Positions 1-64,000 of a stretch of 64,000 nt of DNA are shown here, piece after piece. Each line of letters begins with the position of its first letter. Positions within the stretch are counted from its first letter, which is position 1. The position numbers and the translations under genes are program-made. Origin of the DNA: Agapetus fuscipes (lineage: Eukaryota > Arthropoda > Insecta > Trichoptera > Glossosomatidae); contig OX637332.1 of the NCBI GenBank assembly GCA_951799405.1, positions 1,307,001-1,371,000 on the forward strand, read 5' to 3'. The notes beneath the pieces are model-generated. The model searched no databases and was not told where the DNA came from. It saw nothing but the letters and a program-made list of their open reading frames with translations.

Positions 1-139
1 AAGTCAGTGCAGTGTGCTGATATATGGGATACGATTTGGCGCATTCCCAAGCGTTGCGCCAGATGTGAAATTTTGCATTAAACGTTCAACTTATATTCAC
101 TTTGAAAAGCGATTTAAAATTTGCAAAACAATTCAATGC

Positions 140-516
140 TGTTGCGAACTTGAAATACGTGCACTTATACACACATACATCAAAATGATAACGCACACTC
201 ATGCACGTAATACAGAACCATCCAGGAGTATTAGTGACTTGGAATGACATTCTAGTGATTGTGTGTGCGTAAATGTTCTGGTGGTGGAATAATTCAGAAA
301 TTGCGAGAAAGACCTCTCCGGTTTATTATAAAAGAGATCAAAATGGCAAGAACAAAGAGTCGCAAGAAAGCACTTCGCTGAGTAACACATGTAAACAGTG
401 ACTGTTAACCGATGAAATAAATTGTAAATTTCGAAAAATAAATTGTGAACAATAAATTCTTTAAAACTAAATTCTGGCATTTTAATAAAAAATAGAATCC
501 AGCGGAAAACGTAACA
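140..516 (+). mobile_element. Solo LTR-like element, LTR family A
   Basis: The segment begins TGTTGCG and ends CGTAACA, the TG...CA pattern of an LTR with short inverted ends. A TATAAAAG box lies at 327-334 and an AATAAA signal at 416-421, in the order expected for a promoter and polyadenylation site. Two related copies on the opposite strand (778-1062 and 14933-15254) confirm a dispersed family. No internal retrotransposon region flanks it, so it looks like a solo LTR. The flanking tetranucleotides are ATGC and ATAC, one base apart, so the target duplication is weak. No coding frame belongs to it. Confidence 0.6.
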
Positions 517-777
517 ATACCTGCTATATCAAACCTAAAACAAAATACCGTCCTTTGGTTGAGGCTTGAAACCTAGCCCTTTGATTTTTAACGCAAGAGC
601 TCTGCCAATGCATCTATCTATTGGATTTTTTATTTATTAATGTACGAAAAACAACAGCACTCATATATACATAGAAAGGCTGTCAGTTTCCAAATTTTAA
701 GGCCAATAACAGTTTTTCAATTTTGAAAATTAGTAACTGGATTATCTTTTTAATTAAAATACCAGAATTCATTTTTA
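517..777. other. Unassigned AT-rich spacer between two inverted LTR-A copies
   Basis: I see no gene, tRNA-like box or known repeat here. It separates the plus-strand LTR at 140-516 from the inverted copy at 778-1062. Confidence 0.4.
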
Positions 778-1062
778 AAGAATTTATTTTTCACAATATA
801 CAATTTATTTCACAACTTGGCAGTCACTGTTTATAAGTGTTATTTAGCAACATGCTTTCTTGCGACTCCCTGTGCGTACCATTTTGATCTCTTTTATAAT
901 GAACCAGAGAGGTATTTCTCGCACTTACCAGATCAATCCAACACCAGAACAGTATGTACACACACAATCACTAGAACGTCATTCCAATGCACGACTTCTC
1001 CTAGATGGTTCTATAGTACGTGCATAGGTGTATGCGTGTATAAGCGCACGTATTTCAAGTTC
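778..1062 (-). mobile_element. LTR family A, truncated inverted copy
   Basis: On the minus strand this matches 140-500, including the TATAAAAG region and the segment with repeated ACAC. It is more degraded and lacks clear terminal bases. Frames crossing it are not genes. Confidence 0.55.
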
Positions 1063-1169
1063 ATGACAATTTAAAAGTATGCCAGAATAGCAACAAGAGT
1101 AACAAGATAGTAAACAAAAATAATAAGTGAATATTAACAAAAACAATTTAACAAAATCAAAACCAAAAG

Positions 1170-1842
1170 AGTGTAAGAGAAAGTGTGAAAGTAAAGATTA
1201 AAAGAAGTATACTTAGATGGTTTGGACATTTAGATAGAATGAATGAGGAAAGACTGACGAAGAAAGTGTATGCTGCAAGAATTGATGGATGTTGTGGAAA
1301 AGGAAGACCGAGAAAGGTATGGATGGACCAAATTTTCGAAATAGCGAGTGAATGGGATATCCAGAGTCATAATAAAAGGAGAGCTTGTATGAAAAAAGTT
1401 ATGACTCTGGATGAAATGAAAGAAGTATGCAAGGACAGGAAGAAGTGGCGGCTAATCTGCAATGCTGATTTTTAATGTTGGTTTATTGGCTTGCTACATT
1501 TTTTGCATAAGACATTTTTTACTTTTTTTGTATAGATTTATTTTTAAGGTTTTGTTGTTTTCTTATACTTAAATGTTATTTATTACTCGTATTCCTTGAC
1601 TTATAGGTTGGTATGAGGCTGACCACCCATAATGTAAAAAATGGTTCACTTTGCCAATGTCACCCCTGTTTCAGGGAATGTCGGCAAGAGTTGCAGGGCT
1701 TATGTTCATTTGAGGTTTGGATTTTATTTGTAAGTACACAATCAGCATTTGTAAGCGCGAACTACACGTGTTTGTTTGTGGGCATACATCTGAGAGCTTT
1801 GAATGAATATATCCTTGCAACTTAGATTATAGATTATAGATA
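1170..1842 (+). mobile_element. RTE-1 LINE, 5'-truncated copy with coding end and full 3' region
   Basis: This copy defines the RTE-1 family. It has the end of the reverse-transcriptase polyprotein (1185-1475), about 120 bases of AT-rich 3' UTR, then a conserved 3' module from about 1592. That module contains TTCCTTGACTTATAGG, GGTTCACTTTGCCAATG, the potential stem-loop CCCTG-TTT-CAGGG, a TTGTAAGCGCGAACTACACG segment, and a terminal GCAACTTAGATTATAGATTA. Copies end in runs of TAGATTA or TAGATTAGATT, like the simple-repeat tails of RTE-type LINEs. About 40 pieces lie in this window. The assignment to the RTE group rests on the C-terminal protein pattern and the short microsatellite tail. Confidence 0.8.
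1185..1475 (+). pseudogene. C-terminal end of RTE-1 reverse transcriptase protein
   Basis: The 96-codon frame carries WFGHLDRMNEERLTKKVY, KGRPRKVWMDQI, EWDIQSHNKRR and KDRKKWRLIC. This order recurs in the related RTE-2 protein at 47748-48754 (WFGHVERMKDDRLTK, KGRPRKVWSDQI, EWDIQSERKRR, QDRKKWRQLC). It is the region downstream of the catalytic palm in RTE-like LINE proteins. The endonuclease and catalytic motifs are absent because the element is 5'-truncated, so it cannot be functional. The apparent ATG is an internal methionine. Confidence 0.75.
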
Positions 1843-1979
1843 AAACCAAGTAAAAGCTACAATCTATGTAAGTAAAAACAAATTATAAATATTGCAAATC
1901 ACTTTCTGTTCCTCCTACCATTAGAAAACAAACATTTTATACAGAAAATATAAACATTATTTTACTTGAGTTACTTTAT

Positions 1980-2135
1980 TTAGAGCTGTAGGGCTTATTT
2001 TCTTTCGAGATTCAGTTTTTATTGTTGATTCAATTTTAGTTGTTCACATGCAGCATGTGTAACCGCGAACTTACACGTGTGTGTTTGTGAGCATGCATTT
2101 AATATATATTTGCAACATATATTATGGAATCGATC
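1980..2135 (+). mobile_element. RTE-1 3' region fragment, diverged
   Basis: It retains the sequence from the CAGGGCTTATGTTCATTTG equivalent to GCAACATATATTATGG. The usual TAGATTA tail has decayed. Confidence 0.6.
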
Positions 2136-2486
2136 GAATATTCCATGACTAGAAAGCGTTTGTGTGTATTATGAAAATGCAATTTCAGCAAAGGCCGCAC
2201 AAATAGTCGTTAGCTTAGAGCACAATAGAATATTACTAAGGCCCGGTATTTTCAACTTAAGCTTATGTGACTTTAAACTGATTAAAAACGCTACCCACAC
2301 GATTATTAAGTGTCCTTTTCACTCAATATAAGATCTCTATATGATCTCCGTAGTCTAGTGGTAGCGCTTCAGACTCGTAAATGGATGGTTGTGGGTTCAA
2401 ATCCCAGTGGAGTACTAAACATATATCATTTATATTTTCAAATATTCTCTTCGCTCGGTTGAAAAATTAATATGCCTTTACGAAAG

Positions 2487-2557
2487 ACATGCTTGTAGGA
2501 ATACGTTTGATATAAATCTGAAATGTAATAAATATTTGCAACTTAGATTATAGATAG
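2487..2557 (+). mobile_element. RTE-1 3' tip nested in SINE-A
   Basis: Only the final 70 bases of RTE-1, ending GCAACTTAGATTATAGAT, are present. The SINE body stops before it and resumes after it. AGAC occurs at both junctions. Confidence 0.65.
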
Positions 2558-2663
2558 ACCGGTTACCAAACGCCCATCCAGCCTTACAGCACCTGGGTTT
2601 TGCTTGAGAATTGGCGCTTTCTATAGCGACGACCAAGCTCGCAGGAGAGGGCTCTTGAGGTGT

Positions 2664-2842
2664 ATTGTCTTTTATCCTGCCGCCATTACTCTAGGGGTGG
2701 CCGGTACCTCCACACAAGTGCCTCCACTTGACTCTCTCCTTGCATACTTCTTTCATCTGATCTAATTTCATCACTCTTTTCATGCACGCTCTTGTCTAGT
2801 TTCCACTCTGTAAATTACATTCATTCGCAATCTCACTTAATT
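2664..2842 (-). mobile_element. RTE-2 3' fragment nested in SINE-A
   Basis: On the minus strand this is the end of the RTE-2 coding region and its GGCCACCCCTAG-like 3' UTR. GTGT flanks it at 2660-2663 and 2843-2846, and the SINE reads continuously once it is removed. Confidence 0.7.
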
Positions 2843-3139
2843 GTGTGATGGTCACAAAAACGGTGCTCACCAAATAAATTATTATACTGAATTATAAGGA
2901 TGCACTTAAGTCAAAAGTGAGAGTAGTTTTCATAAGTTAAAAGCCACATAAACTATAGTAAAGTACCAAGCCTAAGTCCTAATGTGAAAGCTTTGCTCGA
3001 AGAATATTTCAGTTAAGCATTGATGAAATATGCTCGTGAGCTCTGTAATAATAGAAAAGGTTCCTGTAAGTTGACACGTCCGACCTTAATCTGAGTCTTT
3101 ATTGAAAAGTAAGTACCCTGAGTCATAATGACCGGAGAG

Positions 3140-3295
3140 ATTGTGTGAAAGAGTTATGACTCTGTATGAAATAAAATAAGTATGTGTGGACCGAAAAAAA
3201 TGGCTTTTGATCTGTTATGCTGGCGGCTAAATTTAAGGCTTTTCCATTATCATTTTGTATAGGCATTTTGTACATTTTCATTAAATTTTTTTTTT
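3140..3295 (+). pseudogene. Decayed RTE-1 coding-end fragment
   Basis: AGTTATGACTCTGTATGAAA and the following GGACCGAAAAAAATGGC correspond to the KKVMTLDEMKEVCKDRKKW region of RTE-1, with substitutions and a lost frame. Confidence 0.55.
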
Positions 3296-3536
3296 TTTTT
3301 TTTAAGAAATATTGTGCGGGAGACTCGCTATATTCTAGAGACTCTAGGGGTCTATGACACTTGTTGTAGTGCCGCTGAGGTGTACGAGCTTGGTCGTCAC
3401 TACAAAGCGCCAATACTCAAGCAAGACCCAGTTGCTGTTAGGCTGGATGGACCTTTGGTGACCGGCCATTGGTAAAGGTTTATGAATTTTTCAACCCAGC
3501 GAAGAGCACATTTGGAAATATAAATGGTATATTTTT
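3296..3536 (-). mobile_element. SINE-A subfamily 2, Jockey-type tail
   Basis: On the minus strand the SINE-A body (CTTCGCTGGGTTGAAAAATT to GCGCTTTGTAGTGACGACC) is followed by a different 3' end. That end contains GGCACTACAACAAGTGTCAT, AGACCCCTAGAG and CTCCCGCAC, and a poly-A run at 3288-3304. It matches the 3' end of the Jockey-like LINE at 52720-52804. Confidence 0.75.
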
Positions 3537-3591
3537 AGCTTGTTTTATATAGTAACATGAAATTAATTATCAATTGTGTTCCTTCTTGAAT

Positions 3592-3735
3592 AGGTTGTGA
3601 TGAGGCTGCCCACCCAAAAAACCCAAGCAAGCAGGCAAGAGATGTAGAGCTTATGTTAATTTGAGATTGGGTTGGTATGCTGCAGGTTCACATGCGGCAT
3701 GTTTATTAAGCGCGAACTAATACGTGTACTAGTTA
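3592..3735 (+). mobile_element. RTE-1 3' region fragment
   Basis: It starts at the GGTTGTGATGAGGCTG segment. The stem-loop part is partly deleted, and it lacks a tail because the next RTE-1 copy begins at once. Confidence 0.6.
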
Positions 3736-3951
3736 AGTTCCTTGACTTAAAAGTGGATACGAGGCTGACCTCAATTCTGTAAAAAAATGTTCACTTTTGC
3801 CAATGTCATCTCAGGCTTAGGGAAAGGCGGTAGGAGTTGCAAACTTTATTTTCGTGAGTGTTTTCATTTACTTTGTATAAGTAAATGCACAGGCAGCATG
3901 TGTAAGCGAGAATCTCCACGTGTCTGCCTGGTGGCATGCATTTGCAACTTA

Positions 3952-4397
3952 GGCCGGGTATTTACAACGTTACCATACGTTTACTTAATAATAATAATAA
4001 TAATATTACGATGATTTATTTGGTGAGCGCTGCTTTTGTGTGTATCACACCTCAAGAGCCCTCTGCGAGCTTAGTCGTCGCTGTAAAAAGCGCAGATTCT
4101 CAAGCAAGACCCAGTTGTTGTAAGGTTGGATGGACCTTTCAGTGACCGGTCTTTGGCAAAGCTTTGGTAAATCCACAACCTTCTATTTACGAGTCCGAAG
4201 TGTTCCCACTGGACTACCGACCGGTGCAAGAAATCCCAACAACACGCGGTGTACCTAGCGGTCACCCATCCAAGTAGCATCCGCGCCCAATGTCAGCATC
4301 ACTATAAACTGATAAAAAAACTACCTTCTTCCCACATGATTGTTTGAATTGAGAGCGTCCTTTTCAGTTGATATGCTAACGTTGAAAACACCGGGCT
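3952..4397. mobile_element. PIF/Harbinger-like MITE carrying a SINE-A
   Basis: The ends GGCCGGGTATTTACAACG and, inverted, AGCCCGGTGTTTTCAACG match over about 25 bases. TTA is duplicated at 3949-3951 and 4398-4400. The surrounding RTE-1 tail reads GCAAC-TTA-GATTATAG once the insert is removed, which fixes both ends. It contains SINE-A at 3985-4297 and no transposase. Confidence 0.8.
3985..4297 (-). mobile_element. SINE-A with partial 5S-like head
   Basis: In minus-strand order there is a truncated 5S-like piece (4230-4297, including GGATGGGTGACCGC and ACACCGCGTG), then the tRNA-like unit, then the body. A deletion joins the tRNA-like region directly to the middle of the body near 4165. The tail is (ATT)n-like. 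Confidence 0.75.
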
Positions 4398-4412
4398 TTA
4401 GATTATAGATAG

Positions 4413-4726
4413 ACGTATAATTCTTATGTGACGAATATTGAGCGTTATTTTTTATTATATCATGAAACAAGTTTAAAATTGCGCAACGCTGAAAGCACCT
4501 TGGTTTGAATATTTGATGGATGGTAATTATAGGGGGTGCGCTGGCTTTTTTCAATACTTAATGTGGGCTTCGCAGTCAAAGAGCAGCTAGCTAACAACTT
4601 TATAATGAACAGTTGTAGGAAAAACTTGTAGAAACCAGTGACTGAAACTATGCAACTTTCTAAAGCAAATACTAAAGAAAAATAAGCAATAAAAAGTTAT
4701 TTTACTTTATTTTAAGTAACAATTAT
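4413..4726. other. Unassigned stretch
   Basis: No gene, SINE box or terminal inverted repeat was recognised here. The 77-codon minus-strand frame at 4321-4554 overlaps transposon ends and has no recognisable motif. Confidence 0.35.
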
Positions 4727-4815
4727 GCTCCTGAAGATGCCTTATTAGGCGAAACGTTTGAGCAAAAAAATAAATAAAAAGTGAATTAAAACTTTGTTGA
4801 ATTTATAAAAATAAT
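4727..4815 (+). ncRNA. Hammerhead-like motif in a Penelope-like/foldback remnant
   Basis: CTGAAGA (4731-4737), a short helix GCC/GGC around loop TTATTA, and GAAACGTT (4751-4758) are flanked by GCTC (4727-4730) and GAGC (4760-4763), which can pair as stem I. The order stem I, CUGANGA, stem II, GAAA, tiny stem III, GUH fits the hammerhead consensus. There is one extra base after CTGAAGA. Downstream AAAAGTGAATTAAAAC resembles the arms of the hairpin at 57605-57824. Self-cleavage is not shown. Confidence 0.5.
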
Positions 4816-4819
4816 ACAA

Positions 4820-5055
4820 TCGGGGCTATTCTTAGACATTTTAGTCGTCGGTTGAGCCCACGCTTTGACAAACTAATGATGCATTTGTATGAAGACCTGA
4901 CAATCCAAGATGCCACAGCTGATTTGTCTTCATCCAAATATTACAAAATTCGGTTGGTAAGAATGACCGTGCTAATGAAACTTTCAGCTCGGGCACCATT
5001 AGTTTGTCAAAGCGTGGGCTCAACCGACGACTAAAATGTCTAAGAATAGCCCCGT
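4820..5055. mobile_element. TA-flanked MITE-1 with 60-base inverted ends
   Basis: CGGGGCTATTCTTAGACATT, TTAGTCGTCGGTTGAGCC and CACGCTTTGACAAACTAATG at the left recur inverted at the right. The centre contains GAAGACCTGACAATCCAAGA. Copies are at 32821-33048, 40868-40988 (partial) and 53118-53806 (with a SINE inside). Other copies show TA at the edges, suggesting a Tc1/mariner-type duplication. Frames running across it in both directions are by-products of the palindrome. Confidence 0.75.
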
Positions 5056-5405
5056 TAGTGTCACAGCTCATACATCTTCATTTACTCAAAAACTATTTAC
5101 ATTATAAAAAAAAGTTATATTATATTATAAAAAAAAGTACGGAAGCTAAACAATGTATAGTTCTGTAATTAAAAAGCAAAAAAAAAAATCCGAAATACAG
5201 CACACAAGAAAAAAAAGCTAAAAATGTACAAAAAACGCGTTTTTTAAAATATTTTTTTGTGGTGGCGATTTTAATAAGGCGAAGTTATACTCGTATATTT
5301 TGTTTAAGCTTTATAATTAAGATAAAAAATTAATAAACGTGCTTGATTTTTTTCATAACTGTAACTAATTGTCTAAGACCATAAAGTGTAAGAAACAAAA
5401 ACGGC
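5056..5405. other. Unassigned AT-rich stretch
   Basis: Mostly A/T runs. I see no gene or repeat boundary. The first 30 bases, TTAGTGTCACAGCTCATACA onward, also follow the MITE-1 copy at 53806. Confidence 0.4.
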
Positions 5406-5409
5406 AGAT

Positions 5410-5645
5410 TTAGCTTTATAACGCGCCTTAAGTTGCAAAGATATTTTAACATTTGCATGCCCATAAAGAGACACGTGTAAGTTCGCGCTTAAAAATGCTG
5501 AATGTGTACTTACAAATAAAATCCAAACCTTAAACAAACATACACCGTGCAACTTTTGCCGTCCTTCCCTGAAACAGGGGTGAAATTGGCAAAGTGAACC
5601 ATTTTTTACAGTATGCGTGGTCGGCCTCATACCAACCTATAAGTC
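5410..5645 (-). mobile_element. RTE-1 3' region
   Basis: Minus-strand copy starting at the CTTATAGGTTGGTATGAGG segment. The tail is altered to AAGTTGCAAAG... without the TAGATTA repeat. Confidence 0.7.
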
Positions 5646-5984
5646 TAGGAATAGTAAAATGAAAAAATAAAAATTTATACTTTTAATGGCAGATATATTT
5701 TTAGTTTTTCCAATGTATTTATTTTCCTTTTGTTCAGTCGGGAATATAATGGGTGTTTACGCCTGTGAAGAGTCCCATAATTGAGCGCCGCCGACTGTCA
5801 CCTGTCTCGCGGTTATTGCCACTCTGAAACGGAGCCGTCACTTTGGCTGGAGGAAATTAATCCACGCCACAATGGGAGAGCGCAACCCCGTAATTAAAAT
5901 ACAAAGCCTCTCATTATGTTATCAAAACAATGTCAAAAATATTTCGAAAAAATCCCTTCCATAAAACGTTGTTTGTACGTTCCA
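5646..5984. other. Unassigned, with a GC-richer patch
   Basis: The 5770-5895 patch is less AT-rich than its surroundings and is not a repeat seen elsewhere in the window. No open frame or splice-bounded exon could be supported. Confidence 0.35.
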
Positions 5985-6211
5985 CTTGTAGGTACTTCCA
6001 TTGTTGGTGTTATAGCCGCGGGGATCAAGACAGGTTATTTGGAACCGGATAACGCTGGTTCGAATCCCGCGACGATAACTTCGACCCTGGTTCAACAGAT
6101 GCCGTTGCATGCACACAAGGTTCTGATTTCGCATGAAGACAACTGGACAGGTAAAATAGGTTGGTGGATTGCATTCCTTTCCACAAATCTATTTAAAAAA
6201 AAAAAAAAAAT
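5985..6211 (+). mobile_element. SINE-C copy with A-rich tail
   Basis: The tRNA-like head has GTTATAGCCGCGGGGATCAA (A-box region) and GGTTCGAATCCCG (B box). The body follows with CGACCCTGGTTCAACAGATG and AGGTTGGTGGATTGCATTCC. It ends ATCTATTTAAAAAAAA. Copies are at 11294-11480, 15593-15885 and 21765-21995. It is not a free tRNA gene, because the same body follows each head. Confidence 0.75.
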
Positions 6212-6294
6212 GTACACAGATACCGGTAACTCATTCCATAAACGGGCAGTTTCATGCCGCAGTATCAAATGTGCGCATCGACATGATGATAGCC

Positions 6295-6690
6295 ACAGAG
6301 GACAGTAAGGACAGAAAGAAGTGGCGGTTGATCTGTGATGTTGGGGGCTAGGGTTTTTAAATTAGAATTTGTTTTCTGTTAGTTTTTGATGTCCATACAT
6401 CTTATAAATTGTTGATATTAAAAATATATTTTTTTGTGTATGTTCCTTGACTTATAAGTTAGTATGCGGCTGACCACCCATGCCGTAGACAATGGTTCAC
6501 TTTGACAATGTCACCCCGGTTTCAGGAAAGGTCGGCAGGAGTTGCAGGGTGTATGTTCATTTGAGATTCGGGTTTTTATATTGTAGGTCCACATGTGGCA
6601 TGCTTAAGCGCGATCTTACACGTGTCTGTCTGTGAAAATGCATATAATGTGAATCTTTAATGTTACATATATTTGCAACTTAGATTAGAT
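6295..6690 (+). mobile_element. RTE-1 with coding tail and 3' region
   Basis: GACAGAAAGAAGTGGCGG encodes the DRKKWR motif. The stop follows GGGGGC, then a UTR, and the conserved module begins at 6443 with TTCCTTGACTTATAAG. It ends in TTAGATTAGATTAG, the second tail type. Confidence 0.75.
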
Positions 6691-6811
6691 TAGTACTGTT
6701 AGGTTATTGTTTTTTTAATGAATTCCTTATACATTTATTTTCTTAAATCTATTACATTGTTCATTATTGTTGCTACGCTATACCTCACCAAAAAGGAGTA
6801 AGCTCTTTTGT

Positions 6812-6842
6812 GGGGGGGGGGGGGGGGTTAGGTTAGGTTAGG
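6812..6842 (+). repeat. G16 run followed by (TTAGG)3
   Basis: Sixteen G (6812-6827) are followed directly by three TTAGG units (6828-6842). TTAGG is the telomere repeat of most insects. This short interstitial tract is consistent with that but is not a telomere. Confidence 0.7.
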
Positions 6843-6849
6843 TTTGAAA

Positions 6850-7516
6850 AAAATAAATATCAAACATAGAAAACTAAGGACGCCAAGCTTTTTTTTTTAA
6901 TTAGTTTCTACCCACACCTTTGACTATAGCACCCTAAGCAAAAGCGCTAATCAACGGGTTAATATTTTTTATTTTGGTTTCTAGAACAAAAAATCCATTT
7001 CTCCTTTCAGTTTCTCAAAAATTTTACACAAAATCTGAATTAATTGAATTCCAATTACAGAAAGAATAATTTAAAAAAAGCAAAAGAAAAATACAACTCA
7101 TTTTTCTTGGGGTTCGTTTCAAAAGGAATTATCTTACAGAGAATCTTACCTGAATGTAGTAAAGAGAATACTTTATATATTCCATCCTATACTCCTCCTG
7201 TTTTTGTTTTTTTTTTTAACTTTTTTCGCGAAACTCATCTCAGTGTTGTTTTTTTTTTTTTTAATTTTGCAAGCCTTTAAAAAACACAATCTGCCCGTGC
7301 CAGCGACAAGGGAAATAATTATAGCGGTTTTAGAGCGTTGCTTAGCAACCGTCTATGTTTTAAATAATTAATAAGTCGCTACCAGAATCTTTAATTAATG
7401 AGAATAGCTTTCATCGCTTCTCCAGCTTTCTACACAGAGCTACAAGAAACCATGAATTATCATAAAAATACAAGATACAGAGCATCAAAGTAATATATTT
7501 CATTTTAAAGCTATTA
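6850..7516. other. Unassigned AT-rich stretch
   Basis: Many T and A runs. The 78-codon plus frame at 7044-7280 is mostly phenylalanine and lysine from these runs, and I reject it as a gene. Confidence 0.4.
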
Positions 7517-7702
7517 GTATTCTCCGACTTATAGGTTGGTATGAAGCTGACAACCCATACTATAAAAAAGTGATTACTTTGCCAATGTCACCCCTGTGGA
7601 ACGTCAGAAAAAGTTGCAGTATTTTTGTTCATTTGAGGTTTGGATTTTGATTAGTAAGAACCTACACATGCAGCACTTGTAAACGTGGAATTACGCGTGT
7701 CA
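7517..7702 (+). mobile_element. RTE-1 3' region, 3' end lost
   Basis: Starts TTCTCCGACTTATAGG. The stem-loop is damaged. It stops at ACGCGTGTC and is followed by AACAGGATTTCTTAAAAA, which resembles the last bases of the Jockey-like LINE. Confidence 0.65.
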
Positions 7703-7740
7703 ACAGGATTTCTTAAAAAAAAAAATACTTTGGAAAACAT

Positions 7741-8527
7741 GTCTATAATCTATTATCTAAGTTGCAAGGATATATTCATTTAAAGCTCTCAAATGAATGC
7801 CCACAAACAAACACGTGTAGTTCGCGCTAACAAATGCTGAATGTGTACTTACAAATAAAACCCAATCTCAAATGAACATAAGCCCTGCAACTCTTGCCGA
7901 CCTTCCCTTAAACCAGGCCTGGCCAACCCGCGGCCCGCGGGCCGCATGCGGCCCGCGGCGCCTTTACGTGCGGCCCGCGGTCATGTGTGATGAAAAATAA
8001 AAATGAAATATAATAAAAATAAAAATAGGGCGTCTAGAACAGACGTAAATCTGGAAAACCAGTTAAGGTGTGTAACTTCAAATATTGAAATACCTAGATT
8101 TAGAAAAATTAAGTAAGCGAAAAGAATCTCAAATCTTGCACTGAAAGGAGAAGTCCCTGATAATTGGTTTTATTTGTAATATTGTTTTGAAATGAAAAAT
8201 TAAGAATTTTTTCCTCTATGAAGTTAAGGGTTAATTAATAATTTTCATTGTTAAAATATTTTTCTATTGTTGAATTTTTTTTATGTTGTTTACTACATAA
8301 ATACATTTTTTGTTGTTGGTTCAATGCGTGTTTTCTTTTCACATCTGGTTGTGGTTTCGTTTTTTTTTATATTTTTTTTTTGTAAAATGTTTGTATGTGT
8401 GGCCCTTGGGGAAATTTTAGGCGCCAATAGGCATCAATGCGGCCCGGGGTGCAATTTGGGTTGGCCAGGCCTGCCTTAAACAGAGGTGACATTTGCAAAT
8501 TTAACCATTTTTTACAGTATGGGTGGA
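7741..8527 (-). mobile_element. RTE-1 3' region split by a hAT element
   Basis: The two parts are 7741-7913 and 8482-8527 (tail side first). Joining them across the insert restores the usual TTTCAGGGAAGGTCGGC order. Confidence 0.8.
7914..8473. mobile_element. Non-autonomous hAT element, 560 bp
   Basis: Perfect 16-base terminal inverted repeats CAGGCCTGGCCAACCC lie at both ends. The subterminal sequence is rich in CGGCCCGCGG. The target CCTTAAAC is duplicated exactly at 7906-7913 and 8474-8481. An eight-base duplication with CAG-starting ends is diagnostic of hAT. There is no transposase; the 70-codon frame at 8267-8479 is low complexity. It sits inside an RTE-1 copy, so it is younger than that copy. 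Confidence 0.93.
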
Positions 8528-9277
8528 TACAGATAATAAATCAAATCGTGACGAAAAACTTTATTTTTATTTTTGCACTCTTTATTTAAAATGAATCTCC
8601 GTAATGTCAATACACAAACCATTTTAAGGGCATTTCTACTTTTTTGTTCAAAGAAATACAGAAATATAAAAACTCGTATATGTTTTTAATTCATCAAATA
8701 AATCTACAAAATAACAGTTCAATATGTTTTTATGCGAAAATGTAGTCCCGTAATTGTTGGAAAACATGAAAAATAAACTACTTTGTACAATTACGTTCAG
8801 TTCAATATACAAGAGAGCACAAATGCCAATTCAATACCGATTTCCTTGTACTATTTGTGGATAAATATTATTATTCCATTATTGTTCTTTCAGCGTCTTT
8901 CATTGAAATTCTCTTTTTTTTAATGTTCATTTTCAATAATATTCTTTATGCTTTGAGCTTTGAGGTTTGCTGACACTGAAATGGCTGCAGAAAAAAAACG
9001 CTTAGCAAGTATGTAAATATTGTAAAACTTTGTTTGAAAGCCTTTTGATGGCTGAATGGAAAATTCTGCTTTGAAAACAGAAGGGTCGGGTTGGAGTTGT
9101 TTGTCGCATTTCTTTTTTAATACTCGTATGTCTATAATCTATAATCTATAATAGATTATAGACATAGTATGTCGTTGTTATTAAAAGCGTAATGGAAAAA
9201 TACTATTTATTTGTTAAGAAATGTTTTAGCGGAAACTTTGTAGCAATCCATTTAATATATTTGTATAATATATTTTT
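8528..9277. other. Unassigned AT-rich stretch
   Basis: I see no gene. A short TCTATAATCTATAATCTATA repeat at 9130-9160 looks like an RTE-1 tail remnant. Confidence 0.4.
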
Positions 9278-9470
9278 TAGTGTTGATCTGTTAACACAGT
9301 GAAAGTCCATTTTTTTAATATTTAAAAAATTGAAATGGTACAACATGTATAATGTTTAATTTTAGGTTTTCACGGATATTAGACATGTATAAGTTTTCGG
9401 GTAATCCGTTTACTATTATTATTTTTTAACCGACGTTTCGGATCGGTATCACGACCCCTCATCAGGGCAG
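9278..9470 (-). ncRNA. Hammerhead-like motif beside a Penelope-like/foldback remnant
   Basis: Read on the minus strand, CTGATGA (9459-9465) is followed by an extra G and a six-pair helix, GGGTCG with CGATCC around TGATAC. Then comes GAAAC and the GTC cleavage triplet (to 9432). The helix includes one G-U pair. CTGATGA...GAAAC...GTC is the standard hammerhead core. Stem I is weak (GCC with GGT). Positions 9278-9350 match, inverted, the flank of the hairpin at 57605-57824. Confidence 0.5.
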
Positions 9471-9518
9471 TCCTGCTGTGTGTAAGGTTGGCCTTCGACT
9501 TATACCATTTATATATAT

Positions 9519-9902
9519 TGTTATGTAAATAGGTAATGTAAATATTAAAATATGTATAAGTATTAGTTATAGGAATTCTTTATTGTATTGGTGGGTAGGA
9601 TTGATAATTGTGTGTAAATAGAGAAGTCTCTAGGCTAAGTAGGTACTTCGAGAAGCATCGAGCAAAAATATCTTCCGGAGTATTCGATTCTCTTAGTATA
9701 AAAGGGTGCAAGTTGCTTGCACTGAGCAGTCAGTCATCTGCGAGCTTCACCAATACAATGAACAAATTCGACCAGTGAACTAAAACCAGTGTAATGAAAT
9801 AAATAAGAGTGTCTTTGTTAAAATAAATATAAACGTGTAAAATAAATGAGTAAAAAGAAGGGTAGTTTTATTTGAAAAGTATCCGAACCAAAAATCGTAA
9901 CA
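9519..9902 (+). mobile_element. Solo LTR, 384 bp, with promoter elements
   Basis: Begins TGTTATG and ends CGTAACA, with ATAT duplicated at 9515-9518 and 9903-9906. TATAAAAGG lies at 9697-9705. About 25 bases downstream is GCAGTCAGTCATC, resembling an insect initiator. AATAAA signals follow. The AT-rich four-base duplication is typical of Gypsy-type integrases. No internal region remains, so recombination between two LTRs is the likely origin. Confidence 0.85.
9697..9735 (+). promoter_or_regulatory. TATA box and initiator-like site in solo LTR
   Basis: TATAAAAGG at 9697-9705 and a TCAGTC motif near 9728-9735 are spaced as in insect RNA polymerase II core promoters. This would be the U3/R junction of the LTR. 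Confidence 0.5.
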
Positions 9903-9906
9903 ATAT

Positions 9907-10345
9907 GAAGAAAAAAGAACTTTTCTACTGTACAGTAGAATAAAAGAGTGTTTTTTTTTCTTTACATTGTTTTTATTAAAATGGAAAACTGCTATGAATA
10001 AAAGTCAATAAAGTGTATTCAGGTAACAATGACTGTGTTTTTAATACAGCGCTACAATTTCAACGCGTTCAACTTTATTTACTTACGTATCATTTGCGCG
10101 TTCTGGGTGAAGGCAAATTCATTTTAAAATAAACATTTGTCAAGTAGTTTTCTATTTTATTAGTGCGAGTATATTCAGTCCTACGGCCAGTTTCACAAAC
10201 AAACCATTTGCATCCTCAGGTTGTTAAATAATTATTAAATGTTGCAGATACGGAATGTATCTTTGAGTGTGCCATCGTGTGAGGGTGTGATGGAAGAAGG
10301 GGATGCAGGACGGCCATGTGCGGAGTTTGTATCTACATATCTCAT
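9907..10345. other. Unassigned stretch
   Basis: No repeat or gene is assigned. The 10240-10335 part is less AT-rich but has stop codons in the frames inspected. Confidence 0.35.
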
Positions 10346-10350
10346 TCTAA

Positions 10351-10862
10351 GCTGCAAAAAAATATATAACATTTAAGATTCATACTAAACGCATTCCCCC
10401 AAGCAGACATGTAAAGGTTCGCGCTAACACATGCCGTATGTGGACCTACAATATAAAAACCCAATCCCAAATGACTGTAACTCTTGCAGACCTTCCCTGA
10501 AACAGGAGTGATATTGGCAAAGTGAACCATTTTTTACAGTATGGGTGGTCAGCCGCATACCAACCTTTAAGTCAAGGAACATATGGACCTACAATATAAA
10601 AACCCAATCTCAAATGACTGTAACTCTTGTAGACCTTCCCTGAAACAGGAGTGACATTGACAAAGTGAAGCATTTTCTACAGTATAGGTGGTCAGCATCA
10701 TACTAACCTATAAGTCTAGAAATATAATTAATAAATAACATTGAAGTATATAAAAACGACAAAACCTTAAAAAGAAATCTATACAAAAAAGACAATACTT
10801 TCCCATACAAAAAATGTAACATAAATGAATAAGCCAACATTACAAATCAACATTGCAGATTA
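10351..10862 (-). mobile_element. Two RTE-1 3' regions in tandem
   Basis: The first copy runs 10351-10580 and is cut at TTCCTTGAC. The second follows directly, lacks its last 100 bases, and includes the 3' UTR up to the coding stop region near 10862. Both carry the CCCTG-TTT-CAGGG segment. Confidence 0.75.
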
Positions 10863-11293
10863 TATATAGTTCCCTCACCAAGCACAAGAGCTTGTCTTTT
10901 TTATTGGTGAGGTATGCGTGAACTTTAATATTGTAACTTTATTATATCATAAGTTTTTGTAATTGTTATGTAAAAGAAATACGAAAGAAATATATTAAAA
11001 TTAAAAAAAATCTATATATAGTATCAGTAGCGGAAATCTAAAATTTTACTAAAAATGAAATGAAAATATGTCAAAAGAAATCATGTATATTTTCATCTCA
11101 TTTTCTTCAAAAGTACTTAACCGTGTCTTTGAGTCGATATGAGTCAATTTTAATATTTTAAAAACTACTTATACTTTGAAGCCGGAAGAGCAATGAAACG
11201 CTTTTAAATTGTTGAATATCCGGCGTCATCCGTGCACATGGAATACAACTGGATATTTGTTTGTATGTCTTCTCGAAAATATTGCTATTTTTA
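10863..11293. other. Unassigned stretch
   Basis: Contains CTCACCAAGCACAAGAGCTT and, inverted nearby, ATTGGTGAG, a possible short hairpin. No gene seen. Confidence 0.35.
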
Positions 11294-11480
11294 GTCGGTG
11301 TTATGGCCGAGGGGGCCAAGTGGGCTGATCTTTCTAGCGTGTTTGGAATAGAACAACGTTGGTTCGATCCCCGCCTGGGTCATTTGACCATAACTTTGAC
11401 CCTGGTTTAACAGATGTTATTGGGTAACAGTGGCGAAGGGTGCCATACAAGCCGGTTCCCATCGGTTTCCTGTTTAAAAT
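11294..11480 (+). mobile_element. SINE-C copy
   Basis: The tRNA-like head is GTTATGGCCGAGGGGGCC with GGTTCGATCCCCG. The body ends TCGGTTTCCTGTTTAAAATG rather than the TTGCATTCC-type end, so this is a second SINE-C 3' variant. Confidence 0.7.
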
Positions 11481-11606
11481 GAGGCAAAAATGATAATAAA
11501 GTAGACTGCATGGTTTCAATGGGGAAAAAATACGTATTGTTTATTTGGTTTTAAATGTATTTTTTTACTTTGTGCCTATATTTTTTAACTACCTACTTTG
11601 TGACAT

Positions 11607-11670
11607 CATTTTAAAAGGGAAGCCGATGGGAACAGGCTTGTATGGCACCCTTCGCCACCGTTGGGTAATT
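11607..11670 (-). mobile_element. SINE-C 3' variant fragment, inverted
   Basis: AGGGAAGCCGATGGGAACAG and GGCACCCTTCGCCACCG are the inverse of 11420-11480, so it faces the copy at 11294-11480. Confidence 0.65.
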
Positions 11671-11721
11671 ACTAATTAATAATGCATTCAAATTAGCTAC
11701 AATGAATTATTAATTGATGAT

Positions 11722-11976
11722 ATTCCTTGACTTATAGGTTGGTATGAGGCTGACAACCCATACTGTAAAAAATGGTTCACTTTGCCAGTGTCACCCCTGT
11801 TTCAGGGAAGGTCGGCAAAAGTTGTGGGGCTTATGTTCATTTGAGGTTTGAATTTTATTTGTAAGTACACAATCAGCATTTGTAAGCGCGAACTACACGT
11901 GTTTGTTTGTGGGCATACATCTGAGAGCTTTGAAAGAATATATCCTTGCAACTTAGATTATAGATTATAGATATTA
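11722..11976 (+). mobile_element. RTE-1 3' region, near-consensus
   Basis: Begins exactly at TTCCTTGACTTATAGG and ends TTAGATTATAGATTATAGAT. The CCCTG-TTT-CAGGG stem-loop is intact. Confidence 0.85.
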
Positions 11977-11977
11977 A

Positions 11978-12062
11978 TACCTGTTTCTGGCCAGGCAGAA
12001 TAAGTTGGTGAATTGCATTCCTCTTCACAAATCTATTTAAAAATAAATATATATAAATAAAT
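11978..12062 (+). mobile_element. SINE-C 3' tail fragment
   Basis: Holds CTGGCCAGGCAGAATAAG and GAATTGCATTCCTCTTCAC, ending in an A-rich tail. The head is missing. Confidence 0.65.
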
Positions 12063-12648
12063 CGCCACTTTAAAGGTACAACTTTATTTTTCATTCATTT
12101 TTTCATTAACACGATCGAGGAGAGTTAATGTGATGTTCCATACTCGGCGTTCTTGCACCGATACCTTTATTTGCATTGTCATCCCTAGGAAGACCTTAAG
12201 GCGTCTCTATTACGGCCTTCAGTTTATCTTCGAATGGCATTTGACAGTTTACGTGACTAGCATTATCTATGTAAAACCATCAACCTTCGTTTCACCCTTC
12301 TCAATTCGTTTGCCTCCCTTATCGATTGATTTTATTTCATTCTACATAGAGCAGCGGTTCTTAACCTACAAAATGTCATCTCCAAAAATTATGATTTTTG
12401 AGATTATGATTGAATTTGATTCTGCGCAGTGTAACAAATCATTTGCTGTGTGCGATATAATGTAAACCTCAATTAATCCTTCATAATTTTAATCGAAAAA
12501 GTATGATTTCGTGCAAACGCCGTCATCTCCAACTGTGTTGTCATTTTACAGGTTTATTTTTCTCAAAATCATCGCGTAAGAAATTGACGGCGTTTGAATT
12601 TATATGACTCAAATTCAATATTTCTATGATGGAACAATTCGTGCCGAT
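12063..12648. other. Unassigned stretch with an unsupported open frame
   Basis: A 111-codon plus frame at 12130-12465 has no motif that I recognise and no compositional sign of coding. I do not call it a gene. Confidence 0.35.
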
Positions 12649-13033
12649 AATAGGGTATTTGAAATAGTGAGGAATTTGATTAAACCTGTATAATTTTGAT
12701 AAATTACGATAAGCATATTAACAAGGTCCTGATTTCAAGTACAAAATAAAATTATGACCTGTTTTGAAACGGATATGCGATCCCTCAACGGAATTTGTAG
12801 CCCCCGGAACGTCATTTTCTTGTATCCACAACACTGCTGGTATTGCCATGGCTATAAGATGAATAAAGAAAATGACGTCACATACGAAAATTCAATCCAA
12901 GCAGCGTTTTGATGGGTAAATTCAAACTCTATTTTTTGAACATAAATAACTTTTTTTTTAATTCAAGAAGTTTTGTGAAAAGCAAATAAAAATAAATTTG
13001 AATCAACAAGAAAAAAAGTAAAATTTCCCTATT
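12649..13033. mobile_element. MITE, AATAGGG-ended family, diverged copy
   Basis: The ends AATAGGGTATTTGAAA and TTTCCCTATT are inverted copies of each other. They resemble the clearer family members at 13127-13564 and 51530-51975. Confidence 0.55.
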
Positions 13034-13126
13034 ACGACGAGGATAACTATGATGATGTTCAACGAGGTGTTTGTTTAAAATCTGCTTCAAGATTTAATGT
13101 CACGGTCTGAAGATTTCTTCATCACT

Positions 13127-13564
13127 AATAGGGTAATTTCACATTTTTTTTATTTCATAAAATGATAGACTTTTAAAAAATACATCTGCGTTTTAAAAAA
13201 AAAAATTATCTGGCTTAGTTTTTAAATTATAGCTCTGTAAAATTCGCCCATTTTCGATATCCGGTAAAACAGGTCATTTTTTTATTTAGGTGGATGTGAC
13301 GTCAATGGATCTTAGCACCTATGAAGTGTACCGTTAGGTCTTCTAAGACCGACGGATCCATCTTCGTAATTTTGACGTCACAGAGTGGTTACCCGATCCC
13401 ACTGCGTTTTAGCGGGATTCAAATTCTCGACATTTTATTTTTGATAATTATCAATGATGTCTTTATTTAAACTACTTAAAAATATATTATTGTGATCCTT
13501 GAAATGTACTCTACACAACAATAGTATTTTAAACCGTTTTCCCCACCACTGCAATTACCCTATT
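13127..13564 (+). mobile_element. MITE, AATAGGGTAATT family
   Basis: Terminal inverted repeats AATAGGGTAATT and AATTACCCTATT bound about 440 bases. The interior (GGCTTAGTTTTTAAATTATA, GGTGGATGTGACGTCA, TTACCCGATCCCACTGCG) matches 51530-51975 in inverse orientation along its length. Flanking duplications are not clear, so the superfamily is open. Confidence 0.75.
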
Positions 13565-14015
13565 GTGACTCTTGCTAGAAGGGCAGAGCGCCAGGATCAT
13601 CTATCACTTTTGAAAGAAAGACAATCAATCAAAACTTAAACACACTTTTATTTTATTCACCATCACATTATTTACAAAACACAATAATCTTTTATAATCA
13701 AAATTAACCCAAGTCTGTGGCCCGGATGCCAGGCAAGCAATCTCCCTTTTTTCCTCCTCGTCGATCCTCTTTTGTTTTTTTCTCTACCATATTCAATTTT
13801 TTCCGATGTTCTTTATTTTCCCTACATACCTGTTAAAATCCTTTCGTAACATTTACCAGGCGTCGGTAGATCTAACCGTGCGCTATTTGAAGATAGAAAG
13901 CAAAAAAACATGGCGGCGCGTAAAAAGGTGATCGCTGTATGTATGTTTTTTATTCAAACTTTATGATGTAGCCTTATAGCAATTGTGTTATGTCTGAGAA
14001 TTTGAGTTTTCTACA
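13565..14015. other. Unassigned stretch
   Basis: Pyrimidine-rich in the middle (13740-13830). No repeat copy elsewhere in the window and no supportable exon was seen. Confidence 0.35.
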
Positions 14016-14107
14016 GTGACGTCCAAGCTCACAGAGGGCTCTTGAGGTGTGATTCAAACAAAACACCGCTCACCAAATAAATCATTCTAATGTTATTATT
14101 ATAATAC
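14016..14107 (+). mobile_element. SINE-A 3' end fragment, L2-type tail
   Basis: Has CTCTTGAGGTGTGATTC, GCTCACCAAATAAATCAT and an (ATT)-rich tail. Confidence 0.7.
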
Positions 14108-14134
14108 AGTAATCCGCTGTCTTCAGGCCGAGGT

Positions 14135-14195
14135 TTTTTTCCAATGTCACCCCTGTTTCAGAGAAGGTCGATAAGAGTTGCAGGAGTTAGATATG
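14135..14195 (+). mobile_element. RTE-1 fragment
   Basis: Only CCAATGTCACCCCTGTTTCA and the following GAGTTGCAGG region remain. Confidence 0.6.
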
Positions 14196-14744
14196 TTAAT
14201 GTTATGAGGCACTATGTATACTCTAGCACTGTGTTTTCCAACCTTTTTTATATTATTTCTACAACAACTCATCATTATCTACTTATGCAGGTGCATATAA
14301 TAATAACAATATTTGACACAAAAACCGACTACTTCTTAAGATGGAAGATAATGACTTCCTTTCAAGGAACACAAAGTAATAGAGGCGAGAATGTAATAAA
14401 TGACATAAAAACTTGTTACTGGTAAACCAAAGAAAGTATTTGCTTTATGGCTTATTCTTCCCCGCAACGGAGGAAAGTTTGAGAAAGTTTAAACTTGTTT
14501 CAATTTCTATTCATTAGATTCTCTTTCGTTTATGCGCCCAACAAAAGGTTAATAATTACAAACGGCCCGCGTTACCGAAGAGTTGCTCAAATGAAAAAAA
14601 AATAAAACAATTATATTGTTATACTATTATATTATTGAAAAAATTAAGTTTTCAAAAAATAAATACGATGTCTAGAAAAAATCATAGTCAAATCGAGTAA
14701 AATTCATAATCAAGTCTAGGAAAATTCACATGTGATGTTTTTTC
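14196..14744. other. Unassigned stretch
   Basis: I see no gene. The frame at 14144-14425 begins inside an RTE-1 remnant and has no recognisable domain. Confidence 0.35.
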
Positions 14745-14922
14745 AAGTGTCATTTTTTTTTTTTTTAAGAAATCCTGTGTGGAATACTCCCTAGATTCTA
14801 GAGACTCTAGGGGTCTATGACACTTGTTGTAGTGCCGCAGAGGTGTACGAACTTGGTCGTCGCTACAAAGCGCCAATACTCAAGCAAGACCCAGTTGCTG
14901 TAAGGCTGGATGGACCTTTGTT
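14745..14922 (-). mobile_element. SINE-A subfamily 2, Jockey-type tail
   Basis: On the minus strand the SINE body ends at GCGACGACCAAGTTCG. The tail continues ACACCTCTGCGGCAC, GTGTCATAGACCCC, CACAGGATTTCTT and poly-A. The tail aligns with 52720-52804, the end of a Jockey-like LINE. Confidence 0.8.
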
Positions 14923-14932
14923 TATTGTATAT

Positions 14933-15254
14933 TGTTGCGTTTTCTGCTGGATTATATTTGTACTTAAAATGCCAGAATTTATTTTTTACAATCAACAATT
15001 TATTTGACAATCACTGTTTATAGATGATACTCAGCAAAGTGCTTTGTTGCGAATACAGTCGTCTGTAGCATTTTGACCTCTTTTATAATGAGGCGGAGGG
15101 GTCTTCCCCCACCAGAACATTTACGGACACACAATCACTAGAATGTCATTCCAAGGCACGAATACTCCTAGATGATTCTGTTTCACGTGCTATAGTGTGT
15201 GTAATCATTTTGATGTATGTGTGTATAAGCGCACGTATTTCATGTTCGCAATCA
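14933..15254 (-). mobile_element. LTR family A copy
   Basis: The minus strand reads from TGATTGCGAACATGAAAT to CGCAACA and contains the TATAAAAG region, as at 140-516. It is slightly shorter. Flanking TAT sequences do not form an exact duplication. Confidence 0.6.
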
Positions 15255-15592
15255 TATTATGTTTTAGGTATGTGAGTTTTTTTCAGGTGATGTGTTTTTT
15301 GTCATTGTGATGCATTTCTTTGCTGTTTTTTCATTGCGATATTCTGTTATGTGATGAGAGTAATTTATGTAATGTTTTCATGTGCTGTTTTGTCACTGTG
15401 CTGTTCTATCCTTTTATTTAATGTCTCCTTCAATACACTCGATTGTTAAACGGCTTACATTGTGGCCGTCTAGACTCTAGACTGCTTTCATACCCAATAC
15501 AGAAGAGAGAAACAATGATGTCCCCAGATAGCTAGTGAGTGGTGTCACGGGCCATAAAATAGAGGAGTCTTTTAGCAATTTTTTTTTTTTTT
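15255..15592. other. Unassigned, with degenerate GTGCTGTTTT-type repeats
   Basis: 15270-15410 shows loosely repeated CATTGTGATG / GTGCTGTTTTGTCAC words, possibly a decayed short tandem repeat. No gene seen. Confidence 0.35.
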
Positions 15593-15885
15593 TTTTTAAT
15601 TTAAAAAAAAAAAAAAAAAAAAAAGATTTGTGAAGAGGAATGCAATTCACCAACCTATTTTGCCTGGCCAGAAACAGGTATTAATATCATCATTTAATAA
15701 TTCATTATTTTTTATTATTAATGAATTATTAAATAATAATTACCCAATAACATCTGTTGAACCAGGGTCAAAGTTAAAGTCAAGTGACCCAAGTGGGGAT
15801 CGAACCAACGTTGTTCCATTCGAAACACGCTAGAAAGATCAGCCCTCTTAGCCCCCGCGGCTATAACCCCGACGACGAATCAAGG
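15593..15885 (-). mobile_element. SINE-C copy
   Basis: On the minus strand there are the tRNA-like head, the body with GACCCTGGTTCAACAGATG, an AT-rich palindromic insert around ATTAATAATAAAAAATAATG, and the GGTGAATTGCATTCC end with a long A tail (15600-15624). Confidence 0.75.
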
Positions 15886-16284
15886 TAATTCGAAGCACGA
15901 AATTTTACGAGAGAGATGATTTCCCTTTTTTCATAAATTTTATAATGATTTGTGTTTTAAAACGCTGAAAATTCTGTTTTATTTAAAAAATATATAAGAT
16001 GTACTTCACTGCGTACATATGCTCAAACCCACACCTGTCCTGTATGGATATGCCAGGACGATCCACAGCACATGGACGCTCATACCAAGATATGTATGTT
16101 CAAATAGCGGACGGCCTTCTCGTGAAGTAATAGCAACATCACGACAAAAAAATAGATCACGGGTAGCGCGAAAAATAATATAGTAAAAAAATATAATAAG
16201 AAAACAATTAAGGACAGGATTAGTGTGAATCCGTTGCGGATGCAGCTTGGCAAAACGAAGCGCAAAATTGCGTAGCCGACTGCA
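15886..16284. other. Unassigned stretch
   Basis: The 110-codon minus frame at 16006-16338 partly overlaps a SINE-B copy and has no recognisable domain. Confidence 0.35.
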
Positions 16285-16490
16285 GCAAGGAGCGCAACCG
16301 TGCAACTTATTCCTGCGTTGTCTCCCGAGGGGTCGCATGTAATGTGTGGAACCTGTTTTATTTTTACATGTAAGCGGGCTGGCCTTACGGCAATTACGTT
16401 GGCTTAGCTGGGTGTTTACCAGCTCTCGAGGAGGCTCGTTCTCATTTCTTGTTAAGGCAGCGTAAGCCTTGCTAGTATTTTATTGGGGGC
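16285..16490 (-). mobile_element. SINE-B copy, old, head missing
   Basis: Matches the SINE-B body in inverse orientation: CCCGAGGGGTCGCATG, TTTACCAGCTCTCGAGGAGG, TAAGCCTTGCTAGTATTTTA. Confidence 0.6.
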
Positions 16491-16669
16491 GTCGGTCAAG
16501 GTGCATAAAAAAGCTATTTGGCTAATTTTTTTTCAACACTAATCTGATCTATATTTCGACCTTCTCGTTAACGTTTTCCTCTTTTTCTTAGTTTGATCAC
16601 CATGGTATTAATTATTTTTTTAATCTTCCATTAAAATGTTCATTTTTATACATCTTATATCCGGTTGAT

Positions 16670-16830
16670 AGCTCAGTTGGTAGAGTGCTTGCATTCTATG
16701 CCGTGAGCCCGGGCTCGAACTCCACCGAGGGTGTCAGAAATGATTTCCCGTTTCGGTGCTTAAATCAAACCTCAAAATAAAATATCGGGGATAACGCAGC
16801 AAGAAGTTACACTATATGTATGTGTATCTT
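16670..16830 (+). mobile_element. SINE-B copy with internal deletion
   Basis: The tRNA-like head has TAGCTCAGTTGGTAGAGTGC (A box) and GGGCTCGAACTCCACC (B-box region), then TTTCCCGTTTCGGTG. A deletion removes the middle. It ends GGGGATAACGCAGCAAGAAG and TTAGTTGCG. The head looks like a tRNA gene, but the continuation shared with nine other copies shows that it is a SINE. Confidence 0.75.
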
Positions 16831-17392
16831 AGTTGCGTAATACCATTTTTTACATCAATCTGATGAATTCCATCCATCTGATAATTAATAAAAAGCAATC
16901 GGTGTATCTTCTATTCACTATTTATTTACTACATAGTTTTAAAAAAATGTCGCGAAAGTTAATTTTTTTTTTGTATATAGTATACATCACTCTTGAAAAT
17001 GACCTGAGTATTGACGGTCGAAAGTGCTCGAGATATAAAATAGTTTTTTTTTTAATTAAAAAAATAATATAATACGAGTAATAACAAAAAGGTAGGCTTT
17101 CAGTATTTGTGTATGATTGTTGATCAAAATAATGACGGTTGATTTTCAATGTTGGCGGGTAAGGTTTGAAAAAATTAAAGTTAATTAAATGACATCCGCA
17201 CGTGAATTGACATAGACAATACTGTATTGTCACCCAGCCGGGTTGCTACTAAAGTAAAAGCAAACAAATATTTTGTTATTTTGCTAAAGATGGCAGTCCA
17301 AGACTAACGTTTGCTCGCCGAGAAAAAAGTTTCTAATCAAAAAAGGTTGGAACCTTATTGTTTCGGATTGTTTTCATTTATTGTTTGTTTAG
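16831..17392. other. Unassigned AT-rich stretch
   Basis: Open frames at 16833-17072 and 16922-17233 are low-complexity Ile/Phe/Lys readings of A/T runs. No gene is supported. Confidence 0.4.
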
Positions 17393-17625
17393 TTTGTGAA
17401 TTTTTCAACCCAGCGAAGAATTGAACGATATATTTTTTGTGCTCCGCCGGTATTCGAATCATGGATCTTCAAATAACGGAGAATTAACTCAGTTGGTATA
17501 GAGTGTTTGCATTTCATGCCGTGAGCTGGGGCTCGAATCCCACCGAAGGCGCGACAAGAAGTTGCACTATATATGTAGCTTAGTTGCATTGCGTAACCAC
17601 TAGACGACGGACCGGTCCAACGCAT
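17393..17625 (-). mobile_element. SINE-A tRNA-like region interrupted by SINE-B
   Basis: The body end (TTTTTCAACCCAGCGAAG) and part of the tRNA-like unit lie at 17393-17479. The rest (ACCACTAGACGACGGACCGG) resumes at 17585. SINE-B occupies about 17480-17580. Confidence 0.7.
17480..17580 (+). mobile_element. SINE-B nested in SINE-A
   Basis: TTAACTCAGTTGGTATAGAG, GGGCTCGAATCCCACCGA, then a deletion to GACAAGAAGTTGCACTATAT and GCTTAGTTGC. Confidence 0.7.
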
Positions 17626-17914
17626 GTACCTACCTAAAGCGTTTGTATACAATGTTGGATTATATTTATTACCTACAGCATATTTGAAGTAAGTACATAT
17701 TTCAGATTCCTTAAATGCTCGAGCTCATGTAGGTCGGGTGGCATTGCGAAATACGCAAAATAATGATATTATTACACTTCATTATTCTTAATGGCGGAAT
17801 ATGGTACGCCCGAGTTGCCGAGGAATCCGAAACACGCACAGCTAAGGACGATCCACACTCATCAATGACGAAACAGCGTCATGTCCTTAAGGATGAAATA
17901 CATAGATTCTTCTT
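17626..17914. other. Unassigned stretch
   Basis: Lies between the SINE nest and the RTE relic. Nothing recognised. Confidence 0.3.
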
Positions 17915-18978
17915 CTTAATCCTATTCCTCATTACTGAGGGTTGTAACCCTTGTGGAAGCAACCAATCTTCTCCAGCTCTCCCTCGACTGCGCTGCCCGC
18001 AACGCTCCAACTACCGAGGTGCCTGCTGCTGTCTTCACTTGATCGGTCCATCGTGTGGGGGATCTACCTCTTCCTCTCTTCCCCTCCAAGTTACCGATCA
18101 CAACCAGTCGTTCCAGGCTATCCTCATTGCCACGGACAACGTGTCCGAAGAACTGAAGAATACGGCGTGTACACATGTTGGCCAGAGTCAAGCCATCCAA
18201 ACGCAGCTCCCGACGAATGGACTCATTGGTGCGTCTAGCCGTCCATGGGATTCGAAGCATGCGCCTCCAGCACCACATTTCAAAAGCGTCAATTTTTCTT
18301 CTTTCTGCTGCTTTTATGGTCCATGTTTCAGCAGCATAGAGAAAAATAGAGTGGACCAGACTCCTGACAAGCTTAATCTTGGTGCTGTTACTCACACCCC
18401 GGTCTTTCCATATTTTGTCCAGCTTAGACATGGCACTTTTGGCAATGGCGATACGGCGTCTAATTTCTCCTTCGCAAGATCCTTCGTTACTAATTTGAGA
18501 TCCAAGGAACTGGAACTCGTTTATGATCTCCAAACCTTGAAATGAGTTTCCCAGATCACCAAACTTTTTTGATCGATCTATGATCATGATCTTGGTTTTA
18601 CTCTGGTTGATCTCGAGTCCCAGTGCCTTGCTCTCGGTCTCTACTCGTTTAAGGAGATCTGCCATCTCTCTCGGGTTTTTGGCCAAAAGTGTTGTCATCC
18701 GCATATCTTAAATTGGACAGCTTTACGCCACCAATAGACACTCCTCCATCCCATTGGTACAGAGCCCTGCGCATTATGTATTCCTCATAGATATTAAACA
18801 GGTCAGGGGAGAGGATGCATCCCTGTCTTACACCTTTTTCTGTGGGAAAACTTGTTGTGTTCATGCCATTAATCCTTATGATTGCCTTACTAGGAGTGTA
18901 AAGTCCGTGGATGAGTTTTATCAAATGGGATGGAACCCCCATTTCCTTGAGAACTTTCCACAAATATTATATACATAG
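17915..18978 (-). pseudogene. RTE/BovB-like LINE reverse transcriptase, 5'-truncated and frameshifted
   Basis: On the minus strand a first frame (18963-18649) has GVRQGCILSPDLFNIY and RYADD, the B and C motifs of a LINE reverse transcriptase. A frameshift directly after YADD moves the remainder to the frame 18704-17922. That remainder carries LEINQSKTKIMIIDR, FQFLGSQISNEGSC, SIFLYAAETWTIK, RRMLRIPWTARRTNESIRRE, FFGHVVR and KRGRGRSPTRWTDQVK. This order is characteristic of RTE/BovB-type proteins. Endonuclease and early palm motifs are missing. The plus-strand 260-codon frame at 17763-18545 is its antisense shadow. The protein is dead because of truncation and frameshift. Confidence 0.85.
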
Positions 18979-18994
18979 ATAGAGCTGTTCTAAT

Positions 18995-19550
18995 CTGCAA
19001 AAGTTGCAAAGATATGTTACATTGGAGATTCAAGAGAGACGAGACACGTACAACTTCGCGCTTGCACATGCCTCATGTGAACCTACAACATAAAAACCCA
19101 ATCTCAAATGAACATAAGCCTTGCAACTCTTGCCGTCCTTCCCTGAAACAGGGGTGACATTAGCAAAGTGAACCAATTTTTTTATATTATGGGTGGTCAG
19201 CCGCATAACAACCTATAAGTCAAGGAACATACATGACAAATTACATGTTTTTAAATCAATAAATAACAATATATACATGGACATAAAAAACTAAATCATA
19301 AAACCAATTTCACTTTAACAAACCCTAGCCGCCAACATCACAGATCAACCGCCATTTCTTTCTATCCTTGCATACTTCTTTCATTTCCTCCAGAGTCATA
19401 ACCTTCTTCATACAAGCTCTTCTTTTATTATGACTCTGGATATTCCATTCATTCGCAATTTCGGATATTTGGTCCATCCATACCTTTCTCGGTCTTCCTC
19501 TACCACGACATCCATCTATTCTACCAACATATACTTTCTTCGTTTTGGGG
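18995..19550 (-). mobile_element. RTE-1 with coding end
   Basis: The 3' region is 18995-19228 and the UTR runs to about 19325. The coding end to 19547 covers the KGRPRKVWMDQI to DRKKWR region in inverse. The tail is AAGTTGCAAAGATATG without TAGATTA. Confidence 0.75.
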
Positions 19551-19905
19551 ACAAATTACATTTTATAAATCAATAAATAATAATATCTATGGACAACAAA
19601 TAGTAAACCAATTCCAATTTAATAAACTCTAGCCGCCAACATTACAGATCAACCGTCATTTATTTCTGTCCTTAGATACTTCTTTTATTTGCTCAAGAGT
19701 CATAACCTTTTTCATACAGGTTTTTCTTTTATTATGACTCTGGATGTTCCATTCATTCGCAATTTTGGATATTTGGTCCATCCATACCTCTCTCGGTCTT
19801 CCTCTATGACTATAATAGTTCGACTATAATATATAGTGTAAGTTTCAAAGATATATTACATTTAAGATTCATATTCACGCATTCCCACAAGCTGGCAAAC
19901 CCAAA
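19551..19905 (-). mobile_element. RTE-1 second coding-end relic and tail piece
   Basis: 19551-19815 repeats the UTR and coding end of the preceding copy with about 10% change. 19830-19905 is a short 3' tail piece. Confidence 0.6.
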
Positions 19906-19967
19906 CATCAAGAAGCAAGAGAGGGGGTCAAAAACCGCACAAATTTACAAAGATAGGGCTCCTGAGA

Positions 19968-20133
19968 GGGCTGGTAGGTACTTATTTCTTGTGAAGGCTG
20001 AGTAAACCTTGCCGGTATTTTATTTTGGGGTTTGGAATAAACACCGAAACGGGAAATCATTTTTGATACCCTCGGTGGGATTCGAACCCGAGCTCACGGC
20101 GTGGAATGCAAGCACTTTACTAACTGAGCATTC
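19968..20133 (-). mobile_element. SINE-B, 3'-truncated
   Basis: The minus strand gives the tRNA-like head (B box GGTTCGAATCCCACC), GATTTCCCGTTTCGGTG and the TTACTCAGCCTTCACAAG segment, then stops. Confidence 0.7.
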
Positions 20134-20334
20134 AAACTTGTTATAGAATTTGGCCAATCGTTATCTTTATTTTCAGTTCAAAACTCACATATATACATAG
20201 GCTCTGTCTCGGGCGCAACTGTATGATTCGTGATTTGACCCGGAAACTGCACAAATGTTAGCACACGTATCACGTTCCGACTTTAGCTAGCTGTGAAAGG
20301 GCATTCCTCGCAGTAGACCCAACAAGTGTATGAG

Positions 20335-20735
20335 TTAGGCCGCCAAATGAACAAAATCCCTGCCCTGCAACTCTCGCCGACCTTCCCTGAAACACGGGTG
20401 GCACAGGGGTGACATTGGCAAAGTGAACCAGTTTTTACAGTATGGGTGGTCAGCCACATACCAACATATAAGTCAAGGAATACAAATAATAAATATCATT
20501 TAAGTATATAAAAACAACAAAACCTTAAAAAGAAATCTATACAAAAAAAAATAACACTTTCCAACACAAAAATTGTAACATAAATGAATAAGTCAACATT
20601 ACAAATCAACATTGCAGATTAGCCGCCACTTTTTCTTGTACTTACATACTTTTTTCATTTCATCTAGAGTCATAACCTTTTTCATACAAGCCACCTATGA
20701 GTCAAGGAATATTAATAAAATCTAATTCAATTAAA
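20335..20735 (-). mobile_element. RTE-1 with UTR and coding end
   Basis: A short internal duplication expands the ACAGGGGTGACATTGG region. UTR and the coding end follow to about 20692. A second TATGAGTCAAGGAAT piece lies at 20693-20712. Confidence 0.65.
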
Positions 20736-21125
20736 ATCCTTTCATAGACTACAAAATATGTATATAAGCGCTTTTATAAATATTCCGTTACTTGGCAACA
20801 TCACGGAGTGAGTGACCATTTATGTTCAACTCTGAACGGGATGGTGTGCTGAAGCGAAGCGCAGATGTTGGAATTTCAAAAAATAATTCATACTATTTGT
20901 CTTTTTTATGCAGTGAGTTGAGAGCAAAACCAAAGTTAAACCGAGCTTAGACTATGGAGAACTAGATTAAAAATTAAAACTTTTCAGAATCCATTCCGTG
21001 AGGTGTTTTTTTTTTTTAATATTCTGAATTTAATTTTGAAATAGTTCGCTTAAAAAGTTTGGATATTTAGAAAGTGCTGTTATATAGTTTTTTTCTCACA
21101 AATGATTTTAGATGATCAAATCGTT
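20736..21125. other. Unassigned stretch
   Basis: No gene or repeat recognised. Confidence 0.35.
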
Positions 21126-21129
21126 GTGT

Positions 21130-21262
21130 GAGCTCTGGTATATTTTATAAGTACCTACACATGCAGCATGTGTAAGCGTGGACTTCTATATGTATGCTTT
21201 TGGGCGTATACTGAACACAATACTTAAATGTTTATAAGTCTGTATAACTTAGATTATAGATA
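21130..21262 (+). mobile_element. RTE-1 3' fragment
   Basis: From the ATTTTATAAGTACCTACACA segment to ACTTAGATTATAGATAT. Confidence 0.65.
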
Positions 21263-21764
21263 TACTTAAATAATCAGGCAATTCTAACATTCATCTATAA
21301 ATAAACATGTAAAATTAGGAAGCCGTAGATTAAAGACTACTCCTGAATGTAAAATTCAAAATCATTTTTGATCTTTTTATCTATACTTTAAGAGGCCGTT
21401 CACAAAAAATCCCGTTATTTACAAAAATATGTTTCTTTTACTTTAAGGCCTTAGTAAAGAAGTGGTGTAAAGGAAAAAAATCTCGTTTGTTTATTGATTT
21501 TTTATCTAAATTTTAAAGTTAAATAACTAAACTGCATCGTTATCTAGACATTGTATCATTCTATAGTTATGAAGAAAAAAAAATACAAAACAACAAAATG
21601 AGAGCAAATAAATGTGTCATTTTTTAAGTTAGATATAAAAAAAAAACTTTTTAGTTTAGATAAAACACGCGTGATTTTTTTCATTAATGTCACTTTTTTA
21701 CTAAGTCCATAAAGTATAAGAAACTTATTTTTAAAAACAACGGGATTTTTTTTGTAAACGGCCT
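21263..21764. other. Unassigned AT-rich stretch with an imperfect inverted repeat
   Basis: GAGGCCGTTCACAAAAAATC (21392) recurs inverted near 21750 (GTAAACGGCCTC). Interior segments TTTTTATCTAAATTTTAAAG also recur inverted, suggesting a MITE of about 375 bases at 21391-21768. No gene. Confidence 0.45.
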
Positions 21765-21995
21765 CTTTTTTTTAAATAGATTTGCGGAAAGGAATGCAAT
21801 CCACCAACCTATTTTGCCTGGCCAGTTGTCTTCATGCGAAAGCAGAAGCTTGTGTGCATGCAACGGCATCTGTTGAACCATGGTCGAAGTTATGGTCAAG
21901 TGGGCTAGACGCAAGATTCAACCAACGTTATCCGGTTCCAAATACGCTAGTCAAACATGCGCCTCTACCCCTCGGCCATAGCACCAACTTTCTTA
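21765..21995 (-). mobile_element. SINE-C copy
   Basis: The minus strand gives a tRNA-like head (GCTATGGCCGAGGGGTAG), CTTCGACCATGGTTCAACAG, TGCATGCACACAAGC and GGTTGGTGGATTGCATTCC, ending in A-rich sequence. Confidence 0.75.
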
Positions 21996-22089
21996 AGTTA
22001 CAAAAGTTGCGTTTGCAGTTGCTGGTCATCTGGTCTAGAATCGTTTGCCTCATCATGTGAGAGAGAATATTTTTATTTTTACAGTCAAG

Positions 22090-22228
22090 AGGAGTGGCCT
22101 TACTTCAGCAACTTTAGTTAAAGTACGAATTTCCCACCTCCCAAAGAGCCTTGCGCTCATTTATTGACGGAATACACCTTAACGGTACATAATTTTGGCT
22201 TTGAAATAAACACCGAAACGGGAATGCA
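22090..22228 (-). mobile_element. SINE-B fragment, diverged
   Basis: AAATAAACACCGAAACGGGA and the inverse of the CTTCAACTGAAGTGG-like section are visible. Both ends are missing. Confidence 0.55.
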
Positions 22229-22640
22229 TTCCGGTTCTGGTTTTCATTTTAGAAAAGTGTAACATTTTTCCTATTTACGCATCCGTATCCATATCTGGAA
22301 ATTTCATATCCTTAACATCCTTTGTTAAAAGTAACGCATGGCTGAAAAAACATTTTTGAATTTGGATGTAACCGCATAATATTTAGTTACACCAGAACTT
22401 TTTGTTGCCACGGGTGATGTATGCACTTTCACGCTTGTACCGTCTACATAATATATTTAGCAGCCCTTTATCTTCACTATCACAAATTTCCTTTGTCTTT
22501 CAAAACAGGTTTTCATAATTCCTGAAGTGGCATAACAGAATTGAGAGGTTGCTATAACGTGGATCAACCACACCAGTAAAAATGGTTCACTTTTGCCAAT
22601 GTCATCCCTCAAGAGTTATGAGAAAGTATAAAAACGCAAC
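22229..22640. other. Unassigned stretch
   Basis: A short RTE-1-like piece (AAAAATGGTTCACTTTTGCC) at 22576-22615. Otherwise nothing recognised. Confidence 0.35.
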
Positions 22641-22644
22641 TAAG

Positions 22645-22832
22645 CTACACATATAGTGTAACTTCTTGCCTACGTTATCCCCGAAGGGGTCGCTTGTGAC
22701 GATTCGGGACCTATTTCTTTTTACGGGAAAGGGAGCCGGCCTCACACCAACCACTTTCAGTTGAAGTGGGGGTTTCCCAGCTCCCGGGGGGGCTAGTTCT
22801 AATTTCTTGTGAAGGCTCAGTAAACCTTAAAA
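22645..22832 (-). mobile_element. SINE-B 3' half
   Basis: The inverse of the SINE-B end: ACGCAACTAAGCTACACATA, TTATCCCCGAAGGGGTCGC, CCAGCTCCCGGGG, CTCAGTAAACCTT. The tRNA-like head is absent. Confidence 0.7.
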
Positions 22833-23034
22833 TTAAAAAAAAACATAGAGTTGTATCTTCACAAGTTAGACAATTATTTTACCTCGAGTACTTGCTTACG
22901 CCATTTTTAAGAAGACACTTTTTTCAAATGCTTAACTTGTAAAAAGTAAAACTGTGTGTTTTGTAAACAAAAATACTTTCTCATTTTTTTTTAACTTTGC
23001 TAATAGACAAACTGTTAAAAATTTAATGAAGGGG

Positions 23035-23333
23035 CATTCTACCCCGTAAGCTCCGGTTCGAATCCCACCGAGGAGGGTGTCAGAAATGATTTCCTATTTC
23101 GGTGTTTATTTCAAACTCCATAATAAAAATACCGGCAAGGTTTACTCAGCCTTCACAAGAAATGAGTACCAGCCCCCTAGGGAGCTGGGAAACCCCCACT
23201 TCAACTGAAGTGGTTGGCGTAAGGCCGGCCCCCTTACCTGTAAAAATAAATAGGTTCAACGCGCCACATGCGAACCCTTCGGGGATAACGCGGCAAGAAG
23301 TTACACTATATGTGTAGCTTAGTTGCGTTTTTT
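23035..23333 (+). mobile_element. SINE-B, nearly complete
   Basis: Retains the B box (GGTTCGAATCCCACCGAGG), the body with TTTACTCAGCCTTCACAAG, the palindrome CCACTTCAACTGAAGTGG, the stem-loop CCCTTCGGGG, and the end TAGCTTAGTTGCG. The A-box half is lost. Confidence 0.75.
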
Positions 23334-23466
23334 TTAGTTGCGTTTATGTTCATTTGATGATTTGGCTTGTCTAAGCGCAAACTAACACATGTCTCCCTGT
23401 GGGCATATATTTCAAATTAAATCTTAATTTTTTATTGATCTCTGCATCTTGGATTATAGATTATTG
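23334..23466 (+). mobile_element. RTE-1 3' fragment, diverged
   Basis: Starts at TTTATGTTCATTTGATG and ends TTGGATTATAGATTAT. Confidence 0.6.
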
Positions 23467-23707
23467 AACCCCCCCTCCTTCCCCCTCCCTCCCTCTCTTA
23501 ACACGAGCATTTATTCTCCCTTTAAGAGATATTGCCATTTTTTTAATTATAAACACAGAGTTGTATTTCCGCAAGTCAAGCATTTATTTCACCTCAAGAA
23601 TTTTTGAATTACTTAAACGTCATTTTCAAGAGGACACACTGTTACAATATTGACAAGACAAAAACCAAAGAGAAATGAGAAGGATGAGTTACGACAGGGA
23701 GCTACAA

Positions 23708-23903
23708 TTATCTAATCTAATCTAATCTAATATAAGTTGCACAGATATGTTACATTGAAGATTCACATTACATGCATTTCCCAAGCAGACACGTGTAGTT
23801 CGCGCTCACAAATGCTGAATGTGTACTTACAAATAAAATCCAAACCTCAAATGATCATAAGCCCTATAACTTTTGCCGACCTTCCCTGACACAGGGATGA
23901 TAG
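23708..23903 (-). mobile_element. RTE-1 3' region with ATCTA-type tail
   Basis: Its tail is TTAGATTAGATTAGATTAGA in minus-strand reading, the clearest repeat tail of the second type. Cut inside the stem-loop at CCCTGACACAGGG. Confidence 0.75.
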
Positions 23904-24430
23904 GGGATCATTCTTGCATATTCCAGATCATTTGATCTCTCGCTCATACCAGACCGTCGTTCTATATAACCTACTACTACCATCATTCATACTAGAGCCA
24001 AGCTGTTCTACACACTAGAGTAGGTACCTACATGTTCAATTCGACTAATTCAATGATGCCCTTTGAAGTCAGTATATATAGGTACAAAAGGGGTCATCCT
24101 TGCATATTCCAGATCATTCGATTTCTCGCTCATACCAGACCGCCGTTCTAATTCAAAAGGGATTTATAATCTATAATCTAAGTTGCAAGGATATATTCAT
24201 TTCAAGCTCTCAGATGTATGCCCACAAACCAACACGTGTAGTTCGTGCTTACAAATGCTGAATGTGTACTTACAAATAAAATTCAAACCTCAAATGAACA
24301 TAAAAATCATTCTGACATATTCCAGATAATTCGATCTCTCTCTCATACCAAACCGCAGTTTTATATAACCTACAACCACCATTATACTAGAGCCAAGCTG
24401 TTCTACAAACTAGCGTGCATGTTCAGGCGC
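23904..24430. repeat. Three local copies of a CATATTCCAGATCATT unit
   Basis: Units 23910-24035, 24090-24155 and 24303-24425 share CATATTCCAGAT, TCTC-CTCATACCA and, in the first and third, AGAGCCAAGCTGTTCTACA. The second is shorter. RTE-1 tails precede the first and third. This looks like a local duplication rather than a dispersed family, since I see no other copies. Confidence 0.65.
24165..24302 (-). mobile_element. RTE-1 3' fragment
   Basis: Tail ATAATCTATAATCTAAGTTG, running to CAAATGAACATAA where the local repeat unit resumes. Confidence 0.7.
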
Positions 24431-24649
24431 GCGTGGGTACTTTAAATCCTCAGTTCGCAACAATACTGTAAATATTTACATATCAAATTAAGTGTCAAAG
24501 TAATGTAAGGTTGTGTAAAGCAATTCGCATGTTGATACATGCAAAACCAACTCCAGAAAATATCAGAGAGCGCAAACAAACAAATGATTTGCGCCTGCGA
24601 TGCCGGGCAAGTTTACAAACATTAAAAAGCTTGCTGGAGTGATAATATA

Positions 24650-24936
24650 AAATATTAGGATGATTTATTTGGTGAGCGCTGTTTTTTTTGTGTATCACGC
24701 CTCAAGAGCCCTCTGCGAGCTTGGTCGTCGCTGTAGAAAGCACCAATTCTGAAGCAAGACCCAGTTGTTGCAAGGTTGGATGGACCTTTCAGTGACCGGT
24801 CTTTGGTAAAGGCTTATGAATTTTTCAACCCAGCGAAGAGCACACATTTGGAAATATAAGTGGTGTATTTTTGAGCTCCGCCGGGATCCGAATCCACAAC
24901 CTACCATTTACGAGTCCGAAGTGTTGCCACTGAAAA
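24650..24936 (-). mobile_element. SINE-A, cut within its tRNA-like unit
   Basis: L2-type tail, full body and B-box half are present. The head stops at GTTGCCACTG, where the hairpin element at 24939 begins. Confidence 0.75.
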
Positions 24937-24938
24937 GT

Positions 24939-25173
24939 GATGTTTTCCGGGATCTGTTGCCGTGATCTGTGGGAGCTGGAGCTTCCGGACGTTTCACCCA
25001 TTTTTACGATGGCCCTCTTCAGCGTGAAGTATGATGATGATGTTCCTTCACAGTTCTCATGAAGATCATCATCATTATCATACTTCAGGCTGAAGAAGCC
25101 CATCGTAGAAATGGGCGAAACGTCCGGAAGCTCCAGCTCCCACAGACCACGGCAACAGATCCCGGAAAACATC
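24939..25173. mobile_element. Foldback element with hammerhead-like motif in each arm
   Basis: The left arm GATGTTTTCCGGGATCTGTT and the right arm ending CCCGGAAAACATC are imperfect inverted copies of about 105 bases. In the right arm (plus strand), CTGAAGA (25090-25096) is followed by a helix GCCCAT/ATGGGC, GAAAC (25117-25121), GTC (25122-25124) and CGGAAG, which can pair with CTTC upstream. The left arm has the same on the minus strand (24982-25029). A related single copy is at 46787-46975. Such motifs are known in Penelope-like elements. No reverse transcriptase is present here. Confidence 0.6.
25083..25130 (+). ncRNA. Hammerhead ribozyme-like fold
   Basis: The order is stem I half CTTC (25083), CTGAAGA, an extra A, six-base-pair stem II, GAAAC, GTC, and stem I half CGGAAG. 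In the sister arm and at 46832-46879 the upstream half is CTTCACG, which pairs with CGGAAG as six pairs around one bulged A. The core residues of the hammerhead consensus are all present. The extra A before stem II may weaken activity. Confidence 0.5.
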
Positions 25174-25787
25174 CCTCCAGCATCATCAGCCGCCCGTGTA
25201 AGCCTAAAAGCTTTGCTACATTTGCGAGTGGATGCAGAGTACGAAAGATAATACACGAAGCGCATTTTTAATCCAAGCCCGTGTTGCTTCAATTAATAAT
25301 GAGAGTATTTCACACACCGGATACTACTGTTTTCTAATATGCAGGATGCTGCGGGTTTGTGTAATTGTGTTAGTGTGATAGTAAGTCTCTGTAGAAGTGA
25401 GTAGACATTTGCTGCTTACGTAGGTAATTTGTGATATAATTTGCATTTCATATCGACGGTTAAAAGGAAGTAATAAGCGAAGTTTGGGTTAAAAATGAGT
25501 AGGTAATGAATGCTATCTTACTTAAAATTTTCCGCTCTTTCTAATGCGCTAACTTCCATAGCTCTACAGTGATTTTTGTGTTAATTATGCCCAAGCAAAC
25601 AACTGCGTCTTCGAAGTATGGTTTTCGTGTAACCAACAAGATTTTGGCCTTTTTTGTCCTAAAAGCGCTTGTGACATTTTTTTTTTTTTTTTTTTAAATA
25701 ATTTATTCAACAAAACAGGAAAATACATTAAAATATATAAAACAATAATAAAAATATATACAATTGATGTTGTACCTTCCCAATTAC

Positions 25788-25965
25788 AATGTTGACATTA
25801 AATATAAGTATTAAAAATAAAAAGAATATAAAAAAGAATATAAATATAAATACTAATGACAGTAAGATATTTTTTCATACAATGTTGACATTAAATATAA
25901 GACGTATTAAAATAAAAAAAAGAATATAGATATAAATACTAATGATAGTAAGATTTTTTTTTTTT
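25788..25965 (-). repeat. Two-copy tandem repeat in the LINE 3' UTR
   Basis: ACAATGTTGACATTAAATAT and the sequence to CTAATGACAGTAAGAT occur twice, about 90 bases apart, followed each time by a T run. Confidence 0.7.
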
Positions 25966-26248
25966 TTTTTTTCAAACACAAAATATAAAATATAAAAACC
26001 TATTAAAATAATCATGATAACCGTAATGACACCAAACAATAAGAGATAAAAACAGAATTACATATATCAAATCAGCCTTATATTCACTTGAACATGCCAA
26101 TATTTTTAATTATAATTTTAATTTTTCCCACTCACTAATACCTACACACTGAAATTCTAGTCAAAATTCATTATATTTCATGAACACGTTTCTATTATTA
26201 TTACAATTACAATTATTATTATTATTATTTTACATCATTAATCAAGAA

Positions 26249-27541
26249 TTAAGGGCAAAGTATGGCCGTCGTTAACTTTTTCAAAGTATTGGTCGATTGG
26301 TAAAAAATATCCAGTTCACTAAACTTTTCATTGAACAACCGCGAAGCTCTCAAGAGGAATGAGTTTCCGTATGAATTTGTTCTGTGAGACGGAATATAGA
26401 GCTGGATTTTGGTGTTTCTTGACGTCATCCTAGGCACTCGGATTCCCACTTCAGACAGGAGTTCGGAGCAAGACACGTTACCCCGGATGAGTTTGAATAG
26501 GAACATTAGGTCCAGAACACTCCGTCTCGCTTGGAGCGAAAACAAACCATAGTGTTGCAGCGCCGTATGATAGTCGGCAAGCTCTCGATGGAGACCGTCT
26601 CGGTACAAGAGTGTCCTGATGAGGCGTTTTTGGATGGCCTCTAATCTATTGACATAGATGATATATTGCGGGTTCCAAACTTGGCAAGCATATTCAAGTA
26701 TTGGTCTTACGTAAACTTTATAAAGACATAATGCCACTGCAGTGTTTCGGAATGGCTTACAAGATCTCAAAACAAACCCAAGCAGTTTGTATGATCTTTT
26801 AATGATGCTATCTATGTGGTAATTGAATCTCAATTTATTGTCTAATATAAGCCCCAGATCACGTACTTGATCGGCAGGTTCCACGAACTCCGATTGAATC
26901 TCGTATTCAAAGACTAATGGGTTCTTTTTCCTAGTGAACCTCACGATGCAACATTTAGAAACATTTAAAGAAAGTTTATTTACGATACAATAGTCACCAA
27001 AGCGTTTCAAATCTCTTTGGATAGATACACAATCTCTCACGGATGCCACTTCTGAAAAAATCTTCATATCGTCTGCATAAAGTAAGACGCTTGAATTGAG
27101 GAAGCAATGTCTTATATCGTTTATAAAAATTAATAATAAAAGAGGACCCAGATGGCTACCCTGCGGCACACCCGAGACGACCCGTTCACGTTTGGAGGTG
27201 ATTCCCCCAATCGTTACAGATATTGTTCTATCATACAGGTATGATTTGAGCCACCGGAGTAGGTCACCGTGTATTCCTTGCCACTCCAGCTTGTAGCAAT
27301 TAGGATCTTGTGGCTAATCTTATCAAAACATTTGGAGTAATCAGTGTAGATCACATCAGCCTGAGATCCTGCGTCCATAATCTTTAGAATTTTTTCCGTA
27401 AACAGTACCAGATTTGATGCGGTGGACCTGCCTGGTAAAAACCCATGTTGATTTACATCAATTGCATTTTTCACCGCGGAGAAAATCTGATCATATGCTA
27501 TTTTTTCGAGTAACTTCCCAAATATAGATAACTTAGACACA
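26249..27541 (-). pseudogene. LINE reverse transcriptase with one frameshift
   Basis: In minus-strand order the first frame (27541 to about 27300) has QHGFLPGRSTASNL and VIYTDYSKCFDKISHKIL, the latter holding the first catalytic aspartate motif. The second frame (27169-26249) has PQGSHLGPLLLLIFINDI, LLYADDMKIF, LSLNVSKCCIVRFTRK, VRDLGLILDNKLRF, YVRPILEYACQVWNP and AIQKRLIRTL, through to a C-terminal FSLQARRSVLDLMFLFKLI. These are the motifs of Jockey/CR1-group reverse transcriptases. The endonuclease domain is missing and the two frames are not continuous, so it is inactive. Confidence 0.88.
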
Positions 27542-27779
27542 GTGACATAAAAAGATCGTAAAACCACATGAATAGGAATGCTAATAAATGCCTTTTTTTA
27601 AATTTTATATGTAGAACTGTTTCGATTTCGAAAAGTTATGTCATTTTTCTGCAATCTCAAACTTTAAACTGCTCTCCTGAACAATTTAATTTTTGTCGCT
27701 TATACTCGTTTGTTTTGTTTATATTGCCTCTTAACCGTCGATATTAATTTGCATTTGTTCGCGATTGGTTGAATCGAAT

Positions 27780-28406
27780 TGTTATGTTTGGATTGAAAGG
27801 TATCTTCAGGATACTTACTTCCGGCTAGCTCTCATCAGCATCACTCTCAGGGCGTGGGGGTCTTTCTTTCGGTTGCTCACTTGTACTTTGGGAAGGGTTT
27901 TATAATTAAAAGATAAAGTTAACATGAACAAATAAGGGTTTATTACTGTACTAATATGGGGGGGGAAAGGGGAAATAAGGGATTGGCCAGACCTACAGGT
28001 TGTCACTAGAACACTCCCTATTCCGTTGGCTGGAGTTCTAAACGGAAGGCCTGGGGCAGCGCCCCAGGCTAGCGGCGGTTCACAAGGCGGACGCCTCCAC
28101 ACGTTGGAGTCCCTGGGTGGGCGCTCCTATGCCTCTGGTCCACAAGGCGGGTGCCTTGCTGGCAGGAAATCCAAGTAGATGGGGGGGGGAGGGAGCTCCA
28201 TCGTAGTGCCCCCTCTTGCACCGCTTGGTGCTTGGTCGCTAACGTCTGACTCACTTCACATCTCGCCGGGAACTAACGAACGACGGCCTGATTAGTTCAT
28301 ACGGTGCAGTTCGGCCGCTTCCGTGACCGTTCGGCTCCGTTCGGCCCACAAACATACACTGCACACTTCGGGATTGTTCTTTATGTTATTATAAAATAAC
28401 ATAACA
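27780..28406 (-). repeat. 3' LTR
   Basis: 627 bases. TGTTATG and CATAACA form seven-base inverted ends. The other LTR is offset by exactly 2840 bases. Confidence 0.93.
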
Positions 28407-28780
28407 TTCCCCTTTCTCACAAAAATAAAGAAAGAAAAAACCAGGAGCAACACAACAGTCTTCACACACAACACCAGGTCTTTGGCCATTAAGAAAATTG
28501 AAAATTTTATGGGAACACAAAAAGGAAAAGGGGATTTACAGGAACATCCTTCTGTCCTATCAACACACCAGAAAGAAGGAAGAAGAAAACTGGTGGCTTT
28601 GAGAATTATCGATTTGGTTTGGGAAATTTCAAGGTGGTTCCAATAACCGACAAGACGCGGATTAAAAGCGATCTTGTAACAAGGCCTTTTTTCTTCACCA
28701 AAACATGTCGAAAACTCTAAACAATAAATAATAATCACAGCAATCAAAACATATTTTACACTGGTACTTATATTAACCAA
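28292..28780 (-). CDS. Signal-peptide and transmembrane protein in the LTR element (envelope-like remnant?)
   Basis: This 162-codon frame starts near the 3' part of the element. Its N-terminus has a hydrophobic stretch (about residues 9-27) suited to a signal peptide. A second hydrophobic segment (about residues 102-121, VLCVKTVVLLLVFSFFIF) is followed by basic residues, as for a membrane anchor. The middle is cysteine-containing and short. The frame runs through the polypurine tract and stops inside the 3' LTR. Position and topology resemble the ends of an envelope gene of insect errantiviruses with the middle deleted. No fusion motif or family homology is visible to me, so this is inference; it may also be a chance frame. 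Confidence 0.4.
   Translation of the reverse strand: MVNISTSVKYVLIAVIIIYCLEFSTCFGEEKRPCYKIAFNPRLVGYWNHLEISQTKSIILKATSFLLPSFWCVDRTEGCSCKSPFPFCVPIKFSIFLMAKDLVLCVKTVVLLLVFSFFIFVRKGNVMLFYNNIKNNPEVCSVCLWAERSRTVTEAAELHRMN
28407..28418 (-). promoter_or_regulatory. Polypurine tract
   Basis: The minus strand reads GAGAAAGGGGAA directly before the 3' LTR, the expected primer for plus-strand DNA synthesis. Confidence 0.8.
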
Positions 28781-30600
28781 GTCATAACTCGTTACAGGAG
28801 TCGACTATTATATAACAATAAGCTCTGAGCTGAATACAAAAAAAATACAAATAGAGACAACATCCAAGTTCGCTCAAAATATTTAATATGTTAGTGCGTA
28901 AAATCCACTACGAACTCACTCGAAAAAGAGTGGAACATTCCATATAAAACATCTTAAAGTGAATATGGAATACACAAACAAAATATAACAAAAACACCAG
29001 CTCTTTCGAGCCTCAAACACGTCTGTACTCACAGACATTTTCCTCCTTCGACAAAATGAACAAGGCTTTAAGTGTCATCTTATACACAAAAGTGCATATC
29101 AGATCCCAGATTTACAAAACGTAACATCTCAAGAAAATGCGCTCCCTTTTCCAAGAAAAAGGCCAGCATTTCTTCCCCTCACATCAATTTCCACTCAAAG
29201 CAGTGATAATTTCATCCCTACATCAACATACCGTGGAAAATCCACACACGGACCTACGGAAGTAGAATCCCGGAAAACGGCTTCCCTTGCCCAAAGGACC
29301 ACATCTTCCCACTCTTTCTCAATGGCGCCACTTCATTTTTTAGAAGAATAAAGAAACTTCATAATTCAATCTTTTTCCAAAGGGTTAATTCGGAAAACCA
29401 TTGAAATCTTACACAAAAAAACTGTTGAAGATATTTACATACATAAAAACAAATGTAGTCAAGAAATCCTAATTCTAACTAAATTACCTATTTGTACACT
29501 ATAAAACAAAATTTCTCCGATGTTTTTTGAGAACCGTTCAAGTTTACATTTCTCCAAGTGACCCGTATATCAGTCAAACATCGCACAAAAGTGATATGCT
29601 ATTGGCTTGCAAGAAATAAAACCATTGTAAATATTAAACTAAAATGAATCCTAAGCTACCTTTTTACAAAAATTACAATCCTCTATCGTTTTTTGAGGGT
29701 TCTTGGAACGATTTCAATGTTCCCTGACAACACACAAAAGTACCTAAAGCTAATCTATAAAATTATTTACAATGGCAGCCAACAGAATAGCCATAGTTCG
29801 TAGTAAATTTCCGAAAGGACCTAATCACCAGTTTACCCCGAAAAAAAAATATATTTTAAAATGTTTTTGAGAATAGCACATTAAAAAAACCAAATGGGGG
29901 AAAAAAAACATCATGAATTACCAAACACTTAATCCTCACATTAAATAAAATACTTCTGAGAATCTTTTAATGTGGAAAAAAAGTTTGTTAAAAGCTTTTA
30001 TGAAAAAAACATAAAGTGAAAGTTTATTTGCCTAGCAACAAATAATGCATCAATTTCAAGGTAGGTACTTATGTAAAATAAACAAAGCTAGATTTCTGTG
30101 AAAAAAATAAAACAAAATAATGATGCTTTCTCAAATGAATTCTCAAAAATGCATGTACATTTTATTGATATTAAAATTTCACAGAATTTTAAATCGTCAA
30201 AGCACATTTACGCAAATGCAAAAAACAAAAAGGAAGCGACCAAAATAGTGTTAGAATCAAAATAGACAGAAATACTAAATGTTGAAGAAAAAATGAAATT
30301 TGGCATAAAAAATTAAAATATGACGAGGTTTCTTAGCAAATGATAAAAGATTTAATGATCTATTTTTCAGGCTTCTCAAAGATTGCATGTCAATTTATAT
30401 TGATATAAAAATTCTATCATAATTTTTAATCGTCAAAAGGACATTACAGCAAAATGCAAAAGAAATCAAAACAAAAACAATTCACTCCAAAATCAAAGCA
30501 AGAAAACATATGACGTCACAATGAAAGCAAAAAAAATACACTAAAAAAACAGAGCTTCACAAAACAATTCCCAAAATAAAAGTTCGCAATATCGAAAGAA
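28781..30600 (-). other. Non-coding interior of the LTR element
   Basis: No long frame. 30119-30230 and 30355-30475 are imperfect copies of each other, sharing AATTTTAAATCGTC-like and ATGCAAAA words. 29515-29640 and 29685-29770 also share several words. The repeats suggest a structured leader region. Confidence 0.6.
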
Positions 30601-30601
30601 T

Positions 30602-30619
30602 CCCAGTTGGATGCGCCAG
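30602..30619 (-). promoter_or_regulatory. Primer-binding site
   Basis: The minus strand reads C then TGGCGCATCCAACTGGGA immediately after the 5' LTR. TGGCGC starts are typical where a tRNA 3' CCA end primes reverse transcription. I cannot assign the tRNA. Confidence 0.75.
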
Positions 30620-31246
30620 TGTTATGTTTGGATTGAAAGGTATCTTCAGGATACTTACTTCCGGCTAGCTCTCATCAGCATCACTCTCAGGGCGTGGGGG
30701 TCTTTCTTTCGGTTGCTCACTTGTACTTTGGGAAGGGTTTTATAATTAAAAGATAAAGTTAACATGAACAAATAAGGGTTTATTACTGTACTAATATGGG
30801 GGGGGAAAGGGGAAATAAGGGATTGGCCAGACCTACAGGTTGTCACTAGAACACTCCCTATTCCGTTGGCTGGAGTTCTAAACGGAAGGCCTGGGGCAGC
30901 GCCCCAGGCTAGCGGCGGTTCACAAGGCGGACGCCTCCACACGTTGGAGTCCCTGGGTGGGCGCTCCTATGCCTCTGGTCCACAAGGCGGGTGCCTTTCT
31001 GGCAGGAAATCCAAGTAGATGGGGGGGGGAGGGAGCTCCATCGTAGTGCCCCCTCTTGCACCGCTTGGTGCTTGGTCGCTAACGTCTGACTCACTTCACA
31101 TCTCGCCGGGAACTAACGAACGACGGCCTGATTAGTTCATACGGTGCAGTTCGGCCGCTTCCGTGACCGTTCGGCTCCGTTCGGCCCACAAACATACACT
31201 GCACACTTCGGGATTGTTCTTTATGTTATTATAAAATAACATAACA
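30620..31246 (-). repeat. 5' LTR
   Basis: Identical to the 3' LTR except for one base. Open frames at 30655-30942 and 30909-31094 recur in both LTRs and are not genes. Confidence 0.93.
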
Positions 31247-31250
31247 GAAT

Positions 31251-31480
31251 GTTCTGGTAAAGTCTAGCAAGATGGTAGGTTGCGATTCTCCATTTTTCGA
31301 AAATGATCTTTATTTTAAGTATAAATTAAGGACCGATATTCCATGTAGTTCCATAAATATCTCAACCGTCGAACTATACTGTGCAATATGTAACTCTGAA
31401 ACGAAAGTGATAAAATAAATAAACCACAGTTTTAATCAAATAGAACATAACAATACGTACCTACTGCAATAAAGCTCCAT
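31251..31480 (+). repeat. Dispersed repeat flanking the LTR element
   Basis: GTTCTGGTAAAGTCTAGCA and TAAATTAAGGACC match 59897-60000 and continue loosely to AATAAATAAACCAC. The left part of this repeat lies before 27780 (TTGTTCGCGATTGG). Confidence 0.6.
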
Positions 31481-31600
31481 TAGAGATATGTGTACTAATA
31501 GAGAAACGGTTATTGATTCGACAGGATACTGCACGCCGGATATGAGATTCTGAATCCCAGATAAGGAATATCCAATACAGCAATTGGAATATTTAATAAG

Positions 31601-32395
31601 CAGGCCCGGATTAAGACCTCTGGGGGCCCTAGTGCGGTGAAAGTCAGGGGGCCCCAACCTCCATAGCTTCCCCAACAAACCCCCCCCCCCTCTCCCCGTG
31701 ACAAAAAATATATTTGCGAATAAAATTGATTACTGGCGTTTTAAGTATATTTCTGAGAATCCTGTTGCGGAGACTACATTGATTAAAAAAAACTGAAGTT
31801 CAAGGACAGTTGTTAGAGGGAACTTCGTCTTGACCTTTTTGTATAAAAAGAAAAGATTGATATGAAGCTAATCACCCATACTGTAAAAAATGGTTCAATT
31901 TACCAATGTCACCCCTGTTTCAGGGAAGGTGGCAAGAGTTGCAGGGCTTATGTTCATTTGAGATTGGGTTTTTTATACTGTAGGTCCATATGCGGCATGT
32001 GTTAGCGCCAAATTATGCGTGTCTGCTTGTGGGAATGCATTTAATATGAATCTCAAATGATACATATCTTTGCAGCTTAGATTTAGATTTTAGATTTTGT
32101 AGGCCAAAATATTTATCAAAATAATTTCATACAAGTCGCCATTTGCGTCTTTGGTTCTGGAAGCCGCATTTGATTTGGGCCCCAAAATAATAAAAAGTAA
32201 ACATCTTCTTTAACATATTTCTAAATAGTCTTTGGGGGCATCGTGGTCGTGAATACCTTAAAAACCTTTCTTCCCGAACAAATTTATGTTGAAAAATTAT
32301 TTGAAGTATATATTTCTTAAACATTTCGGGGTGCCCCTAGCACGTGGGGGCCCTGGTTCGGTCGCACCGCTCAAACCACCCTTAATCCGGGCCTG
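31601..32395. mobile_element. hAT MITE interrupted by RTE-1
   Basis: The ends CAGGCCCGGATTAAG and CTTAATCCGGGCCTG are perfect 15-base inverted repeats, with further subterminal CTGGGGGCCCTAG-type similarity. The flanks TTAATAAG and CTAACAAG match at six of eight positions, both differences being transitions, so this is an older eight-base duplication. RTE-1 occupies 31850-32100. No transposase. Confidence 0.85.
31850..32100 (+). mobile_element. RTE-1 3' region nested in hAT
   Basis: Begins within the GGTATGAGGCTG-equivalent and ends TTAGATTTAGATTTTAG. Confidence 0.75.
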
Positions 32396-32711
32396 CTAAC
32401 AAGGTATCCAAAATACCTGATAAAATATATTAAGTAACGGATATAGTATATTTTATACCTAATACAGGATGCAAAATACCGGCTTTGATGTCTGCTATGA
32501 GAAAAGCTATTGCAATGTGGTAAATAAAATGTTTTGTACTGGATACTGGATGTAATACTGGTTGACGGGGTATGGAATCTCGGATGCAAGATATTGTTAT
32601 TGATAACTAAGAACCGGATTGAGACTAAGGAATACTAGATCCTGGCTATTTTTATTTTATTGAAATAACCGGCTTAATGCCTTCAACATACAGGGTACTT
32701 TCATGCTTTAG
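32396..32711. other. Stretch of degenerate GGATAC / CCGGAT words
   Basis: Words such as GGATACTGGATG, ACCGGATTGAG and AGGATGCAAAATACCGG recur irregularly. Similar words lie at 31520-31600, 33060-33360 and 55505-55620. This may be a decayed satellite. No gene. Confidence 0.4.
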
Positions 32712-33060
32712 GAGTATTATTTGTCTGTACACATGTAGCATGTGTACGAGTGAGATTAATGTGCCTGCTTGTAGGCATACATTAAATATTAGTCTTAAAT
32801 GCCAATATATCTTTGCAACTAACGGTGCTATTCTTAAACATATTAGACGTCCGTTGAGCCAACGCTTTGCCAAACTAATAATGTATTTGTATGAAGACCT
32901 GTCAATCCAAGATGGCCGCAAGTGAAGAGCTGATTAGTCTTCATACAAATGTTATATTACCAAATTCGGTAGGTGGCAATCCCAGGCATCATTACTTTGC
33001 CAAAGCATAGGCTCAACGGACGACCAAAATGTCTAAGAATAGCACGTTTAGATTTTAGAT
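32712..33060 (+). mobile_element. RTE-1 3' end split by MITE-1
   Basis: RTE-1 reads to TTGCAAC at 32819 and resumes with TAGATTTTAGAT after 33048. Confidence 0.7.
32821..33048. mobile_element. MITE-1 inside RTE-1 tail
   Basis: ACGGTGCTATTC at the left pairs with GAATAGCACGT at the right. The interior carries GAAGACCTGTCAATCCAAGA. TA is present at both edges. Confidence 0.75.
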
Positions 33061-33599
33061 ATATAGTGTGATTTGGTTAACACCGGATAGAGGTTCACTA
33101 GATATGACGTATTGAAAACTTTATGATATTCTAAAACTTCGTTAACATTTATTTTTCAAAAAACAGGTATGAAAAATATGAATGCACAAATATCGGTTTC
33201 TTTTTTCAGTTTATACCAAGAAATAGCAAACCCAATTGCTAAAAGTAGGTCTCAAAAACTGGTTATAGGATACCGGCTCCTAGAAGAGTCGTTTTTAATC
33301 CCGGATGCAGTATTTGAAATTCCGGAGTACCAGATTCTGTGTACCAAATATACCTACGGGCTTCGGAATATTAAATTCCGATTCTTTTTATATCGCAAGT
33401 TTTCGGGCGCACCGTGTATGATTGAGCCCTTTCTCTCTGGATGTTGGAGTCTCTCCGTAACGCTCGCAGAATAACTAAACAATATTTTTCTCGGAACATT
33501 TGAATCAATATGGAATTCTTTTGTCGTCGGGCATATTTCCGCCGCGCAAAGTGATTCCTCTAGTTGCCAGGCCTAAGACGGAATATTTCTCAGTAACAC
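33061..33599. other. Unassigned stretch
   Basis: The 101-codon frame 33169-33474 has no recognised domain and includes GGATAC-type repeat words. I do not call it a gene. Confidence 0.35.
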
Positions 33600-33831
33600 G
33601 GCAAATCGTCAAAGATAGTTCGTTCACAGACAGTTCGTCTATCGACAAATCGGTTGCATGACAGTTTGTGAAGACGACATTTTGGTCAACGGTATTTTAA
33701 TCACAGACAACTCGGCCACTTATAATTTGTCCACAGACAGCATAACCATAGAAATTGGTCATATTATGACAATTCGTCCACACAATTTTTTTGTCAACGA
33801 TATTTCGGTTACATACAATGTATACAATAGC
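33600..33831. repeat. Degenerate ACAGACAGTTCGTC minisatellite
   Basis: Words GACAGTTCGTC, GACAAATCGGT, GACAACTCGGCC, ACAATTCGTCC and CAACGATATTTCGGTTAC recur about every 15-30 bases. Related words occur at 34340-34400 and 35850-35910, and the 50556-50780 array has a similar period. Confidence 0.5.
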
Positions 33832-33832
33832 C

Positions 33833-34250
33833 GGTACGTAGTCCAGTGGTAGCACTTCGGACTCATTAAATGGAAGGTTGTGGGTTCGAATGAAGATAGA
33901 TGGATAAAGTCCGATAGCGCTTAAGCATTGTTAACTCAAAAAATGTGAAGAAAATTTAAAAAAGGTTTTTTAGTTAAAATTTAAATGAATTTTCACTCTG
34001 TGAATGCACTAACTCTAGAAAATTAAAAAAATATCCCATTTATATTTTCAAATTTGCTCTTCGCTGGGTTGAAAAATTCAAAAATCTTTACCAAAGACCA
34101 GTCATCAAATGATCCATCCAGCCTGACAGCAACTGGGTCTTGCTTGAGAATTGGCACTTTCTACAGCGACGACCAAGCTCGCACAGGGCTCTTGAGGTGT
34201 GATACACACAAAAACAGCGCTCACAAAATAAATCAGCCTATTTTTTTTGT
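33833..34250 (+). mobile_element. SINE-A, tRNA head, with an internal insertion
   Basis: A box GTAGTCCAGTGGTAGC and B box GGTTCGAAT are present. About 140 bases of unrelated AT-rich DNA (33889-34030) separate the head from the body. The L2-type tail is intact. Confidence 0.7.
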
Positions 34251-34410
34251 AATGTAGGCCCACAAACAGCTCAATCAAAGAACAACTTTTGGAAAGACCT
34301 TTGTAATAACTAGTTATATGTTGTCCATATTATATTGTACGTGGTCGAAAAGTCATGTAGACGAACTATCGTGTGATTGGATTTCTCCGTGACCGATGTG
34401 TCTCGTCTCC

Positions 34411-34645
34411 TCAGTGCTTGTTTAGCTTGTCCACCATTTTTTTGCAAATATGACCGTATAATAGAATCGTCTTAAGAATCACATTCTGCACAATCTGAGC
34501 TAAGAAAAAAATACAAAATATTATAATGTTAGAGTTGATTTCAATATTTTTAGAGTGAATTTCTAGCATTCATAAGACACCTTGATCCAGTACACATTGC
34601 TCGTGTAAAATTACCTCTGATTGATATATAAGACAAACAAGCAAT
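34411..34645. mobile_element. MITE-3 copy
   Basis: AGTGCTTGTTTAGCTTGTC at the left and GACAAACAAGCAATACT at the right are inverted. The interior matches 46122-46375 (CACAATCTGAGCTAAGAAAA; TTCATAAGACACCTTGATCC). Confidence 0.65.
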
Positions 34646-34991
34646 ACTTAAAGTTATGTATACATAGTTATATTTAAGTGGCATTTTATGTTGCCATAAA
34701 AAAGTGAACACACGTAACTTTTATGCTGTCGCTGTTGACAAGCACTGAGATAAAGTAAGCAGTAAGGGAAGAACAAGAGATAGAGTAGAGATAGAGAATT
34801 CAAGTTAAAAGAGGATGTGAAAGTAAAGGTTCTTAATAATGTGACCAGATGATTTGGGCATGTAGAAAGAATGGATGATGAAAGATTTACAAAGTATATG
34901 CTTACGGAAGAAATGTGAAAGGGAGGACAGAGAAAAGTATGGCTGAATCAGATTGTTGAAATTTTACAAGAATGGGATATACAAAGCGAAT

Positions 34992-35447
34992 GATGATGAT
35001 TTTGATGGATGATTTATTTCCGGTGGCGCCGTTTAATGATCACAGATCATCTCAAGGACGCCGTGGCTCTTCGAAAACAGCATTTTCTTAAGTCCTCTTC
35101 TGAAGGCGATGGTGGGCTGGTCAGATCGAAGGTCGACAGGCAGCTTATTCCAGGCAACTGGCCCGGCTACCCCAAAGCTCCTGTCCGCAAAATAAGAGGT
35201 ATTTGCTCTTATTGGTTCTATGATCCTGTTGACAGCAGTAGAGGCAGAGCGCAGTGATCGCCTTGTAGCGACGTCAGCAGGACATAGTTCAGCGAGACAT
35301 GGGGGTGCCGTACCCTTTAAGGCCTTGTGGACTGTGAGACATAGCTTGAACTCGACCCTCTCACGGACCCTCAGCCAGTGCAGCTCTCGCAGCAACGGGT
35401 AAATGTGGCAGTATTTATCCTGTATGTAAGAGAAGCCAATATTTGAA
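34992..35447 (-). mobile_element. L2-like LINE 3' fragment nested in RTE-2
   Basis: The minus-strand protein includes PLLRELHWLRVRERVEFKLC, LTVHKALKGTAPPCLAELC, then RSFGVAGPVAWNKLPVDLR and FRRGLKKMLF. This HWL-V-R-EFKL...YKAL-G-AP...F-VAGP-WN-LP pattern is typical of L2/CR1-type LINE C-termini. The 3' end GGATGATTTATTTCC is followed by ATC repeats. Confidence 0.8.
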
Positions 35448-35518
35448 AAACGTGATGAGTATGGATGAATTGAAAGAGGTATGCAAGTATAGGAAAAAAA
35501 TTGAGGCAAATCTGCAGA

Positions 35519-35796
35519 GGGGCTGTCCATATATTACGTCATTCGCATTATGGGGGGGGGGGAGTCTGGTCTGCGGATGATGGCAAATGATGTACGAGTA
35601 CCAAAAGTGACGTCGTTCTTGTAAATACCAATTTGTACAAAATATTATGTAAGTAATATAACATTATTAATTATTAAGCTCATCCATTATTACAGCAAGA
35701 GGGGGGGGGGGTCATTTAATAATGACTATAGGATTATTGTAAGGGGGGGGCGTCGAAAATCGGCCAAAATCGATGACGTAATTTATGGACGGCCCC
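35519..35796. mobile_element. MITE-4 with GGGGCTGTCCATA ends and poly-G runs
   Basis: GGGGCTGTCCATATATTACG and its inverse ATTTATGGACGGCCCC bound it. Three G runs of 9-13 lie inside. The interrupted RTE-2 reads CTGC-AGA-GGCTCTGG, so AGA or slightly more was duplicated. The superfamily was not assigned. Confidence 0.75.
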
Positions 35797-35850
35797 AGAG
35801 GCTCTGGTCATGTGACATGGTGACAGAGTTACAGTTACAGAGTTGTTTGT

Positions 35851-36329
35851 GATCGAAATGTCGCGTTCACGATTTGTCCATGGCCGATCTGTCTGTGAAC
35901 TATTTGTCGTGGAACCACACTCCTCTTATAGAAGATTCCAGCTGCGTGCCACTAGTGTTTAAGGGTTTCACAGAGAAGGGCGATTTCATTTTACCCGCGT
36001 AACATTCGACGTACAAAGCTCGCGAACTCTCAAGGACGATGTAGTCCACATATATAGAAATATTCATTTCAACGCACATCAAAGAATTGTTTCTAGAATT
36101 AACCCGAAACACGGAATTAAGGAAGGACTAGAAACAATATTAAATTATACAAAATACAAAAAACATTTGATTCTATAATACGTACAACTAAACAGACGTT
36201 GTATTGATTTAAACATTTTTTAATGGAGCTTCACAAAGATTCCACTGAAACATTTCATAAATTCATTCTGTTTCAGTTACAAATATTTCGATTATGTTTA
36301 TTTATAAAAAAATATCAAGATGTTTTCTA
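35851..36329. other. Unassigned stretch
   Basis: The first 60 bases show degenerate GATTTGTCC-type minisatellite words. The rest has no recognised feature. Confidence 0.35.
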
Positions 36330-36470
36330 TGTCGAGCGCTATTTTTGTTCTCTTATTGTTTTTAAACCTTAAGGACCCTCTGCATGTTTGTTCGTCGCTT
36401 GTTGACGCTAATTTTGTAAGCAAGACTCAGTTACTGTTATGTCGAATGAACCGGTGGCTGTTCTTTTGAA
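36330..36470 (-). mobile_element. SINE-A body, old
   Basis: GAGCGCTATTTTTG, AAGGACCCTCTGC and TAAGCAAGACTCAGTTACTG correspond to the L2-type tail and body with many changes. Confidence 0.5.
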
Positions 36471-36484
36471 AGGCAGATGCATAT

Positions 36485-36622
36485 TTCAACAGAACGATGT
36501 ATGAAAAAAGTGATGGATATAAATGAATTGAAAGAGGTATGTCAGGATAGGAAAAAATGAAGGTAGCTCTGCAGAGGCTCTGGCCATCCCTAGTGGAATG
36601 GCGACTGAGTTACAGTTACAGG
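36485..36622 (+). mobile_element. RTE-2 3' fragment
   Basis: Encodes CMKKVMDINELKEVCQDRKK with a stop, then GGCCATCCCTAGTGGAATGG and ACAGTTACAG. Confidence 0.75.
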
Positions 36623-36631
36623 TAGAAAAAA

Positions 36632-36912
36632 AAATTAAATTATGCTGATTTATTTGGTGAGCCCTGTTTTTGTGTGTATCACACCTCAAGAGCCCTCTGC
36701 GAGCTTAGTCGTCACTGTAGAAAGCGCCAATTTTCAAGTAAGACCCAGTTGCTGTAAGGCTGGATGAACCGTTTGATGACCGGTCTTTGGTAAAGGTTTA
36801 TGAATTTTTCAACCCAGCGACGAGCAAATTTGAAAATTCCGCTCCACCGAAATTCGAATCCACAACCTTCCATTTACGATGTGTAACCACTGGACTACGG
36901 ACCGGTCATATT
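36632..36912 (-). mobile_element. SINE-A, complete tRNA-only form
   Basis: Tail, body and tRNA-like unit are present. It stops at GGACCGGTCATA without any 5S-like sequence, so SINE-A exists with and without the 5S head. Confidence 0.75.
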
Positions 36913-37074
36913 GTATGGCATCACACTGCATGTCTGTTTCTTACATATACATGCTCTAAGGAGAGCACGTCTCTAGGAAACGTCGACATCATTAAAAACA
37001 CAGCGAGATAATTTGAAATTTCTCAAGCGCGCTCTGAGAATGCTGGGATTTTTTCAGGTCTCTCCTCTATAATA

Positions 37075-37545
37075 TCTATAATCTCTATAATCTAAGTCGC
37101 AGAGATATACTAGCATTTAAGGCTCTCAAATGCATGCCCACAAACAAACACGTGCCGTTCGCGCTTACAAATGCTAAATGTGTACTTACAAATAAAATCC
37201 AAACCTCAAATGAACATAAGCCCTTCAACTCTTCCCGACCTTCCCTGAAACAGGGGTGACATTGTCAAAGTGAACCATTTTTTACAGTATGAGTGGTCAG
37301 CCTCATACCAACCTATAAGTCAAGGAATACGAATAATAAATCACATTTAAGTATAAAAAAGAAAAAAATCTTACAAAGAAATCTATACAAAAAAAGTAAA
37401 AATAATCCTGTGCAAAATATGTAGCAAATTTATAAACCAACATTACAAATAAAAATTGCAGATTAGTCGCCACTTCTTCCTGTCTTTGCATACTTCTATC
37501 ATTTCAGCCAGAGTCATAACCTTTTTCATACAAGCTAGTCCTTTT
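37075..37545 (-). mobile_element. RTE-1 with UTR and coding end
   Basis: Near-consensus 3' region to 37327, UTR to about 37450, then the GGCGACTTCTTCC-equivalent coding end to 37545. Tail TAATCTATAATCTCTATA. Confidence 0.8.
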
Positions 37546-37554
37546 TCATAGTTC

Positions 37555-37680
37555 ACCGTGCAACTTTTGCCGACCTTCCCTGACACAGGGGTGACATTGG
37601 CAAAGTGAACCATTTTTTACAGTATGGGTGGTCAGCCTCATACCAACCTATAAGTCAAGGAATAGTATAGTCAAGGAATT
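37555..37680 (-). mobile_element. RTE-1 partial 3' region
   Basis: Lacks the last 110 bases. Includes CCCTGACACAGGGG and TAAGTCAAGGAA. Confidence 0.7.
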
Positions 37681-37744
37681 TATTCAAGGAATCCTCGTAT
37701 GAGAAAATCCATAGTTACCCATTACAGTTACACATAGATTTTAA

Positions 37745-38022
37745 AAATGTAATTTGTCATGTATGTTCCTTGACTTATAGGTTGTTATGCGGCTGACCAC
37801 CCATACTGTAAAAAAAATTGGTTCACTATGCCAATGTCACCCCTGTTTCAGGGAAGGACGGCAAGAGTTGCAAGGCTTATGTTCATTTGAGATTGGGTTT
37901 TTATATTGTAGGTCCACATGCGGCATGTGTTAGCGCGAAATTATACATATCTGCCTGTGGGAATGCATTTAATATAAATCTTAAATGATATATATCTTTG
38001 CAGCTTAGATTAGATTAGATTA
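37745..38022 (+). mobile_element. RTE-1 3' region, second tail type
   Basis: Starts with TTCCTTGACTTATAGG at 37765 and ends TTAGATTAGATTAGATTAGA. Confidence 0.8.
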
Positions 38023-38069
38023 GACCCAACTTGTGGCGGCTACACTATTCGCCATCTTATAAAAAATAC

Positions 38070-38328
38070 ACACTATTCCTTGACTTATAGGTTGGTATGA
38101 GGCTGACCACCCATACTGTAAAAATTGGTTCACTTTGCCAGTGTCACCCCTGTTTCAGGGAAGGTCGGCAAAAGTTGTGGGGCTTATGTTCATTTGAGGT
38201 TTGAATTTTATTTGTAAGTACACAATCAGCATTTGTAAGCGCGAACTACACGTGTTTGTTTGTGGGCATACATCTGAGAGCTTTGAATGAATATATCCTT
38301 GCAACTAAGATTATAGATTATTATAGAC
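38070..38328 (+). mobile_element. RTE-1 3' region, first tail type
   Basis: Begins at TTCCTTGACTTATAGG and ends ACTAAGATTATAGATTATTA. Very similar to 11722-11976, including AGTGTCACCCCTG. Confidence 0.85.
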
Positions 38329-38784
38329 AGTCTTACCAAGTTGTGATGCTTTAAGCCATCTTAGGAATCTTAAACTTTCCGATTCTCACGAAATTCCTAT
38401 CAAGATTCTTTCAGGAATTCGCTCAACTTAAGTGATAGTAAGCCAGTGGTTCTCAATCTGGGGGCGATTTCGGCCTTTAGGGGTGCGAAAATTACGTAGG
38501 GAGCGATTGGAAGGCGATCTAATATCTATTCTTATCTAATAATTCAAATTATATGCATTCTTACAAGCAGACACGTACAAATAAGCATAAGTTTTTATGA
38601 TTTTGTTCGCTAATAAGTTTTTCCAAAATATATGTTTTATATTTTTAAATCTTATTAAACTGACGTTTAACTAATTGTTTCGTGATCCTGGTTCATGACT
38701 TGAACTAGTAATCAGGATAGATAAAAAAAACTAATTTTTGTTCTTCCTTTTGAACTTCATTTTAACCGTCGATATCTAAAATTT
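38329..38784. other. Unassigned stretch with a MITE-2 end
   Basis: TTTTAACCGTCGATATCT at 38761-38778 resembles one MITE-2 end. Otherwise nothing recognised. Confidence 0.35.
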
Positions 38785-39022
38785 AAATCTAAGCTGCAAA
38801 AAATATATATATCATTTAAGATTCACATTGAACGCATTCCCACAAGCAGACATGTATAATTTCGCAGTAATACATGCCGCATGTGGACCAACAATATAAA
38901 AACCCAATCTCAAATTAACATAAGTAACTCCTGCCGACTTTCCCTGAAACAGGGGTGACATCGGCAAAGTGAACAATTTTTTACAGTATGGGTGTTCAGC
39001 ATCATGCCAACCTATAAGTTAA
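38785..39022 (-). mobile_element. RTE-1 3' region
   Basis: Complete module with tail AAATCTAAGCTGCAAAA. Cut at TAAGTTAAGGAA. Confidence 0.75.
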
Positions 39023-39224
39023 GGAATATGCTTGCATATATTTTAGTGCACGCATAATTCAGCGCGCGGTATCGCATTTGACCGCTTAATACGATGTTGA
39101 ATCAACAGTATTAATAATTGCTTGCAGTCGATTGCAATCCAATTATCAGGAGTTTGCTTGCAATAGAGATGAAACATATTTGAAATGCCGGATACCAAAG
39201 GCCGGAAGCTGTAATCTAAAATCT

Positions 39225-39770
39225 TAGTTACAAAGATATATTAGCATTGAAAGCTAGTATCAAATGCATGCCCACAAACACACACGTGTAGTTCGCGCTT
39301 ACGAATGCTTAATGTGTACTTACAAATAAAATCTTAACCTCAAATGAAAATAAACCCTTCAACTTTATTTATTTGTATAAATTCATAATTAGAAATAAGG
39401 ATGTACATAGTTTTGATACAAGAGGGAAAAATGATTTAAGAAAGTTAAAATGAAGAACAGTGAAATATGACAGAGGAGTTGTGCACAGAGGATTTGATAA
39501 ATATAATAAAGTACCAGCGGAAATCAAGCAAACTAGTGACGTAATTAAATTTAAGGAAAAAGCTGTCAGGTTCCTACTTGCACAGCGCCTCTGACATAAC
39601 TGTTTTTGTTTTGACTTTATATGTAATTGTTTAAATTAGCATTATTTTGCTACAATAAAAAAAAAAAAAAACTTTTGTAGATCTTCCCTGACACAGGGGT
39701 GACAGAGCAAAGTGAAGCATTTCTTACAGTATGGGTGGTCAGCCTCAAACCAACCTATAAGTCAAGGAAG
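39225..39770 (-). mobile_element. RTE-1 3' region split by a LINE end
   Basis: Parts are 39225-39366 and 39672-39770. The consensus CAACTTTTGCCGACC is broken after CAACTT, and ACTTTT resumes after the A tail. Confidence 0.75.
39367..39671 (+). mobile_element. LINE 3' end with poly-A, nested in RTE-1
   Basis: The plus-strand reading DTRGKNDLRK, then VVHRGFDKYNKVPAEIKQ and KFKEKAVRFLLAQ, resembles the extreme C-terminus of Jockey/CR1-group LINEs. It ends in AATAAAAAAAAAAAAAA. An AACTT-like duplication flanks it. Confidence 0.65.
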
Positions 39771-39774
39771 TCAT

Positions 39775-40215
39775 GAAAATATAATATGTAACATTAGAGA
39801 TTCACATTATATGCATTTTCACAAACAGGCACGTATAAATTCGCGCTTAAACATGCCGCATGTGGTCCTACAATATAAAAAACCGAATCTCAAATGAGCA
39901 TACACCCTGCAACTCATGTCGATCTTCCCTGAAACAGGGGTGACATTGGCAAAGTGAACCTTTTTCTACAGCATGGGTGGTCAGCCGCACGCCAACCTAT
40001 ATGTCAAGGAACATACACAAAAAATTACATTTTTAATATCAACAAATTATAACATGTATGGACATCAAAAACTAACAAAAAACAAATTTCAATTTAAAAA
40101 ACCCTAGCCGCCAACATCACAGATTAGCCGTCATTTCTTTCTGTCCTTACACACTTCTTTCATTTCCTCCAGATTCATAACCTTCTTCATACAGGCTCTC
40201 CTTTATTATGACTCC
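39775..40215 (-). mobile_element. RTE-1 with UTR and coding end
   Basis: 3' region to 40011, UTR to 40100, and a coding end corresponding to MTLDEMKEVCKDRKKW up to 40215. Confidence 0.75.
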
Positions 40216-40537
40216 GGATATTGCGGATGGCAATACCTGGCCGGATAGCGGCCGGATATCTCGCACATCTCTAGTTTGCTAAGTACATTTCTATGATTAA
40301 CGCGCGCTCACTAACATTCACGTCAAACGCTAAACACTGCGGCGCTCTTTACAATTATGATGTAAACGAGAGAAATATCGTTCCAGGAAAAACTTACACC
40401 CTCATAGTTTCACTTACTTTGTATTTACACGAATATTGCTAAACACCACCTGCAGTCAACATTATATTGTTTTACAATTTTTAACGTACAATTAGCGATT
40501 CACATATTATTAAATAGATTCGTGAAGAGGCAAGTCC
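40216..40537. other. Unassigned stretch
   Basis: Starts with CCGGATATTGCGGATGG and GGCCGGATAGCGGCCGGATA words like those at 32400-32700. No gene. Confidence 0.35.
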
Positions 40538-40862
40538 GGTCGATAGCTCAATTGTAGAGTGCTTGCATTCCATGCCGTGAGCTCGCATTCGAATCCCACC
40601 GAGGGTGTCAGAAATGATTTCCCGTTTCGGTGTTTATTTCAAACCCCAAAATAAAATACCGCTACGATTTACTCAGCCTTCACAAGAAAATGAGTGCCAG
40701 CCCTCTCGTGAACTGGGAAACCCCCACTTCAACTGAGGTGGTTGGCGTAAGGCCGGTCCCCTTACGTGTAAAAATAAATAGGTTCAACTCGCCACATGCG
40801 ACCCCTTCGGGGATAACGCGGCAAGAAGTCACACTATATGTGTAGCTTAGTTGCGTTTTTTG
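40538..40862 (+). mobile_element. SINE-B, full length
   Basis: Head CGGTCGATAGCTCAATTG with B box ATTCGAATCCCACCGAGGG, TTTCCCGTTTCGGTGTTTAT, TTACTCAGCCTTCACAAG, AACTGAGGTGGTTGGCGTAA, CCCCTTCGGGGATAACGCGG and TAGCTTAGTTGCGTTTT. It defines the complete family at about 320 bases. The head drives RNA polymerase III transcription in such SINEs. The LINE partner was not identified. Confidence 0.85.
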
Positions 40863-40867
40863 CGTTT

Positions 40868-40988
40868 TGTATGAAAACTAATCAGCTGTTCACTTGCGGC
40901 CATCTTGGATTGACAGGTCTTCATACAAATGCATCATTAGTTTGTCAAAGCGTGGGCTCAACCGACGACTAAAATGTCTAATAGCCCC
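40868..40988 (-). mobile_element. MITE-1 partial copy
   Basis: Contains one complete inverted end (GACTAAAATGTCTAATAGCC inverted) and the TTGGATTGACAGGTCTTC core. Confidence 0.7.
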
Positions 40989-41237
40989 TTTTGTGTTTAA
41001 AAATAGTATACACCAATAAATTGCAAAATAATTTTATTTTAGATTTTTAGTGCATTGGTAGTTGTCTCTCTCACCAACAATTCAAATCCTTTGTTATAAT
41101 AATGCTATAAGGATCCGCATTTGTCCACTCGGGGAAGGCTCGCCTTTTAAAAAGAACAGTATATTGCATTTTCAGGACGTTAGAAAAGCCATTTACTCGC
41201 TTGTTGGTCCTGCAAAAGCAACTCTAGGGCTGTGCAC

Positions 41238-43755
41238 TAAGGTGGATCGAAATCGTTTTTTTGGGAATTTCGATTTCGCGTTATTGACAAAAGCTGCTCT
41301 ATATCAATACAAACAATAAATTATACTACCATTAGGTCGAAATATTTGATCTTATACTGCCCCAAAGACTCAAAAAGTTAATAAAAATCATAAAAACTGC
41401 TATATACTTAACTTTTTTTTTTGTTTATTAAGAAAAAAATAATTGAAGTATAATGAAGTTCAAATTTAAGCACAAAGCATGATTTTCTATAAAAGATAGA
41501 AAAAATACCCTTTTATGGCAAAAAAAATGAAAAAATGGCAATCAACAGAAGTCTAGAAATAAGTGATTTTAAGAGAATTGGTAATCTTTCTTTAGATTGA
41601 AAAAAAGCATTATTTGTCGTGATTCCAGGTTTGTTTTAATGAATCCATCTCTTCTGATAAGACCGCAAACAGCAGCTGAAGTTTCTGTTACATTTTTTAC
41701 TAATTTTTCAGTGGCTAACGTGTAGCAAGGAAAATGGAAATGGCTTGAGATTAGTTCGTCAACAAGCAGTGGATTTTCTTAACAACGTGATGTTAATTCA
41801 CCGTTCATAAATTTTGTAACAAGGGGCTTGGTGACATTATTTTCGTGCCAGTTTATAAGGTTTTTTATAATTGTTTGCATCAAAATCAAATTTTCGCCGA
41901 TCGTTGTTCGAATTCTCAAAATTATTTCCTGTCGCGTTTCAATATTCTTCACAAGGCTAGAACTCATAAAAAGGCAAAGCAAGTGAGATATTTTTTGGAT
42001 GATTGAAATATCCATTTCTCTGTATAACAGGATGTAGTATCTGCTTTAAATTATCTGTCAAATATCGCGTCAGCTAGATTGTCTTGTGTAAGTGTCTAGC
42101 ACCATTAATGCAATGTAGTTAGTTTTGATGTAATACCACATAAGAGCATCCACTTTCATTATATAATTGATAATATTAACAGCTTGTCAGATGGTTAAAA
42201 AAAGAACACAAAGCTGTAGTATTCTGTGAGCCATCTTGAATGCACTAGTTTTCCAGGGTTTCTTTTTAATAAGCTTTGAGAACAATATCCAGACTTTTTA
42301 GTTATTCTCCGTCCAATAGGTAGATAACATTGGATAGTTAGAAACAAGACTATTGGAAGCTCTTCACAACTTTTTAATACCTTTTCTATGGGTCCAGAGT
42401 AACTTCTTGATCCACTTGTACAACCATCAATCTATTCAAATAATTGGCGCGGCAGTTCGTTGGCATGGAGTTGACAAATACACCACTGCAGCGGTTTTAC
42501 TAGATATTTTAATTTTTTTGGAATAAATTTACCAATTCCATCTGTATTAACAATAGTTCTATCACGTCCGATTACAGCAAAAAGGATGACATTGATATCT
42601 TTACTGATTAAAATATCCATAATTTTTCTTGTTATTACTGCTGCTTTTTCAGTGCTTAAAGAAATATGACTAATGTACTGTAACTTTGCGTCCTTAAGTA
42701 AGCTAATATGCTCCTTTTTAATTATATTTCTCTTATGATCTACTACATTAAGGTTTTTTTTACGTTCATCAAAGTATAAACCCAAATCTTAGTACCTAAT
42801 CAGAATCAATGATCACACCGCTGAACTTAGTTCTTTGCTTTTCACGGGCTCTTCTAATTTTATTTTGATCGAAAACTTTGGATGAATTGTTGTCTGAAAT
42901 AATACCAACGCTTTGTTGCCAAAACAAGAGCAGCTTCAGCCTTATTGGAAATGCCAAATTTATCCACAGGTAGGCCAAGGTCAATATTTTTTAATGAATA
43001 TGAATACGAAGTTTGAGGTAGCGTTCTCTGAAGTGCTAGTTTTTCTATTACTGTTGAGACTGGTTGTTGAGAGACATCAGTTGATAGGTCAGACAGATTT
43101 GGCAATGAACTTATAGATTTTTCTTCGTATGGTTCATATTTCTGTTTCCGGTTCAGCTTTTTTTTAATTTCCCGAAGCAGTTTTCAAATCATCACTCCTT
43201 ATGATCATTTATCTTTTGGTTCTTTGATCGATCAGAATATTTTTCAGTTATCGATACTTTAAGATGTTTTTCATAGTTAAATGAAGCCAATCTGTTGCAT
43301 TAACACGCTGATATATCAAAAATACACTTAGGATCTCTCGCAAATTTGTATGCGCAAAAAATATGAGTAGCGTACAACTATAGTTACATCTCTGAGAGCA
43401 CCGAATTGGTGACGCGCGTCAGCGCGGAGTAACAAATTTAGGGGGTGCCTCCACCCACCCCTCTCAAATTACAAGATACCAAACACGTAATAATAACTAT
43501 TTCATTCATTTTAAAGCAACAAAAAAAAAAATCGTTTGATTTTATCTAATACTTGATTCTTAAACACCGGGGTAAAAATGAGTAGTTTTATGTATTTTTG
43601 TAATTTTTCTGATGACTTGGGGCAGTATAATTAATTAATATTTTGATAAGATTTTTTTTATATCAGATACTCACCCCATAGAGCAACTGTTCTGCACAAC
43701 GCAATTACGAAAAAATGATTTTTAATTTTTTCCATACATACAGCGATCCACCTTA
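41238..43755 (-). mobile_element. DNA transposon of uncertain superfamily, 2.5 kb
   Basis: The ends TAAGGTGGATCG and, inverted, CGATCCACCTTA bound 2518 bases. CTGTGCAC is duplicated exactly at 41230-41237 and 43756-43763. An eight-base duplication occurs in hAT and P-type elements. The ends do not start CAG as in most hAT elements, so I leave the superfamily open. It carries a degraded minus-strand gene. Confidence 0.8.
41779..43105 (-). pseudogene. Transposon protein, broken into several frames
   Basis: Minus-strand pieces run 43105-42860 (LSTDVSQQPVSTVIEKLALQ), 42984-42796, 42785-42432 and 42015-41779. The third has GLYFDERKKNLNVV, KEHISLLKDAKLQYISH, NVILFAVIGRDRTIVNTDG and LVKPLQWCICQLHANELP. 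It continues past a stop into IDGCTSGSRSYSGPI. I recall similar LQWLIC-LH-NELP...DG-TSG proteins from arthropod transposons but cannot name the superfamily from memory. At least two frameshifts and stops make it inactive. Confidence 0.65.
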
Positions 43756-43801
43756 CTGTGCACGGTCTTTCCCTTTTTTTTTTTTTTACAGATTATAGTT
43801 T

Positions 43802-43850
43802 AAATTTGCCACCCCTAGTGAAATGGTGACAGAGTTAAATTAACAGTTAC
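43802..43850 (+). mobile_element. RTE-2 3' tip
   Basis: GCCACCCCTAGTGAAATGG and an ACAGTTACAG tail. Confidence 0.65.
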
Positions 43851-44261
43851 AGTATAATTAAATTTCAAAGTGTATAACACGTTTTTGTACGGATGGTTCA
43901 GCTTGGGCGATAGATGAGCCATAGATTAGCACCGAAAGACTACTACAAAGCGTCGTTGAAGTGACTACTCCCGAGAAGGCGCTTAATAATTTTATTATGG
44001 TTTTTGTATCTTAGAAGTGTTATGGGAGAGCTTACATTATTCCCAACGATTCGTTGAGTTAGCGACGTAGCCAACGTCTTCAGGAGGCATCCTCTGCACG
44101 ATGATTTAGGATAAACTTATTTCAATATCACCAACTATTGCGTACCCTCGAACGAAAGCTATAATTGTGATTGGGAATGTAATAATAGTTATTGTTTTGA
44201 GTCAATGTCAATCGATGGCAATATCTTATATAAATTTAATTATGACTTTTAAATTTATTAT
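43851..44261. other. Unassigned stretch
   Basis: 43935-43990 (AAGTGACTACTCCCGAGAAG) resembles the stop-codon region of the L2-like LINE. Nothing else recognised. Confidence 0.35.
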
Positions 44262-44421
44262 AATCTATAATCTAAGTTGTAAAGATATATTAACATTTAA
44301 AGCTCATATCAAATGCATACCCACAAGCAAACACGTGTAGTTCGCGCTTAAAATTGCTGAATGTCTACATAAAAATAAAATCCAAACCTCAAATGAACAT
44401 AAACCCTACAACTTTTGCCGA
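44262..44421 (-). mobile_element. RTE-1 3' region, truncated
   Basis: Tail TATAATCTATAATCTAAGTT, stopping at TTTTGCCGACC where plus-strand RTE-2 begins. Confidence 0.75.
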
Positions 44422-44726
44422 CCTGTGATGAGATGGTTTGGGCATGTGAAAAAAATGAATGATGATAGACTGACAAAGTGTATATACAGAGGAAATGTGA
44501 AAATTAAAAGAGAAAAAAGAAGACTGGGAAAATTATGGCAGGATCAGATTGGTGAAATTGTGAAAGAATAGAATATACACAGTGAGCGTACAAAAAGAAA
44601 ATGCATGAAAAGGTGATGATATGAATGAATTAAAAGAGGTATGTAAGGACAGGAAGAAATGAAGGCATCTCTGCAGAGGCTCTGGCCACCCTTAGCGGAA
44701 TGGCGACAGAGTTACAGTTACAGTTT
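44422..44726 (+). pseudogene. RTE-2 coding end and tail
   Basis: Encodes WFGHVKKMNDDRLTK, IHSERTKRKCMK and VCKDRKK with frameshifts and stops. Ends GGCCACCCTTAGCGGAATGG and ACAGTTACAGTT. Confidence 0.8.
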
Positions 44727-44979
44727 TAGTTACTGCGGGACTTTCTATGATAAAATATTAGTTTTTTGAAGTAGTTTTTATTCATCTTCAACAGATCTAA
44801 GATCTGTTAATTACGGATCGCCGTCCTGTGATGCAGAAGACCAGTTTTTTTCTATCTCTTAGGTTGGCGGCCTGGTAGACAATTTGGTTTTTAACCTATT
44901 CTCGCTTATACGGTCTCCATGGTCCCTTCAGGTATTATTAAAATTAATTTAAACTGAAAACAGAAAAATAATAATTAAT

Positions 44980-45200
44980 TTTTAATTAATTAAAATACTT
45001 TTTTAACTTTGTTACAATTCACTTGAGTTTTATTTTTTAAAAAACACAACCAGTTTCGGGAGAAGCAGTACCTCCCATCTTCAGGATATTTACACCTGAA
45101 GATGGGAGGTACTGCTTCTCCCGAAACTGGTTGTGTTTTTTAAAAAATAAAACTCAAGTGAATTGTAACAAAGTTAAAAAAGTATTTTAATTAATTAAAA
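44980..45200. repeat. Perfect 106-base inverted repeat with hammerhead-like arms
   Basis: Bases 44980-45085 and 45095-45200 are exact inverse copies around a nine-base loop. In the right arm CTGAAGA (45096-45102) is followed by the helix GGGAG/CTCCC, GAAAC (45123-45127), TG, GTT (45130-45132) and GTGT, which can pair with ACAC at 45092-45095. The arms also have AAGTGAATTGTAACAAAG-like outer parts, reminiscent of the hairpin at 57605-57824. Perfect identity implies a recent origin or gene conversion. Confidence 0.85.
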
Positions 45201-45596
45201 TGTGCTTTCACAAAGTTACTGCCCAAAATCTAAATAATATAATAATTAATTTTTCATGTATTTAATCTGAACCTTGCGCCCTTGCCCCTCCTCTTTGTAG
45301 TCTTGCCGGTACTGATTCACAGAGAGAAACAGTTTACAAAGAATACTCGATACAATCTCTTTGGGCTTTTAGCGAAGCAGAACTGTATTCATATCTATCT
45401 TCACATGGAACTCAAAGGAAATAACATATCAAACGTTTAGCTGTTTCTTTTGGATAATATTTCCTGGCGTCTCATAAAACTTTTATAGTTAAAAAGTAAA
45501 ACCTGATGCAAGAATACCTGAATCTTTTAGTAAAAAAATCTGTTTGAGACCATTTGTTTATTCGAAATTGTTTAAAGCATAGGTAGATAGTCTATG
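45201..45596. other. Unassigned stretch
   Basis: No gene or repeat recognised. Confidence 0.35.
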
Positions 45597-46020
45597 ATGC
45601 ATGCGTGCTTCCAGTAATCACTTATGGTTTGGAAACAAAAGGGCTCACCCAGTATAGAACCAACAGACTGAGGACGTGCCAGAGAGGCATTGAAAGGAGG
45701 ATGTTGGGAATCAGTCTCAGAGACAGGGTTCCAAACCAGGAGATCCGTAGACGCACTGGTGTCACTGATATCATATAGAGAGTAGCCTGCTTAAAGTGGC
45801 ACTGGGCTGGTCACGTTGCAAGAAAGGACCATGACAGGAGGCCCAGGATGTCCAAGCGGGGAGTGGGGAGACCCCAACTAAGGTAGTTGAACGACATCAA
45901 GGTAACTGCAGGCAGTTGATGGCTGAACACAACAGCAATAGATAAATATGGAGAAGATTTGTAGAAGCCTACTTCCAGGAGTAGACTGAGAAGGGCTGAG
46001 GAAGGAAGGAAAGAATGGTA
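45597..46020 (+). pseudogene. RTE/BovB-like LINE C-terminus, decayed
   Basis: Reads VYDACVLPVITYGLETK, then QRGIERRMLGISLRDRVPNQ, EIRRRTGVTDI and, after a stop, CLKWHWAGHVARK and GVGRPQLR. This is the MLG-SLRDR...RR-T-VTD...KW-WAGH pattern of insect RTE elements. Multiple stops make it inactive. Confidence 0.8.
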
Positions 46021-46121
46021 AGAAAAAATCTACTGGTATACTTGTCGAAAAGGCTTTGGGCCAGCACACGCCTCTCTTTAAATTATCGTTTTATTATGAA
46101 GATGACGATTGCTACCTCTTC

Positions 46122-46375
46122 GCTCCCCCAGTTCTTGTTTATCGTATACGCCAATATTGTCAAATATGACTTTTTCATGCAGTTGTCTTATGAATCAAAT
46201 TCTACACAATCTGAGCTAAGAAAAACCGCAGAACTCGATAATGTGAGAGTTCTTTTAAATATTTTTTAAATAAATTTATTGTTTTCATAAGACACATCGG
46301 TCCAGTACACATGCAAACATTGCTCATGTAAAATTTTCTCAATGGCGTATACGATAAACAAGAACTAAGGCAGCG
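46122..46375. mobile_element. MITE-3 with AGTTCTTGTTTATCG ends
   Basis: AGTTCTTGTTTATCGTATAC followed by GCCA at the left is exactly inverted at 46343-46366. The similarity extends outward to CGCT. The interior matches 34411-34645 and 52885-53090. Frames crossing it are not genes. Confidence 0.8.
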
Positions 46376-46786
46376 TGTTGTCGGTTGAATGTGGAATAAA
46401 ATTCTGCGTGAACGTTATCATTCGTTCTTTTTCTGTGAATGAACCATGCCATTTAGGTAAGAATATTTCATCTTGAAATAAAAATGTTAAATATTATATT
46501 TTGTTTCACAGCTTAAAGAGGTAAACTTTGCGTTGGTTGGTTTTATTTGCACAAACATTTCGTTGCGCTGTTTCTTTTTTTTTTAAATAGAATAAAGTTT
46601 GCTCATGTAACTTTTCATATTTACATACAGTTAATGTTGCGTTTAAATAAGCCACGGGGGAAAATATACCATAGCTAAATCACCACAGATGAAAAATATC
46701 TGACGCAACTCTCAGAAACGAATCATTTAATAAATTGCATCTTCCTATGACTTTACTTCGGAGGTCAAATTGGTATTGATGGTGGA
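46376..46786. other. Unassigned stretch
   Basis: No gene or repeat recognised. Confidence 0.35.
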
Positions 46787-46975
46787 GTGATGTTTTCCGG
46801 GATCTGTTGCCGTGGTCCATGGGAGCAGGAGCTTCCGGACGTTTCGTCCCTGTCTACCAAGGGCTTCTTCAGCGTGAAGTGTGTGGTGATGATGAAGATG
46901 ATCTTGATGAAAACTGTGACAGATCCCGGAAAACGGCAACAGATTCCGGAAACCATCACTCCAGCATCATCAGCC
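46787..46975 (-). mobile_element. Foldback/Penelope-like remnant with hammerhead-like motif
   Basis: Matches one arm of 24939-25173. On the minus strand CTTCACG (46873-46879) precedes CTGAAGA, then a GCCC/GGGAC-type helix, GAAAC, GTC and CGGAAG (46832-46837). The downstream TCCAGCATCATCAGCCGGCC also matches 25174-25195. Confidence 0.6.
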
Positions 46976-47207
46976 GGCCGTATAAGATTAAAACTCTTAT
47001 CCAAATTGGTATATTTATTACTTTCTTACTCTTCCATGTATTAAATAAAGTTTTAAACTTTCGAAACTAAACGGAGGGTAAAGGTGCCCCGTCGCTTCGA
47101 GCCTTGAAAATGTTTCCCGCTCGAGGGAATGAAACGTCGGCGACAAAATTACTGCGAGTAGAACATGGTCTAACCCGAGAAAAACTATATCATATTCCAT
47201 GTATATT

Positions 47208-47395
47208 ACTTGGCCCGGTCTGTAATCTAATGGTAAGAAATTTTCAAAAGATTTGTGTGAAACAATGGTAAGACTCCGGACTGCTAATTGGAATATAGAA
47301 GGTTCGATTCCTGGCGGAGCAAAAAAAAACAAATATGCTCTACGCTGGGTTGAAAAATTAATCTGCCTTAACCAAAGTCCCAGCCAGCCTTTCTT
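47208..47395 (+). mobile_element. SINE-A, old copy
   Basis: Has CCCGGTCTGTAATCTAATGG, GGTTCGATTCCTGGCGGAGC and ACGCTGGGTTGAAAAATTA. An insertion lies within the tRNA-like unit, and the tail is lost. Confidence 0.6.
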
Positions 47396-47499
47396 TCTTG
47401 TACGCAATGAAATGTGACATCAACTAAAAAATAAACTTCACTTACCACGAAGAAAAAAGTACTTTCTAAAAATTGTACTAATCTAATCTCCTCTCTAAT

Positions 47500-47745
47500 C
47501 TAAGTTGCAAAATGTATGTAACATTAGAGATTCACATTATATACATTTTCACAAACAGACACGTATAAGTTCAGGCTTAAACATGCCGCATGTGGTTCTG
47601 CAATATAAAACCCCGGATCTCAAATGAACATACACCCTGCAACTCCTGCCGACCTTCCCTGAAACAGGAGTGACATTGGCGAAGTGAACCATTTTCTACA
47701 GCACAGGTGGTCAGCCGCATATCAACCTATAAGTCAAGAAACACA
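47500..47745 (-). mobile_element. RTE-1 3' region
   Basis: Module with tail AATCTAATCTCCTCTCTAAT and an intact stem-loop. It adjoins RTE-2 in head-on orientation. Confidence 0.75.
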
Positions 47746-47747
47746 CA

Positions 47748-48754
47748 TTTGTAAATGGATGGTTGAAGAATACAGCGAATACAGCGAGTATTTTAATGTG
47801 TACAAAGGTGTGAGACAGGGTTGCATAATGAGCCCATGGTTATTCAATATAATCATGGATCATTGTGTTAAACAAGCGAATCTGGAAGGACATGGCATAC
47901 AAATTGGAGAGAGAAAAGTCGGAGTTCTGCTTTATGCTGATGACGCAGTATTAATTGCTGATTCAGCAGCGGAACTCCAGACAATGCTCTCTAGTTTGAA
48001 CCATGTTCTGTGTGCAAGCAAGTTGAAAATTAATGCAAGTAAGACGAAAGTACTGATTTTTGACAGAAGGGATGAAACTGAAGAATGCACGTTTATGTTG
48101 AATGGTACGAAAGTTGAAATTGTGGATGAATTTAGATACTTGGGAAGTATGTTTGAAAAGAATGGAAAGATGACAAGAGAACTTGAGAATAGGGTGTGCA
48201 AGGGAAAGCAAGTGGTCGGTGCAATAGGAAGAATAGCAAAGAACAAGCGATTGACGATGGATCTGAGAATGGCGGTACACAATGGCATATTGTTACCGAC
48301 TTTGATGTATGGAAGTGAAGCATGGACAGTGAATGATAGCGAAATGAGTAAAGTATGTACGGTGGAAATGAAGCATTTGAGAAGTATGACAGGAAAAACT
48401 TTGAGGGATAGAGTTAGGAATGAATGGGTAAAAAAAGAATGTAATTTGAAAGAGGATGTGAAAGTTAAAGTACAAAAGAATGTGATGAGATGGTTTGGGC
48501 ATGTGGAAAGAATGAAAGATGATAGACTGACAAAGTATGTATACAAAGAAAGTGTGAAAGGAAAAAGAGGGAAGGGACGACCGAGAAAAGTATGGAGTGA
48601 TCAGATTGAGGAGATTGTGAAAGAATGGGATATACAAAGTGAGCGTAAAAGAAGAAAATGCATGAAAAAGGTGATGGATATGAAGGAATTGAAAGAGGTA
48701 TGTCAGGATAGGAAAAAATGGAGGCAACTCTGCAGAGGCTTTGGCCACCCCTAG
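47748..48754 (+). CDS. RTE-2 reverse transcriptase, C-terminal two-thirds, open
   Basis: The frame is open from the truncation point to the stop. It has GVRQGCIMSPWLFNIIMD (palm motif), VLLYADDAVLIAD (catalytic YADD), LKINASKTKVLIFDRR, EFRYLGSMFEKNGK, LLPTLMYGSEAWTVN, RNVMRWFGHVERMKDDR-type thumb/C-terminal motifs, KGRPRKVWSDQIEEIVKEWD and QDRKKWRQLC. This is an RTE-like non-LTR reverse transcriptase that would copy its RNA at a nicked target. The endonuclease and the first catalytic aspartate motif are missing. The upstream ATG at 47684 lies in the neighbouring RTE-1 and is not a real start. The long frame without stops suggests recent arrival. Confidence 0.88.
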
Positions 48755-48795
48755 CGGAATGGCGACAGAGTTACAGTTACAGTTACAGTTACAGA
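47748..48795 (+). mobile_element. RTE-2 LINE, best copy, 5'-truncated
   Basis: Contains the coding region to the stop at 48754, a 20-base 3' UTR (the GCGGAATGGCGACAGAGTT segment), and four ACAGTT units. Other copies: 2664-2842, 34797-35850, 36485-36622, 43802-43850, 44422-44726, 49045-49334, 60519-60762. Confidence 0.85.
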
Positions 48796-49044
48796 AGGAG
48801 TTGAAAACTAGGTCTCTGATTTGTAAAAGTAACATGTAAAATACATTGATTACCTCATAGATATTGTGTCTAAAATTACAGTCTAGTCGAGGTTTGTGTT
48901 CCAAGGTTGGCTAATCCAACTGTCACTAATGATAGAGTCTATTTCAAAACTTCACTTACGTCCAACGAAATTTCAATAACAAGATATCGCTTGATTTTTA
49001 ATTGTTACATCTATAACCTAAATTGCAAAGACATATTAGAATTT
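48796..49044. other. Unassigned stretch
   Basis: A short RTE-1-like tail (ACCTAAATTGCAAAGACATA) at 49015-49040. Otherwise nothing recognised. Confidence 0.35.
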
Positions 49045-49334
49045 AAAATATTTATGTTTGAAAAGAATGGGACGATGACAAGGGAACTTTGAGAGTAGAA
49101 AGCAAGTGGTCGGAGCAATAGGAAGAATAGCAAAGCACAAGCGATTGACGATGGATCTGACATTGCCGGTACACAATGGCATATTGTTACCGACTTTCAT
49201 GTATGGAAGTGAAGCATGGATAGTGAATGATAGCGCAGTAAGTAAAGTATGTACGGTGGAAATAAAGCATTTGGGAAAACTCTGAAGGATAGAGTTAAAA
49301 ATGAATAGGTAAAGAAAGAATATAATTTGAAAGA
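49045..49334 (+). pseudogene. RTE-2 internal fragment with deletions
   Basis: ATGTTTGAAAAGAATGGGAC, CACAAGCGATTGACGATGGA and ACCGACTTTCATGTATGGAA match 48148-48450, with two deletions. It joins RTE-1 at 49335. Confidence 0.8.
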
Positions 49335-49552
49335 TGATGTAAAAAATGGTTCACTTTGCCAATGTCACCCCTGTTTCAGGGAAGGTCGGCAAAAGTTGCA
49401 GGGTTTATGTTCATTTGAGATTGGGTTTTTTATATTGTAGGTCCACATGCGACATGTGTGAGCGCGAAATTATGCGTGTCTGCTTGTGGGAATGCATTTA
49501 ATATGAATCTCAAATGATACACAATATCTTTGCAGCTTAGATTTAGATTTAG
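49335..49552 (+). mobile_element. RTE-1 3' region joined to RTE-2
   Basis: Starts abruptly at AAAAAATGGTTCACTTTGCC after RTE-2 GATGATGT and runs to TTAGATTTAGATTTAG. Confidence 0.8.
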
Positions 49553-49939
49553 AGGTCAGCTTCATGACAACGCTATCAAAATATCAATTTCAAAAGTACT
49601 TGTTCGCAGTCATAACACAGTCAAGCTTTATTTTTCAATATTAAAAATCAGGTGAATTAATTGAATTTTTTGTGTAAGTCATATCTAAAGGTGTAATAGT
49701 GTTTGTTTTTTAATACGTCAAGAAAATAAAATTTAATAAAAACACGGTCTACGCAATCTAATGACTTCTTTTAATTCTGAAACCGATGATCGATTTAGTA
49801 TAGACCCTATTATGAATTATTGGACACTAAAAGCTGAACCTAAATGCCCTTCGAGAGTTCACTTGGCTTATCGAATGGATGAATATTTAAACAAATATTC
49901 CAAGCAATGATCAGTCTATTGAACGAAACATCACATGTA
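49553..49939. other. Unassigned stretch
   Basis: No gene or repeat recognised. Confidence 0.35.
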
Positions 49940-50251
49940 TAATATCGTTAAAATCAAAACAGCTCTAAAATTAAAAGAATAAAGGCGTTTATTGGTATTC
50001 CTCTTAATGTGGTTTTACGATGTTTTACGATTTTTTTATTTCACAAGCACCTTTAGGACAAAAAAGGCCTAAACCTTGTCGGTAACACCAAAACCATACT
50101 TTGAATACGTAGTTGTTTGCTTGGGCATAAATAACAAAAAAATCATCGTAGAGCTATGGGATTTAGCGCATTAGAAAGAGTGGAAATTTTAAAGTAAAAT
50201 AGCATTCATAACTCATTTTTGACCAAAACGTCGCCTTTTAACCGTCGATAT
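49940..50251 (-). mobile_element. MITE-2, truncated
   Basis: Carries one end (CCTTTTAACCGTCGATA) and the interior GTTGTTTGCTTGGGCATAA. The other end is lost. Confidence 0.7.
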
Positions 50252-50555
50252 GTATGTTTTGACTCTGACGTCGGTTTCTGTAAATAAAATTCACAGTTAC
50301 TCTCTTAAGTAAATAAGAGTTTAGTGTATGTCTCTGAAAAACAAAGCCAATGTTCCACAGTATCGACCAATGTCTCGAATATATTAACGTTAAGTACAGT
50401 TTATGTATAATTTATTATCTCGGGGAATACGAGTTGCTTGTAATGTAATAAAAGTCTCCATAAAATATTGGAACGTATATATTTCCGATTTTTAACTTGG
50501 CAATTTACCGAGTAATGTGCTAGCGTGTAATCACCCACTACGTACGATATCGTAT

Positions 50556-50780
50556 CACGACATAATGTCCATTGGCAAAATGTCCACCGACACAATGTCC
50601 ATTGAAAAAATGTCCACCGACAAAATGCCCATTGGCAGAATGTCCAGGGACACAAAGTCTATAGACAAAATGTCCACCGACTTAATGTCCATTGCCAGAT
50701 TGTCCACCGACACAAAGTTCATTGACAAAATGTCTACCGAAAAAATATACACGCGACAAAATGTCCACACGACAAAATGC
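50556..50780. repeat. 15-bp minisatellite, ATGTCCACCGACAAA units
   Basis: About 14 units. Alternate units differ (ATGTCCACCGACAMA and ATGTCCATTGNCARA), giving a 30-base higher-order period. It is open on both strands, so the 125-codon and 71-codon frames here are repeat readings. Toward 50780 units lengthen to 16 bases and decay. Confidence 0.85.
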
Positions 50781-50939
50781 TCACATAATGATGTGCGATA
50801 TAATGCCTATTGTGTGTGCCAAAATGTGCGACATAATGCCTATTTCATACATAGGGATAATCCCCCTCATCCCCTAATGATGCACCGCCACTGAATTTAC
50901 TAATATTATTGTTGTTATATAATATTTACTAATATTATT

Positions 50940-51088
50940 AAGTTGTGGGGCTTATGTTCATTTGAGGTTTGGATTTTATTTGTAAGTACACAATCAGCAT
51001 TTGTAAGCGCGAACTACACTTGTTGGTTTGTGGGCATACATCTGAGAGCTTTAAATGAATATATCCTTGCAACTTAGATTATAGATTA
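50940..51088 (+). mobile_element. RTE-1 3' half
   Basis: From AGTTGTGGGGCTTATGTTC to TTAGATTATAGATTAG. Confidence 0.8.
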
Positions 51089-51112
51089 GTAAATTCAGTG
51101 GCGTTCACATAT

Positions 51113-51400
51113 AGTAAAAAATGGTTCACTTTGCCAATGTCACCCCTGTGTCAGGGAAGGTCGGCAAAAGTTATAGGGCTTATGTTCATTTGAGGTTTGA
51201 ATTTTATTTACAAGTACACATATCAAAAAAAAGTTTTATTCCTAAAAGGGCGGTAAGAGTTGCCAGGTTTATGTTCACGAGAGTTTTGGTTGAGTACTCA
51301 TGCAGAATGTGTATGCGCGAAATAACACGTGTCTGCCTGTGGGCGTGCATTAAATATAAGAGTTAAATGGCAATACAAATTTACAACATAGATTATAGAC
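51113..51400 (+). mobile_element. RTE-1, two joined pieces
   Basis: First piece from ATGGTTCACTTTGCCAATG to 51225. The second repeats the GTAAGAGTTGCCAGG region from about 51250 and ends ACATAGATTATAGAC. Confidence 0.65.
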
Positions 51401-51529
51401 GTAGTTTTTATTTTCTATCGTGATAAGTTAACAATATAATAAAGACTGCACTGCGTTATGTTACAAGCTTTTGCAACAAAATATTAGTTAGCCCTTGTCG
51501 TAGTCACGTCATATTTTTCTGTACATGCC

Positions 51530-51975
51530 AATAGGGTAACTGCAGTGATGGGGAAAACGGGTAAAAATACTATGTCTGTGTTAGAGTACATTTCAAGGAT
51601 CTCAACCATATATTTTTTAAATAGTAAAAATAAAAATATCATTGATTATTTTCAAAAATAAAATGCCAAAAATTTGAATCCCGCCGAAACGCAGCGCAGC
51701 CGGCTAGCCACGCTGTGACGTCAAAATGACGTAGATGGATCCTACAGTCTCCCAGAGCCTAACGATATACTCCAAAGATCCGAAGATGCATCGACATCAC
51801 ATCCGCCTAAATAAAAAAAATTACGTGTTTTACCGGAAATCGAAAATGCGTGAATTTTAAAGAGCTATAATTTAAAAACTAAGCCAGATATTATTTTTTT
51901 TAAAAACGCAGATACTTACATTTGTTTAAATGTAGTCTATCATTTATGAAATTAAAAAATATGAAATTATCCTAT
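51530..51975 (-). mobile_element. MITE, AATAGGGTAA family
   Basis: Inverse copy of 13127-13564. Ends AATAGGGTAACTGCAG and AAATTATCCTATT. Confidence 0.75.
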
Positions 51976-52071
51976 TGATGAGCAAACTTACCTGTTTTTA
52001 TAAAGCAGCTTTTAAGAAAAAAAGTTAAGCGTAAAGCGTTATTGTAATTGTTTTTAAATACATATATCTGT

Positions 52072-52118
52072 GAGGAGGAATGCAATTCACCAGCCTATTG
52101 TGCCTGGCCAGAATTACA
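52072..52118 (-). mobile_element. SINE-C tail fragment
   Basis: GAGGAATGCAATTCACCAGC and GTGCCTGGCCAGAATTA are the inverse of the SINE-C 3' end. Confidence 0.6.
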
Positions 52119-52126
52119 CATAACAT

Positions 52127-52801
52127 ACATTACAAACCGTCATCCTAGTGTTTGTTTGGTATATCTTCGCACAACTTCCGCTTTCCGGCGACTCGGCATA
52201 TTATACAGAGCCCGTAGGTTTTTTACTTCAGCCCAGTTATTGACTCTGTATAAATCCCAAATCCGCCCCATTATCGAGTATGGCAGCCATCTCTGGTGTG
52301 GTATGTCCAAGAAGTTGAGTGACCAACTTGATTCTGTGCAAAGGAGGGCAGTGAGGTTGATCAATGATCCTTCTCTGACATCCGATCTGCAGCCGCTCCA
52401 GCACAGAAGAAAAGTTGGAATGCTCAGTCTTTTTTATCGATATTACCACGGAGCTTGTTCTAATGAGCTCCATTCATTAATCCCTCCCCCTCGCATTTCA
52501 GAAAGGGAAACTCGTAGTCCGACTCTCATTCATCCCTTTGCAGTCGATCTCAAAACTATGAGAACTTGGCGTTTTCATGACTCATTCCTTTGCCAAACTG
52601 CCCGTTTATGGAATGGTCTACCAGTATCTGTGTTCCCTTCCCAATTTAATCCGGTTTTATTCAAAACCAACATCAATCACCACTTCCTTGCAGCGCCTCA
52701 CGACAGAACCAAGAACTCAAGCAACACCTCTGCGGCACCCTTCCAGGGTGACATAGACCCCCAAGGCTCACAAGAATTGGGGAGCCTCCCGCACAGGATT
52801 C

Positions 52802-52806
<5 letters not shown>
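52127..52806 (+). CDS. Jockey-like LINE reverse transcriptase, C-terminal part
   Basis: Open frame with TTSAFRRLGILYRARRFFTS, LLTLYKSQIRPIIEYGSHLW, LDSVQRRAVRLINDPSLT, LSLFYRYYHGACSNELHSLI and ARLWNGLPVSVFPSQFNPVLF. It corresponds to the region after the reverse-transcriptase palm in Jockey-type LINEs, where KS-IRP--EY--H-W and R-WN-LP are conserved. The palm and endonuclease are missing through 5' truncation. Reading upstream of about residue 28 is not LINE sequence. Confidence 0.82.

Positions 52807-52864
<58 letters not shown>
52127..52864 (+). mobile_element. Jockey-like LINE 3' end with A60 tail
   Basis: The element has a coding end and a pure 60-A tail (52805-52864), with almost no 3' UTR: the TAA stop overlaps the first A residues. 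The last 85 bases (52720-52804) also form the 3' end of SINE-A subfamily 2. The pure tail indicates recent insertion. The 5' boundary is unclear. Confidence 0.85.
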
Positions 52865-52866
<2 letters not shown>

Positions 52867-52884
52867 ATTTTTTTCAAAGATGTC

Positions 52885-53090
52885 ATTGAAATGATATGTT
52901 TTAAGAATCACATTCAATCTGATTTAAGGAAAAAAACATTAAACAAGATACCGTGAGATTTATTTTAAATATTTTTAAAATTAATTTAAAGTATTCATAA
53001 GACACATTGGTCCAGTACATATACAGACATTGCTCATGTGAAACTATACCTGTTGGAAATAAGACAAACAAGCACTAAGGGGACGAAATG
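52885..53090. mobile_element. MITE-3, left end missing
   Basis: Right end GACAAACAAGCACTAAGG and the interior CATAAGACACATTGGTCCAG match 46122-46375. Confidence 0.65.
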
Positions 53091-53267
53091 CTTAGAGTTT
53101 GTTCATTACGTTGATCTTTAACGGGGCTATTCTTAGACATTTTAGTCGCCCATTGAGCCCACGCTTTGACAAACTAATTATGTATCTGTATGAAGACCTG
53201 TCAATCCAAGATGGCCGCAAGTGAACAGCTGATTACAGTCTTCATACAAAAACTACCAAAATTCGGT

Positions 53268-53692
53268 AATAATAATAATATTAGGATGATTTATTTGGTG
53301 AGCGCTGTTTTTGTGTGTATCACACCTCAAGAGCCCTCTGCGAGCTTGGTCGTCGCTGTAGAAAGCGCCAATTCTCAAGCAAGACCCAGTTGTTGTAAGG
53401 TTGGATGGACCTTTCAGTGACCGGTCTTTGGTAAAGGTTTATGAATTTTTCAACTCAGCGAAGAGCACATTCGAAATATAAATGGTATATTTTTGTGCTC
53501 CGCTGGGATCCGAATCCACAACCTTCCATTTACGAGTCCGAAGTGTTGCCACTACGGACTACGGACCGGTCCAAGATGCCAACGACACGCGGTGTACCTG
53601 AGCGGTCACCCATCCAAGTACTGTCCGCGCCCAATGTTGCTTAACTTCGGTGATCTATGGGAACCGGTGCTTTCAACATGGTAACGTCGTTG
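53268..53692 (-). mobile_element. SINE-A, full length with 5S-rRNA-like head
   Basis: On the minus strand: (1) 53692 to about 53575 resembles 5S rRNA along its whole length, with GATCACCGAAGTTAAGCAAC (box A area), GGGCGCGGACAGTACTTGG and GGATGGGTGACCGC (box C); (2) a tRNA-like unit to about 53505 with a B box GGATTCGGATCCCAG; (3) the body with CTTCGCTGAGTTGAAAAATT and GAATTGGCGCTTTCTACAG; (4) an L2-like tail CACCAAATAAATCATCC and (ATT)n. Both heads are types of internal RNA polymerase III promoter. CGGTA flanks it. Confidence 0.9.
53575..53692 (-). ncRNA. 5S-rRNA-derived head of SINE-A (not a 5S gene)
   Basis: About 118 bases matching the order of arthropod 5S rRNA from CAACGAC near its 5' end to GTGTCGTTGGC near its 3' end. 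Changes in conserved pairs and direct fusion to a tRNA-like unit without a terminator show it is part of a SINE. Confidence 0.85.
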
Positions 53693-53806
53693 CGGTAGGT
53701 AAGAATGACCGTAGGTAGCTAGTCATGAAACTTCCAGGTGAGGCATCATTAGTTTGTCAAAGCGTGGGCTCAACGGGCGACTAAAATGTCTAAGAATAGC
53801 CCCGTT

Positions 53807-54227
53807 AGTGTCACAGCTCATACATCTTCATTTAATACAACAGACCAGATTGAATATTTAGTTTATTAAAATGCGAAAAAAATTAAACTGCGGTTTTTGT
53901 TTTGTTTGCGTTGAAAAGAACAGCACAATATAAATTGATTTGATTTGTTCCTCTAAATGCTGCAAATCGATCTGTCGTCTCGCCGTTTAAAATGATTAAT
54001 ATTTGTTTGCCCTCGCTACGGGCATGATTTTTCCATCACGCTAAGTGCCTGGTGAGAGTGCTTCAGTGAAATTAAAAACCTATGGAATTTCATACATATA
54101 TTTTTTGCACGTAAACATACGACTATACGAGGTATGTTGTAAACAAGAAGTGAAATCCATAATTTTTAAGGTTTTTTTTCTTTTTAAGTTTCCTTGTTCC
54201 TTGGCTTCCAAAAATAAATAATAATAA
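53807..54227. other. Unassigned stretch
   Basis: Its first 30 bases equal those after MITE-1 at 5056. No gene. Confidence 0.35.
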
Positions 54228-54640
54228 TACTAGGATGATTTATTTGGTGAGCGCTGTTTTTGTGTGTATCACACCTCAAGAGCCCGCTGCGAACTTGTTC
54301 GTCGCTGTAGAAAGCGCCAATTCTCAAGCAAGACCCAGTTGTTGTAAGGTTGGATGGACCTTTCAGTGACCGGTCTTTGGTAAAGGTTTATGAATTTTTC
54401 AACCCAACGAAGAGCACATTTGGAAATATAAATGATATATTTTTGTGCTCCGCTGGGATTCGAATCCACAACCTTCCATTTACGAGTCCGAAGTGTTGCC
54501 ACTGGACTACGGACCGGTCCAACATGCCAACGACACGCGGTGTGCCTGAGCGATAACCCATCCAAGTCCTATCCGCGCCTAATGTTGCTTAACTTCGGTG
54601 ATCTATGGGAACCGGTGCTTTCAACATGGTAACGTCGTTG
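54228..54640 (-). mobile_element. SINE-A, second full-length 5S-tRNA copy
   Basis: Same order as 53268-53692, with a 5S-like head at 54524-54640. Box C reads GGATGGGTTATCGC. It ends exactly at the CAACGACGTTACC start, adjoining RTE-1. B box GGATTCGAATCCCAG is intact. Confidence 0.9.
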
Positions 54641-54644
54641 ACTA

Positions 54645-55096
54645 AATCTAAATCTAAGCTGCCAAGATATATATCAATATAAGATTCATATTAAACGCAT
54701 TCCAACGAGCAGACATGTATAAGTTCGCGCTAACACATGCCGCATGTGGACCTACAATATGAAAACCCAAGTTCAAGTGAACATAAGCCCTGCAACTCTT
54801 GCCGACCTTCCCTGAAACAGGTGCGACATTGGCAAAGTGAACAATTTTTTACAGAATGGGGGGTCAGCCTCTCTACAAGCTCTCCTTTTATTATGACTCT
54901 GGATATCTCATTCATTCGTTATTTCGGAAATTTGGTCCATCCATACCTTTCTCGGTCTTCCTCTACCACGACATCCATCTATTCTTGCAACGTATACTTT
55001 CTTCGTCAGTCTTCCATCATTCATTCTCTCCATATGTCCAAACCACGTCCAAACCATCTTAGCATACTTCTTTTCATCTTCACTTTCAATACTCAT
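54645..55096 (-). mobile_element. RTE-1 with 3' UTR deleted
   Basis: The 3' module (54645-54875) joins directly to coding sequence encoding TWFGHMERMNDGRLTKKVYV and RGRPRKVWMDQISEI (to 55096). Tail GACTAAATCTAAATCTAAGC. Confidence 0.8.
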
Positions 55097-55208
55097 GTGT
55101 GAGTATTTATTTAACTCCTCTGCGTTACATGTTAACGTGGTTGCTTGTGGGCTAAATGATTTAAATGCTTATTTACGTATCTGTGCAACTTAGATTATTA
55201 ATTATAGT
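55097..55208 (+). mobile_element. RTE-1 3' tip, diverged
   Basis: Ends GCAACTTAGATTATTAATTA. Confidence 0.6.
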
Positions 55209-55639
55209 AAAAGTAATCTTTCTCAGATATAACACACCTGTGCCAGCTTGTCTCCCAATCCTCGGAGCACTCCTAATTTGCGCTGTTTGGTATGTTCTTT
55301 TTCTATTGTCACCCCCTCTACTTCACAGAAACTGCGTAGAGTTTTAACGCCATATTCCTGTCCAATATACAACCTTCGAGAGAAAAAAAAACTAACATCA
55401 AATATACTGGTACGCATTATGGGAAATTTTAAAAGTCCATTTGTTAACAGACCTCATGTGTTCAGAAAGAAATCTTTCTTTGTACTGAGATTAGTTGTGC
55501 ATATGCACTAGTATCTAGTACTTATTGGAACGAATACCAAAATATAACGGATAAAAAGGCATCGGATACCTGTATCCTAAGTATCATACTATACGTTGGG
55601 TACAACTAAAGAGTTATAAGAAATAGTTATCCAAACAGA
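55209..55639. other. Unassigned stretch
   Basis: 55505-55620 has GATACCTGTATCC-type words similar to 32400-32700. No gene supported. Confidence 0.35.
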
Positions 55640-55945
55640 AAATTATAACTAGAGGCGTTGCCTCGGAAAAAAAAGCCTAATACTGCGCTCGGCTGAAACC
55701 GGAGCCAAATCAAATATTGAAGAACCGATGAGAAGAGTCAACACAATGTTTGGAGAGCGTGTATTTGCAGTTGCAGGTCCTCTGGGCTGGAACCATCTGC
55801 CACATCTTGTGAGAGAGCTGGAGGAGCATAAAAAGTTCCGGAACGCTCTGAAGACAAAGCAAAGCAAATTTCTGGCATCATTTGCACAAGCGCCCTTGGA
55901 GTGACTACATCACGAAACGGCGCTATAAAAAAATCATCAACTCAT
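55640..55945 (+). pseudogene. L2-like LINE C-terminus
   Basis: Reads RSAETGAKSNIEEPMRRVNT, then MFGERVFAVAGPLGWNHLPH and FRNALKTKQSKFLASF, with a TGA stop. The 3' end GTGACTACATCACGAAACGG is followed by ATCATCAACTCATC repeats. Same family as 56813-57162 and related to 34992-35447. Confidence 0.75.
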
Positions 55946-55989
55946 CATCATTTGGAATTAATACATTTTTTTGATGAAATATTCATTGA

Positions 55990-56049
55990 TAATAGAAATA
56001 CCTGTTTCAGATCAGACAAAAATAGTTTGATGAATTGCATTTCTTTGGT
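55990..56049 (+). mobile_element. SINE-C tail fragment
   Basis: ATACCTGTTTCAGATCAGAC and GATGAATTGCATTTC. Confidence 0.5.
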
Positions 56050-56258
56050 CCTAATCTAATTTAATCTAATCTAAGTTGCAAAGATATGTTACATTGGAGA
56101 TTCACATTACATGCATATTCACAAGCAGACACGTACAAGTTCGTGCTTGCACATTCCGCATGTGAACCTACAACATACAAACCAAATCTCAAATGGACAT
56201 ACACCGTGCAACTATTGCCGGCCTTACCTGAAACAGGGAGTGACATTGGCAAAGTGAA
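56050..56258 (-). mobile_element. RTE-1 3' region, second tail type
   Basis: Tail CTAATCTAATTTAATCTAAT. Ends after the stem-loop and TGACATTGGCAAAGTGAA. Confidence 0.75.
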
Positions 56259-56751
56259 ATGTAGAAACCTTTATATTCAGTGATCTGTGTAGAAACCCCA
56301 AAGCGGTTAGGTCACATTCATTAAAATTATCAACTTTTTATGTTTGTATGACTTGCCGTTGGGGCTTTTATTTAACATCAGCCCTTTTGAGTGACGCAAT
56401 GACACGACCTGTCGTGTGTGGCACAAGCTTAAAAACGAATATTTTCTGTATACACTGGAAACCAGTAATTAAATCTAGATGTCACACTGTCTCATGGAAA
56501 AATGGGTCAAAAATCGTTTGTTCTTTTGACCTGAATTTTATGTTTTCCCGGCTTAATAAAACGCGGGTGATTACAATGAGAGACAATGCGTGCCGCCATC
56601 GCGGACCGGATACACTTCCTTTCGAGGGATCATTAAATTTTCATTACGTCATCATAATTTTTTTAAATATAATTTACGGGGTGGAGAATGACCCTTATCA
56701 TAAATTAAGGGAGAATAGAAAAAGGTGATGATGATTGTGAAGAGTTTATTA
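56259..56751. other. Unassigned stretch with an unsupported frame
   Basis: The 126-codon plus frame at 56348-56728 has no motif that I recognise and no promoter or splice context. It may be chance. I see nothing else. Confidence 0.35.
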
Positions 56752-57340
56752 CTGAACTTATAGATTGATATGAGGCTGACCACAAATACCGTAAAAAAAT
56801 GGTTTGCTTTGATGATGATGATGATGATGATGATGAGTTGACGATTTCTTTATTGCGCCGTTTCGTGATGTAGTCACTCCAAGGGCGCTGGTGCAAACGA
56901 TGCCAGAAATTTGCTTGTCTTCAGTGCATTCCGGAACTTTCCATGATCCTCTAGCTCTCTCACATGATGTGGCAGGTGGTTCCAGGCCAGAGGGCCAGCA
57001 ACTGCAAATGCACGCTCTCCAAATATTGTGTTAACTCTTCTTATAGGTTCTTCAATCCTTGATTTGGCTCCAGTCTCAGCCGAGCGCAGTGTAAGGCTTT
57101 TTTGCCGAGGGTGACTGGTTTGATTAAATCAGCGAGATATTTGGGTGTTTTTCCAAATAAAGCAATGGCACCCCTGTTTCAGGAAAATAAAAAAGCTACA
57201 GGGCTTAATTTTTTTCGAGGTTTGATTTTTAGTTTGTAAGTACAAATGCAGCATTTGTAAGCGTATACTTACACTTGTCTGTTTGTGGGCGTGTATTGAA
57301 TTTTAAATTTTAACATACCTTTGCAAATCACATTATAGAT
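56752..57340 (+). mobile_element. RTE-1 3' region split by an L2-like LINE
   Basis: RTE-1 stops at AATGGTTTGCTTTG (56812) and resumes CAATGGCACCCCTGTTTCAG near 57165, ending ATCACATTATAGATT. Confidence 0.75.
56813..57162 (-). pseudogene. L2-like LINE 3' fragment nested in RTE-1
   Basis: On the minus strand it reads IEEPIRRVNTIFGERAFAVA, GPLAWNHLPPHHVREL and FRNALKTSKFLASF, then a stop, CATCACGAAACGGCGC and an (ATC)n tail (56814-56836). Confidence 0.8.
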
Positions 57341-57604
57341 TCCATTGATTTGTAAGCAAAGTTATATTCTAATTTCCGTACAAAAATCTTTCCACAAGTT
57401 TAGCTAAACATTTTCATGTAGCTTTAGATATCAGATAGGCTCTCTCCGAAATGTCGCGAAAAAGTTTTTTAATCAATTCGACAAATGACTGTAGAAAAGG
57501 AAAATTTGCCAACAAATCTTGCTTTCTTACAAACTCTTGTTATTGTTCCTTTTCTTTCATATTACAATGTTGGTTCTTAAATTTAAACAAACTTAATTCA
57601 AATG
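57341..57604. other. Unassigned stretch
   Basis: No gene or repeat recognised. Confidence 0.35.
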
Positions 57605-57824
57605 ATAAATATTTAAAAATATAAATGGTAAAACATTGTTTTAATTCACTTTATTTTATTTGTTTATGCTCGAATATTTTCGCCTAATGAGGCATCTTCA
57701 TTCTAACCATTCATAACCATTCTGCTCTTGAAGATGCCTCATTAGGCGAAAATATTCGAGCATAAACAAATAAAATAAAGTGAATTAAAACAATGTTTTA
57801 CCATTTATATTTTTAAATATTTAT
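57605..57824. repeat. Perfect 96-base inverted repeat (foldback)
   Basis: 57605-57700 and 57729-57824 are inverse copies around a 28-base loop. The arms hold GAAGATGCCTCATTAGGCGA, a degenerate version of the hammerhead-like motif at 4727: the core C is T and GAAAC is GAAAA. GCTC/GAGC pairing is kept. The flank 57825-57868 recurs inverted at 9278-9320. Confidence 0.85.
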
Positions 57825-57868
57825 AAAAATGGACTTTCACTGTGTTAACAGATCAACACTAAAAAATA

Positions 57869-58884
57869 TTAATTCAAATTTATTAAAAAAAACATAGTTT
57901 TATTTTTATGCTTTCAAGATAATCAAATATTATGATTTAAATAAAACTTTGTTTTATATCATTTGTTTCATAAATGGTTGTTACAGAAACGTTTATAAAT
58001 ATTTTGGTATAAAACTTTAAGGTTTCTATTATTTCATAATATTTTATTAACCAGAAAGAATAAAATGTATGTATTAAAACATTCCTCTAAATAATATTTA
58101 TTTAAGTTCTATCTAATATAATATTATGCTAGGTAAATTCAACAAAAACATATTATACTTAAAACCATACATAATATAGCTTCGAATGTATTGTTATGTT
58201 TTTCGGGTTCAAAAGTCTTCAAATTAAAAACTAGTCTTCTTTACAGGATATTTATTTTTTACAGTTATATTTATTTTTTACACTTTTTTTTTCAGAAATT
58301 TACATTTATTTCACAGATGGTTTGTGTTCACTTATAGGTACTGTATTTCGTGTTTAAAAGTAGAGTGTCGTATGAAGACTGTCTGTCTGAAAGCTGGATA
58401 TTAGAGGTGGATTTCGATAGAATTTTCTTGAAGCAGATAATCTAGTGGCTTCTTTCTAAATTTTCTTTACCCCAGGTACTTATAATAATAAATCCTACTC
58501 AACAGCTATAAATGATATACCTACCTACCTAAATATGTATGTTTATTTGTTATTTATATATCACCAAGGAGTCGTAACAGTAAAACAGTGAAAAAAATGT
58601 GACTTATGCCCACCGTGTTGCTATGGGAGCATTATTTGCTTGGTCGCTAAGAAAAGCATAACTAAGTAAATAACACGATATTGTGATCTTTTCAATAATT
58701 AACTGTCGATTTTCATCAATTCTCAGATTGTTTGTTATTAGTTATAACTTTCATTATTCGTTTCGTGATCACAATAAAAATCTGTGTCGGTGGGCCGTCA
58801 TGAAAATATACCTGAATGTTTTGACTGAGAAGAACCTATTTATTTTGTACTTAGCCTTACGCCAGCAACTTTGTACGCAACATG
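57869..58884. other. 1-kb AT-rich stretch without a recognised feature
   Basis: This is the longest stretch in which I could assign nothing. Open frames are short and low complexity. Confidence 0.4.
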
Positions 58885-59165
58885 GGCCGTAGCGCAACTA
58901 AGCTACACATACAGCATTACTTCTTGCCGTGTTTTCTCCGAAGGGATTGCGTGGAACTTATAACGTGAAGTGGGAGTCTCCCAGCTCCCGAGGAGGCTGC
59001 AACTCATTTGTCGTGAAGGCTGAGTAAACCTCGCCGGTATTTTATTTTTGGGTTTTTGAAATAAGCACCGAAACAAGAACTAATTTCTGATACTCTCGGT
59101 GGAATTCGAACCCGGGCTCTCGGCATAAAAACCAAAAACTCTTCAAAATGAGCTATCGACCGGGA
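58885..59165 (-). mobile_element. SINE-B, nearly complete
   Basis: Inverse of the SINE-B consensus from GCAACTAAGCTACACATACA to the tRNA-like head remnant GAGCTATCGACCGG. The B-box area is GGGTTCGAATTCCACC. Confidence 0.75.
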
Positions 59166-59224
59166 CAAAATGATATCTGATACCATTGCAGTTCCGACCA
59201 GGGTATACAGTCTCGTCTCTTCGA

Positions 59225-59380
59225 AGATCTTATCATTTTGATCTTATCATTTTGATCTTATCATTTGATCTTATCATTTTGATCTTATCATTTTGATCTT
59301 ATCATTTTGATCTTATCATTTTGATCTTATCATTTTGATCTTATCATTTTGATCTTATCATTTTGATCTTATCATTTTGA
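59225..59380. repeat. 14-bp tandem array (ATCTTATCATTTTG)
   Basis: Eleven units. One lacks a T and is 13 bases. Units are otherwise almost identical. Confidence 0.92.
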
Positions 59381-59527
59381 AGGGATTTTGTCCTCGAGGT
59401 ATCTGCTTCAGTCTCTACAACATCAAATGTGATTCACACTTTTACGAATATGTAAATGTGTGTTTCATTGGTCTGTGTGAGTTGATAATAAAGTCTGTGA
59501 AGTCTCTCTAGAAATAAATACATGTTA

Positions 59528-59822
59528 TGTCCGGTCGATAGCTCAGTTGAGCTCAGGTTCGAAACCCGACGAGGGTGTCAGAAATGATTTCCCGTTTCGG
59601 TGTTTATTTCAAACCGCATAATAAAAAAACCGGCAAGGTTTACTCAGCCTTTACAAGAAATTAGTATCAGTCCCCTCGGGAGCTGGGAAACCCCCCACTT
59701 CACTGAAGTGGTTGGCGTAAGGCCCCCTTACCTGTAAAAATAAATAGGTTCACTCGTCATATGCGACCCCTTCGGGGATAACGCGGCAAGGAGTTAAACT
59801 ATATGCGTTGCTTAGTTGCGTT
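59528..59822 (+). mobile_element. SINE-B, small deletion in head
   Basis: CCGGTCGATAGCTCAGTTGA is joined to GCTCAGGTTCGAAACCCGAC, dropping the anticodon-arm region. The rest of the body is full length. Confidence 0.8.
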
Positions 59823-59869
59823 TAGTAGCGTTTAGGTACTTATATAATTTTTATTTGATATTGATTTGT

Positions 59870-60120
59870 ATTGTTCGAGATGAATTGAGTGTTTGGTCGA
59901 ATGTTCTAGTAAAGTCTCGCATGTACCAATCTTAAATGATTTGAGAATGATCCATATTCTTGCTGTAAATTAAGGACCCAAACGCTCTGTAGGGGAGAAG
60001 TCAATCAACCGTTGGATTATGCTGGTATAAAGTGACTCTGAATCTGAACCGTACCTGAAATGAATTGTGTAAAATAAATCACCGAAATTTTTATTAAATT
60101 GACTTTAGGTAAATCATTAC
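59870..60120 (+). repeat. Copy of the repeat that hosts the LTR retrotransposon
   Basis: TTGTTCGAGATG...GGTCGAATGTTCTAGTAAAG corresponds to the sequences on both sides of 27780-31246 with a single GAAT, i.e. an unoccupied relative. Confidence 0.65.
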
Positions 60121-60518
60121 AATACAATTTGTAAGGAAAAGACCTTCCATTAAGTCATTGCTCGGAAGCTATTTAACAAAAATAAGTTGATAAAATGTTT
60201 GTGTCTCTATACCTATCGACGGTTAAAAGGAAGCAGGGCATAAGCGACGTTTTGGTCAGAAATTAGTTATGAATGCTATGCTACAAAAAAATTCCGCTCT
60301 TTCTAATACGTTAATTCACATAGCCCTACAATATTTTTTTTGTAGTTTATGCCCAAGAAAACAACTGCGTTTTCGAAGTATGGTTTTGGTGTAACCGACA
60401 AAATTTTAGCGTTTTTTGTACTAAAGGCGCTTGTGACATGAAAAAAATCGTAAAACCACATTAATAGGAATGCCAATAAATACCTTTATTTTTTTAAATT
60501 TTAGAACTGTTATGATTT

Positions 60519-60762
60519 TAACTGTACTGTACTGTATCCTGCCGCCGTTCCACTAGGGGTGGCCGGTACCTCCGCAGATGCGCCTCCACTTTTTTCTGTC
60601 CTTACAAACCACTTTCATTTCCTCAACATTCATCACCTTCTTCATACATACTCTTCTCTTATTCTCACTCTGCAGGTTCCACATTCTTTCGCAATCTCAA
60701 CTATTTAGTCTAACCATTTTTTCCTCGGCCTTCCCCTTCCACGCTTTCCTCTGACATTGACT
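60519..60762 (-). mobile_element. RTE-2 3' fragment nested in MITE-2
   Basis: Starts with an AACTGTACTGTACTGTAT tail variant, then the CCACTAGGGGTGGCC UTR and the coding end in inverse. Confidence 0.75.
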
Positions 60763-61003
60763 CCTTGACTGATAGGTTGGTATGAGGCTGACCACCTGTT
60801 CTGTAAAAATCGGTACACTTTTGCCAATGCCACCCCGGTTCAGGGAACGGTTTATGTCCATGTGAGGTTTTCTTTATTTGTATGCACGCATGCAGAATGT
60901 GTAGGCGCGAACCTACATGTGCCTGTCTGTAGGCATGCATTTCATATGAGCCTTAAATGTTAACATATGTTTGCAGCTTAGATTATAGATTATAGATTTA
61001 CTT
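60763..61003 (+). mobile_element. RTE-1 3' region nested in MITE-2
   Basis: Begins CTCCTTGACTGATAGGTTGG and ends TTAGATTATAGATTATAGAT. It adjoins RTE-2 tail-to-tail. Confidence 0.75.
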
Positions 61004-61311
61004 TTGATTTTAACGATATGATAAAAAATAAAAAAGTTATGCCATTTTTTTGCAATCCCAAACTTTAGACTGCTCTCCTGAACAATTTAGTTATTGTCGC
61101 TTGTTAGGTACCTTTTAACCGTCTATATGCTCTTGTATGAAGGTAGCATTGTGTAGCGTATGGTTGCCTGTAATTCCCCTGCATTAGCTGGCTTTGCCCA
61201 AAGTGAATGTTGTCGCTTGTTGGCAAAGGTAACTAAGTGGTTTGATCCATCAAAGGGCACGTAGGTAGCTCTCACTTAGCGGACAACGCTGAAAGCTAAT
61301 AAACTAACTTA

Positions 61312-62994
61312 AGGCTGGTTCGGACAAGGCGAGTAATTTAGTCAAGTAACGAGTAATTTAGTGGCTAAACGTGTGCGAACCCCAACAATTTAGTCCAGTA
61401 GTTAAGTCAATGGTTTAGTCAAGCCGATCCATTTCATTCTATTTTTTCGGGCAAGTAGCGGCCCCGCCCACCGTCCGCGGGCGAGTGTTGCCGAGAAGCC
61501 ACGGAAAAGTCCGAGTCCGAAGAGCCACGGAAAAGCCCGAGTCCGAGTCGAGTTTATTAGCGGCCGCGCCATGGCCGCTCACTCTTGGCGGGGAAACGGG
61601 AATGCAAGAATGGCGGCAATTTAAATTGGCTGCAGTTTGAAAAGATAATGCCCGTTTTCAGCAAGAATATTTAAAGATAAAGTGCTGTTTAAAAATATTT
61701 AAGTACTTAAGAACTTCTTATATTTGCGAGCCCAATGTTCCGCTCCCTAAACTTAGCGACCTGTCAGTGAGGTTATGTCATGTTTAAACTGTAGATAAGT
61801 GGATATGCACACCGATATCCTTGGTTTTTTAGAAACTCTTGAGAATATAGAAGTTGCTAGGACTTATCTACGTCCAAAAAGTTTTGAGAAAGGTATTTTT
61901 TTTTTCGATAAGAATAGTATGACATCGATTTTTGGTGCGGATATCAGCTGTCAAAAATACAATCATGTGGCTCCTTGCTGGATGAAATTGTAGTAATTTT
62001 TAAGTTTTCGGACAATAGAGCTGTACAAATATAGTTTTGGTAAAGATGTTGTGGAAATAAATATTATCGTCCATGAATTTATTACGTATTTAAAAACATC
62101 GATCTTTTACATTGATCGATGTTTATAGGTACCTACCATAAATTTGTCATATCACAGGCCTTATGATATCCTTCAGATGGATTGTTACTTATTGTTTTGT
62201 ACAGAAACAATTCAGTGACACACGGGGATAACTGATTAGAGGCATTACAATTTTATGCCACTGTAAGCCATCAGCTGGTATCTGTGATAGACGTGAGAGG
62301 CGTATGTAGCAGGATTGAACAAGTTTCTCGCGGTCAGCCTCTGAAAAGTTGAACCATGTTTCTTCTTTAACTTGATAATTGATTGGTGACCGCCGTGTAT
62401 TTGAAATGCCGATTTTACATGTCGAATATTGATGTTAATTGTCAACAACGAAAAACGCAACAGAGAAATGCATCTGAATGCAGCTGCAGACTACGAGCCG
62501 TATTATAGTGTGTGCATACAAAATATACTTTGTACACATCATTGAAAAGATAAAAATTCAATTAAAAAATAATGTTTGCAGCGTAAATGGTAGATATTAT
62601 TATAAACATCAAAAAGTCATGTGTTGTTTTTATTTAAAATGTGTATATTATTTTATAAACCATAAAATACATTTCGAATTTACAAAAGTCGAGTTTCGAA
62701 GTTGTTTGCTAAACAGGCTCCTAGCTAGGTGGCCGGGCATAAATCAGTTAATATTACCAAACCATAGCCAATTTAAAGGGCTTTATAATAACATGATTTT
62801 AATACTCAATTAATATTTTCAAACTGCAGCCAATTCAAATTTTCCGCCATTATAGAAAGGGCTTTCTGCAGCCAACTTCGCACTTGTGTACTGTACTGGA
62901 CCGTAATGCGAACGCTTCACGGGCGAGTAGCGCCCCGCCCACTACTAAATTACTCGTTACTTGACTAAATCAGTGGCCTTGTGCGAACTAGCCT
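61312..62994. mobile_element. PIF/Harbinger-like element, 1.68 kb, no transposase
   Basis: Inverted ends AGGCTGGTTCGGACAAGG and AGGCTAGTTCGCACAAGG (minus strand). A second block TAGTCAAGTAACGAGTAATT is shared by both subterminal regions, as is a GGGCGAGTAGCG / CCCGCCCAC block. TTA is duplicated at 61309-61311 and 62995-62997. Frames inside (61799-61993, 62478-62813) show no DDE transposase or Myb-like motif, so it is non-autonomous. Confidence 0.85.
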
Positions 62995-63184
62995 TTAGTG
63001 ACATATCAACGTTGCGAGAATAGACCATCTCCTACCGGACAATAACGGCTTTATAAAGAGTGTTCTTTCACGTGAATTCTACATCTTTTTTATATCTATT
63101 TAACAGATGAAAACTGATGATAGAAAAAAGTGATTTGAATTTTAGAAAAATACTTTTTTAGGTACATAGAGTATCTCACATTGT

Positions 63185-63712
63185 TACTATGTCGAACAGA
63201 ACACTGAATGGTACTTCTTGCATCATCAAGGGATGTCTCAAACCTACGCCTATAGGAAAACTCTATTCACTAGCAGGCATATCCCCCCCACACATCAGGC
63301 GTGAAGTGGCTTCAAGGGTTAAACGAGGAAATACCCTGAAAAATCCACAGCACTGCTTTTTTGGACAAAGTGGCTCATCATCACTGCGCTTGAAGTCGCG
63401 TCGCAGTTTCCTCATCTCCCTTTCCCTTGAATACGGAGCTGGTGGGGGAGAGATTGCACTTGTGGAATCTGGAACGACCTGTAAACTTTGTGCAGCCAAG
63501 CGAGATCCTCCCACCTGGACAGGATCTTGAGTGGCCTCTGTGGAGGGCACTCAACAGGCTGAGAACGGGTGTTGGCAGAGCTCGCTGTAACATGAGGGCC
63601 TGGGGAATCCTTCATCAAGATGACACCACGCTCTGCGAATGCGGAGTTCAACAGTCCATGGATCATCTTCTGATCTGTCCGGCCTGCCGAACAAGCTGCT
63701 CACTGGCCGATC
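63185..63712 (+). pseudogene. LINE polyprotein C-terminus, frameshifted
   Basis: The first frame (63189-63530) has PPHIRREVASRVKR. The second (from about 63427) has WNLERPVNFVQPSEILPPGQ, RALNRLRTGVGRARCNMRAW and CECGVQQSMDHLLICPAC. LNRLRTGVGR followed by C-CG--Q-M-HLL-CP is the zinc-binding C-terminus of Jockey/CR1/I-group LINEs. It is cut at 63712 by an RTE-1 tail. Confidence 0.8.
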
Positions 63713-64000
63713 TATAATCTATAATCTAAGTTGCAAGGATATATTTATTCAAAGCTCTCAGATGTATGCCCATAAACAAACACGTGTAGTTCGCGCTTAC
63801 AAATGCTGATTGTGTACTTACAAATAAAATCTAAGCCTCAAATTAACATAAGCCCTGCAACTCTTGCCGACATTCCCTGAAACGGGTGTGACATTGGCAA
63901 AGTGAACCATTTTTTACAGTATGGGTGGTCAGCCTCATACCAACCTATAAGTCAAGGAATACGAGTAATAAATAACATTTAAGTATAAAAAAAAACAACA
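63713..64000 (-). mobile_element. RTE-1 3' region, runs off the window
   Basis: Tail CTATAATCTATAATCTAAGT, complete module to CAAGGAATACGAG, then UTR to the window end. Confidence 0.85.

What the first reader, a model, noticed from the sequence alone, without database searches (positions are those of the whole stretch)
53268..53692. Composite SINE: 5S-rRNA-like head fused to a tRNA-like unit in an arthropod
Seen: two copies (53268-53692 and 54228-54640) share the order 5S-like, tRNA-like, body, tail, and a third (3985-4297) has a truncated 5S part. Known: 5S-derived and 5S-tRNA chimeric SINEs are described mainly in vertebrates (SINE3, AmnSINE1). Inference: this family has two types of RNA polymerase III promoter in series. 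Copies without the 5S part (36632-36912) suggest either loss or two lineages.
Basis: partly seen in the sequence, partly recalled or inferred. Interest (0 to 1): 0.85.

Follow-up and report, generated by a model that had tools for sequence, protein, structure and literature searches.

The report
Insect retrotransposon with two gene-derived heads
What is probably an insect genome carries thousands of copies of a short jumping element whose front end is the cell's own 5S ribosomal RNA gene joined to an older tRNA-like start, and the youngest copies carry a changed tRNA-type start signal, as if the 5S part had taken over.

Summary
On the minus strand, 53269-53692 and 54217-54642 are SINEs built as full-length 5S rRNA, a 4-nt linker, a tRNA-like unit, a body and a LINE-related (ATT)n tail. 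The genome holds at least 4,218 exact 5S/tRNA junctions; the 100 listed have only two gap lengths. Copy 1 has a 5-bp target-site duplication, and two fetched paralogous MITE copies show the empty site.

The 5S head was captured most likely once, in front of a tRNA-headed SINE lineage that still exists on its own. In a tree, 19 of 20 5S-bearing copies group together. Heads step away from the host 5S in stages. A LINE 3' end like the SINE tail was found. In 3,169 of 3,838 junction copies with one of two exact B-box forms, and in 30 of 30 young copies aligned, one key B-box base is changed; 45 of 46 tRNA-only copies keep it. I infer that the 5S promoter drives the youngest lineage; there are no expression data.

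AmnSINE1 has the same order in vertebrates, and insect 5S SINEs are published (HaSE3, PxSE4/5). I found no tandem 5S+tRNA head reported in an insect; Repbase, Dfam and SINEBase could not be checked.

The parts
53269..53692 (-). Copy 1, full-length 5S+tRNA SINE of the youngest subfamily
   Evidence: BLAST against the 30-copy consensus 99.8%; paralogous empty sites and TSD
53577..53692 (-). 5S rRNA-derived head of copy 1 (Rfam match runs to 53694)
   Evidence: RF00001, 85.1 bits, model 1-120; stepwise relation to host 5S
53573..53576 (-). 4-nt linker TCTT between 5S and tRNA-like unit
   Evidence: reading
53498..53572 (-). tRNA-like unit of copy 1
   Evidence: alignment with tRNA-only copies that start here
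53549..53561 (-). A-box region of copy 1 with a 2-nt insertion (TAGTCCGTAGTGG against TAGTCCAGTGG in copy 2)
   Evidence: box naming from general knowledge
53506..53516 (-). B box of copy 1, GATTCGGATCC, changed at the position equivalent to tRNA A58 (plus-strand base 53510)
   Evidence: genome-wide counts
53350..53497 (-). SINE body, origin unknown
   Evidence: shared by 5S-bearing and tRNA-only copies
53269..53349 (-). 3' region related to a LINE 3' end, ending in (ATT)n
   Evidence: consensus 347-433 matches the LINE 3' end in L057 in 76 of 103 columns, one 16-nt gap, E 2e-15
53264..53268 (+). Target-site duplication CGGTA, left
53693..53697 (+). Target-site duplication CGGTA, right
53119..53807 (.). 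MITE with 64-nt terminal inverted repeats (53119-53182, 53744-53807) that copy 1 inserted into
54217..54642 (-). Copy 2, full-length 5S+tRNA SINE of an earlier subfamily (95.3% to the young consensus)
54525..54642 (-). 5S head of copy 2
   Evidence: RF00001, 78.6 bits
54456..54466 (-). B box of copy 2, unchanged (GATTCGAATCC)
3988..4293 (-). 5'-truncated 5S+tRNA copy (starts at consensus 59; internal deletion)
36627..36907 (-). tRNA-headed copy without 5S, starts at consensus 125, T-rich tail

Best explanation
A SINE family of what is probably an insect. A tRNA-headed SINE, moved by a LINE whose 3' end it shares, acquired the whole host 5S rRNA sequence at its 5' end, most simply by one template switch from the 5' end of the SINE RNA to the 3' end of 5S rRNA during reverse transcription. 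The composite was copied by retroposition into thousands of sites and its 5S head drifted stepwise. During this the tRNA-type promoter behind it changed first in the B box, then in the A box, and this lineage became the youngest and commonest 5S-bearing one. I infer that RNA polymerase III now starts at the 5S head through its internal control region. Shown by sequence: parts, constant junction, target-site duplication and paralogous empty sites for copy 1, two 5'-end classes, one main 5S clade, box changes, a LINE-like tail. Inferred: template switching, use of the 5S promoter, mobilisation by that LINE.
For: Junction: 6,002 exact 5S 3' ends, 4,218 followed within 20 nt by an exact 14-nt tRNA start, reversed-pattern controls 0. 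Of the 100 listed, 85 have a 7-nt gap, 15 a 9-nt gap, none another. Empty sites: the joined-flank query aligned across the join in all 40 scored of 2,406 candidates; two were fetched and show the site without the SINE; copy 1 has CGGTA on both sides. Host 5S: 27 of 30 cut-out top Rfam hits identical. Head series host, old, intermediate, young, with linker ATTTCTT then ATCTT; L059 keeps a T6 run like a 5S terminator. Tree of 66: 19 of 20 5S-bearing copies in one clade, support 0.862. Starts of 64 copies: 6 at 1-12, 2 at 13-112, 30 at 113-133, 26 at 134-329. B-box A58 kept in 45 of 46 tRNA-only, 6 of 11 older and 0 of 30 young 5S copies; genome-wide among junction copies 669 unchanged and 3,169 A58G. 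The young consensus has no run of four T before its tail. LINE 3' end match.
Against: No expression data. One 5S-bearing copy (L070) falls outside the 5S clade, so recombination or a second joining occurred; with it, the common ancestor of 5S copies spans 62 of 66 tips, and many nodes have low support. Conservation of the 5S control region is not significant with the usual limits: 2 of 13 changes in 39 box positions, P 0.13; 3 of 13 in positions 50-97, P 0.15; only a limit chosen afterwards (45-95) gives P 0.005. TSD signal is weak overall: above all 200 shuffles for 36 5S copies, but 17 of 200 shuffles reach it for 35 tRNA-only copies. The B-box substitution is mainly one inherited event, so counts are not independent; and only 35 of 46 tRNA-only copies keep the whole B-box motif tested. 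Six of 39 5S-bearing copies do have a T4 run before the tail. Insect 5S genes are recalled to need upstream sequence that a retroposed copy lacks. The LINE match rests on one 5'-truncated copy and one piece cut by a locus edge.
Confidence: 0.78

Rival explanations
1. The composite arose by DNA: a tRNA-SINE inserted into the terminator T-run just behind a 5S gene, and read-through transcripts of 5S plus SINE were then retroposed.
For: Host 5S genes are followed by T-rich DNA. Old linkers are T-rich (ATTTCTT; T6 in L059). The joint leaves the 5S 3' end complete.
Against: Also expected from template switching onto the U-tail of 5S rRNA. No founder locus was looked for.
Confidence: 0.3
2. Both promoters are still used; the box changes in the young lineage are harmless hitchhikers in a successful master copy.
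For: The B-box change is one base and shared by descent. Older 5S copies with unchanged B box also multiplied: 608 exact junction copies at normal spacing.
Against: tRNA-only copies keep A58 in 45 of 46. The changed box is carried by 3,169 of 3,838 junction copies with one of the two exact forms, and a second change hits the A box in the youngest lineage.
Confidence: 0.3
3. The 5S-like parts are dispersed 5S pseudogenes lying beside unrelated tRNA-SINEs by chance or by local duplication.
For: The genome has dispersed and inverted-pair 5S genes.
Against: Constant joint in thousands of copies, unit-length insertion with TSD and paralogous empty sites, SINE-specific 5S differences shared by copies.
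Confidence: 0.01
4. The 5S-less copies are products of loss or truncation of the composite, so the composite is the ancestral form.
For: One tRNA-start copy (L018:576-806) nests inside the 5S clade and shares its changed boxes. The commonest tRNA-only subset is itself fairly young: median 1.8% from its own consensus in 14 copies, against 0.9% for the 30 young 5S copies, so age alone does not rank the two.
Against: tRNA-only copies fall into several clades with other tails (32 of 46 with a T-rich tail, 29 of the 46 query-selected), keep A58, and the 5S clade nests among them, though in a midpoint-rooted tree. Thirty not picked by a query have median 83.4% identity to the young 5S consensus.
Confidence: 0.07

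Closest known systems
AmnSINE1 (amniotes)
   Same: Same order of parts: 5S rRNA-derived promoter, tRNA-derived region, Deu domain, 3' tail (figure legends in PMC3234267, passages).
   Different: AmnSINE1 has a Deu domain and is listed with a CR1 partner (table passage in PMC3747384); the body here could not be compared with it. Hosts are far apart. AmnSINE1 is named among ancient SINE families in PMC8136502 (passage); here the 40 best matches to copy 1 are 98-100% identical to it.
HaSE3 (Helicoverpa armigera)
   Same: Insect SINE with a 5S head and a body shared with a tRNA-SINE of the same genome (HaSE1); template switching proposed (PMC3272025, abstract and passages).
   Different: As described there the 5S head sits on the body and tail of HaSE1; no tRNA unit between them is mentioned in the passages read. 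Its tail matches an RTE LINE.
PxSE4, PxSE5, LaSE2, CsSE2 and the four SINE3 families of Kojima 2024
   Same: Lepidopteran 5S-headed SINEs (PMC8010984, passages and section 7; PMC10886601, passages and section 17). ObSE2 shares its centre with PxSE4 but has a tRNA-like 5' end, so 5S and tRNA heads alternate on one body.
   Different: Reported as 5S-headed, not as tandem, in the text read. Their sequences could not be read here (no supplementary look-ups), so an unnoticed tRNA part or identity with the present family is not excluded.

Membership tests
SINE (general) | Short, non-coding, dispersed at high copy number | tested here: met
   Copies of about 425 nt, consensus 433 nt; at least 4,218 junction copies
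SINE (general) | 5' head from a Pol III-transcribed RNA gene | tested here: met
   RF00001 matches; host 5S compared
SINE (general) | Retroposed: target-site duplication and empty sites | tested here: met
   Copy 1, against paralogous MITE copies. Across copies the TSD signal is weak
SINE (general) | 3' end shared with a LINE | tested here: met
   L057 and L046 LINE 3' ends; whole LINE not recovered
SINE3 (5S-derived head) | 5S-derived head with box A, IE and box C | tested here: met
   Head covers model 1-120; boxes little changed, though conservation is not significant at the usual limits. Box limits recalled
SINE2 (tRNA-derived head) | tRNA-like head with unchanged A and B boxes at the 5' end | tested here: not met
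   tRNA unit is internal in the composite; boxes changed in copy 1. The tRNA-only lineage does start with it
AmnSINE1-type 5S-tRNA chimera | 5S head directly followed by tRNA-derived region | tested here: met
AmnSINE1-type 5S-tRNA chimera (DeuSINE) | Deu central domain | not testable with these tools
   No Deu sequence available
HaSE3 / PxSE4 group | Shared body sequence | not testable with these tools
   Consensus sequences are in figures and supplements, not held

The most novel reading that the evidence does not exclude
The family is a natural experiment in promoter replacement: a type 1 (5S) Pol III promoter was captured in front of a working type 2 (tRNA) promoter, the old promoter decayed, and the 5S-driven lineage became the most recently successful one, against the published view that retroposed 5S promoters stay silent or weak.
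Probability: 0.5. Interest if true: 0.68.

Novelty: new variant of a known kind. Interest (0 to 1): 0.52.

Why it matters
It shows the AmnSINE1 plan (5S then tRNA) in what is probably an insect, in a family young enough that tRNA-headed kin, intermediates and composite still sit in one genome. That makes it possible to ask which of two Pol III promoters drives a SINE, and whether a captured 5S promoter can work without 5S upstream sequence; both the HaSE3 and the PxSE paper cite the view that it would be silent or weak (passages). Dispersed 5S-like heads could also mislead 5S gene annotation.

Tried and rejected
Instead the window and the flanks of the loci in hand served as a sample (332,618 bases after merging); it lies around query-selected places and is not truly random. 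For the count of 5' ends these rows were dropped: copies that a query had brought in; pure 5S genes; 4 copies cut by a locus edge; L031 and L059 (2 of 8 full 5S copies), which the 5S search had brought in; and 9 fragments starting after consensus 330, which can be LINE 3' ends. The Lepidoptera marker PF01723 (its use as a marker is recalled) gave nothing anywhere and says nothing. Looking for relatives in viral, bacterial-genome and plasmid collections gave no match. Three RT-bearing LINEs in the window and loci had other tails, (ACAAG)n, (TTACAG)n and (AAT)n, and were set aside as partners. Assembly-size text searches did not name the species. One search used a lower spacing of 40 and so missed copies at 39; one search covered those.

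In the tree only 6 of the 30 young copies were put in, and copy 1 was not one of them. One of 67 rows was dropped for gaps, leaving 66; the truncated copy at 3988 is the one absent from the tree.

Full report
Observation. The window holds two full SINEs on the minus strand, 53269-53692 and 54217-54642. Rfam finds a full-length 5S rRNA at the head of each (85.1 and 78.6 bits). Reading the minus strand of copy 1: 5S, linker TCTT, a tRNA-like unit with A- and B-box-like motifs, a body, and a tail in (ATT)n. The consensus matches 15 places in the window; some neighbours may be pieces of one copy, and the match at 2843 may be a LINE end.

It is an insertion. Copy 1 lies in a MITE with 64-nt inverted repeats, 97% complementary. 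A query made of its two flanks without the SINE aligned across the join in all 40 scored of 2,406 candidates. Two were fetched and show the uninterrupted site; copy 1 is flanked by CGGTA on both sides. These are other copies of the MITE, so paralogous empty sites; the copy 1 MITE also has 8 nt of its own elsewhere.

It is abundant and young. The best 40 of 474 candidates for copy 1 are 98-100% identical to it and nearly all full length; this set is chosen by similarity. Thirty young copies have median 0.9% divergence from their consensus over tRNA unit and body. The exact 3' end of the SINE-type 5S, CACCGCGTGTYGTTGGCA, occurs 6,002 times, the reversed control never. Of these at least 4,218 run within 20 nt into CCGGTCCGTAGTCC. 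In the 100 places listed the gap is 7 nt in 85 and 9 nt in 15. Exact matching makes these lower bounds; a few may be haplotype duplicates (L007 and L012 share flanks).

Two classes of 5' end. In merged flanks and window, 64 SINE copies that no query had selected start as follows: 6 at consensus 1-12, 2 at 13-112, 30 at 113-133, 26 at 134-329. Even spread would put 2.3 in the first bin (P 0.03) and 4.1 in the third (P 3e-19). So there is a tRNA-headed lineage beside the composite. Thirty fetched copies closest to window 36627-36907, measured with the 433-nt consensus, agree: 29 of 30 start at consensus 117-131 and one (L070) carries the 5S head. The commonest tRNA-only subset is also fairly young, median 1.8% in 14 copies.

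Origin of the 5S head. Twenty-seven of 30 cut-out top Rfam hits (47 scored of 17,830 candidates) are the same 119-nt host 5S. Of the other three, L031 and L059 are SINE copies with near-perfect heads. A query from L031 found 40 of 40 scored (6,654 candidates, L031 itself included) spanning 5S, tRNA unit and body, the others at 89-92%. Aligned heads form a series: host; old (L031, L093, L094, L096, linker ATTTCTT); intermediate (L095, L066, L072); young (linker ATCTT). A FastTree tree of the tRNA unit and body from 66 copies puts 19 of 20 5S-bearing copies together (support 0.862) with one tRNA-start copy inside. L070 sits with the T-tailed tRNA-only copies, so it is recombinant or a second joining. 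The rooting is by midpoint and many nodes are weak. The full 5S end joined to the full tRNA-SINE start, with a T-rich linker, fits a template switch onto the U-ended 3' end of 5S rRNA; insertion of the SINE at a 5S terminator would look alike.

Promoters. tRNA-only copies keep A58 of the B box in 45 of 46 (29 of the 46 query-selected; the whole motif tested in 35); the exception, L018, nests in the 5S clade. Older 5S copies keep A58 in 6 of 11 (4 changed, 1 deleted), young ones in 0 of 30. Genome-wide, among copies with exact junction and one of the two exact B-box forms: unchanged 608 at normal spacing and 61 at longer spacing; A58G 1,018 at normal and 2,151 at longer spacing. So 3,169 of 3,838 carry A58G, and 2,151 of these have the longer spacing that the 2-nt A-box insertion gives; the insertion itself was seen in the aligned copies. 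Few copies have long spacing with an unchanged B box, so the B box seems to have changed first. One inherited change explains most of this, so it is not a count of events. My reading is that the tRNA promoter became dispensable behind the 5S promoter. The young consensus has no T4 run before its tail, though 6 of 39 5S-bearing copies do. Against the reading: changes in the 5S head are not significantly depleted in the control region at the usual limits (P 0.13 and 0.15), and there are no RNA data.

Mobilisation. The last 87 nt of the SINE match a LINE 3' end in L057 (76 of 103 columns with a 16-nt gap, E 2e-15) and L046 (E 1e-11). In L057 the preceding frame reads LWNRLPPGVKNSKSMDVFRGALKTHLFRKSYP, then a stop, then SERALEV and a stop. 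A related reading frame in the window (35036-35533) looks like the same kind of LINE end. That this is CR1/L2-like is recalled, not tested. The SINE seems to keep the last codons of the LINE. 3' halves have been swapped: young 5S copies 30 of 30 with ATT tail; tRNA-only 32 of 46 with T-rich tail; some others carry two further 3' halves, one with a second tRNA-like unit (by simple pattern).

Host. A 618-Mb genome in 148 contigs. An exon in L069, which I read as TDRD3-like, has 25 protein hits; only two bear an organism name, both Lepidoptera, Phthorimaea (39%) and Iphiclides (55% over 32% of the query), and the best, unnamed, has 60%. Probably an insect, Lepidoptera or near kin; species unknown.

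Literature. 5S SINEs in insects are known: HaSE3 (PMC3272025, abstract and passages), SINE3-1_TC (named there), PxSE4/5, LaSE2, CsSE2 (PMC8010984, passages and section 7), and four more (PMC10886601, passages and section 17). In the text read none is described as carrying a tRNA unit behind the 5S head. AmnSINE1 has that order (PMC3234267, two figure-legend passages). Ten paper searches were answered (two of them for the species); in the listings I saw no insect 5S+tRNA tandem SINE. The library lacks most subscription journals, and Repbase, Dfam and SINEBase were not available, so prior description is possible.

Verdict. Real, well supported, a new variant of a known kind, with one testable and fairly surprising claim: promoter takeover.

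Noticed in passing
window 53119-53807: MITE with 64-nt terminal inverted repeats, 2,406 candidates in a first look at the genome (40 scored), host of copy 1.
   Followed up: yes
L044-L055 (G000 C28 6.42-7.05 Mb): Host 5S genes often occur as inverted pairs within a few hundred bases in a loose cluster, with identical 5S genes on other contigs.
   Followed up: no
L004:2693-2931, L022:2395-2627, L062:2818-3048, L084:3004-3212: tRNA-headed relatives with another 3' half that begins with a second tRNA-like unit (GATAGCTCAATTGGTAGAATGC in L004, L022 and L062), i.e. a tRNA-body-tRNA composite.
   Followed up: partly
L070:1493-1925: 5S-headed copy whose tRNA unit and body group with the T-tailed tRNA-only lineage: a recombinant or an independent second joining.
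   Followed up: partly
window 45045-45136 and 37622-37806: Long near-perfect palindromes that Rfam matches to plant families (MIR841, MIR5512) below the gathering score; probably MITE-like inverted repeats.
   Followed up: no
window 47663-48751, 26252-27313; L068:1858-3303: LINE reverse transcriptase reading frames (PF00078) of other families, followed by (TTACAG)n-, (AAT)n- and (ACAAG)n-like repeats; the L068 one has a SINE just behind it.
   Followed up: partly
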